The notes under the pieces were generated by a model, which saw nothing but the letters and a program-made list of their open reading frames with translations, was not told the DNA's origin and made no database searches. Of a stretch of 31,904 nt of DNA, positions 1 to 31,904 are shown one piece after another. The position numbers and the translations under genes were made by a program. How positions within the stretch are numbered: the stretch's first letter is position 1; each line of letters opens with the position of its first letter. Source of the stretch: a virus; the IMG/VR virus record IMGVR_UViG_3300045945_000354, positions 1 to 31,904 of that record. The stretch is one strand, 5' to 3'.

Positions 1-264
1 CACTTTGGCAAGCCATGGCGATGCTAAGACTTTGTCCTCACTGATCATCGCATCGAGCGGCACGCCAAAATACCGGGCCAGGGCTACGGCCTTGTCGAGA
101 TTTGGGCTATGCGTCCCGCTTTCGATTTCGGAAATGGTCGATTTCGCACAGCCGATATCGTGGCCCACGGTCTCCTGTTTGAGCTGTCGTGCCTTCCGGT
201 GCCCTCTGGCATTGCTCCCAAAGATCTTTCCTACACCCGACCCACGCTGCACGCCCGCTTTCAT
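1..264 (-). CDS. CI-like phage repressor, HTH_XRE (partial, runs off left edge)
   Basis: Translating the minus strand from an ATG at 264 gives 88 open codons that leave the window at base 1. Residues about 24-55 form an XRE-type helix-turn-helix: ARQLKQETVGHDIG is the first part, then a recognition helix beginning CAKSTISEIESG, then NLDKAVALARYFGVPLDAM. This is the usual layout of small lambda/434-type repressors. A strong ribosome site, GAGGAGGT, sits six bases before the ATG. The gene is divergent from a second HTH gene at 398 and the two share an operator-rich spacer, so it most likely holds the lysogenic state by binding there. The missing C-terminus could hold a peptidase or dimerisation domain. 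The HTH call is secure; the repressor role is inferred from position. Confidence 0.85.
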   Translation of the reverse strand, partial: MKAGVQRGSGVGKIFGSNARGHRKARQLKQETVGHDIGCAKSTISEIESGTHSPNLDKAVALARYFGVPLDAMISEDKVLASPWLAKV

Positions 265-301
265 AGCACCTCCTCTATGCTATAGATTCGACATTTCCGA
301 A

Positions 302-329
302 AGTATACCCACCTTATATTCGAAATAAA
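302..329 (-). promoter_or_regulatory. Probable repressor-maintenance promoter
   Basis: Read leftward, a -35-like TTTATT (bases 329-324) and a good -10, TATACT (307-302), are separated by 16 bases and point at the repressor start at 264. Operator-like sites overlap both flanks, so the promoter would be controlled by the repressor or by the Cro-like protein. Confidence 0.5.
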
Positions 330-340
330 CGAAAAATAAT

Positions 341-369
341 TTCGACATTTCGACTCTTTCTGCTATTCT
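341..369 (+). promoter_or_regulatory. Probable early rightward promoter
   Basis: TTCGAC at 341-346 and an extended -10, TGC-TATTCT (361-369), are 17 bases apart and precede the Cro-like gene at 398. The -35 element lies inside an operator-like site, as expected for a promoter shut off in the lysogen. Confidence 0.5.
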
Positions 370-397
370 ATGCTTGAGATATCGAACTGGAGGATGC

Positions 398-640
398 ATG
401 AAGACACCGATGACGGAGATACGCAAAACCACCATTGAGAAATACCGCAAGGAGCGGCGTCTGACGCAGGCCGCTCTGGCGGCGCTTGTGGGCAAATCGA
501 CTGCCCGTATATGTGAATACGAGAAGGGCGACAATGTTCCACTGGGCACATTGTGGGCTATCGCTGCCGTGCTGCACATACCGACCGGCGATCTCTTCGA
601 GGACCAGCCTGGTACGGGTGTCCCAGTCCCAACCCCCTAG
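398..640 (+). CDS. Cro-like HTH_XRE regulator
   Basis: This 80-residue protein is almost entirely one XRE helix-turn-helix domain (about residues 7-67): RKTTIEKYRKERRLTQAALA, then a recognition helix in VGKSTARICEYEKG, then TLWAIAAVLHIPTGDLFE. ATG 398 is chosen because GGAGG (389-393) precedes it closely. A TTG at 374 in the same frame lies too close to the promoter. The tail after residue 70 is short and proline-rich. It is the first rightward gene and divergent from the repressor, so a Cro or antirepressor role in the lytic decision is likely. The HTH domain is secure; the Cro role comes from context. Confidence 0.8.
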   Translation: MKTPMTEIRKTTIEKYRKERRLTQAALAALVGKSTARICEYEKGDNVPLGTLWAIAAVLHIPTGDLFEDQPGTGVPVPTP

Positions 641-654
641 CCCAGGAGGCCCCC

Positions 655-843
655 ATGCCCATCGACACCCCCAACCCCCGCCTCGCCGCCTGCGGCGAGG
701 GCGTGTGCACGGCGTGCGGCTTTTCCGCCGAGGCGCACCACAAAGGTGGGCGCTGCTACACGACCGACGAACTGGTCGCGCGGCTGCGGTTCTACGCCGC
801 GACGAACCGGTGGCCGGAGCCGGACGAGGGGTGCGACGCATGA
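655..843 (+). CDS. Small Cys-containing protein of unknown function
   Basis: The ORF encodes 62 residues. AGGAGG ends about six bases before the chosen ATG. It contains CGEGVCTACGFSAEAHHKGGRCY, giving closely spaced Cys and His residues that could bind one metal ion. The second half is helical and acidic. Its stop overlaps the next start (ATGA at 840), so the two are translationally coupled. No family is recognised. Early phage operons often carry such small metal-binding proteins, some of which act on host proteins, but nothing here shows a target. Confidence 0.7.
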   Translation: MPIDTPNPRLAACGEGVCTACGFSAEAHHKGGRCYTTDELVARLRFYAATNRWPEPDEGCDA

Positions 844-1124
844 CCACCCCACCACTGCGTGCCCCCTGCCCCCACTGCGGCGTGGTGCCGCAGTCGCTGG
901 CGCTCGCGACGTGGGGCGACGGCGTGCAGCGGCTGGCCTACGCGCCATTCGTGTGTCTGGCGTGCGGCGGGCTGGCGCTCATCTGGCTCGCCACCGGGCG
1001 GATGGCGGCGCTGGGCTACGACGAGGAAGCCTATCTGCAGACGCACGCGCCGGCGCTGTGGGAGCAGGTTGAGGCGGCGCGGGCGGCCAGGCGGGGGGAG
1101 GAGGACACGCGCGAAGGCTCCTAG
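840..1124 (+). CDS. Small zinc-ribbon-like protein
   Basis: This 94-residue protein starts at the ATG that overlaps the preceding stop. Two CxxC pairs, CPHC near residue 9 and CLAC near residue 42, are spaced as in a single zinc ribbon, with an aromatic and hydrophobic segment between them. The C-terminal half is helical (YDEEAYLQTHAPALWEQVEAARAARR) and charged. It belongs to the rightward early operon. Function is unknown; a nucleic-acid- or protein-binding role is possible from the ribbon alone. Confidence 0.75.
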   Translation: MTTPPLRAPCPHCGVVPQSLALATWGDGVQRLAYAPFVCLACGGLALIWLATGRMAALGYDEEAYLQTHAPALWEQVEAARAARRGEEDTREGS

Positions 1125-1443
1125 GAGGCTCGGCTTTCGCGTGCACGGCGTCCAACGACCAATCACCCTCGGTGGTGCACGATCGTGCGCCCTGGAGGCA
1201 TATACACGCCCAGGCCCGTCTGAAGCGCGTGCCGCTGGCCCCGGCAGGTGTGGTACGACGGACCCCTGGAGGGCTGGACCATGGCGGCTCGCCGGCACCG
1301 GCGGGCTGGCGACGTACGCGCCGGCCGGCGGGGAGGCGGGAGCGGTGGGGCGGGGTGCAGGACGACCTCTGAGAGGCGTGAGCTATGGGTAGGTATAGAA
1401 CAAGTTAATATAATTCATAGTTATCAGAAGTTGGGAGACGCCC
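1125..1443. other. Stretch without a convincing gene
   Basis: This GC-rich gap separates two clear small genes. Three overlapping frames stay open through much of it, but none stands out by codon use or by a known motif. A -10-like TATAAT at 1409-1414, in a locally AT-rich patch, could start transcription of the gene at 1444; no good -35 is seen. A TATACACGC box at 1201-1209 recurs at 8522-8530 before another small gene. Confidence 0.4.
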
Positions 1444-1463
1444 ATGCAGTGGCAGCACTGTGA
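1248..1463 (+). CDS. Possible small basic protein (weak)
   Basis: A frame open from GTG 1248, or ATG 1281 with GGAGG eight bases upstream, would encode up to 71 residues, beginning WYDGPLEGWTMAARRHRR and rich in Arg and Gly. It would overlap the start of the gene at 1444 by 20 bases. Third codon positions are GC-rich until about 1380, then become AT-rich across the putative promoter, which argues that the end at least is not coding. Listed because no better gene fills the gap. Confidence 0.22.
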   Translation: MWYDGPLEGWTMAARRHRRAGDVRAGRRGGGSGGAGCRTTSERRELWVGIEQVNIIHSYQKLGDAHAVAAL

Positions 1464-1722
1464 GGTGTGCAACTGGTCGGTCCCTGTGGAAACGCGGTGG
1501 TGCGAGGTCTGTACGGCACTCATCGCCAACCCGCACCAGCAGCTCACCGACGAAGCCCGCGTGATCGTGCAACAGATGCACCGCTCCATCGGCGTCCGAC
1601 CGATGGAGCAACGCTACCAGGCGGCACGACAGGCCCGCATAGAGTCCGAGACGACGACGTGGTGGAACATGTTTCTGGCCATCAACAACACCAGGGAGGG
1701 GACATCAACGACCCCGCCCTGA
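1444..1722 (+). CDS. Small protein with paired CxxC motifs
   Basis: A 92-residue protein begins at ATG 1444 behind GGGAG. The N-terminus has two CEVC motifs (about residues 6-9 and 20-23), typical of a compact zinc ribbon. The rest is helical and charged with Trp-Trp near residue 73. The last codons (TSTTPP, then TGA) read into the first hairpin of the structured segment that begins at 1714, so the stop codon lies in that hairpin loop. The original C-terminus may therefore have been replaced when the segment arrived. Function unknown. Confidence 0.75.
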   Translation: MQWQHCEVCNWSVPVETRWCEVCTALIANPHQQLTDEARVIVQQMHRSIGVRPMEQRYQAARQARIESETTTWWNMFLAINNTREGTSTTPP

Positions 1723-2048
1723 AGGGCGGAGCTTGTAGCTGCCTTACACCGCGCACGAGGGTAGCCCGTGCCGGATGCGCTACTACGGGAACCGGTACCC
1801 AGTTCCGTTGGGCTGATTGACTGCAGCCCGATTGCTCGCATGCCTTTTAACTGAAAGAAAAGTATGGCGGCATTACACCAGAGCCCAACCGTTTGTGCCT
1901 GCAAGCAGGTGCCTTTAGCTCTGGGGAAATTGTACCTCGTATTTTGTAACCTATGCAAGGTGGATGCGGCAAAGCCGCAGGAGATGTGTTGCCCCGGTGG
2001 GTCAACCTCCTTTCCTCCTCCCCCTGAACGGGGAGGTTTCTCGGAGGA
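1714..2048 (+). ncRNA. Structured non-coding segment, IS200/IS605- or omega-RNA-like (candidate)
   Basis: About 330 bases without a credible gene hold a chain of stem-loops: CCGCCCT/AGGGCGG (1714-1729); GGGTA/TACCC (1759-1800) enclosing CCCGT/ACGGG; GGGCTG/CAGCCC (1810-1829); CCAGAGC/GCTCTGG (1878-1924) enclosing CCTGC/GCAGG; TGCGGC/GCCGCA (1965-1979); GTTGCCC with GGGTCAAC, one bulge (1988-2006); and CCTCCCC/GGGGAGG (2017-2036). Small GC hairpins at both edges recall the subterminal hairpins of IS200/IS605-type elements and their guide-RNA-encoding ends. No transposase, TnpB or IscB gene is present. It could instead be a cis-acting leader for the gene at 2054. The stems are seen; the identity is inferred. 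The strand is assumed from the flanking genes. Confidence 0.5.
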
Positions 2049-2053
2049 CTTTG

Positions 2054-2383
2054 ATGAAACAAGGTTTCTTTGACGAACATTGGGTGGACGAGCACGGCAA
2101 TCCGAATGGTGGTGTCAGCACCGGCAAGGGATTCTCCATATCGTGGCAACACGGTCCACTGGGGCGCGGTGAGGAGCGCCGCGAAGCCAACGGGGCCTTT
2201 GTCGAAGATCTGATCCAGGCCGTACGACAGCGTATCGAGTTTTACCAGACGGCCAGCGAGGGCCGTTTTCAGTGCGCCGAGAATGCCGAAGCCATCATGG
2301 CGTTGCACATGGCTGAAGAAGCGCTCGACCGTCGCACCAGAGAGCGGGAAGCACGCCAGGTCGAAGGCACGCACACCGCCTAA
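2054..2383 (+). CDS. Acb2/Tad1 hairpin-like protein, candidate cyclic-nucleotide sponge
   Basis: This 109-residue protein starts at ATG 2054, with GGAGG at 2043-2047. Its middle and end follow a pattern common in phage proteins: GFSISWQHGPLGRG, GAFVEDLIQAVRQRIEFYQ, then CAENAEAIMALHMAEEALDRRTREREARQVEGTH. I associate this N-A-I-x-x-L / R-T-x-x-R-E / V-E-G-T pattern with the Acb2/Tad1 hairpin family. Known members bind cyclic nucleotides or cyclic ADP-ribose signals and so blunt CBASS or Thoeris immunity. The family link is from memory of the pattern, not a search, so function is tentative. It follows the structured segment directly and precedes another small gene behind AAAGGAG. Confidence 0.55.
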   Translation: MKQGFFDEHWVDEHGNPNGGVSTGKGFSISWQHGPLGRGEERREANGAFVEDLIQAVRQRIEFYQTASEGRFQCAENAEAIMALHMAEEALDRRTREREARQVEGTHTA

Positions 2384-2395
2384 AGGAGATTCCCC

Positions 2396-2611
2396 ATGTA
2401 CCTCCTCAGCACCACGGATGACCACGACGACGGTGAGGACCTGGTCCTCGATCTCGACTGGGCGCTCCTCGTCGACGAGCGCGCCTACGACGTCGCCCGC
2501 AACGGCGCAAGACAGTGCACCGTGTGTGGCTGTACGGACAACGTGGGGTGCGAGGATGGGTGCGCCTGGGCGCAACTCACCCCGCCGGTGTGCACGCGGT
2601 GCGCGCCGTGA
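2396..2611 (+). CDS. Small cysteine-rich phage protein
   Basis: The protein has 71 residues and starts at ATG 2396 with AAAGGAG just upstream. The second half holds CTVCGCTDNVGCEDGCAWAQ and a final CTRC, a recurrent Cys pattern in small phage proteins, probably binding one or two zinc ions. The N-terminal part is very acidic (TTDDHDDGEDLVLDLDWALL). The stop overlaps the GTG of the next gene. The specific role is unknown. Confidence 0.75.
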   Translation: MYLLSTTDDHDDGEDLVLDLDWALLVDERAYDVARNGARQCTVCGCTDNVGCEDGCAWAQLTPPVCTRCAP

Positions 2612-2877
2612 AACGCCGCCAACCCACGTGGTGCGCCGAGGATGCGCACGACTGGCGCCGCGTGGAACTGATGCTGCACCTGCCCACGGCGGAGGGCACG
2701 CCGGAGCTGTGCGTGCGCGCGTGTCAGCGCTGCCCGCTGGCGGAAGTGATTCACCTGGTGCACCTGGGCGGGCAGGGGAGGCTCGTCACCTACGAGCAGT
2801 GGTCGGTCGACCCGGTGCCACGCGTGCCGGGCATGCAGCAGACGCACATCGTCTGGGACAAGACGAGGGAGGGCTGA
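2608..2877 (+). CDS. Small hypothetical protein with Cys cluster
   Basis: An 89-residue protein is read from the GTG overlapping the previous stop (GTGA, 2608-2611). It contains CAEDAHDW near the start and CVRACQRC around residues 39-46, a possible metal site, followed by a beta-rich segment. The tight overlap on its left and the short gap to the TTG start at 2881 place it inside the same cotranscribed run. No family is recognised. Confidence 0.65.
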   Translation: MKRRQPTWCAEDAHDWRRVELMLHLPTAEGTPELCVRACQRCPLAEVIHLVHLGGQGRLVTYEQWSVDPVPRVPGMQQTHIVWDKTREG

Positions 2878-2880
2878 GCG

Positions 2881-3312
2881 TTGGACAGCATCACGTATCA
2901 GGGCCAGACCTACCGCCTGGGCGACGGTGGCACGCCGCTGCACCTGCAGACGATCGCGCCCGAGACGCTGCCCACCGGTTGGCAGGAGATCGACGCGCGC
3001 CACTGGTCCCGCGAGCGCGAGTACGGACGCGCCTACCGCTCACAAACGGGGCTGCTGGTCCTGCTCTCTGCCAGCATTCGTGAGCGCAAACGCTGGTTGC
3101 ATGTGTCGGTCTCGCATCGTGGCGGACGCCTCCCAACGTGGAGGGAGATGTGCGAGGTCAAAGAGCACTTTTGCGGGACGGATACCACGGCGTACCAGAT
3201 CCACCCGCCCAGGAGCAAGCATGTCTCCATCCACCACGCCTGCCTGCACCTGTGGTGTCCGCTGGATGGCGCGGTGACGCCGGACTTCACGGGGGGAGGG
3301 CAGACGATTTGA
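2881..3312 (+). CDS. DUF7694-like phage protein
   Basis: This 143-residue protein begins at TTG 2881 behind GGGAGGG. The conserved block RWLHVSVSHRGGRLPTWREMCEVKEHFCGTD, followed by QIHPPRSKHVSIHHACLHLWCPLDG, matches the pattern of a phage protein family annotated as DUF7694, recognised by pattern only. The family has no established activity; its invariant His, Cys and Trp residues suggest a compact folded domain, possibly metal-binding. The stop overlaps the next start (TTGA). Moderately sure of the family, unsure of function. Confidence 0.7.
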   Translation: MDSITYQGQTYRLGDGGTPLHLQTIAPETLPTGWQEIDARHWSREREYGRAYRSQTGLLVLLSASIRERKRWLHVSVSHRGGRLPTWREMCEVKEHFCGTDTTAYQIHPPRSKHVSIHHACLHLWCPLDGAVTPDFTGGGQTI

Positions 3313-3602
3313 GGACCACCGCCCCGCTCTACCTCGGCCCCTACATCGGCCGCCGTGTGGCGCACCTGCGCACCGTGCGCCGGCTCGCGCTCGAAGACCT
3401 CGCGTCCCGGGCGGGCGTCGACGCGCGCTGGCTGGAGTGTCTCGAAGCCGGGCAGGTGCGGGACCCCGCGGTGTCGGCGCTGTGCGGCCTGGCGCGAGTC
3501 TGCTGCTGCGCAGCAGCGGACGCGCTGCACGTGACGCCGCAGGCACTGCTGCCGGAGAGAGTGCCGGCGAGGCGGCAGGAGGAGGCCAATGACCGTGATT
3601 GA
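3309..3602 (+). CDS. HTH_XRE transcriptional regulator
   Basis: A 97-residue protein starts at the TTG overlapping the preceding stop, with GGGGGGAGGG upstream. Residues about 12-70 carry an XRE helix-turn-helix: IGRRVAHLRTVRRLALEDLASRAGVDARWLECLEAGQVRDPAVSALCGLARV. A CCC triplet follows at CCCAAADALHV, then TPQALLPE. It lies inside the early operon rather than at the switch, so it may act later or on host promoters. Its end overlaps the next gene by 14 bases. Confidence 0.75.
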   Translation: MRTTAPLYLGPYIGRRVAHLRTVRRLALEDLASRAGVDARWLECLEAGQVRDPAVSALCGLARVCCCAAADALHVTPQALLPERVPARRQEEANDRD

Positions 3603-3783
3603 AACCGCTGGCCTGCTCGTGCTGGTGATGCTGGGCGGCCTGGCGGCAGCGCTCATCGGGTTTTACGCCGGCGTCGAGGCAGGCTACCGGCGGGGGCGGG
3701 CCGACGCGGAGCAGTGGCAGGAGTGGCAACGCCGCGAGGGCGGCGACGAGCACGCGCGCACGAACGGCGAGGCGCGGCAGTAG
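3589..3783 (+). CDS. Small single-pass membrane protein
   Basis: The 64-residue product starts at ATG 3589 behind GGAGG. Residues about 7-29 (AGLLVLVMLGGLAAALIGFYAGV) form one transmembrane helix, followed by a charged tail rich in Arg, Glu and Gln, so the C-terminus probably faces the cytoplasm. The small size would allow a holin-like or superinfection-exclusion role, but its place in the early operon without an endolysin makes a holin uncertain. Unknown function. Confidence 0.65.
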   Translation: MTVIETAGLLVLVMLGGLAAALIGFYAGVEAGYRRGRADAEQWQEWQRREGGDEHARTNGEARQ

Positions 3784-3826
3784 GGGTGAGAGACGCTCAA
3801 GGCGCACAACGCAGGGGAGATGCACG

Positions 3827-4810
3827 GTGGATATTATTCGGGACGGACGCAGACGCCCATGGTTTTGGATGACGGATGATATCATTGATACGTATGCCCA
3901 GGTCATTGGCCCTATCGGCCTGGCGCTCTACGCCGTGATCGCGAGGTGCGCCGACAAACATGGCGCGTGCTTTCCCAGCTATACGTACTTCCAGAAGACC
4001 TTGCATATCTCCAGGGGCGCTGTCGCCAAATATCTCAAAGTGCTCGAAGACGCCGGCCTCATTCGCATCGAAGCACGACACGCGTCCAATGGGGAACGCG
4101 GCTCGAACGTCTATACCATCCTCGAACCTGAGACAGACACCAGTACACCCCTACCTAGTTCACCAGAAAGACTACCTAGTTCACCAGAAAGACTACCTAG
4201 TTCACCAGAAAGACTACCCCCGGTTTTCCAGGAGAACTACCCTGGTACACCAGAGAACCTACCTAGTCTACCAGGAAGACTGGAAGGGTTGGATTTAAGG
4301 ACTCCCACTGAAGGACACAAGACAGAAAACCACGCTCTCACTTCGTTCGAGCGTGAACGCGCGCGCGAGGGGACATCTCGCGTACGCACGAAGGCGAGCA
4401 AGACCCCGGCCACCAATTACACAGACGGCTTTACCCGCTTCTGGGAGTCGTATCCCATCGGTCGCAAGGAAGGCAAGGTCGAGGCCTTCGCCATCTGGCA
4501 GACACGTGGTCTCGAAGAGCGCGCCGACGAAATCGCGGCCAAGATCGAGCGGCTCCTCATCACCCTCTGGGTCGGGAGGGACAAAACCAAAATTCCGCTG
4601 CCGACGACCTACCTCAACCAGGCACGCTATGAAGACGACCTCGTGCCGATCGAGTTCGCACAGCAGCAAGCAGCACGAGACCGGTTGAGTGACCGAGAGT
4701 TTCGTACGATGCGGCATGTGCATAACTTCATCCATGGAGACGATCACGATGACCACGGACGACAAGGTGATGTTCAGCACGATGCTTACCTCATTGGGTC
4801 TCGTGTTTAA
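3827..4810 (+). CDS. Phage replication initiator (winged-helix, O-like)
   Basis: The 327-residue protein starts at GTG 3827 behind GGGGAG. Residues about 25-95 form a winged helix of the HTH_36 kind (LALYAVIARCADKHGACFPSYTYFQ, then ISRGAVAKYLKVLEDAGLIRIE), as in phage O-like and replisome-organiser proteins. Residues 109-151 are a repeated Pro/Ser linker encoded by 21-base iterons. The C-terminal part (FTRFWESYPIGRKEGKVEAFAIWQ through PLPTTYLNQARYEDD) is the usual second domain that recruits helicase partners. The next gene starts 62 bases inside its end. A replication-initiation role is well supported by architecture and by the internal iterons. Confidence 0.8.
   Translation: MDIIRDGRRRPWFWMTDDIIDTYAQVIGPIGLALYAVIARCADKHGACFPSYTYFQKTLHISRGAVAKYLKVLEDAGLIRIEARHASNGERGSNVYTILEPETDTSTPLPSSPERLPSSPERLPSSPERLPPVFQENYPGTPENLPSLPGRLEGLDLRTPTEGHKTENHALTSFERERAREGTSRVRTKASKTPATNYTDGFTRFWESYPIGRKEGKVEAFAIWQTRGLEERADEIAAKIERLLITLWVGRDKTKIPLPTTYLNQARYEDDLVPIEFAQQQAARDRLSDREFRTMRHVHNFIHGDDHDDHGRQGDVQHDAYLIGSRV
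4151..4279 (+). repeat. Iterons inside the initiator gene, likely replication origin
   Basis: Three perfect tandem 21-base units (4151-4171, 4172-4192, 4193-4213) share the core CTACCTAGTTCACCAG. Three diverged units follow at 4214-4237, 4238-4258 and 4259-4279. All keep the reading frame (LPSSPER three times, then variants). A less GC-rich stretch follows. Lambda-like phages place their origin as iterons within the O gene, so this array is the best origin candidate in the window. Confidence 0.7.
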
Positions 4811-5231
4811 TACAAGCATCACGGAAATGCTGCTCCAGGTCTATTGGATGGCACTCACAGATCTTCCCATCACTGCGCTCAGGCATGCCTGCGCGCAGGT
4901 CGTCAAATGGGACCGGGAATTTCCGGTGCCTGTTGTCCTCAGAGACTATGCGCGCGACTGGATGGAGAAGCAGAAATATGAGGCACCCGCCAGCACAGAG
5001 CAGCTGTTGCAGCTCCGAGAGGAACTCGTCTCCCCCGAGGAGGTGAAGGCCCTGATCGCGTCCATCTGGCCGAACGGCGAGACGCCGGCGCCGCCGCCCA
5101 TCCCCAGGCCACGCGCTCGCCGCCCGCCGGACGCGCTGCACTACGAGCCGACCGGCGACGCCGAGATCACGAAGGCGCAGCTCAGGGCGCAGCTGGCGTG
5201 GCTGGAGCGGGAGGGGGAGGAGAGGCCGTGA
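4749..5231 (+). CDS. Putative replication accessory / helicase-loader-like protein
   Basis: A 160-residue protein starts at ATG 4749, chosen because GGAG lies nine bases upstream; a longer start at 4734 lacks a site. The N-terminal half (VYWMALTDLPITALRHACAQVVKWDREFPVPVVLRDYARDW) resembles a motif of phage proteins encoded beside O-like initiators, in which a helical domain ends in FP-x-P-x-x-LR. The C-terminal part is proline-rich and then basic. It overlaps the end of the initiator gene. By analogy it may load the host helicase, but no ATPase motif is present. Confidence 0.55.
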   Translation: MTTDDKVMFSTMLTSLGLVFNTSITEMLLQVYWMALTDLPITALRHACAQVVKWDREFPVPVVLRDYARDWMEKQKYEAPASTEQLLQLREELVSPEEVKALIASIWPNGETPAPPPIPRPRARRPPDALHYEPTGDAEITKAQLRAQLAWLEREGEERP

Positions 5232-5341
5232 GGCAGGCCTGCGCGCGGAAAGAAGATCTCTGCTGCGCCTGGGGGAAAGGAGGAAAAACCAGGCGAAGGC
5301 GAGGGCAGGGAACGACGATCAACAGCGGCCAGCAGAGGTGA
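5228..5341 (+). CDS. Possible 37-residue basic peptide (weak)
   Basis: A GTG overlapping the previous stop opens a 37-codon frame ending at 5341, starting (M)RQACARKEDLCCAWGKGG and ending in an Arg-rich stretch. The overlap style matches its neighbours, but codon use is not convincing and a strong hairpin overlaps its end. Confidence 0.28.
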   Translation: MRQACARKEDLCCAWGKGGKTRRRRGQGTTINSGQQR

Positions 5342-5356
5342 CGCTCTCCTGGCCGC
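5325..5356 (+). promoter_or_regulatory. Long hairpin before the ParB-like gene
   Basis: GCGGCCAG (5325-5332) pairs perfectly with CTGGCCGC (5349-5356). After one mismatch, AGAG pairs with CTCT inside, leaving a six-base loop. No T-run follows, so it is unlikely to be a simple terminator. It may protect or process the transcript 25 bases before the gene at 5381. Confidence 0.5.
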
Positions 5357-5380
5357 CATACACACAGCAAGGACACGACG

Positions 5381-6277
5381 ATGATTATCGCAAAAAAGTA
5401 TGTCATGCAGCAGATGACCAGTGCGGAATTTGAAGAGTTGCTCGATCACGGCTGGTCGATGCAGGAACGCGGGGGGGCGCGTGTGCTGCTGCAGACCTCC
5501 ACCGCGGCACGGCTTTTGGCCCGCATGAAACGCAACCGGCCTGAGAAACCACGCACCCAGGAGAAAATCGTGGGCGCGCTTCAGGGGGGATACTTTCGGG
5601 AAAACGGTGAACCCATCATCCTCAATCAGGATCTTGAACCCATTGACGGGCAAAACCGTTTGCAGGCGTGCATCACCTCTGGCCTCCCTCTGCCTGTGGT
5701 CATTCTCTGGGGCTGGCCTGATGCGTGCTTTGATACCATCGACACGGGCACCAAACGCTCTGGGGGCGATATGTTCGCCGCCGATGGCGAACCGAATCAC
5801 AATTTGCTCTCGGCTGCGGCACGCTATGACTGGCGCATCATGCGCAAAGATATGCTCTCGGGCAAGCAGATCCCAGAGCCTCTGATGCGGGACTATCTGG
5901 CGGAAAATGCCGGTCTGCGTGCCGCCTGTTCCTGGGGGGCGAAGGTGGCCCACCTCATTCCGAAAGGGCTCGCTGTCGCCCTGTATTATCGCTTTCACCA
6001 GCAGGATGGCGCGCTGGCGAACACCTTTTTTACGGAACTCTCCAAGGGGGAAAACATCAATGCGCGCGAGCATACCACCTGGCACCTGCGTGACTTGTTG
6101 ATCACGCGACAAAGCGCCAACTTGCACCTCAATAACGTTGAGCAGGCACATATTGCGTCATATGTTATCAAAGCGTGGCATAGCGTCAAAGCAGGCAAAG
6201 TCATAGAGAAACGGCAACTGTTGTGGCGTGGCACGGACAAGAACAACCCCGAACCCTTCCCGGATATCAAAGCATGA
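5381..6277 (+). CDS. ParB/sulfiredoxin-fold phage protein
   Basis: The 298-residue protein has the ParB-like core at residues about 60-130: EKIVGALQGGYFRENGEPIILNQDLEPIDGQNRLQACITSGLPLPVVI, with the IDGQNR signature at 88-93, followed by FDTIDTGTKRS. This fold binds nucleotides, and relatives act in plasmid partition or as nucleases and regulators; many phages carry such stand-alone versions of unknown role. The rest is mostly helical. No HTH follows the core, so classical ParB partitioning is unlikely. The stop overlaps the next start (ATGA). Confidence 0.7.
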   Translation: MIIAKKYVMQQMTSAEFEELLDHGWSMQERGGARVLLQTSTAARLLARMKRNRPEKPRTQEKIVGALQGGYFRENGEPIILNQDLEPIDGQNRLQACITSGLPLPVVILWGWPDACFDTIDTGTKRSGGDMFAADGEPNHNLLSAAARYDWRIMRKDMLSGKQIPEPLMRDYLAENAGLRAACSWGAKVAHLIPKGLAVALYYRFHQQDGALANTFFTELSKGENINAREHTTWHLRDLLITRQSANLHLNNVEQAHIASYVIKAWHSVKAGKVIEKRQLLWRGTDKNNPEPFPDIKA

Positions 6278-6708
6278 GACGCAATATCAAAGAACTGCTT
6301 GATGGTCCAAAGGCCAGGAAACGACTTTCCTACCGTGCGCATAAGAGCCTGGGGAAGTGCGCACGCTGCCAGAATCCCCCGTTAGAGGGGAAAGCGTGTT
6401 GCCAGGATTGCCTCAATAAGATGACGGCAGGCAAGCAACGGGCGCGGGAGGAAGGCAAGTGCCTGGATTGCTGGACCGATCCAGTCGTTCCAGGGAAACG
6501 TTATTGTGTCAGACATGTCGCTCAGCAGCAAAGGAAAGATCAGCAGCGATATACCCTGCGCTTGATTAGAAGGCGCTGTACTACCTGTGGCAAACATCGC
6601 CCTGCCTCTGGGAGACTACAATGTACAAAGTGTCTCAAAAAAATGGCGACCAAACGCGCGGCGAAAAAACTCCCGTATCAGGCAGAGTCTGAGACGCCAT
6701 GCAGCTAG
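6274..6708 (+). CDS. Triple Cys-cluster small protein
   Basis: 144 residues are read from the ATG overlapping the previous stop. Three Cys clusters recur along a very basic chain: CARC with CCQDC; CLDC with a following Cys (RYCVRH); and CTTC with CTKC. Each looks like a small zinc knuckle. The linkers are rich in Lys, Arg and Gln, suggesting nucleic-acid binding. It ends 10 bases inside the methyltransferase gene, so it is coexpressed with it. No family is recognised. Confidence 0.7.
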   Translation: MRRNIKELLDGPKARKRLSYRAHKSLGKCARCQNPPLEGKACCQDCLNKMTAGKQRAREEGKCLDCWTDPVVPGKRYCVRHVAQQQRKDQQRYTLRLIRRRCTTCGKHRPASGRLQCTKCLKKMATKRAAKKLPYQAESETPCS

Positions 6709-7307
6709 ACCTTTTTACCCTCCATGAGCCCACGCCACCTGCCGTCCTCCGGGGGCAGGTTGATCTGCTGTGGCAGATGGTGGACCAGGGCCAGCGCTAT
6801 GCCTGCATCTATGCCGATCCGCCCTGGAGCTTTCGCAATAGGAGCACACGGGCTGCGGCAGAGAAGCATTATGGCACGCTGTCTCTGGCCACCATCAAAG
6901 CGTTGCCGGTGAGACGGCTCGCCCTGGCGCGGGCGCATCTCCACCTGTGGGTACCCAATACGCTGTTGCCCCAGGGTCTTGACGTGCTGCACGCCTGGGG
7001 ATTCGAGTACAAGGGCTACTACGGATGGGGCAAGGAGCGCATGGGCCTGGGCAATTACTGGCGCAATGCCAGCGAACTCATGTTGCTCGGGGTACGCGGC
7101 AATCTCCCGCCCCAAACGCACGATCTACGCAATTGGGGCATCTGGAAGAGGGGCGAGCATAGTCGCAAGCCCGACCAGATCCGACGACTCGTTGAGAAGT
7201 TCAGCCCCGGCCCGTATCTCGAACTCTTTGGGCGTGACGCCATCGACGGTTGGACCGTCTGGGGAAACGACATTGCTCACACGCTCTGGCATCAAGAAGA
7301 AGGATGA
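6699..7307 (+). CDS. MT-A70-family adenine methyltransferase
   Basis: The 202-residue enzyme belongs to the MT-A70 group. YADPPW (residues 38-43) is the catalytic DPPW motif, and the SAM-fold continues with LHLWVPNTLLPQGLDVLHAWGFEYKGYYGWGK and NASELMLLGVRG. The SRKPDQIRRLVEKFSPGPYLELFGR block is the conserved end of the domain. Such phage enzymes methylate adenine N6 in DNA and usually protect the genome from host restriction. No partner nuclease gene is adjacent, so it is an orphan. Length is typical for phage members. Confidence 0.9.
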   Translation: MQLDLFTLHEPTPPAVLRGQVDLLWQMVDQGQRYACIYADPPWSFRNRSTRAAAEKHYGTLSLATIKALPVRRLALARAHLHLWVPNTLLPQGLDVLHAWGFEYKGYYGWGKERMGLGNYWRNASELMLLGVRGNLPPQTHDLRNWGIWKRGEHSRKPDQIRRLVEKFSPGPYLELFGRDAIDGWTVWGNDIAHTLWHQEEG

Positions 7308-7603
7308 CCGCTTTGGCAAAGAAAGAACCCACGCCCCCTGTTGTCTATGCGTCCTTTGACCCGGATGAGGCCGCAGACGATGTTCCCCGCGTGCTGCTCA
7401 ATGGCTGGATCAAGGTCAAATCCTACCGGCGCGGCATTGAAGTCTTGAACGTGGCAACGGTGCGCGTCAATAGCCGCTATATGCTCCAGATCATCGAACA
7501 CGGGAAAGAGGACTTCCCGACCTACATCGACGGGTTCCCATGGACCACGATTCAGGTCATTGCTGAACACGAAGCCATCGCCTGGTTGGAGGAACACCGT
7601 TGA
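7304..7603 (+). CDS. Hypothetical protein
   Basis: A 99-residue protein starts at the ATG overlapping the methyltransferase stop, with AGAAGAAGG upstream. The chain (VLLNGWIKVKSYRRGIEVLNVATVRVNSRYMLQII, then an aromatic, acidic end) is beta-rich and small. No family is recognised. Coupling to the methyltransferase is clear, but no functional link is shown. Confidence 0.65.
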   Translation: MTALAKKEPTPPVVYASFDPDEAADDVPRVLLNGWIKVKSYRRGIEVLNVATVRVNSRYMLQIIEHGKEDFPTYIDGFPWTTIQVIAEHEAIAWLEEHR

Positions 7604-7890
7604 ACCTCCCCATGGCTAAAGCCAGGGGGTTGCCGCGCGTTCTGCTCATTGCGCGCTCCTACGCCTACGTGCCGATGTCGTGGCACGAGTCCGCGGCTGC
7701 GCCGCAGCCGACGCCAACCAGCGCGCACCGCCTCGAGCCGTACACGCCCGAGGAGGCGCTCACGGCCCTCAGCGAGTGGGGACACTGGCACCGCGACGCG
7801 ACGCCGACGGCGAAGGAGGTGGCCCTGCGCTGCCAGATGAACCGGCAGCGCGCCCGCGCCCGCGCCGCCTCGAGGGAGGCCGCGCCGTGA
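7600..7890 (+). CDS. Hypothetical protein
   Basis: 96 residues are read from TTG 7600, which overlaps the previous stop and sits seven bases after GGAGG. An ATG at 7612 is possible but has no site of its own. The C-terminal half (EEALTALSEWGHWHRDATPTAKEVALRCQMNRQRARARAA) looks like a short helix-turn-helix, so DNA binding is possible. It overlaps the GTG of the next gene. Confidence 0.6.
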   Translation: MNLPMAKARGLPRVLLIARSYAYVPMSWHESAAAPQPTPTSAHRLEPYTPEEALTALSEWGHWHRDATPTAKEVALRCQMNRQRARARAASREAAP

Positions 7891-8144
7891 CGCCGCTCTG
7901 GGTGCGCGAAGACGTCTTCCCCTGCCCGTTCTGCGACCGGTCTCGGTTCGCGGAACTCTTCGACGCGCAGCGCCGCTGCGTCGTCGTACGCTGCCCGCAT
8001 ACGAGAGCGGCGCTTAAGGCGCTGGCTGAGGGCGCCGGCATGCGCTACGTGCTCAACCAGCGCAACACGACGCTGGCGCTCGATACGCAGACGGGGGAAG
8101 CGGTGCGGCTTTCCGACGTGTGGCGCAGGGAGGAAACGCCGTGA
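7887..8144 (+). CDS. Small protein with CPFC motif
   Basis: 85 residues from the GTG overlapping the previous stop. CPFC near residue 14, with later Cys and His (RCVVVRCPHTR), could form one zinc site. The rest, KALAEGAGMRYVLNQRNTTLALDTQTGEAVRLSDVW, is beta-rich. One of the run of coupled Cys-containing genes here; function unknown. Confidence 0.65.
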   Translation: MTPLWVREDVFPCPFCDRSRFAELFDAQRRCVVVRCPHTRAALKALAEGAGMRYVLNQRNTTLALDTQTGEAVRLSDVWRREETP

Positions 8145-8509
8145 CCGCCTGCACCCACCGCGACCTGGCCGCGCTCGCCCTCGTGGCGCCCTCGGCCAGC
8201 GGCGCCTACGTCTTTTGCCTGTGCCGCTGCGGGGTGAGGCGGGTGCTGCCACGCGCCCTGTGGGAGGAGGAACAGGACCGCCAGGCGAAGGAAGCGCGCA
8301 TCCAGGAGGCTGCCCAGCTCCTGGGGAGGACGCGTCAGGCACACAGCTACCCGCAGATTGAGGTGCAGCAAGGGCCAGAGCTGGCGTGCTGTAATGCCTG
8401 GCACCCGGTGACCACGTTGCCCTTCCTGTGCCCCACGTGCGGGAGAGCCTGGTTGTGGGAGGGCCAGGGAGCCACGCGCGATGCTGGCCGTGCTACACTG
8501 CCCCTGTAG
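8141..8509 (+). CDS. Small protein with C-terminal zinc ribbon
   Basis: 122 residues from the GTG overlapping the previous stop. An early CLCRCG and a late CCNAWHPVTTLPFLCPTCGRAW give two Cys clusters around a helical centre (EEEQDRQAKEARIQEAAQLLGR). The late cluster fits a zinc ribbon. No family is recognised. It is the last gene before a short intergenic hairpin. Confidence 0.65.
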   Translation: MTACTHRDLAALALVAPSASGAYVFCLCRCGVRRVLPRALWEEEQDRQAKEARIQEAAQLLGRTRQAHSYPQIEVQQGPELACCNAWHPVTTLPFLCPTCGRAWLWEGQGATRDAGRATLPL

Positions 8510-8554
8510 CCGATGTGCGTCTATACACGCTGGCCTGGCTCGTGGTCAGGCCAG
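8491..8554 (+). promoter_or_regulatory. Possible promoter and hairpin before the 8586 gene
   Basis: An extended -10-like TGC-TACACT (8491-8499) and a TATACACGC box (8522-8530) precede a perfect stem, CTGGCCTG (8530-8537) with CAGGCCAG (8547-8554) and a nine-base loop. No T-run follows. The same TATACACGC box is at 1201-1209. A promoter or transcript-processing site are both possible. Confidence 0.35.
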
Positions 8555-8585
8555 GCGGCCAGCGCCCAAACGAAGAGGAGACGCT

Positions 8586-8777
8586 ATGCCGACGCTCGAC
8601 AATCTTGCACTGTTTCACGCCCTGGCGCAGATCGCGGAGGCCCTGGAGCATATCCGCGACGAGTGTGGCACTGGCCCCATGCGCGACGCGCTGGACGCGC
8701 TGGTGCTGCGCGTCGACCAGGTCATCGACCAGTTCGTGAACGGGCGACTGGCGCCCGAGGAGACCGACCATGCCTGA
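8586..8777 (+). CDS. Small helical protein
   Basis: 63 residues from ATG 8586 behind GAGGAG. The sequence is almost wholly helical (LFHALAQIAEALEHIRDECGTGPMRDALDALVLRVDQVIDQF) and acidic, suggesting a two-helix hairpin or oligomer. It overlaps the next gene by eight bases. Unknown function. Confidence 0.65.
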   Translation: MPTLDNLALFHALAQIAEALEHIRDECGTGPMRDALDALVLRVDQVIDQFVNGRLAPEETDHA

Positions 8778-8949
8778 CCTGCGCATCTGCGACCGCTGCG
8801 AAAGGGACGTCCCCCTGGTCTACGCCGGCCCGCTGCCGCTCACGGCCCTGCACCTGCCCGGCTGGGGGAAGTACTGCGCCACGTGCGTGCCCGAGGAGGT
8901 GCGGGCGCTGGCCAAGAGGCCCAGGGAGGACCACGACCATGGCTGCTAA
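8770..8949 (+). CDS. 59-residue zinc-finger-like protein
   Basis: ATG 8770 to TAA 8949. CDRC at residues 7-10 and CATC at 36-39 form two CxxC pairs about 26 residues apart, as in a minimal zinc ribbon; the end is charged (REDHDHGC). It overlaps both neighbours, which supports real translation in this packed run. Confidence 0.65.
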   Translation: MPDLRICDRCERDVPLVYAGPLPLTALHLPGWGKYCATCVPEEVRALAKRPREDHDHGC

Positions 8950-9130
8950 GCCACCGCGCCACCCCGGCATGGGCGCCGCCTGCCGCGCCAAAACACACTG
9001 CCCCAAGGGGCACCCGTATGCCGGCGCCAACCTCTATCGGTGGCACAACCGGCGCTACTGCCGCACGTGCTGCAAAGCCCGCAGCGTGGCGCAGTACCAG
9101 CGCCTGAAGGAGGAGAGACATGCCCCGTAG
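8939..9130 (+). CDS. Small basic Cys protein, HNH-like zinc knuckle
   Basis: 63 residues from ATG 8939 behind AGGGAGG. The pattern C-x-K-G-H-P-Y-A-x-x-N-L-Y, then RRYCRTCCKARSVAQYQ, is the zinc-binding half seen beside many phage HNH domains and in small stand-alone relatives. The catalytic HNH His pair is absent, so cleavage is not expected. It overlaps the start of the secreted beta-helix gene by 11 bases. Confidence 0.65.
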   Translation: MAAKPPRHPGMGAACRAKTHCPKGHPYAGANLYRWHNRRYCRTCCKARSVAQYQRLKEERHAP

Positions 9131-10364
9131 TCTCTACTGCTTCCTCTCCCTGCTCGCGGCTGTGCTGCTCGTGCTGGTGCTGCCACCGTGCGCGCAGAGT
9201 GCGACGTATACGGTGTCCCAGGAGACCGGCGACGATGCGGCCGCATGCGGCAGTGGCCCCAGAAAGACCGTCAACGCAGGCATCGCGTGCCTTCACCAGG
9301 GCGATACCCTGGAGCTGGCCAGTGGCACCTACGCCGAACAAATTGCCGACGTGGACGACCGCGAGCATCCCGGCACAAAGCGCCCGCCCAACGGGCTCTC
9401 CTGGGAGCAGGCCACCATCATTCGCGCCGCTCCTGGCGCCACGGTGACCCTCACCTTCCCGCCCCAGGGGCTGGCGCATCTGGTGTTCCTGGGACGTGCG
9501 GACACGCAGTACATCCAGATTGGCCCCGGGCTGACGCTTGACTGCCAATCCACAAGCTCCAACTGTGTCTGGCTCGGCCCCGGGTCGCACCAACGCCTGC
9601 TCGGCTCGACCGTGCACCATTCGCGGCAATCGTGCGTGTTTACCGCCCGCGAGGGGCCCAGCGGCCAGCGCACCGGCGGTGAGGACCTGCAGGTGATCGG
9701 CAATACCATCCACGACTGCTGGCAAGCACTCTATGAAACTCCACCGGACACCTCGGGTGGAGGCGGACACGGCATCTACTGTACCGGGAAAGGCGGCCGC
9801 TATGCGTACAATCGCGTCACGGCGTCGAATGGGTACGGCATCCACTGTTCCGCAGAGCAAGGCGGGGTGGAGGGGAATGTGATCGAATACAACGTGGTCA
9901 CCGGCCCGGGCCGCTGGTGCATCCGGCTGGCCGGCTCAGGCAACAGCGCCCGCCACAACGCCTGTCACCTGATGACCTCCGGGATTGTGACTGGCGGCAG
10001 TAGCGCCCAGGTGGAACACAACCTGGTCAAAGGTTACACACCGTCCAATCCGCTGCTGCAAGCGCTCGACACGTATGGGGTGCATGGCAAAACCGCTGGC
10101 ACGATTCTCAGCAATACGCTGCTGGAGCTGCCAGCGGCCTCGCGCTATCTCGTGGTGGAGGCTGGCGGGGTGACCGTGGATGGCAACCAGTGTGATGTCA
10201 CCGCGCCGTATTGTACGCCGTATACGCCCCCCGAGCCGCCTGATCCTGAGCCACCTGATCCCACACCACCGCCGCTGCCCGAGGTGGCACGGTGTGCGTT
10301 CACGCGCAACGGCGCGGTGCTGGCGCAGTGGTTGTGCGAGGAACCCGCACAGAGGAGACGGTAG
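9120..10364 (+). CDS. Exported right-handed beta-helix protein
   Basis: The 414-residue product starts at ATG 9120 behind GGAGG. Residues 1-27 are a signal peptide (hydrophobic LSLLAAVLLVLVLPP, probable cut after AQS). Residues about 50-350 show the irregular repeats of a pectate-lyase-like parallel beta-helix: an early GDTLELASGTYAE, then repeated segments such as VIGNTIHDC, GHGIYC, GNVIEYNVVTG and VEHNLVKG. Many Cys residues suggest disulphides after export. A proline-rich linker (YTPPEPPDPEPPDPTPPPLP) leads to the tag RCAFTRNGAVLAQWLCE. Phage beta-helices are often tail spikes, but a signal peptide points to host export, hence a cargo gene altering the host surface. Activity on polysaccharide is inference. 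Confidence 0.75.
   Translation: MPRSLYCFLSLLAAVLLVLVLPPCAQSATYTVSQETGDDAAACGSGPRKTVNAGIACLHQGDTLELASGTYAEQIADVDDREHPGTKRPPNGLSWEQATIIRAAPGATVTLTFPPQGLAHLVFLGRADTQYIQIGPGLTLDCQSTSSNCVWLGPGSHQRLLGSTVHHSRQSCVFTAREGPSGQRTGGEDLQVIGNTIHDCWQALYETPPDTSGGGGHGIYCTGKGGRYAYNRVTASNGYGIHCSAEQGGVEGNVIEYNVVTGPGRWCIRLAGSGNSARHNACHLMTSGIVTGGSSAQVEHNLVKGYTPSNPLLQALDTYGVHGKTAGTILSNTLLELPAASRYLVVEAGGVTVDGNQCDVTAPYCTPYTPPEPPDPEPPDPTPPPLPEVARCAFTRNGAVLAQWLCEEPAQRRR
10284..10364 (+). repeat. Tail module copy R1
   Basis: 27 codons at the end of the beta-helix gene encode (V)ARCAFTRNGAVLAQWLCE plus a basic end (QRRR), and also carry AGAGGAG, the ribosome site of the next gene. Compared with R2 over the first 19 codons, eight differ silently and three conservatively, so the peptide rather than the DNA looks conserved. 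Confidence 0.8.
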
Positions 10365-10365
10365 G

Positions 10366-11004
10366 ATGCGCGTACTGATTGGCTGTGAGTTTAGCGGCGT
10401 TGTCCGTGAGGCATTTACCACCCTGGGCCATGACGCCTGGTCCTGTGATCTGCTGCCGAGTGAGCGCGCCGGGCAGCACCTCCAGGGGAATCTGCTCGAC
10501 GTCCTGGGTGAGCACTGGGACCTGGCGATCTTTCACCCACCCTGTACGTTCCTCGCCAATAGTGGCGCCCGCTGGTGGTCACAGCGTGGACAGGAGCAAG
10601 CGGACGCGCTGCGCTTTGTGGCACGGTTGCTCGATGCGCCCATCCCTCGTATTGCCCTGGAGAACCCTGAAGGCAAAATTGGCACCGCCATCAGGAAATG
10701 CGATCAAATGATTCATCCCTGGGAATACGGCGACTGTGCCGAGAAAAAGACGTGTCTGTGGCTCAAAAACCTGCCCTTACTCCAACCCACAGCCCTGGTC
10801 TGGCCCAGACCGCAACTGTGCTGGCGCATGGGACAAAGCCAACGCCGCGCGCAGGAGCGCAGCCGTACGTACCCTGGCATTGCGGCGGCCATGGCGCAGC
10901 AGTGGGGGGGGCTGCCCTCAATCGCGCGCTGCGCGTTGACGAGGAACGGCACCGTCTTAGCGCAGTGGCTGTGTGAGCAGGGGACAACACAGAGGAGACG
11001 CTGA
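10366..11004 (+). CDS. Cytosine-C5 methyltransferase-like phage protein
   Basis: The 212-residue protein starts at ATG 10366. MRVLIGCEFSGVVREAF is the SAM-binding first motif; HPPCTFLANSG holds the Pro-Cys of C5-cytosine enzymes; ENPEGKIG resembles the ENV motif; and RSRTYPGIAAAMAQQWG is the usual C-terminal end. This is the short phage form, with little room for a large target-recognition domain. It would modify cytosines, probably to evade restriction, though activity is unproved. About 27 further residues carry the tag also found on the preceding beta-helix protein. The stop overlaps the next start (TGATG). Confidence 0.8.
   Translation: MRVLIGCEFSGVVREAFTTLGHDAWSCDLLPSERAGQHLQGNLLDVLGEHWDLAIFHPPCTFLANSGARWWSQRGQEQADALRFVARLLDAPIPRIALENPEGKIGTAIRKCDQMIHPWEYGDCAEKKTCLWLKNLPLLQPTALVWPRPQLCWRMGQSQRRAQERSRTYPGIAAAMAQQWGGLPSIARCALTRNGTVLAQWLCEQGTTQRRR
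10921..11004 (+). repeat. Tail module copy R2
   Basis: 28 codons at the end of the methyltransferase-like gene encode (I)ARCALTRNGTVLAQWLCE and QRRR. They lie beyond the usual end of that enzyme family. AGAGGAG at its end serves the GIY-YIG gene. It is in frame and parallels R1. Confidence 0.8.
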
Positions 11005-11555
11005 TGACAGAACTTGCCGATTATGCCAGTATGTACCGAGAGAGGAGGGAGGGCAGACTGCAAAGTGCCCTGAACTCTATCCCGAAAAACCTTGTTGATT
11101 TGCCTCAACTCCCTTTCGATGATCGGCAACGCTTGCCGGTCTTTTGTGCCGTCTATTTTGTCATGAAATGTACTGATACTGTCCTCTATATTGGCATGGC
11201 ACATAATCTGCGGAGAAGGTGGCAGTCTCATGCACTCTACAAGCCACTGCTCCGCGTTGGAGCAACAGCGATTGGTTGGCTCCCGCAGTATGATGCCTTC
11301 ATAGCCAAAGATATTGAACAACATTGCATTAAGCTCTTTCAACCGCCCTTTAATTACCAGGGCAAAAGCTTCTACGATGGCGGCACTGAAGTCATCAAGT
11401 TGACACAAGAAGATCGAGCCCTTGCTGAGACCTTTGCTGCGAAGCTGAATGAGGAAAGAATCTGGTTTATGTACGGCACGGGTGATGCCCTGCGTATTGC
11501 TGCTCTGCGATATATGCGCGGGGCACTTTTTGTTTCAGACGAGGCTGTGGAATAG
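11004..11555 (+). CDS. GIY-YIG nuclease, candidate homing endonuclease
   Basis: The 183-residue protein has the GIY-YIG core: VYF at 50-52, YIG at 62-64, the catalytic Arg within NLRRRWQSH (about 70-73), the Glu at 105 and the Asn at 117 (IEQHCIKLFQPPFN). These are the expected catalytic positions. The first 45 and last 60 residues are not recognised and may bind DNA. Codons look less GC-biased than in the neighbours, which hints at separate ancestry. It lies between two copies of the tail module, as if inserted there. A free-standing homing endonuclease is the simplest view; a repair or restriction role is possible. Confidence 0.75.
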   Translation: MTELADYASMYRERREGRLQSALNSIPKNLVDLPQLPFDDRQRLPVFCAVYFVMKCTDTVLYIGMAHNLRRRWQSHALYKPLLRVGATAIGWLPQYDAFIAKDIEQHCIKLFQPPFNYQGKSFYDGGTEVIKLTQEDRALAETFAAKLNEERIWFMYGTGDALRIAALRYMRGALFVSDEAVE

Positions 11556-11562
11556 CCCGCTG

Positions 11563-11643
11563 ATGGCCCGCTAGCTCGTCACGCGCAACGGCACCGTCTT
11601 AGCGCAATGGTTGTGCGAGGGCACCGCAGAGAGGAGGAAATGA
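11563..11643 (+). pseudogene. Decayed tail module copy R3
   Basis: Eight bases after the GIY-YIG stop, codons corresponding to MAR-stop-LVTRNGTVLAQWLCEGTAERRK can be read, but out of frame with that gene and with TAG where R2 has TGC. The rest aligns codon by codon to R1 and R2, again mainly with silent changes. It ends in GAGGAGG, which serves the gene at 11645. It looks like a former gene end cut off when something was inserted or recombined. Confidence 0.7.
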
Positions 11644-11644
11644 C

Positions 11645-11878
11645 ATGCCTGTACGCTGGCACAGGAACGCGAAGGAACAGCGGCGCACGCAGAAATCCAA
11701 GCGCGCTCACCGTAAGAAGACGAAGGCGCGCCGCGACGCTGTGCCTGGCGCGGGCATGCCTGCTCCTTCAGCGCCCCATGGCGCGAATACACTGGTCCAT
11801 CGTCGCGCTGCCTGTGGCCATGAGCACATCATTGTGTGCCCACGGCGCGATCCTGGTGACCCGCACACAGCCGCTTAA
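11645..11878 (+). CDS. Small highly basic protein
   Basis: 77 residues from ATG 11645, seven bases after GAGGAGG. An ATG at 11640 in another frame is too close to the site. The N-terminal half is Lys/Arg-rich (WHRNAKEQRRTQKSKRAHRKKTKARR), suggesting nucleic-acid binding; the rest has CGHEHIIVCP, a possible metal site. Its last 111 bases overlap a convergent lipoprotein gene, so one of the two may be shorter than shown. Last rightward gene of the block. Confidence 0.5.
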   Translation: MPVRWHRNAKEQRRTQKSKRAHRKKTKARRDAVPGAGMPAPSAPHGANTLVHRRAACGHEHIIVCPRRDPGDPHTAA

Positions 11879-11959
11879 GCCCTGCCGATCATAGACGGCT
11901 GGCGCCGTGAGACCGCAGCCTGCAATGAGCCACACCAGGGCCAGCACCAGGCCGCGCAC
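11768..11959 (-). CDS. Small phage lipoprotein
   Basis: 63 residues from GTG 11959 on the minus strand. The N-terminus MRGLVLALVWLIAGC is a lipoprotein signal with lipobox LIAGC (Cys 15), so the mature protein would be about 49 residues with its Cys lipidated. It follows the coiled-coil gene by three bases at the far end of the leftward operon, after the tail fibre. Small phage lipoproteins placed like this act as outer spanins or as receptor-blocking superinfection-exclusion factors. No inner spanin is recognised, so the second idea fits slightly better. The lipobox is seen; the role is inferred. Confidence 0.6.
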   Translation of the reverse strand: MRGLVLALVWLIAGCGLTAPAVYDRQGLSGCVRVTRIAPWAHNDVLMATGSATMDQCIRAMGR

Positions 11960-11962
11960 AGG

Positions 11963-12175
11963 CTATCCCGGCACGCCAGCGCCATTGGCGGCGGGTGCAT
12001 GCAGGAGCTCTTCCAGGCAGGTCGTGGCCCCCTGGCACTGCACCAGTTGCGTCACAAGCGCATTCCTCTGCTCGTCGAGCGCCTGGATACGGCTGGTGAG
12101 CGTGTCGCGCTCGCGCTGTAACTGCTCTAAGCGTTGGGTGAGGGACTGGCGTAAGGTCATGTCGGTGTCAAGCAT
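11963..12175 (-). CDS. Small coiled-coil protein
   Basis: 70 residues from ATG 12175 behind AGGAG. Residues about 6-48 (TLRQSLTQRLEQLQRERDTLTSRIQALDEQRNALVTQLVQC) form a strong heptad coiled coil, so it is probably an oligomer; two Cys follow. There is no membrane segment, which argues against an inner spanin. It is encoded between tail fibre and lipoprotein and may assist either. Confidence 0.65.
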   Translation of the reverse strand: MLDTDMTLRQSLTQRLEQLQRERDTLTSRIQALDEQRNALVTQLVQCQGATTCLEELLHAPAANGAGVPG

Positions 12176-12188
12176 GGTTCTGTATCTC

Positions 12189-14891
12189 CTATACACATAG
12201 CCCCAGGTTGACCAGAGCGGTGCGCAGCGCATTCACGAGTGTCTGGACGGTGGCCGCATCGGTGGCGGCAACGGGCACCGTCTGGCGTACAACTGCCGCC
12301 TGGCCAAAGAAGCCCAGCAGAGCCGCCGTACCGCTCGTATCAATGCGCATGCCCTCGCGAGCGGCCGTCGCATCATAGACCGAGAAGGTGAGGCGGGCAG
12401 TGCGGGTGGCGTCTGTGGAGACGACCCAGGACGGCGCCAGCAGCGCCTGTGGGCGCTCCTGGGTACTGGACTGGCCGACCAGGAGGGTCGAGCCCTTGAC
12501 GTTTGCGGCCTGGTAGGCGGCGCCAGAGCCCAGGGTGGCGGTGAGCAGCGTGCCGAGCCCGACCAGGTCGCCCAGGACATGACTGGTGCCGTCTTCGGTG
12601 CGCAGATGCAGGGAGGCTTTGCCAGCGGTCGCCGCGCGGTCGGCGCTCCATATCTGGACCATATCCACAGGCGAGGTTGTCGGCGCGATGCCACTTGCCA
12701 GGGCCAGCACCCGTACCGCACTGGTGCCAAACGTCGTGGCACCGATCCCCACATTGCCACTGCTCTCAATGCGCAGGCGTTCGATCGGTACATTGGAGCC
12801 ATCAGGCACCGTATGCACACTGAGCCGCCCAGGACCATCCGTCCCGGTGGTGCCGTAGCCCGCCTCCGCATAGGCCCGGATTTGCACTGAGGGAATCCGG
12901 GTATCCGTGTAGCCTACAAACTGAATGAGCCCGAGCAAATCCTCCGCCAGGGTGCTGGTCATGGCGGCGTGCGTGCCGCGGGCGCGTTCCAAACCCAGGA
13001 CGGACGTATTACTGGCATGGGCCGTCGTGACCGCAAATGTGCTCTGTGTATCACTGCCAATATGCGCCGTAAAGAGGATGCTATGGGGCATGCCAATATC
13101 GAGCATGGAGATTGGTGTGAGGGTCCCAATCCCCACCCGGTCGCCAAACACATGGCTGGTGCCATCCTCCGTACGCAGATGCAAACTTCCCTTGCCCACC
13201 ACAGCGCCCCGGTCTGCAGCCCAGAGCTGGACGCTATCGGCTGGGGATGTCGTGGGCGCTGTCCCCAACGCCAGGGCCAGCACGCGCCCAGCACTGGTGC
13301 CAAAGGTCGTCGTGCCTATCCCGAGCGACCCATTGACATAGTTATTGGCCGTCCCGTCAAGATACAGATTCCAGCGATTGGTCCCAGCGGCAAGCTGTCC
13401 TCTGAGTCCATAGGACGTGCCGGAGACGGTATCACCGAGCATGTCGATAGCGGTATACGCCCCAATCGTTGAGCCCGCGCCCAGGGTCGGGGAGCCGACC
13501 GAGAGGCCCGTCATGGCTGCCAGCGTAAACGCCGCCGCTTGCGTATAGAGGTCAATGCGGAGACCGTAGCCATTCGCGGTCACACTGCTATTAAATGTCG
13601 GCTGAATGGCCGCGCCGTATTCTGCGGTGTTGCCAGAGGCCAGCGCTCCGGTGACGCGCAGCGCAATGTTGCTCGCCCACGCACTGATGATTCCCAGGCG
13701 ATGCGTAATGTTGACATCCGTAAACGTCGGGCTCGTCGAGAGCCCCAGGGTATCGAGCTTGGCCTGCATGGCTGCGGCGCTGATGACGCGCATCGTGTCT
13801 GTTCCGGTAATGGCTTCAGCATTGGTGGCAAGTTCGACAAGACCGACCGCACTGGTCGAGCCAACCGGAATGGCGGCCACACGGGCTTCCAGGCCATTGG
13901 GCGTGACAGCAGCGGTACTGAGCGTCCCGGCGGTCGATTCCGCCACGGTGGCATAGCGGGTGATCCCGACCGTGGAGACGGTGGCCTGTACAGGCGCAGC
14001 AGGGAGAGCGTTGATTGTGGCCTGGAGCCCTGCAGGTGTCACCGCCATGGTCCCGTTTGTCCCCGCCAGCGTCGTCGGACTGTCCGCTAACTGCACAATC
14101 CCGGGCTGGGTCGTGGTGGCGCTCTGAATCGACGCCGCCAGACTGAACACCACGACCAGCGTCTGATTGTTGGGAAAGACGCTGCCGCCGTTGCTATCCC
14201 AGGCCACCGCAAAGCTCCACCAGGTGACGTTTTTGACCCCATCAGCCGTGAGCCGGTAGCGCACAAAGTTGGCGCTGGTGTCGCGGTCTTGCAGGTACAA
14301 GAGGTCGCCACTCTGGAGCGTATCGAGGAGGGCGGAGCGGTCGACGCCGTCCGAGCCCGTGGCGTGCATGCGCAGTTCTGTGGCAACAGTGACGCCCGTG
14401 GTATTGATGCCGGTTTGCCCGGTCGATGGCGCGCCACTGGTGGCCGTGGTCCAACTCCACTGCCCGCTGGCACTGGCGACAACCGACGTGCCGCCGCCAG
14501 AGCCCGTGCCGCCCACGGTCAGGAGATTGGTGCCATCACAGTAGGCCATGGTGCGGGCGGATTGCGGCAGAGAAAGCGTGTTGCCGGCGCCCGTGGTGAT
14601 GGAGAGCGTGCCTGCGCCCGTGGTGCGATTATCCAGCACGTAGAGCCGGGAGCGCCTGGGAGCCGTAATGAGACAGTTGGCTGCCAGTGAGCCCGCAAAC
14701 GCCAGCACGGAGTAGAGCGACAGATCTTCGGAGGCAGATTGCAGGGTGAGGGTTGTGAGCCCCGTGACGGTGACACTGCGGTAGCCAGAGACGCCACGCG
14801 CCAGGTTCTCTAGCCCGGTGTTGGTGATACTTTCCTTAGCTAAAGAGCCTATATCAATCAGCTCTATATCTCGTATGCTTGTCAGGGCCAT
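12189..14891 (-). CDS. Tail fibre protein
   Basis: The 900-residue protein starts at ATG 14891 behind AAAAGGGG. It is low in Cys and rich in Ser, Thr, Gly and Ala. Around residues 265-360 it carries the fibre repeat type TTTQPGIVQLADSPTTLAGTN with AVTPAGLQ and two further variants. Beyond that are trimeric-fibre-like segments such as GNVGIGATTFGTS, with a 191-codon duplication (copies at 12,547-12,762 and 13,120-13,335). The end, GFFGQAAVVRQTVPVAATDAATVQTLVNAL, resembles the conserved tip of phage fibre proteins. It follows the J-like gene, as expected. It should bind the host surface; the receptor is unknown. Confidence 0.85.
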   Translation of the reverse strand: MALTSIRDIELIDIGSLAKESITNTGLENLARGVSGYRSVTVTGLTTLTLQSASEDLSLYSVLAFAGSLAANCLITAPRRSRLYVLDNRTTGAGTLSITTGAGNTLSLPQSARTMAYCDGTNLLTVGGTGSGGGTSVVASASGQWSWTTATSGAPSTGQTGINTTGVTVATELRMHATGSDGVDRSALLDTLQSGDLLYLQDRDTSANFVRYRLTADGVKNVTWWSFAVAWDSNGGSVFPNNQTLVVVFSLAASIQSATTTQPGIVQLADSPTTLAGTNGTMAVTPAGLQATINALPAAPVQATVSTVGITRYATVAESTAGTLSTAAVTPNGLEARVAAIPVGSTSAVGLVELATNAEAITGTDTMRVISAAAMQAKLDTLGLSTSPTFTDVNITHRLGIISAWASNIALRVTGALASGNTAEYGAAIQPTFNSSVTANGYGLRIDLYTQAAAFTLAAMTGLSVGSPTLGAGSTIGAYTAIDMLGDTVSGTSYGLRGQLAAGTNRWNLYLDGTANNYVNGSLGIGTTTFGTSAGRVLALALGTAPTTSPADSVQLWAADRGAVVGKGSLHLRTEDGTSHVFGDRVGIGTLTPISMLDIGMPHSILFTAHIGSDTQSTFAVTTAHASNTSVLGLERARGTHAAMTSTLAEDLLGLIQFVGYTDTRIPSVQIRAYAEAGYGTTGTDGPGRLSVHTVPDGSNVPIERLRIESSGNVGIGATTFGTSAVRVLALASGIAPTTSPVDMVQIWSADRAATAGKASLHLRTEDGTSHVLGDLVGLGTLLTATLGSGAAYQAANVKGSTLLVGQSSTQERPQALLAPSWVVSTDATRTARLTFSVYDATAAREGMRIDTSGTAALLGFFGQAAVVRQTVPVAATDAATVQTLVNALRTALVNLGLCV
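12547..12762 (-). repeat. Tail fibre duplicated segment, copy B
   Basis: Encodes a segment running from IGATTFGTSAVRVLAL to SLHLRTEDGTSHVLGD and GLGTL. It matches copy A at a period of 573 bases (191 codons) with many silent changes, so it is an old in-frame duplication. Confidence 0.75.
13120..13335 (-). repeat. Tail fibre duplicated segment, copy A
   Basis: Encodes a segment running from GIGTTTFGTSAGRVLAL to SLHLRTEDGTSHVFGD and GIGTL, the partner of the copy 573 bases away. Repeated shaft units of this kind lengthen fibres. Confidence 0.75.
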
Positions 14892-14925
14892 GACAGTGTG
14901 CCCCTTTTAGGTACAAAGTCGTATA

Positions 14926-17900
14926 TCATTCTGTACTCTCCCCAACCAGTGCCAGGGCATAGCTAGTATCGGAGTCCCCATACTGCTGTACGTTCCAATA
15001 GAGCGTGGTCTGCACTGCGCCAAAATCGGTCATTTGCTGCGCTGCCGTATACGTCATGCCCTGCTGTGCCTGATAGTTACTCGACTGAAAGATGGTAAAC
15101 GTGTGCTCGATAGTCGTGCGCGCCGCACTGCTATAGATGGTCACGACATAATAGTTCACGTCATAATCAGGCGTGGCCTCCACTTGCGGCAGCCACTCGC
15201 CAAGAAACCGCGCTCGTCCGTACCACGTCAGTCGCCAGGAGCCATCGGCCTGATACCGTGCTCTGGGCGTCCCGACCGTCCAGGGCCGTAAATTCTCACT
15301 CGGTGCGGCATAGGCTTGTGCGGTTGCCTCCACCAGATCTTCGCCGAGCGTGGGACTCTTCCACTGCCTGGTACGATTGCGCTCAACAGTCAGAATGTCT
15401 CTCGTAAAAACGCCCGTGCCAATAAGGACCACCGTTTCCCCTATGGCATGTGTCCCTACCGCCCACTCCGTCCCACGCCTGCCTCTCAGCAGGTGTGAAA
15501 GTCGGTAGCGCCGACTGCCTGCCGCGGTGCCTGTGCCGAGATACGTCGCTATCCGAAACTGGATCAGCTCACTCCCCACCATGAGCTGATTGCGTCCCGC
15601 CTGCATGTATGCTGTGGTAATGGTGGACAGTTGGCCGCCGGTCACGACCACATCCACGGTTGAGGTCATATCCACCAGTTGGGGGATGGCGCTCGCTAAC
15701 ACCGTCTCGGTGGTGCCTGCCACAGGCAGTGGCGCGCCTCTGGACGAGAGCGCGTACTGGGTATTGGCGTCATCCTCCGTGCGCCAGAGCGACGCGCCAG
15801 GCCAGGGCTCGGTTGGGGCAGGACGTGGCTCACCGCTCTCCAGGAGCCCTGGCCCGCCCAGTGGCTGATAGGAGGCGTGATAGCGCGCCAGGGTATCAGA
15901 GGAGTACATGGCCGGGAGTGCAAAAAAATTGGTCGTGGTCTGCGGCACCAGCCCGGCCCCGGAGGTGTCATACACGTCGCTGCGATACTCCGCGCCGACG
16001 AGGGTATACGTGTCATTGTCCCCCGCCTGCACGGACTCGATCAGCACCGGCACGATCTCTTGTCCCAGTTTGCCGATGGCGTACAGATCCCCTGCCGCGG
16101 GCGCCACGTCCAACGCCGGTGCCACGTACAGATGCCCAAACGGGCCAGTCTCCGTGGCCACCCAGGTGCGCGTGTAGACCAGATTGGCGCGCTGGATACG
16201 CACAATGACTTCATAGGTTTCGCCAGCACGCTGCTCAAACAGGCGGTCGAGCATGAGCAGCAGCGTGGTGGAGCCTGCCTGAAGAAACCCGCTGACCCCG
16301 TGGCGCCTTTTGGGCGTCTCATACGCCAGCATGACCACATCAAAGGGCTCAGAGACGATGGCCCCCACCGGACTCTGCCAGGTGTAGCGCCGCACCACTT
16401 TGCGGGATTTGTTGAGGGCATAGGTGAGGGCACGCAGGGCATGGGACTCCCGGGTAATGGTGGTGAGCTGGATGGTCGATTCCTGCACCGACTCGCTCCC
16501 GATATCCGACGCGACACCTTCGAGCACCTGGAGCCGATAGCCGTGGGCGTCATCCCGAAACTCGCCTCTGACCGTGTTGGGCACCGGCCCCTGCGACCCC
16601 AGGACCGTACTCAGCGTGCCAGGCTCAATGTTGCCGGGAGCGGCATAGAGCAACCCAGGCACTTTGGCGCCATCAATGACGTATTTGAGTCGACCGCCCG
16701 AGGGAATGAGCGCGGCATTCCCTTCGGTCAAAATATCCCTGACATGATCCCAGGCTGGACGCCGCCGATTAATCAGCACATCGCAAAAATCGCGCGTTTC
16801 GCCGTTAATCTCGGCATTATAGTACTGCCCGCACGCCAGAGCCGCATTATCATCCCACAGGGTTTCTGGGATACGGTGCCCCATGCCGGCACGGGGCTCG
16901 GTCAAGAGATCGCGCACCACCCAGACGCGATTGCGCGAGAACCCGTATTGATAGCTCGACCCGTTCCACACTTTGACTTTCCGCCCATCCACCAGGGCCG
17001 ACACTTGCATGCCTTCAAACGAGGTAATGGCGGCAGAGGAAATGCCCTGCACGGCCAGGAGCGCCGCATACGGATAGCGCAGCACTTCCGGGCGATAGGT
17101 GTATTCTTGCACGTTGTAGAGCACGGGCACGGCACCGCCCTGATTGCGGTCGCCATTGGCCCGCACCTCCACCTGCCACTGCCCTGGCCCAGGAATAGGC
17201 ACGCCGTAGGCGTTAAACGTGGGCGATGAGGTATGCCCGGACCACCACAGCGACGCATCCCGCGAGGCGGGTGCGGCTTCGCCCTCCAGATAGGCGCCGT
17301 GCCAGACGGTCTCTTCCACCCGCTTGTAGCGCACCCAGACAAACACCTCCCCGTTCACTTCCCGATTGTTCTCCTGAAAGATCAGATGCGGCACCACAAA
17401 ATAGAGCACCAGGCTCCCCACCTCGGTGCCGCGTGTCTGGTACACAATGGGGGTCTGCAATTCCCGCCCGTCATGATACACCTGGGTCCCTACCTGCCAG
17501 CCGTACATGTCCGACTGGTCTGCCGTGCCGGGACGCCAGTCATACGTGGTGCCAGGATACTCGGCAAGGGGCACGTCATTAATCTCGATATCGCGGATAT
17601 TGCTGATCTCCCCTTCGCCCATGTAGTACAGGACGCCGTACTTCATGCGCCGCAGGGAGACATCCAGCTCGACCTGCGTGCCAATAATGTGCCCAAACAC
17701 ACGCTGGCGCCCATAGATGAGCGTTTTAGGTGTGCCGAGTGCCACCGTGTTGGAGAGTCCGGCAATCCCAAACGCCTCCTCAGGCCTTTGCTGGGCAGTG
17801 GCTCTGGTGGGGTCAGGGCGGTTGGTGAGCAGGAGCTGGAGCCCGTAGGTAATGCCGTAGACGATGAGGCTCACGGCAACCGCCTTGGCCAGGGCAATGA

Positions 17901-18123
17901 GCAGGGCGCCAATCTCAATGCCGGTGCCAGGGCGCAGCCAGACGTCGAGCCTATCGTCCTCCCCTGGCACGTACCTCTGCCAATCCAGAAGCGGTGCATC
18001 CTGTACTGTCACCTGGTCAATGGCCTCGGCATGGCTGCCAAAAATGGTTGCCAGGTCCTGTCCGTGTGGATTGTGCGCCAGCATGTGGCGCGCTTCTCCC
18101 ATGCCGTGCAGACTCAGTCGCAT
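14926..18123 (-). CDS. J-like tail tip / host-specificity protein
   Basis: The 1065-residue protein starts at ATG 18123 behind AAGGGG. Near residues 70-100 it has the hydrophobic segment IEIGALLIALAKAVAVSLIVYGI typical of J-like proteins, followed by GLSNTVALGTPKTLIYGRQRVFGHIIGTQVELD, the conserved N-terminal tail-tip domain. Further on are RRRPAWDHVRDILTEGNAALIPSGGRLKYVIDG and EVIVRIQRANL regions of the hub, then fibronectin-like beta domains near the C-terminus. It forms the central tip that contacts the cell and ends the tape measure channel. It overlaps the NlpC/P60 gene by 10 bases. Confidence 0.85.
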   Translation of the reverse strand: MRLSLHGMGEARHMLAHNPHGQDLATIFGSHAEAIDQVTVQDAPLLDWQRYVPGEDDRLDVWLRPGTGIEIGALLIALAKAVAVSLIVYGITYGLQLLLTNRPDPTRATAQQRPEEAFGIAGLSNTVALGTPKTLIYGRQRVFGHIIGTQVELDVSLRRMKYGVLYYMGEGEISNIRDIEINDVPLAEYPGTTYDWRPGTADQSDMYGWQVGTQVYHDGRELQTPIVYQTRGTEVGSLVLYFVVPHLIFQENNREVNGEVFVWVRYKRVEETVWHGAYLEGEAAPASRDASLWWSGHTSSPTFNAYGVPIPGPGQWQVEVRANGDRNQGGAVPVLYNVQEYTYRPEVLRYPYAALLAVQGISSAAITSFEGMQVSALVDGRKVKVWNGSSYQYGFSRNRVWVVRDLLTEPRAGMGHRIPETLWDDNAALACGQYYNAEINGETRDFCDVLINRRRPAWDHVRDILTEGNAALIPSGGRLKYVIDGAKVPGLLYAAPGNIEPGTLSTVLGSQGPVPNTVRGEFRDDAHGYRLQVLEGVASDIGSESVQESTIQLTTITRESHALRALTYALNKSRKVVRRYTWQSPVGAIVSEPFDVVMLAYETPKRRHGVSGFLQAGSTTLLLMLDRLFEQRAGETYEVIVRIQRANLVYTRTWVATETGPFGHLYVAPALDVAPAAGDLYAIGKLGQEIVPVLIESVQAGDNDTYTLVGAEYRSDVYDTSGAGLVPQTTTNFFALPAMYSSDTLARYHASYQPLGGPGLLESGEPRPAPTEPWPGASLWRTEDDANTQYALSSRGAPLPVAGTTETVLASAIPQLVDMTSTVDVVVTGGQLSTITTAYMQAGRNQLMVGSELIQFRIATYLGTGTAAGSRRYRLSHLLRGRRGTEWAVGTHAIGETVVLIGTGVFTRDILTVERNRTRQWKSPTLGEDLVEATAQAYAAPSENLRPWTVGTPRARYQADGSWRLTWYGRARFLGEWLPQVEATPDYDVNYYVVTIYSSAARTTIEHTFTIFQSSNYQAQQGMTYTAAQQMTDFGAVQTTLYWNVQQYGDSDTSYALALVGESTE

Positions 18124-18509
18124 GTGCGTGCCCCTTCAAAGCGCCAGATGCCTTGCAGACACACACGCCAGGGATCACGGCTCAGGTCTTGCAGCATGAC
18201 GCCGCGTCCGAGCCGGTTACAGTCACTAAAACGTGTCTCGCGGAGTTTGAGCCCCAGGTGCTCCCGTGGTCCCCCAGGGGGCCAGAAGTGCAGCACGTCC
18301 CCCGGTTGCCCAGGGAGCGGCACCTGAATGAAGTGCCGCTTCGCCATCCACAGATTGCCCGGCACGTCATAGCCAATGCGTGTCAGACAAAAATGCACCC
18401 AGCTCCAGCAGTCAAACCCCTCGGGATACGACCCCTGATCCACCCAGGGCGTTCCTAGATACTCCTGCGCTAACGCTTCAAGCTGGTTGATCCTGGCGCG
18501 TGTGAGCAT
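18114..18509 (-). CDS. NlpC/P60-family tail-tip peptidoglycan hydrolase
   Basis: 131 residues. FDCWSW with Cys 34 and HLGLKL with His 84 are the expected catalytic positions of the NlpC/P60 fold; GQPGDVLHFW between them is the characteristic block before the His strand. Tail-associated members such as lambda K cut peptide cross-links so the tail can pass the wall. It lies between distal tail genes and the J-like gene, the usual place. The ribosome site is weak. Confidence 0.85.
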   Translation of the reverse strand: MLTRARINQLEALAQEYLGTPWVDQGSYPEGFDCWSWVHFCLTRIGYDVPGNLWMAKRHFIQVPLPGQPGDVLHFWPPGGPREHLGLKLRETRFSDCNRLGRGVMLQDLSRDPWRVCLQGIWRFEGARTCD

Positions 18510-18519
18510 GGCCTATGCC

Positions 18520-19026
18520 CTAGATAATAGTTAATCTCCTAGTTTGATCTGGAATACCGGGAAACTCCTTCAACGTGAGGATATGTTTGGGCAGCGCATC
18601 TGACAGCCCAAGATTGATGCCACACATGACCGAGACGGCCTGCATGGTGACTTCGATACTCTGCACCTGCAAGGCAATCTCGTCGGCGTACAGATAGGAC
18701 GGGTATTGCAACAGCTCCAGGGAGAACAGCTGTAAAAGCACGTCGCAGCCCAGCAAGTTGACCGAATCAATATAGTCCTCCGCCAGGCCCAGCGTATTAT
18801 CCACACTGACGCGCACCCCGGGCAGTTGCATGCCGGAGGAGGCTTCGACACCGTCCCAGATCATGGGGAGCGGTTGATACGTGATGCCGCGATACACCAC
18901 CGACTCGTTGTAACTCACCCAGGCATCGGTGCGGCTCGGCAAAAATACGAGTGCGGCCCGCAGGAGCACGCCTCCGCCGTACAATGCATTGAGCCGATCA
19001 ATAAACTGGGAGTCAAAGGGTTTCAT
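18520..19026 (-). CDS. Minor tail protein (DUF1833/lambda L-like)
   Basis: 168 residues. The TAA of the upstream gene overlaps its ATG (TAATG at 19,028-19,024). The pattern MKPFDSQFIDRLNALYGGGVLLRAALVFL, then SYNESVVYRGITYQPLPMIWDGVEASSGMQLPGVRVSVDN, is that of small distal-tail proteins encoded before an NlpC/P60 gene. It probably forms part of the tail tip ring. The family label is by position and pattern. Confidence 0.65.
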   Translation of the reverse strand: MKPFDSQFIDRLNALYGGGVLLRAALVFLPSRTDAWVSYNESVVYRGITYQPLPMIWDGVEASSGMQLPGVRVSVDNTLGLAEDYIDSVNLLGCDVLLQLFSLELLQYPSYLYADEIALQVQSIEVTMQAVSVMCGINLGLSDALPKHILTLKEFPGIPDQTRRLTII

Positions 19027-19613
19027 TAGTACGGAACTTCTTGGATGACGATATTGTCCCAGGAGAATTGATCGGCATAGTCCATAGACTCTGAGACCGC
19101 AATGTCCCCATCAAATTGCACAACGACGTGATACCAACAGTTGTAGGTGGCGCGCATATAGGCCCCGTAGGGCGGCACGACCGACAGCGTCACGCTGCCG
19201 CCCGCTCCGTTCAGGCTTTCAATGGGCAGTGGCGTGCCCGTAAAGCCCTGGCCACCCTGGTACACGGTCAGGTTGGTAATGTTGCGATTGGGCAGGAGAA
19301 AGCTGCGCCGCACACTATTGCCAAAGCCAATAAAGATGGGCGCGGTGACTTTGCCCCACTCCAGGCCAGAAAAGTACAGGGGAATATCGCCTTGCACATA
19401 GGAGAAAAACGCGGCCAGTTGCGCTGAGGTCCATTTGAGTTCTTGTGGCGCTTTGAGGCGAAACCGGTACAGCGGCTTGGCCAGTTCACGGCGCAGTTGC
19501 ATGGCTCCTGCCCCGGCGGGTGAGCGCCGTGTGGGCGCCACAATCTCCCGTATGGCGCTATAGCCCGGCGCCAGCAGGTCATCCAGGGCCAGGTTGTGGA
19601 TAAGATCTGGCAT
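19026..19613 (-). CDS. Distal tail protein (DUF2460-like)
   Basis: 195 residues from ATG 19613 behind GGAG. The sequence is beta-rich and aromatic: QELKWTSAQLAAFFSYVQGDIPLYFSGLEWGKVTAPIFIGFG, then a long strand-rich end. It resembles distal-tail proteins that close the tube around the tape measure end, and the order tape measure, small gene, this gene, minor tail protein, NlpC/P60, J fits. Family assignment is moderate. Confidence 0.6.
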   Translation of the reverse strand: MPDLIHNLALDDLLAPGYSAIREIVAPTRRSPAGAGAMQLRRELAKPLYRFRLKAPQELKWTSAQLAAFFSYVQGDIPLYFSGLEWGKVTAPIFIGFGNSVRRSFLLPNRNITNLTVYQGGQGFTGTPLPIESLNGAGGSVTLSVVPPYGAYMRATYNCWYHVVVQFDGDIAVSESMDYADQFSWDNIVIQEVPY

Positions 19614-19616
19614 GAT

Positions 19617-19868
19617 TCACAGCTCCAGAGGTGAGGGGGCAAAGTGCGCGGGCTCAATGGCGCGCACCTGGGCGCGGACTTCGCTGAGGTGCAGGCTGCC
19701 CTCCTGCATGACATACCAGCGTTGCACCTGCACCACACCCCAGACCATGACCGCATCGGTGAGCGGGTCTTTGAGGATCACCTCTTCGCCACGTCTGGGG
19801 ATGTCAAGGTCCCGCAACGCGTCAAGCGTCAAGATCGTGCGCTCCTGGTCGAGAAAACGTAGCTGCAT
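19617..19868 (-). CDS. Small tail-region protein
   Basis: 83 residues, immediately after the tape measure gene, beta-rich (RRGEEVILKDPLTDAVMVWGVVQVQRWYVMQEGSLHLSEV). No recognisable family. Position suggests a tail tip or tape-measure-associated part. Confidence 0.6.
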   Translation of the reverse strand: MQLRFLDQERTILTLDALRDLDIPRRGEEVILKDPLTDAVMVWGVVQVQRWYVMQEGSLHLSEVRAQVRAIEPAHFAPSPLEL

Positions 19869-19870
19869 AG

Positions 19871-22800
19871 TTAGCGCCCCGCCTGACGCACGATCACACG
19901 ACGGATCACGCCATCCTGCTGGATGTTCCTCGTGACTATTTGTACAATCTCTTCAGGACTTGTTCTATACTGACTCATGTCAACCGGGGCCGCAATGACC
20001 ACCGTCAACTCCAGCGGCTTTTCCTGTGTGCCGGGCGTGCTCTGCTGGTTCTGGCCAGGCGTGGCTGGCGGCAGTGACGTGCTGGAAGCCGTGCGCTGCT
20101 GCAGCCGCTCCGTGGCATGGCTATCGACGTACTGGTACTGTGGAACGGCATGTGGCATCAGGTGCTCCATGGCCGTCCACATGCGTCTGGTGATGTCTTC
20201 AGGCATCACACCAGAAAAGAGTTGCGGCATCTGGGGCACCTGCGGCAGTTGCGCTATCTGGGGCAGTTGCGCTATCTGGGGCAGTTGCGCTATCTGCGGC
20301 AGTTGCGCTATCTGCGGCACCTGGGGCAGTTGCGCTATCTGGGGCAGTTGCGCTATCTGCGGCAGTTGCGCTATCTGCGGCACCTGGGGCAGTTGCGGCA
20401 TCTGGGGCACGACAGCGCTGCGCGTCTGCTGTAAGCTTATACGCAAGTCCTGTGCCGCCTGCGCCAGGCTGCTCAGGAGCGTGGCGTGCGGACCAGCGAG
20501 GGCGATGCCCTGTAGAAAGGTCTGCAGCCCCTGGGCGGTGAGCGGCACAATCGCTTCAGGACCAGCTTCACCCATAAGCATGCTGCGCACGATGGCGCCG
20601 TGTTGTGCACCTGTAGTCAGGACAGGGCCAAGGCTGCTTCCAGGCGTAAAGCCCCCGGCATCAAACACGCTACTGCCGCCGCCAACGGTGGGCGCGCTTG
20701 GAGCTATGGAGCCGCTGGCCGCGCCCGCCACGATGCCAAGAATTTTGCCAATCCAGCCCACGATGCCGCCGCCACCTGTGCTGGACCCTGCCAGCTGTTT
20801 GGCCATCTGTGCCAGCGCCTCACTCACGGGTTCAAACGCCGCTTTGACCAGGCTCTGCCCAAAGGCTTTGACGAGATCCAGGGCTAACTGTTTCATCACA
20901 TCGCCAAAGTGCTCGGCACTGTCCACGGCATCGTCGAGGATGCGCACAACGCTGTGCTCCAATGTCTCGCCCACTGCCTCAAAACCCTCGACCAGTCCCC
21001 GGTACAGCGGCTCAGCTTCGGCCAGCGCCTGCTGCATGGCATCGCGCACCTGTGCCAGACGCGCATCTTCTTTTCCCAGCAGCCTTTCTAACTCTGCGTA
21101 GTCTTTGCGGTACTGTTCGGCCAGCGGCAACTGGCGCGTTTCACGACGCTCAAAGCGGCTGAGCAGGGCGTTGGCGGCACTCTGCTGTTGCTTGACCGCA
21201 TCCTCGACATCGCGCGCAAAGGCTTCTTCCTGGGCTTTGGTGGCTTTGGCATCCTGTAACTCTTTATAGCTCGTGACTAACTTCTCAATCTGTGCCTTTT
21301 CGCTATAGAGCTCGGTCGCTCTGGCGCGAAAGCGCTCCACATCGGTCTGGAAGAACTGGGCGCGCTCGTTCTCCAGGGCTTGCTCAAAGGCTCGCCGGTC
21401 CTGGATCTTCTGCTGTAAGGCGCTCTGTGCGTCCGTCAGGCGTTTTGTCGCTTCGGCCTGTGCGGAGAGGCGCTGGACATCCTTTTCGGCGAACCCTTCT
21501 GCCCGGCGCTGCTTTTCAAAAAAGCCCGTCTCCCCTAACAGCGCTTTGTCATAGGCTTCTTGTACCTGTCGCTCTATGTCAAGGCGATGCTGACGCGCCT
21601 GCGTCACTGCCTGTTCCGTGTGTCGCGCTTGCGCGTTCCTCGCTGTCCTGGCGTTGTCGGCAGCTTCAATGGCTTTGGTGAGCGTGTCTTCACTCTGCGC
21701 TTGCTCGCGGATGTTTTTGGCTGGAGTGCTATCCTTGTAGATGTTCCAGAGACGCTGATTGGACTCAATAAACCTGGCGTGCTCTTCATTGAGCTTTTTC
21801 TGCACCTCGAGGCGCTCACGCTCCGTTGGTGCGCGTCCACGCAGCGCCAGCGTACTCGCTTCCAGGTCCTGCATGGCCCTGGCGCCTTTGGCTGCTTGTG
21901 CAGTCAAGTCCTCAACAAATTTGACCGTTTTGGTATCCCGCGCGCCGCGCTCAGGCTCGCCCTCAAGGCTGTACAGGTCGCCCTGCTCGCGGGCAGTTTT
22001 GCCCGCCTGGGTCAGTTGGCGCTCAAGCTGGATGATCTGCTCTTTCACCTCTACAAGGCGCTTCCGCGTTCGTTCGAGGCCCTCCTCAGCAGTCTCCAAT
22101 CCCAGCAGGACCGTCATTGGAGGAGAGGCTTGCTGTGCCCGCAAGTCTTTGTACAGACCCTCTTCTTCCTCACGCAGACGATGCAGCTGACGGAAGGTCT
22201 CTCCCTGCTGCGCGGCAGCCGCCCCGGCACGCTCTTTATCCCGCTTGAGGGCATCATCAGCCGCTTTGCTATAACCGAGGGCCGCATCGGCTGCGTCGTT
22301 AAACCACTTGACGATGGCGGTGAGCTTTTCCACCGTGGCGGCAAAGGCCGGCAGGAGTGCCGTGCCAATCGTCGTGCGCAGATCGGTCATGGCATTGCCG
22401 AGCCGCGCCAGGGCCCCCTGGGCACCCCGCGAGGCAGCTTCGGTCGCATCGCCCAGGTCGCGCCGCACCACCCGCGCCCAGGTTGCCCAGTTCTCAATGC
22501 CCACCTTGCCCGCTTCTAAGAGCTTGCCCAGCTCAGCGGTGGAAACGCCCATGGCCCGCGCCATGTCGTTAAACGCGCCCGGGAGACGCTCAGAGAGCTG
22601 GCCCCGAAGTTCTTCAGCTTGAATGGTTCCTTTTGAAATACTTTGGCCTATAGCAAGCAGCGCGCCATTGATTTCCTCGGACGTGCGCCCCAGCACCCGG
22701 CCTTTTTCGACCACGGCGGTAAAGATGTCGCGCAGTTGGGCACTCGTAATGCTGGTGTTTTGCGCTGCCGCGGCAACCGTGGTGAAGCCTTTGGCGAGAC

Positions 22801-23476
22801 TCTGGAAGTCAACCCCCAGCCGCTCAGACGTCTGCCGTAAGAACTGCAGATCAGCGGTGGCGGCCTGCGTCGAGCCGCTGATGGCGCGGAAGGTGGCCTG
22901 AAGACTCTGCATCTGGATGGCAGTACGGATCGAAGAGCTGATCGCCTCTTTGAGGGCGCCAAAGGCCTGTGTCAGTGTCAGGACTGCGGTACCAATGGCG
23001 GCAAAGCGGCCGACACTGAGTCCTCCCAGCAGGCCGCCGGCCCCGCCGTCTGTGCCAGGGCCTGGCGTCGTGAGGCGCAAACCTGCCACCTCGCCCGCCG
23101 CCTGCCGCGCACTGCGCCCATACGCCGCTACGGCACTCGAGGCCTGCCCCATGGCCTGGGCGTTACGCGTGGCGCTCTGAGACAGGACCTCGATCGTGGT
23201 GGAGAGCCGCTGCGTCGCCTGCGTGGTCTGCGTGAGCGTGGCGCCTGGCACCGCCTGCGGCGTGAGCGTCGGCAGGCGTGGCGCCACCTGCGGCAGGATC
23301 TGAGACCGCAGCGTCTGCATGCGCGTTCCTGCCGCGCTCGTAGCCTGGCCGAGTCCCTGGGCCGCCATGGAGGCCTGCGCGTTCAGGCGGGTGAGGATGC
23401 CCTCAATGTGGCGCAACTGGGCACTGGCCTGGTCCTGGACACGCACGACAATATCAACATTGTCACTCTCAGCCAT
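19871..23476 (-). CDS. Tape measure protein
   Basis: The 1201-residue protein starts at ATG 23476 behind AGGGAG, overlapping the chaperone reading frame. The N-terminus [28 protein letters not shown] and the region about 180-370 ([33 protein letters not shown], then [36 protein letters not shown]) are the classic tape measure N-terminal domain. Residues about 400-900 are long coiled coil. Hydrophobic helices around 150-175 and 910-960 suit membrane contact. It sets tail length; at about 0.15 nm per residue, as in known phages, the tail would be about 180 nm. Residues about 1022-1085 are an unusual proline/glutamine repeat. Confidence 0.95.
   Translation of the reverse strand: [1201 protein letters not shown]
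20222..20411 (-). repeat. Hexapeptide repeat in the tape measure gene
   Basis: 18-base units encode PQIAQL seven times, two of them preceded by PQV and one stretch opening and closing with PQMPQL. The DNA copies are nearly identical, so copy number may change by slippage. The repeat would form an extended proline-rich rod near the C-terminal end of the tape measure. Confidence 0.85.
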
Positions 23477-23745
23477 GCGGGGGGCTCCCTGGGTGTGCGC
23501 TGCCGTTGAGAGCGCTCTGGGCCTGCATCATCGCCTCAAATTGCGCTGCCAGCGACAACTCACCGGCTTCACGCTCCCGCGGGGGCGTTGACAGACGCTG
23601 GCGCGTGGACCCATCCCGGTTCAGGCCCATAATCAGCACGTTCAGGTAAAATTCCGCTGGCGTCGTCTGCAGCACCTGATGCGGCAGCACGTGGTAGTGC
23701 TCCGCCATCGTCTGCACCAGCCGGGCGCTGGATGTCCTGGCGAAA
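23469..23745 (-). CDS. Tail assembly chaperone, frameshifted C-terminal part (T-like)
   Basis: This reading frame is +1 (equivalently -2) relative to the G-like frame and carries the part expected of a T domain: RLVQTMAEHYHVLPHQVLQTTPAEFYLNVLIMGLN. It ends at 23,469, overlapping the tape measure start by eight bases, as T overlaps H in lambda-type loci. It has no own start with a ribosome site nearby, so it is probably made by ribosomes that change frame. A candidate slip is TTT-C at 23,745-23,742, where tRNA-Phe can re-pair with TTC. The exact site is not proved; a sequencing or real indel would look the same. Confidence 0.6.
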
Positions 23746-24120
23746 CGCTTCCAGTTGCTGCGCGACCTCCGGCGCCAGCCCGGAATGTTGCAGCACAGCC
23801 TGGGCCAAAAAAAGATAATCGTCGTTGGACAAATCTTCCAGACTGACACGCTCCGGGTGCTCGGGCAGGCCGCGCGGCTGAAAGGGCGGGTCGAGAGCGC
23901 CTTTGACAATGGCCGTATCTGCCAGGGCATAAAAATGCCGCACCGCCTCTTCCGCGCGCTCCGGTTCGGGCGCTGCAGGGGTGGCAGCCGTGGGTAAGGG
24001 CAACTCCCACTGCCCCAGCCAGTCAAATTGATGGCACGGGCGAATGAGCACACTGAGTCCCGAGGGTAAGGTGACGAGCGTGCGCCCGTGGTCTCGAAAC
24101 GCCTGCACAGAGGAGGGCAT
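23569..24120 (-). CDS. Tail assembly chaperone (G-like)
   Basis: 183 residues from ATG 24120, chosen because AGGAG lies eight bases upstream; GTG 24171 in the same frame lacks a site. The N-terminal part (SVQAFRDHGRTLVTLPSGLSVLIRPCHQFD) and EEAVRHFYALADTAIVKGALDPPF with LSNDDYLFLAQAVLQHSGLAPEVAQQLEAF fit tail chaperones encoded between tail tube and tape measure. After about residue 126 the frame turns into low-quality Ala/Gly/Asp-rich sequence, while the +1 frame becomes sensible. That points to a frameshift product G-T. Confidence 0.65.
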   Translation of the reverse strand: MPSSVQAFRDHGRTLVTLPSGLSVLIRPCHQFDWLGQWELPLPTAATPAAPEPERAEEAVRHFYALADTAIVKGALDPPFQPRGLPEHPERVSLEDLSNDDYLFLAQAVLQHSGLAPEVAQQLEAFRQDIQRPAGADDGGALPRAAASGAADDASGILPERADYGPEPGWVHAPASVNAPAGA

Positions 24121-24167
24121 AGCGATGCTCCTGCTTCCTGGGCCCTGGGCGGAGACGGGCACGTCTG

Positions 24168-25295
24168 TCACGCCAGATAGCGGCCAAGACGATTATAGCC
24201 CCAGGCGTACATGGGCGCGTTGAGCCCATCGTCAAAGGCCGTTGCGCCCATGGTAAATGTCTCAATCTGATCTTCCTGCCCGCGTGCCACGCTCGTCATA
24301 CGTAAGGCAGGAAAGATGAGACTAAATCCATATCTATTATAACTATTGGTATCCACCGGCTGAGTCGAGGTACAATCAATTTCCAGCGCGACATTCCACT
24401 GTTGCAAATAGGAATAGATGGAGGAGACTTCCTGCGTGTGGTCAATGTCGAAGGTGAATTCCGTGGTAATTTCACGCCTGGCGGCATGGAGATGGCGCCG
24501 ATAGACGCCACTGCCCGCCCGGTAGCCGGACTCGGCGGCGAAATTATTATTGATCGTGCACGAAAAGCTGCGCAGAAAGGCGGACAGCTCAATGGCCGGC
24601 GAGACGCCCTGATACGGCGGAGCAACGATGCCACCGCTGAGACTTTGGGCATTCTGCACAGGCCCACTCGGGACGACCAGCCTGCCGCCCGTGAGGGGCG
24701 AGATCCAGACACGCGTATCCCCCCAGCGCATCCAGGGTTCTCGGTGGACGACCAGACCCGCAGGCACATCGTGCGAGCCGCGATAGCCCGAGCCCATGAG
24801 CGTTGCCGCCAATTGCCAGTAGGGGCCATTGTTGGAGAGCGTCAGGCTTGAGCATTTCACGCCGTAATAGCGCGCCCGGTACTGCCCCTGGTCATGGACG
24901 ACCTGAACACCGATGGAGGGCAATGCCGTGGCTTGCCCCATCGTGAGGGCGTGCCTGTATGAGACCAGAGCCCCTTCCCTGGTGGAGAGTGGTTTGCCCC
25001 CCATGGCCAGGCCCAACAGCCCGACGATGGTATTGGGCTTCACGCGAGGCTCGGTATACGTCATGGTGTTGGAATAGCGCACCAACTCCTGATGCGTGGG
25101 AAACTCCCTGCCCGTAATGACATCCGTATTGCCCTGAATGACATCATCCCAGGTGACATGGCCGCTGGCATCATCAAAATCCGTCATGAGGCACGTACTG
25201 CTGGGGTCCCACGGCGTCACGCCCGCGCCATAGACGGCTTCTTTGGTAAAGAGGGTCATACTGATACTGTCAACAACGTGGCGTTCGAGCGTCAT
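24168..25295 (-). CDS. Major tail tube protein
   Basis: 375 residues from ATG 25295 behind GGAGGTG; a longer in-frame start at 25,367 lacks support. The pattern SMTLFTKEAVYGAGVTPWDPSSTCLMTDFDDASGHVTWDD, then GREFPTHQELVRYSNTMTYTEPRVKPNTIVGLLGLAMGG, is typical of siphophage tail tube proteins of this size, and the rest is beta-rich. It directly precedes the chaperone and tape measure genes, the standard place. It would form the hexamer rings of the tail tube. Confidence 0.75.
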   Translation of the reverse strand: MTLERHVVDSISMTLFTKEAVYGAGVTPWDPSSTCLMTDFDDASGHVTWDDVIQGNTDVITGREFPTHQELVRYSNTMTYTEPRVKPNTIVGLLGLAMGGKPLSTREGALVSYRHALTMGQATALPSIGVQVVHDQGQYRARYYGVKCSSLTLSNNGPYWQLAATLMGSGYRGSHDVPAGLVVHREPWMRWGDTRVWISPLTGGRLVVPSGPVQNAQSLSGGIVAPPYQGVSPAIELSAFLRSFSCTINNNFAAESGYRAGSGVYRRHLHAARREITTEFTFDIDHTQEVSSIYSYLQQWNVALEIDCTSTQPVDTNSYNRYGFSLIFPALRMTSVARGQEDQIETFTMGATAFDDGLNAPMYAWGYNRLGRYLA

Positions 25296-25296
25296 G

Positions 25297-25884
25297 TTAC
25301 ACCTCCGCTGGCGGAGGGGGGACATACGTCTCAGGCTGCGCGACACTCCCAGAGGGCGGCGTCTCACCCGGCACGCTCGTCATGGTGGCACCGAGCATGG
25401 CCGTGCCTGTCAGCGTAAAGGGCAGCCCTGCCGGCGGGACTTTCAGCAGATCCTGCTGCACTTGCACCGGCAAAGCGCCTGCCGTGCTGTACGACGAGGG
25501 CTGGAGAATGGTGTTGAGTTCTTCTGGAGAGACATACGTGGTGTCCATAATGACGTTATCCACGACAATGACTGTCGTCTCACGAAACCCCAGGCCACGC
25601 GCAATGAGCGTCAAATCCAGATCCGCAAGATCGGCAGTGTTGGGCTCAATCTCGAGGAGCGTCAACCCTGGTGGCGCGGGTAAAGGCGTGTCAGGAATCA
25701 CCGGGTCTAAGTCAACTGGCGTGGGATAGACGGTCGAATCGAGCGGATCATCGACCATGTAGACATTGAGGATCTGCTGGTCAGTTGAAATAGTCCAGGA
25801 ATAAAACGTCCCTTCACCGACCACCACGGACATTTGTTGGAGCATTTCGACGATTTCGTCTCGTCTCAAGGTGTACAAGTGCAA
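25297..25884 (-). CDS. Virion protein with IPT/TIG-like domain
   Basis: 195 residues from TTG 25884, six bases after AGGAGG. Residues about 70-145 (LTLLEIEPNTADLADLDLTLIARGLGFRETTVIVVDNVIMDTTYVSPEELNTIL with a following PVQVQ strand) match the Ig-like IPT/TIG layout, often used as a decoration or tail surface domain. The end is proline-rich. It is encoded between the gp10-like protein and the tail tube. The Ig-like fold is likely; its place in the particle is unknown. Confidence 0.6.
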   Translation of the reverse strand: MHLYTLRRDEIVEMLQQMSVVVGEGTFYSWTISTDQQILNVYMVDDPLDSTVYPTPVDLDPVIPDTPLPAPPGLTLLEIEPNTADLADLDLTLIARGLGFRETTVIVVDNVIMDTTYVSPEELNTILQPSSYSTAGALPVQVQQDLLKVPPAGLPFTLTGTAMLGATMTSVPGETPPSGSVAQPETYVPPPPAEV

Positions 25885-25894
25885 AATGAACCTC

Positions 25895-26422
25895 CTATAG
25901 TGCGCGACGCAACCGCGCCAGAAGGATACCCCTGTACCGTAACCACGTAGGACGAAGCACGGGCCGTGCCGGAATCGTGACTGAGCGTTTCAGGACAAAC
26001 AGCGGAATGACCCGTGAGCCTACCCGCTGAAAGATGATGCCTTTCCTGATAAACGTATGCGTAAACTCTCTCGGTCGTCTGCCTCTGGCTGCGGGCAGCG
26101 GAATGGCCAGAAACTGCGCGGTCCTGGGCCGAATCGTGGCGCCAAATTCGTGCACGCGGGCAATGCGCGCCTGCTGGAGAAAGCCCAGCCGTGCTGTCAC
26201 CGTATTGGCACCACTCCGCCGCACCTGCGCCCCAAACGCCGCCCGCAGTGTGCCGGTGCGCACCGCCAGCCGGGTCGGCGTGGTCGTCTGGCCAAAGCCG
26301 GTTCTCTGGCCATAGGCGACCGCATCGGTCATGGTGACTTTCACCAGCCGCTCCAGCGCGGTGGGCAAGGCCCGGACGCGACGCGCAAAGCCTCCCGGAT
26401 TGCGGACCGCAATGGTGATCAT
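25895..26422 (-). CDS. HK97 gp10-like / minor tail Z-like connector
   Basis: 175 residues; the start overlaps the upstream stop (ATGA) and has GGGAG. VRTGTLRAAFGAQVRRSGANTVTARLGFLQQARIARVHEFGATIRPRT is the recognisable core of gp10-like head-tail joining proteins (TGxL and HEFG). PARPVLRPTW near the end also fits that family. It would help join tail to connector. Confidence 0.75.
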   Translation of the reverse strand: MITIAVRNPGGFARRVRALPTALERLVKVTMTDAVAYGQRTGFGQTTTPTRLAVRTGTLRAAFGAQVRRSGANTVTARLGFLQQARIARVHEFGATIRPRTAQFLAIPLPAARGRRPREFTHTFIRKGIIFQRVGSRVIPLFVLKRSVTIPARPVLRPTWLRYRGILLARLRRAL

Positions 26423-26910
26423 AGATAGGCTCCCTCTGACTCGACGCCTGGCTGCGCGGTCGGGTCCTCCATCCGGGTGCGGTAGCGGACCTGATACGTG
26501 AGATCACACGTCTGATGATCGTACTGCACATCCACCGCGCTATAGAGGGTCGCCCCTTCGGTCGTGTCATCTGCCAGGCCGCCCCACAGCGGGTCCACCT
26601 GCATGGCGTACTGCACCGCCGTGCGCGTTTGTTCGAGCAGCTCGTGCTGGGCGGTGCCGGCTTTGACCCAGAGCCGGACCGAGAAGGACAGCACGTTGCG
26701 GTGCGTCCGGAAGGGGCCAGCCTCAGGCGTATCGGACACCGGCAGCAGGCAGGCGACCGGAAACACCGTCATGGAGAGTGGGTCATGGTCACCCCGATAC
26801 ACCGCCGCCAGGGTCACCAGATAGCCGCTCTCCACACTGACGCCCTGCACGCAGGCATGCATGCGCTGCCAGATCTGCTCGGCGATGCTGGGCACCTGTG
26901 GCGGTGGCAT
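26419..26910 (-). CDS. Tail terminator-like protein
   Basis: 163 residues from ATG 26910 behind GGAG. Size and strand pattern (LVTLAAVYRGDHDPLSMTVFPVACLLPVSD, then FSVRLWVKAG, and DVQYDHQTCDLTYQVRYRT) fit a tail terminator, which caps the tube, and the position before the gp10-like gene agrees. The first 11 residues, MPPPQVPSIAE, nearly repeat those of the neighbouring protein at 27,416. Confidence 0.65.
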   Translation of the reverse strand: MPPPQVPSIAEQIWQRMHACVQGVSVESGYLVTLAAVYRGDHDPLSMTVFPVACLLPVSDTPEAGPFRTHRNVLSFSVRLWVKAGTAQHELLEQTRTAVQYAMQVDPLWGGLADDTTEGATLYSAVDVQYDHQTCDLTYQVRYRTRMEDPTAQPGVESEGAYL

Positions 26911-26918
26911 GGCGACTC

Positions 26919-27416
26919 CTAGCCTTGAGCCCGGTCAAGAGCACACAGCGACAGACGATATGCCTCGCGTTCCGTGTCCACGTCCACCCGGTAGCCTTCA
27001 AAAAGCATCGTATTGAACACCCCTTGATACCAGTGGATCTGTGCCAGGAGCTCGCGCACCTGCGCGGCATCCATGATGAGGTCGCGGACAAAGCGCCGCG
27101 CAATACGACGGCGATCGCGACACAGCGATATCACATCAAAATTCCGCGCGCCATCCGTGTCAGTCCACCTTTCTTGCAACACCCAGATCATGCCCTCCGG
27201 CGCCAGCACAGGGGCCTGAAGCAAGCGTGCGCGCTCGGCAGGTCGCAGCGTCTGCCGACAGATGGGACACGTCCACGTCCGTAAGGACACCAGGGGATGG
27301 CCGCACCAGTGCGCGATACGCCGCTGATGGTTCGATGCCATGGACGCGCGGCCTTGGGATATCGTGTCGTTCAACGACTCGTGCTCGGCAATGCTCGGGA
27401 CCTGTGGTGGGGACAT
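26919..27416 (-). CDS. Head-tail region protein with CHCC metal motif
   Basis: 165 residues from ATG 27416. It begins MSPPQVPSIAE, like its neighbour, then carries HWCGHPLVSLRTWTCPICRQTL, a C-x-H / C-x-x-C set that could bind one zinc, unusual in a connector block. The rest is helical and charged (RRIARRFVRDLIMDAAQVRELLAQIHWYQGVFNTMLFEGYRVDVDTERE). No family is recognised. Position suggests a connector or adaptor. Confidence 0.6.
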   Translation of the reverse strand: MSPPQVPSIAEHESLNDTISQGRASMASNHQRRIAHWCGHPLVSLRTWTCPICRQTLRPAERARLLQAPVLAPEGMIWVLQERWTDTDGARNFDVISLCRDRRRIARRFVRDLIMDAAQVRELLAQIHWYQGVFNTMLFEGYRVDVDTEREAYRLSLCALDRAQG

Positions 27417-27424
27417 GTGATGTC

Positions 27425-27814
27425 CTATAGCAAATCAATGCGGGCCTTCGTGGCCAGCGCCGCACTCGCCGAGCCGTCCTGCATGGCCTGATTCGGGTCA
27501 TGCTTCGCCAGGCATCCCGTTGGGTCTAACAGTAATGCCATTTGCCCATAGCGCGTGGATTGCAGTCCCCAGCCTAACTCTCCCTGCTCGATTTCCGTTT
27601 CGTAGTCCAGGCGTCGGTCGCTCTTGTGGCGCGGGTCGGTCATGGCGACCGCATGCGCCGCCAGCCAGGTGCCGATGAGGTCCTGCTGCGGCTGGGGCAG
27701 GGCCAGGACCTCGGCACACAGGGCCAGCATGGCCTCGGCGGTGGCGATATGCGCTGTCAGGTCGGTGAGTTCGGTCGGGATAATAGCGCGCACCGCCTCT
27801 TCAGTAATGGCCAC
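27425..27814 (-). CDS. Head-tail connector (DUF4054-like)
   Basis: 129 residues from GTG 27814, overlapping the upstream stop. IIPTELTDLTAHIATAEAMLALCAEVLALPQPQQDLIGTWLAAHAVAMTDPRHKSDRR, then the GLQSTRYGQMALLLDPTG motif, is the layout of small connector proteins that sit on the portal. DUF4054 is the closest label by pattern. Confidence 0.7.
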   Translation of the reverse strand: MAITEEAVRAIIPTELTDLTAHIATAEAMLALCAEVLALPQPQQDLIGTWLAAHAVAMTDPRHKSDRRLDYETEIEQGELGWGLQSTRYGQMALLLDPTGCLAKHDPNQAMQDGSASAALATKARIDLL

Positions 27815-28023
27815 TAGCGCCTCCTCGCGCCCTCAGTCGGCGTCGGGTCCTCAGCGGCCTGAGGCGCGCTGGCTTCTTCCATGAGGTCGCCAAACGCCGT
27901 CAGCTCGGTCTCGGTGGGCGTGATGACCTCCCCTGCAGGGACACGCACCACCTGACTTTTCCCCGCGTTATCCACCACGCGCCGCGACAGGGGCCGCAGC
28001 AAGCGATACGTTTTCTCAGCCAC
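27814..28023 (-). CDS. Small hypothetical virion-region protein
   Basis: 69 residues from GTG 28023, six bases after AGGAGG. Beta-rich first half (YRLLRPLSRRVVDNAGKSQVVRVPAGEVITPTE), acidic second half. Encoded just downstream of the capsid gene, after the hairpin at 28,037-28,059. No family is recognised. Confidence 0.6.
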   Translation of the reverse strand: MAEKTYRLLRPLSRRVVDNAGKSQVVRVPAGEVITPTETELTAFGDLMEEASAPQAAEDPTPTEGARRR

Positions 28024-28036
28024 AGGACACCTCCTA

Positions 28037-28059
28037 TGACAATATAGTTTATATTGTCA
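28037..28059 (-). terminator. AT-rich hairpin on the capsid stop codon
   Basis: On the minus strand TGACAATATA, an AAC loop, then TATATTGTCA form a perfect 10-base-pair stem, and its first three bases are the capsid TGA stop. AGGAGG for the next gene follows one base after the stem. There is no T-run, so it could be a partial terminator, an RNA-processing site or a block that lowers expression of genes after the capsid. Confidence 0.55.
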
Positions 28060-29055
28060 TATACCACTAATGTGCACTACACCGATCTGACTGTTCGCAT
28101 CGGCTTTGAGTCTCGGCACGATCGAGCCGAGTATTCGCACATGCACCGCCAGGCCGCCCATGAGGTCCCACGGCACGTTGGCCGGGTCCATTTTAATGGC
28201 CAGGTCCACCGTCCGCCGTTGCAGCTCGGCCAGCACGCCTTGCCCCGCCGGCATGGCAAAGACCGGCTTGATCGATTGAATCTGTGGGAACGACTCCATG
28301 ATGCGCCGCAGCATGTTGAAGATCGTGTCCGTCCCCTGGGTGGCCAGCAGCTCGCCGTATTGCAGGACATTGAGATAGAGACCATACGGTCCGGGGCGAT
28401 TGATGGAGAGCATGAGCTGGACCATCTCCAGCACATCGGGATAGATATTGGTCGGCGTCCCCCAATCCGCGCCAGTGGCCAGCAGGCGGTTGGGATGGGT
28501 GGTATAGCCGTAGATGGTGTTGCCATCCAGGGTAAATTCTGGCGCGCCAACCACCAGCCACGTTTCAAATTCCTCGGCGACCGCCCGCTGCGCTTCCTCC
28601 GCATAGGCGAGGTCTAACCCCCCGCCCAGAGACTGTATGGCTTCGAGTTCCGTGAGGTCAAACTCATAATCTTCGTAGGCAAAGGGCAGCGGCACCAGGT
28701 GCGGCGTCAGGCTCATGCGCTGGTTGTTGGACGCCGCAGACGCGCGCATATCACGGCTCGCGCGGTCCATGCGACCGACGGCCGTATACTGCGACGCGGC
28801 AATGCCGACGTGCGGCACGGTCTGCGTCAGACCACGGCTCGTTAAATCCATGACCGCGCCCATATACTGGTCCGCCACCCGGAGCCAGCTATTGTCGATG
28901 GCCAGCCAGTGCTCACGGAGCAGCGTGGCGTTGGTATAGAGCGACGCCTCCTCTGTCCGCCGGGCATGGTTGGCGCGCAGATGGGCGATGCCCCCAGCGG
29001 ACAGCAAGGAACGTGGAGCGCCCCTGAGCACCTGCGTTTCAAGACCCACTGGCAT
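28057..29055 (-). CDS. Major capsid protein, encapsulin-like HK97 fold
   Basis: 332 residues from ATG 29055 behind GGGAGG. The order of segments follows encapsulin-type shells: LREHWLAID near residue 45; LVPLPFAYEDYEFDLTELEAIQSLGGGLDLAYAEEAQRAVAEEFETWL around 120-167; IYGYTTHPNR near 180; PYGLYLNVLQYGELLA around 225; and a final LGSIVPRLKADANSQIGVVHI. Such capsid proteins are known in phages and in bacterial nanocompartments. The neighbouring protease/scaffold and decoration genes show this one is viral. Confidence 0.85.
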   Translation of the reverse strand: MPVGLETQVLRGAPRSLLSAGGIAHLRANHARRTEEASLYTNATLLREHWLAIDNSWLRVADQYMGAVMDLTSRGLTQTVPHVGIAASQYTAVGRMDRASRDMRASAASNNQRMSLTPHLVPLPFAYEDYEFDLTELEAIQSLGGGLDLAYAEEAQRAVAEEFETWLVVGAPEFTLDGNTIYGYTTHPNRLLATGADWGTPTNIYPDVLEMVQLMLSINRPGPYGLYLNVLQYGELLATQGTDTIFNMLRRIMESFPQIQSIKPVFAMPAGQGVLAELQRRTVDLAIKMDPANVPWDLMGGLAVHVRILGSIVPRLKADANSQIGVVHISGI

Positions 29056-29067
29056 AATCGTGCCTCC

Positions 29068-29508
29068 CTATTGCGCCACGATGCGCACGCGAATGCGGCC
29101 AGGCGTGGGGTCATTACTCGCCAGCTCCCCTTCCAGGGCTTCAGCGATCACGACACCCGTCCCCACCGTTTTGAGTAACCCATTGCCTGCGGATTCGAGT
29201 GCAGCGCCCAGGGCAATGGCTGTCCCCACGGCACAGCGCGCCTGCACCGCTTCGCCTGGCACGGCCGTCCGGTAGGAGACCGTATCTCCAATGGCCCAGG
29301 CGTCATCAATGCCCTTGCCGAGCGCCCAGTTGCCATCGGCAAACAGCGCCGCCGCCCGCCCGGCCGCAGTGGCATGGGGTTTGACTTTCCCCTGGTCGGC
29401 ACCCGCGGCGCTGATCACCTCCAGGAGATCGCCTGGGGTAATGGCCGCCTGGGCGGTGGCATGCCGGGCGTCGGTCGAGTTGCTGAGAAAGATCTGTTGA
29501 TTGGGCAT
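29068..29508 (-). CDS. Head decoration-like protein (DUF2190-like)
   Basis: 146 residues from ATG 29508 behind AAGGA; an upstream start at 29547 lies inside the protease gene. The chain is small, Ala/Gly-rich and beta-rich: DLLEVISAAGADQGKVKPHATAAGRAAALFADGNWALGKGIDDAWAIGDTVSYRTAVPGEAV. It follows the pattern of stabilising proteins between protease and capsid genes. Confidence 0.65.
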   Translation of the reverse strand: MPNQQIFLSNSTDARHATAQAAITPGDLLEVISAAGADQGKVKPHATAAGRAAALFADGNWALGKGIDDAWAIGDTVSYRTAVPGEAVQARCAVGTAIALGAALESAGNGLLKTVGTGVVIAEALEGELASNDPTPGRIRVRIVAQ

Positions 29509-29510
29509 GG

Positions 29511-30593
29511 CTAATCCTTTTTCGCAAGAATAGACAGGGGTGCCCACTGCGCCGTCTCATCGGCAGGGGCAAGCGGTTGCGCCAACCCCTGCCCCAGATA
29601 GGAGGGCGTCTGCGCCCCGAGCCCCATCATGGCGTGAAACTGGCGCAGTTCCGTGGACGATTTGCGCTCTAACTCCTGGCGCTGCATCGGGCATTTCGCC
29701 GCTACCAGCGCCGTAATGAGCGCACGTTTCTGGGCACTCAACACGGCGACGCCTTCCGCCACGTACTCGCGGATGGCCGGGTTGCGGATACGCGCCAGCG
29801 CCGCATCCAGCGTCTGTTCTTCCTCGGTGTCGTCGTCCGCGGGCGTCTCCTCCGTGGGGGCGTCCTCGGCGGATTCCTCCTCGGACTGGGGCTCCGGCTC
29901 GGCGGCAAGGGCGACCACCATGGCTTCCGGCAGCGCCGCTAACGCCTGCCGATTCGCCTCGGTGTCGGCGCACTGGCAGCGGCCAATGAGCGTGGTAATG
30001 CGTGGGTCAGTGAGTAACATATTATATCCTTCAGTATTAATTCTTGGAGCACCACAGCCTTTTTCCCAGCTACACGCGCCGATCGCCTCTGGCAGCAGCG
30101 CCAGATGGTCTGGACGTATGTGCTGATAGATCCCCTGATACGGTTCGCCATCATGCGCGCCGTTATCCGTCTGCACCGTCGCAAAAAACCCCGTGGACAC
30201 TTCCAATTCTTCGCCCGCTCGCAGCCGCTCGACGCACGCCCAGGCTGCACCGCCTAAGGCTTCAGCCATGGCCAGGTTGATCCACAATTCCCCCCGTAAG
30301 CGCCCCGCACTCACCGTGCACTGCCACAGCCTGCCGATCACCTGTTCCGCCACCTGGGGCGAATGATTGGCGCTAATGTCTCGCCCCTGGCCGTCCTGGG
30401 GATGCCCCACCATCAGCGGCACCCCGCTCCAGGACATGACCGAGTCTTCGAGCACATGGGCTTCCACCAGCATGCCATTGACCACGCCAGCGACCAGCGC
30501 CACCACGGGCACCACCAGATGGGGCTGACCCTGATAGGTGGAGGTGCGCACCGTGCCATTAGGGGACACACGACAGCGAACGAGTTGGGGCAT
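29511..30593 (-). CDS. Capsid maturation protease with scaffold tail (DUF2213-like)
   Basis: 360 residues from ATG 30593 behind AGGAGG. GHPQDGQ at 63-69 and EVSTGFF at 131-137 are the conserved blocks of DUF2213 proteases, a phage maturation protease group; LAMAEALGG and PDHLALLP lie near them. Residues about 230-265 are strongly acidic, and helices after them would be the scaffold that fills the prohead. Fusion of protease and scaffold is common in this family. It is encoded upstream of the decoration and capsid genes. Confidence 0.8.
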   Translation of the reverse strand: MPQLVRCRVSPNGTVRTSTYQGQPHLVVPVVALVAGVVNGMLVEAHVLEDSVMSWSGVPLMVGHPQDGQGRDISANHSPQVAEQVIGRLWQCTVSAGRLRGELWINLAMAEALGGAAWACVERLRAGEELEVSTGFFATVQTDNGAHDGEPYQGIYQHIRPDHLALLPEAIGACSWEKGCGAPRINTEGYNMLLTDPRITTLIGRCQCADTEANRQALAALPEAMVVALAAEPEPQSEEESAEDAPTEETPADDDTEEEQTLDAALARIRNPAIREYVAEGVAVLSAQKRALITALVAAKCPMQRQELERKSSTELRQFHAMMGLGAQTPSYLGQGLAQPLAPADETAQWAPLSILAKKD

Positions 30594-30602
30594 GGGGACC
30601 TC

Positions 30603-31349
30603 CTAGGACACTGCCGGCGTCCACCGGCATCTGCAGCGTGGGTGCACGGGTATTATCCCGCGCGCCGCTTGAGTGGTATAGACGCGCCCTTCGAGCCGCC
30701 GGCAGAGGGAACACACCAGCGCATCCCCCCGGGTGGTAAACTTGACGGCTTCGCGCTCCGCCGTGACGCGCTCGATGCCGCGCGCTTCGAGTTCGTCCAG
30801 CGTGCCGGTGGCGTGGGCTTCGACAATCGTGGTCTCGCTCAGCAGCTCGCTCCGCCGGATGAGCGGCGCAAACGCCTCACGCACGGCCTGGGCGCGCTGC
30901 GCCGCTCCCTGCGTCCTGGTACGTGTCAGGGCTTCCTGCACCGCCAGGCTGGCCTGCTCGGCCATGCCCCGCAGGCGCGCTTCGACCACGGCGAGCAGCG
31001 GCCTGAGTGCCGTGCTCGTCGGCTGGTAGCTGGGGATGACCACCGGTGCGTGAGCAGAGACCGGACGCGGCCTGACCTGCCGCCGTGCCAGGCGGTAGGC
31101 GTGTCTCACAAAGCGCTCCCACCAGCGCTCGACAGGCAGCAGGGCCGCCACGAGCAGCGCTCTGGCCCACGAGACCACGCGCTCGTCCTCGTCGTCGTCT
31201 TGCAGGCCATAGAGCGGCCTGCTGGCACGCCCCAGCAGCCTCGCCGCAATCTGTGCCAGGACCCGCCGCAGCCGCCCGGAGAGGGCCTGGCGAAACCGTA
31301 TCCTGAGCGCCAGCGTGCGCGTGGGATCACGCGATGTCACGGCGGGCAT
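30603..31349 (-). CDS. Minor head protein (Mu gpF-like, SPP1 gp7 group)
   Basis: 248 residues; ATG 31349 overlaps the portal stop (ATGA). Near the C-terminus, CSLCRRLEGRVYTTQAARGIIPVHPRCRCRW is the signature of phage head-morphogenesis proteins, with paired Cys residues and HPRCRC. Before it lie SETTIVEAHATGTLDELEARGIERV and a long helical, Arg-rich region. Such proteins enter the head in few copies and are encoded next to portal. Confidence 0.85.
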   Translation of the reverse strand: MPAVTSRDPTRTLALRIRFRQALSGRLRRVLAQIAARLLGRASRPLYGLQDDDEDERVVSWARALLVAALLPVERWWERFVRHAYRLARRQVRPRPVSAHAPVVIPSYQPTSTALRPLLAVVEARLRGMAEQASLAVQEALTRTRTQGAAQRAQAVREAFAPLIRRSELLSETTIVEAHATGTLDELEARGIERVTAEREAVKFTTRGDALVCSLCRRLEGRVYTTQAARGIIPVHPRCRCRWTPAVS

Positions 31350-31904
31350 CAGGTGTCCTCCCCCTCGTCCTCGCGGTCCAACTCTTCGTCAAGAACACCC
31401 GCATCGGGGAGCGCGTGCAGCCCCAGGGCATGCTCACGGAACTCGCCCACCGGCATGACGAGTTCGCCCTGGCCTTCGACGTAGGTGCCGACGGCGCGGG
31501 CCATGCGCTCGGCAATCTCGGCTTGCCTGAGCGGATCGAGCACCCGCCCCTGCGGCCAGACGACCTCGTAGACGCCGCCCGCCGGCTCGGGGAGCACGCC
31601 CCAGGCAATCAGGCGGTCGATGGTGGCGCGGATCAGCATCGGCTCGATGAGACTTTTCTGCCGTGCCTGGATGGTCGATTCCCACGCGACTTGATCCTGC
31701 GTACTGGCGAGTTCACCGCGCTCGGAGCCCATGAGGATGCGCTGCGGCACCCCGGCCGCTGCGGCAATGATGGTGGCCTGGGCCTCAATGGCGTCTTTGG
31801 GGGAGGCGAGGGACGACGGCAGGCGCGTCACGTCGATGCCGGAAACGCGCAGCCACTGCCTGAGGCCGTGGGTCCACTCGTCAATTTGGCGCCGCAATTC
31901 CTCC
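31349..31904 (-). CDS. Portal protein (partial, runs off right edge)
   Basis: The visible 184 residues are the C-terminal part. The block AGVPQRILMGSERGELASTQDQVAWESTIQARQKSLIEPMLIRATIDRLIAWGVLP is the hallmark of portal proteins of the DUF1073-like type. After it come helical stem-crown regions and an acidic end (DEELDREDEGED). It forms the ring through which DNA enters. Terminase genes are expected just beyond the edge. Confidence 0.8.
   Translation of the reverse strand, partial: EELRRQIDEWTHGLRQWLRVSGIDVTRLPSSLASPKDAIEAQATIIAAAAGVPQRILMGSERGELASTQDQVAWESTIQARQKSLIEPMLIRATIDRLIAWGVLPEPAGGVYEVVWPQGRVLDPLRQAEIAERMARAVGTYVEGQGELVMPVGEFREHALGLHALPDAGVLDEELDREDEGEDT

Follow-up and report, generated by a model that had tools for sequence, protein, structure and literature searches.

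A conserved C-terminal peptide at the ends of neighbouring genes in an uncultured tailed phage

A 31.9-kb genome fragment from an uncultured tailed phage (hereafter the window, meaning the whole stretch of DNA that was analysed) carries three copies of a ~90-bp module, ending at 10364, 11004 and ~11644, along three plus-strand genes at 9120-11644 that encode a beta-helix protein, a cytosine-5 methyltransferase-like protein and a GIY-YIG nuclease. The module closes the first two genes in frame, where it is translated into the peptide LPxxARCA[FL]TRNG[AT]VLAQWLCE, and lies out of frame after the third. Judging from the codon changes that separate the copies, the peptide is kept by selection, firmly so for the beta-helix lineage, and the conserved item appears to be the amino-acid sequence, while the DNA drifts. 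The explanation that we prefer, with our confidence evenly divided between its being right and wrong, is that a C-terminal peptide, under selection and native to the beta-helix protein, has been copied, together with the ribosome site of the next gene, by recombination at gene junctions.

Three copies of a terminal module

The copies (c1, c2 and c3 in gene order; Table 1) find each other in a self-BLAST of the window, with 83% identity over 58 nt between c1 and c3 (E 5e-10), 80% over 59 nt between c2 and c3 (E 3e-7) and 71% over 90 nt between c1 and c2 (E 4e-5). A degenerate peptide pattern allowing ≤3 mismatches hits exactly these three sites in the window, where 0.02 would be expected by chance. 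The sequence-only reading that preceded this analysis had described one module behind three consecutive genes; all three copies are where it had seen them, although only c1 and c2 are translated. Its codon count for c1 and c2 is exact (that is, eight silent and three conservative differences, V/I, F/L and A/T, in the first 19 codons), and, as it had also reported, each copy contains the ribosome site of the next gene, AGAGGAG(A/G), ahead of the following ATG. Between the conserved core and the stop, 7-8 codons remain in each translated copy.

Assembly error, which the same reading had considered as a source of the copies, is unlikely, as a sibling contig in IMG/VR (G002, L004) contains the entire module region with 0 mismatches between 8000 and 13000. 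This sibling matches the window over 16.9 kb, and because it extends ~8.5 kb beyond the window start and rejoins the window end, the phage genome is about 40 kb.

Table 1. Genes, module copies and ribosome sites of the window, and the tailed open reading frames of an independent contig
Feature	Position	Strand	Description
Beta-helix gene, 414 aa	9120..10364	+	ORF; signal-peptide-like N-terminus, right-handed beta-helix body, proline-rich linker, C-terminal module
Module copy c1	about 10272-10364	+	18-codon core 10287-10340; reads LPEVARCAFTRNGAVLAQWLCEEPAQRRR, then stop; holds ribosome site of methyltransferase gene
Ribosome site in c1	10351-10358		before ATG 10366
Phage cytosine-5 DNA methyltransferase-like gene	10366..11004	+	body residues 1-182, then module as C-terminal extension
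Module copy c2	about 10909-11004	+	core 10924-10977; reads LPSIARCALTRNGTVLAQWLCEQGTTQRRR, then stop; holds ribosome site of GIY-YIG gene
Ribosome site in c2	10991-10998		before ATG 11004
GIY-YIG nuclease gene	11004..11555	+	Pfam PF01541; stops before module, other frame
Module copy c3	about 11557-11644	+	core 11566-11619; decayed, untranslated; TRNGTVLAQWLCE readable; AGAGGAGG at 11630-11637
Ribosome site in c3	11630-11637		before ATG 11645
Small basic ORF, 77 aa, candidate gene	11645..11878	+	behind c3; ORF list only
Five consecutive ORFs with RP[VA]RK[IF]R[ILV][VL] tail	L160 (G019:C1:1-8300) 5372-7872; also L099, L095		contigs G019/L099, G020/L095

Selection on the peptide

Among 2.9 million IMG/VR contigs, a strict peptide pattern occurs, besides the window, only in the sibling and in a 55.8-kb contig of another phage (G001, L005), which encodes a distant beta-helix homologue with the same C-terminal peptide. 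The two tails are identical at 25 of 27 residues and the two bodies at 114 of 327 aligned positions (M and W left out), with 31% body identity in the tblastn segment. Within the 18-codon core, c1 and the L005 copy are separated by 9 nucleotide changes that alter 8 codons silently and no amino acid (P about 2e-5 in a neutral simulation), whereas c1 and c2 are separated by 8 silent and 2 conservative differences (P about 4e-5). Both comparisons bear out the earlier proposal that the peptide is selected. The terminal Q-R-R-R is the translation of the ribosome site CAGAGGAGACG and is not countable as peptide conservation. Selection in turn implies that the beta-helix protein, at least, makes use of the peptide.

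Identical residues are encoded by the same codon at a frequency of 0.60 in the tail and 0.49 in the body, codon usage leading one to expect about 0.43. Codon use is thus near saturation in both, which indicates an old tail under constraint and not a recent copy; with codons about as saturated in the tail as in the body, we reject a recent transfer of the tail between the two phages. In L005, the module is present as a single copy behind the beta-helix gene and is followed by unrelated genes, and the flanks are not syntenic with the window.

The wider search for the peptide that the sequence-only reading had proposed gave the beta-helix carrier of L005 and, in IMG/VR, INPHARED, PLSDB and 84,980 genomes, no further carrier. 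Searches with profiles derived from the tails found no others in IMG/VR or in the GTDB species genomes (the 84,980 prokaryote genomes), nor did tblastn of INPHARED and PLSDB, and a loose pattern returned 17 further IMG/VR contigs, all of which are without the peptide. In phages related through their capsid genes, no match to the beta-helix gene, the methyltransferase gene or the module was obtained by searches that had no positive control of their own; these phages have head genes in common with the window, little else, and no informative empty site. The tail has no match in Pfam or PHROG and no convincing match in PDB. A likeness to the zinc finger of DNA polymerase epsilon (15 residues, E 0.007-0.02) is taken as chance.

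Given that the conserved core lies so close to the stop in each translated copy and that the ribosome site of the next gene is inside the module, the peptide might instead act on the ribosome. SecM-type arrest peptides tune the translation of the next gene in this way. A nascent chain that slows or arrests the ribosome at the gene end, and so tunes the translation of the gene that follows, would be indifferent to the destination of its protein; even so, we consider it improbable here. All four copies fold at the level of shuffled sequences (z -0.3 to +1.7), which argues against a conserved RNA element and leaves the module without a stable structure such as a SecM-like hairpin hiding the ribosome site, and Rfam has no match to the module. 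The downstream genes also differ between the phages, and a comparable tail in the contig G019 (see below) is present on a gene that no other gene follows closely. Finally, the tail bears no likeness to the RAPP motif (PMC10951233).

Acquisition of the tail by the methyltransferase gene

The methyltransferase-like protein matches PHROG 757 (E 7e-63), and its best matches among solved structures are C5 cytosine methyltransferases (DNMT3 and the M.HhaI fold, TM 0.4-0.5). Together with this fold, the PPC and ENP motifs (P58 P59 C60 and E99 N100 P101, invariant in 28 relatives) identify it as a cytosine-5 methyltransferase. Relatives were found in at least 600 IMG/VR stretches, and the 79 best of these (sibling excluded; ≤63% identity) terminate at QW[GSA] or carry short unrelated extensions there, without the module. 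In the window protein, the module starts directly after QWGG, that is, exactly past the end of the family domain. When the whole beta-helix and methyltransferase proteins are compared by BLASTP, the tail is their only significant match (E 1e-10) and the bodies are unrelated. Because 79 family members end without it, the methyltransferase appears to have acquired its tail copy. Homologues of the two proteins, which the sequence-only reading had wanted compared, are therefore divided: the beta-helix homologue of L005 has the module and the 79 methyltransferase relatives do not.

Of the transferable C-terminal tag that had been suggested, it is thus the transfer that gains support from the methyltransferase relatives, and a role as a tag on carriers other than the beta-helix protein is hypothetical. 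A tag would take all of its carriers to one partner or place (for example, the membrane, the virion or a host factor) and would have spread because every carrier profits from it, which we regard as possible, if rather unlikely. In its favour are that the peptide is kept while the codons change, between c1 and c2 as well, and that five consecutive ORFs of contig G019 end in RP[VA]RK[IF]R..., four of them with the motif exactly two residues before the stop. The carriers in the window are, however, an apparently exported beta-helix protein (which matches Pfam PF13229 at E 2e-5, just below the cut-off) and a cytoplasmic enzyme, for which a common place is not obvious. In addition, AlphaFold predicts the enzyme core confidently and gives the tail no confident structure, and, with this enzyme being the sole methyltransferase that carries the tail, the changes private to c2 are too few to show selection after the fusion.

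The nuclease gene and the decayed copy

The product of the third gene has a GIY-YIG domain (PF01541; 22.7 bits against a cut-off of 22.6, covering the N-terminal part of the domain only). With a GC content of 0.489 against 0.625 for the window, the gene is foreign in composition and probably a recent arrival, which would have either displaced a gene that bore the tag or shed a tail that it once had. No relatives of it were found beyond the sibling contig. Behind it, the decayed third copy that the sequence-only reading had noticed is confirmed: it is untranslated and, in the module frame, reads MAR, a stop (TAG at 11572-11574), LVTRNGTVLAQWLCEGTAERRK and a second stop. It is 6 nt shorter than c1; its upstream part has the stop, two further changed codons and the 6-nt deletion, and within TRNGTVLAQWLCE it differs from c2 by silent changes only (5 nucleotides). 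The 77-aa ORF that follows has no Pfam or PHROG match.

A foreign gene between c2 and c3, with c3 decaying and out of frame, would also be expected if the GIY-YIG gene, as a homing-type or other insertion, had brought its own copy of the 3' end of its target gene and the old end had stayed behind, c2 and c3 being displaced remnants. Homing endonuclease genes are indeed common at the boundaries of exchange between phages (PMC10448857). Nevertheless, the methyltransferase gene reads in frame into an intact c2, c2 and c3 are only 80% alike, which speaks against a recent target duplication, and besides the sibling contig there is no GIY-YIG relative for comparison; we therefore hold such a scar to be quite unlikely.

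Known systems and an independent analogue

The sequence-only reading knew of no described system of this kind, and this has to be corrected, as there is a published precedent: in genes 67 and 68 of mycobacteriophage Island3, compared with Brujita, 18 C-terminal residues and about 60 bp of DNA are common (PMC3029335, Fig. 5C), which its authors read as recombination at a boundary sequence (PMC3029335). As in the window, the Island3 genes are adjacent and have a common 3' end, the last part of which extends into the beginning of the following gene. One of the Island3 genes has no homologues, and a relative has a single copy; the single copy of L005 has flanks that are not syntenic. The shared 3' end of 50-90 bp on consecutive genes with otherwise unrelated bodies agrees with boundary modules of the Island3 67/68 type; the recent exchange that would go with such a module is not seen, the DNA identity between the copies being 71-83% and the codons being near saturation. 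Whereas Island3 has two copies with closely similar DNA in a recent pair of relatives (3 silent and 5 amino-acid differences in the last 22 codons of 67 and 68), the window has three diverged copies and a peptide kept across phages. Conserved boundary sequences have also been proposed for phage mosaicism in general and, as far as they are summarized in PMC3029335, likewise consist of short homology at gene junctions that recombination can use; they differ in that the stretch in the window is coding, with amino acids rather than DNA being conserved. The arrangement is rare, and on the sequences compared it is of the known shared-3'-end type, set apart by selection on the peptide across phages.

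Short portable peptides on unrelated phage proteins are themselves familiar. The capsid targeting sequence of T4 is present on several unrelated internal proteins, where it is N-terminal and is cleaved by the prohead protease, whereas the tail described here is C-terminal and one of its carriers has an apparent signal peptide.

In a small scan without base-rate design for neighbouring ORFs with like C-termini, covering about 1 Mb of phage DNA, we recovered the window, Island3 (included on account of its publication) and tandem paralogues, along with one clean case that is new, contig G019 of an unrelated tailed phage. The paralogues (L136, G015, 13364-13820, minus strand) are two overlapping small cysteine-rich ORFs ending in ACLACLARWRAVYELAGYE and do not represent a tail on unrelated genes; the partly paralogous genes of L071 were likewise set aside as not equivalent. 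The five tailed ORFs of G019 (Table 1) comprise 72, 95, 450, 173 and 56 codons (stop to stop), with tails that lie 2-5 residues before the stop and have diverged codons. Like the window, G019 therefore has consecutive ORFs of different sizes with one peptide in diverged codons, and ribosome-site-like purines at several ends; it differs in that the peptide is another, shorter and basic one, that five copies are open and that the comparison covers two phages. About 80 nt with no obvious coupled gene follow the last copy, which apparently closes the operon; this is evidence against a purely translational role in G019. Two of the G019 ORFs were searched against INPHARED without a match, and the RP[VA]RK[IF]R motif was not found in the literature searched. 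G019 is the best reason to keep a tag in consideration, and is a stronger analogue than Island3.

Extending both cases, one can envision operon-specific C-terminal tags, in which unrelated accessory proteins encoded in a row share a selected peptide (here RCA[FL]TRNGxVLAQWLCE, and RP[VA]RK[IF]R in the five ORFs of G019) that leads them to a common partner or compartment, with new cargo gaining the tag on entry into the slot; we consider such a generalization doubtful.

Proposed model

In the explanation that we prefer, the module would be native to the apparently exported beta-helix protein, where it stands behind a flexible proline linker, with its coding DNA joined to the ribosome site of whichever gene follows. 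Accessory genes that were inserted downstream may have received copies at their 3' ends, first the methyltransferase gene and then the slot now occupied by the GIY-YIG gene, where the copy would be decaying. As a short homology, the module would provide an incoming gene with an upstream ribosome site and with a ready-made C-terminus at its other end, and the peptide may act after translation, as an interaction or localization element of the beta-helix protein. The direction of copying, recombination as its means and the post-translational action are what we infer. Three tails in a row, each with the next ribosome site, and a single copy elsewhere form a pattern that gene-boundary recombination would leave.

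Consistent with copying at junctions, the L005 copy is single with unrelated genes after it, the GIY-YIG gene is of foreign composition and the module is fused behind the methyltransferase domain. The first two of these observations make plausible a slot in which cargo genes are swapped, which the sequence-only reading had offered beside the tag. Two points count against the explanation that we prefer: with only 71-83% identity between the copies, no recent exchange is visible, and the comparison yielded no two phages that differ in the presence of the insertion at a syntenic site. At a few informative sites, the codons of c2 and c3 group against those of c1 and L005 (ACC versus GCN; CGC versus CGG), which suggests that the tail lineages predate the divergence of the two beta-helix genes; sparse as these sites are, the grouping favours a long-lived tail or tag family over local duplication.

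Common 3' ends of neighbouring phage genes have so far been read as passive homology for exchange. That amino acids are kept as the DNA drifts, here and even more so in G019, implies an independent function for at least one of these tails. If the tails are tags, proteins of phage accessory operons could be grouped by common destination from their sequences; if they are boundaries only, they illustrate how phage genomes take up new genes together with a functional ribosome site.

Further features of the compared contigs

Of the 107 mismatches that separate the window from its sibling, 102 lie in the final 0.9 kb of the matching region (G002 (L111) 1-900, window 16000-16887), the two being nearly identical elsewhere; so this cluster at the contig end of G002 would represent a strain switch or an assembly chimera.

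The window and G001, whose DNA is otherwise hardly alike, have in common a 44-bp stretch of 100% identity (window 7600-7650, G001 36953-36996), which stands out for that reason. A 32-bp part of it, TTGAACCTCCCCATGGCTAAAGCCAGGGG, forms a hairpin and recurs in G001 at 37448-37479 and 53563-53594; TTGAACCTCCCCATGGCTAAAGCCAGGGG may resemble an IS200/IS605-type end. Near the hairpin copies of G001, 36710-36814 and 37042-37088 have about 79% identity to window 1926-2031. A zinc-ribbon-like gene is also common to both phages (window 841-1124, L005 2537-2824; 66% identity), adjoining the beta-helix gene upstream in L005 and lying 8 kb from it in the window. Elsewhere in the window, a tape-measure-like gene (19871-23476) contains a tandem repeat of PQIAQLPQ/PQVPQ units at 20220-20410, and a long minus-strand gene (12189-14891) contains two 203-bp stretches, 12547-12749 and 13120-13322, that are 70% identical.
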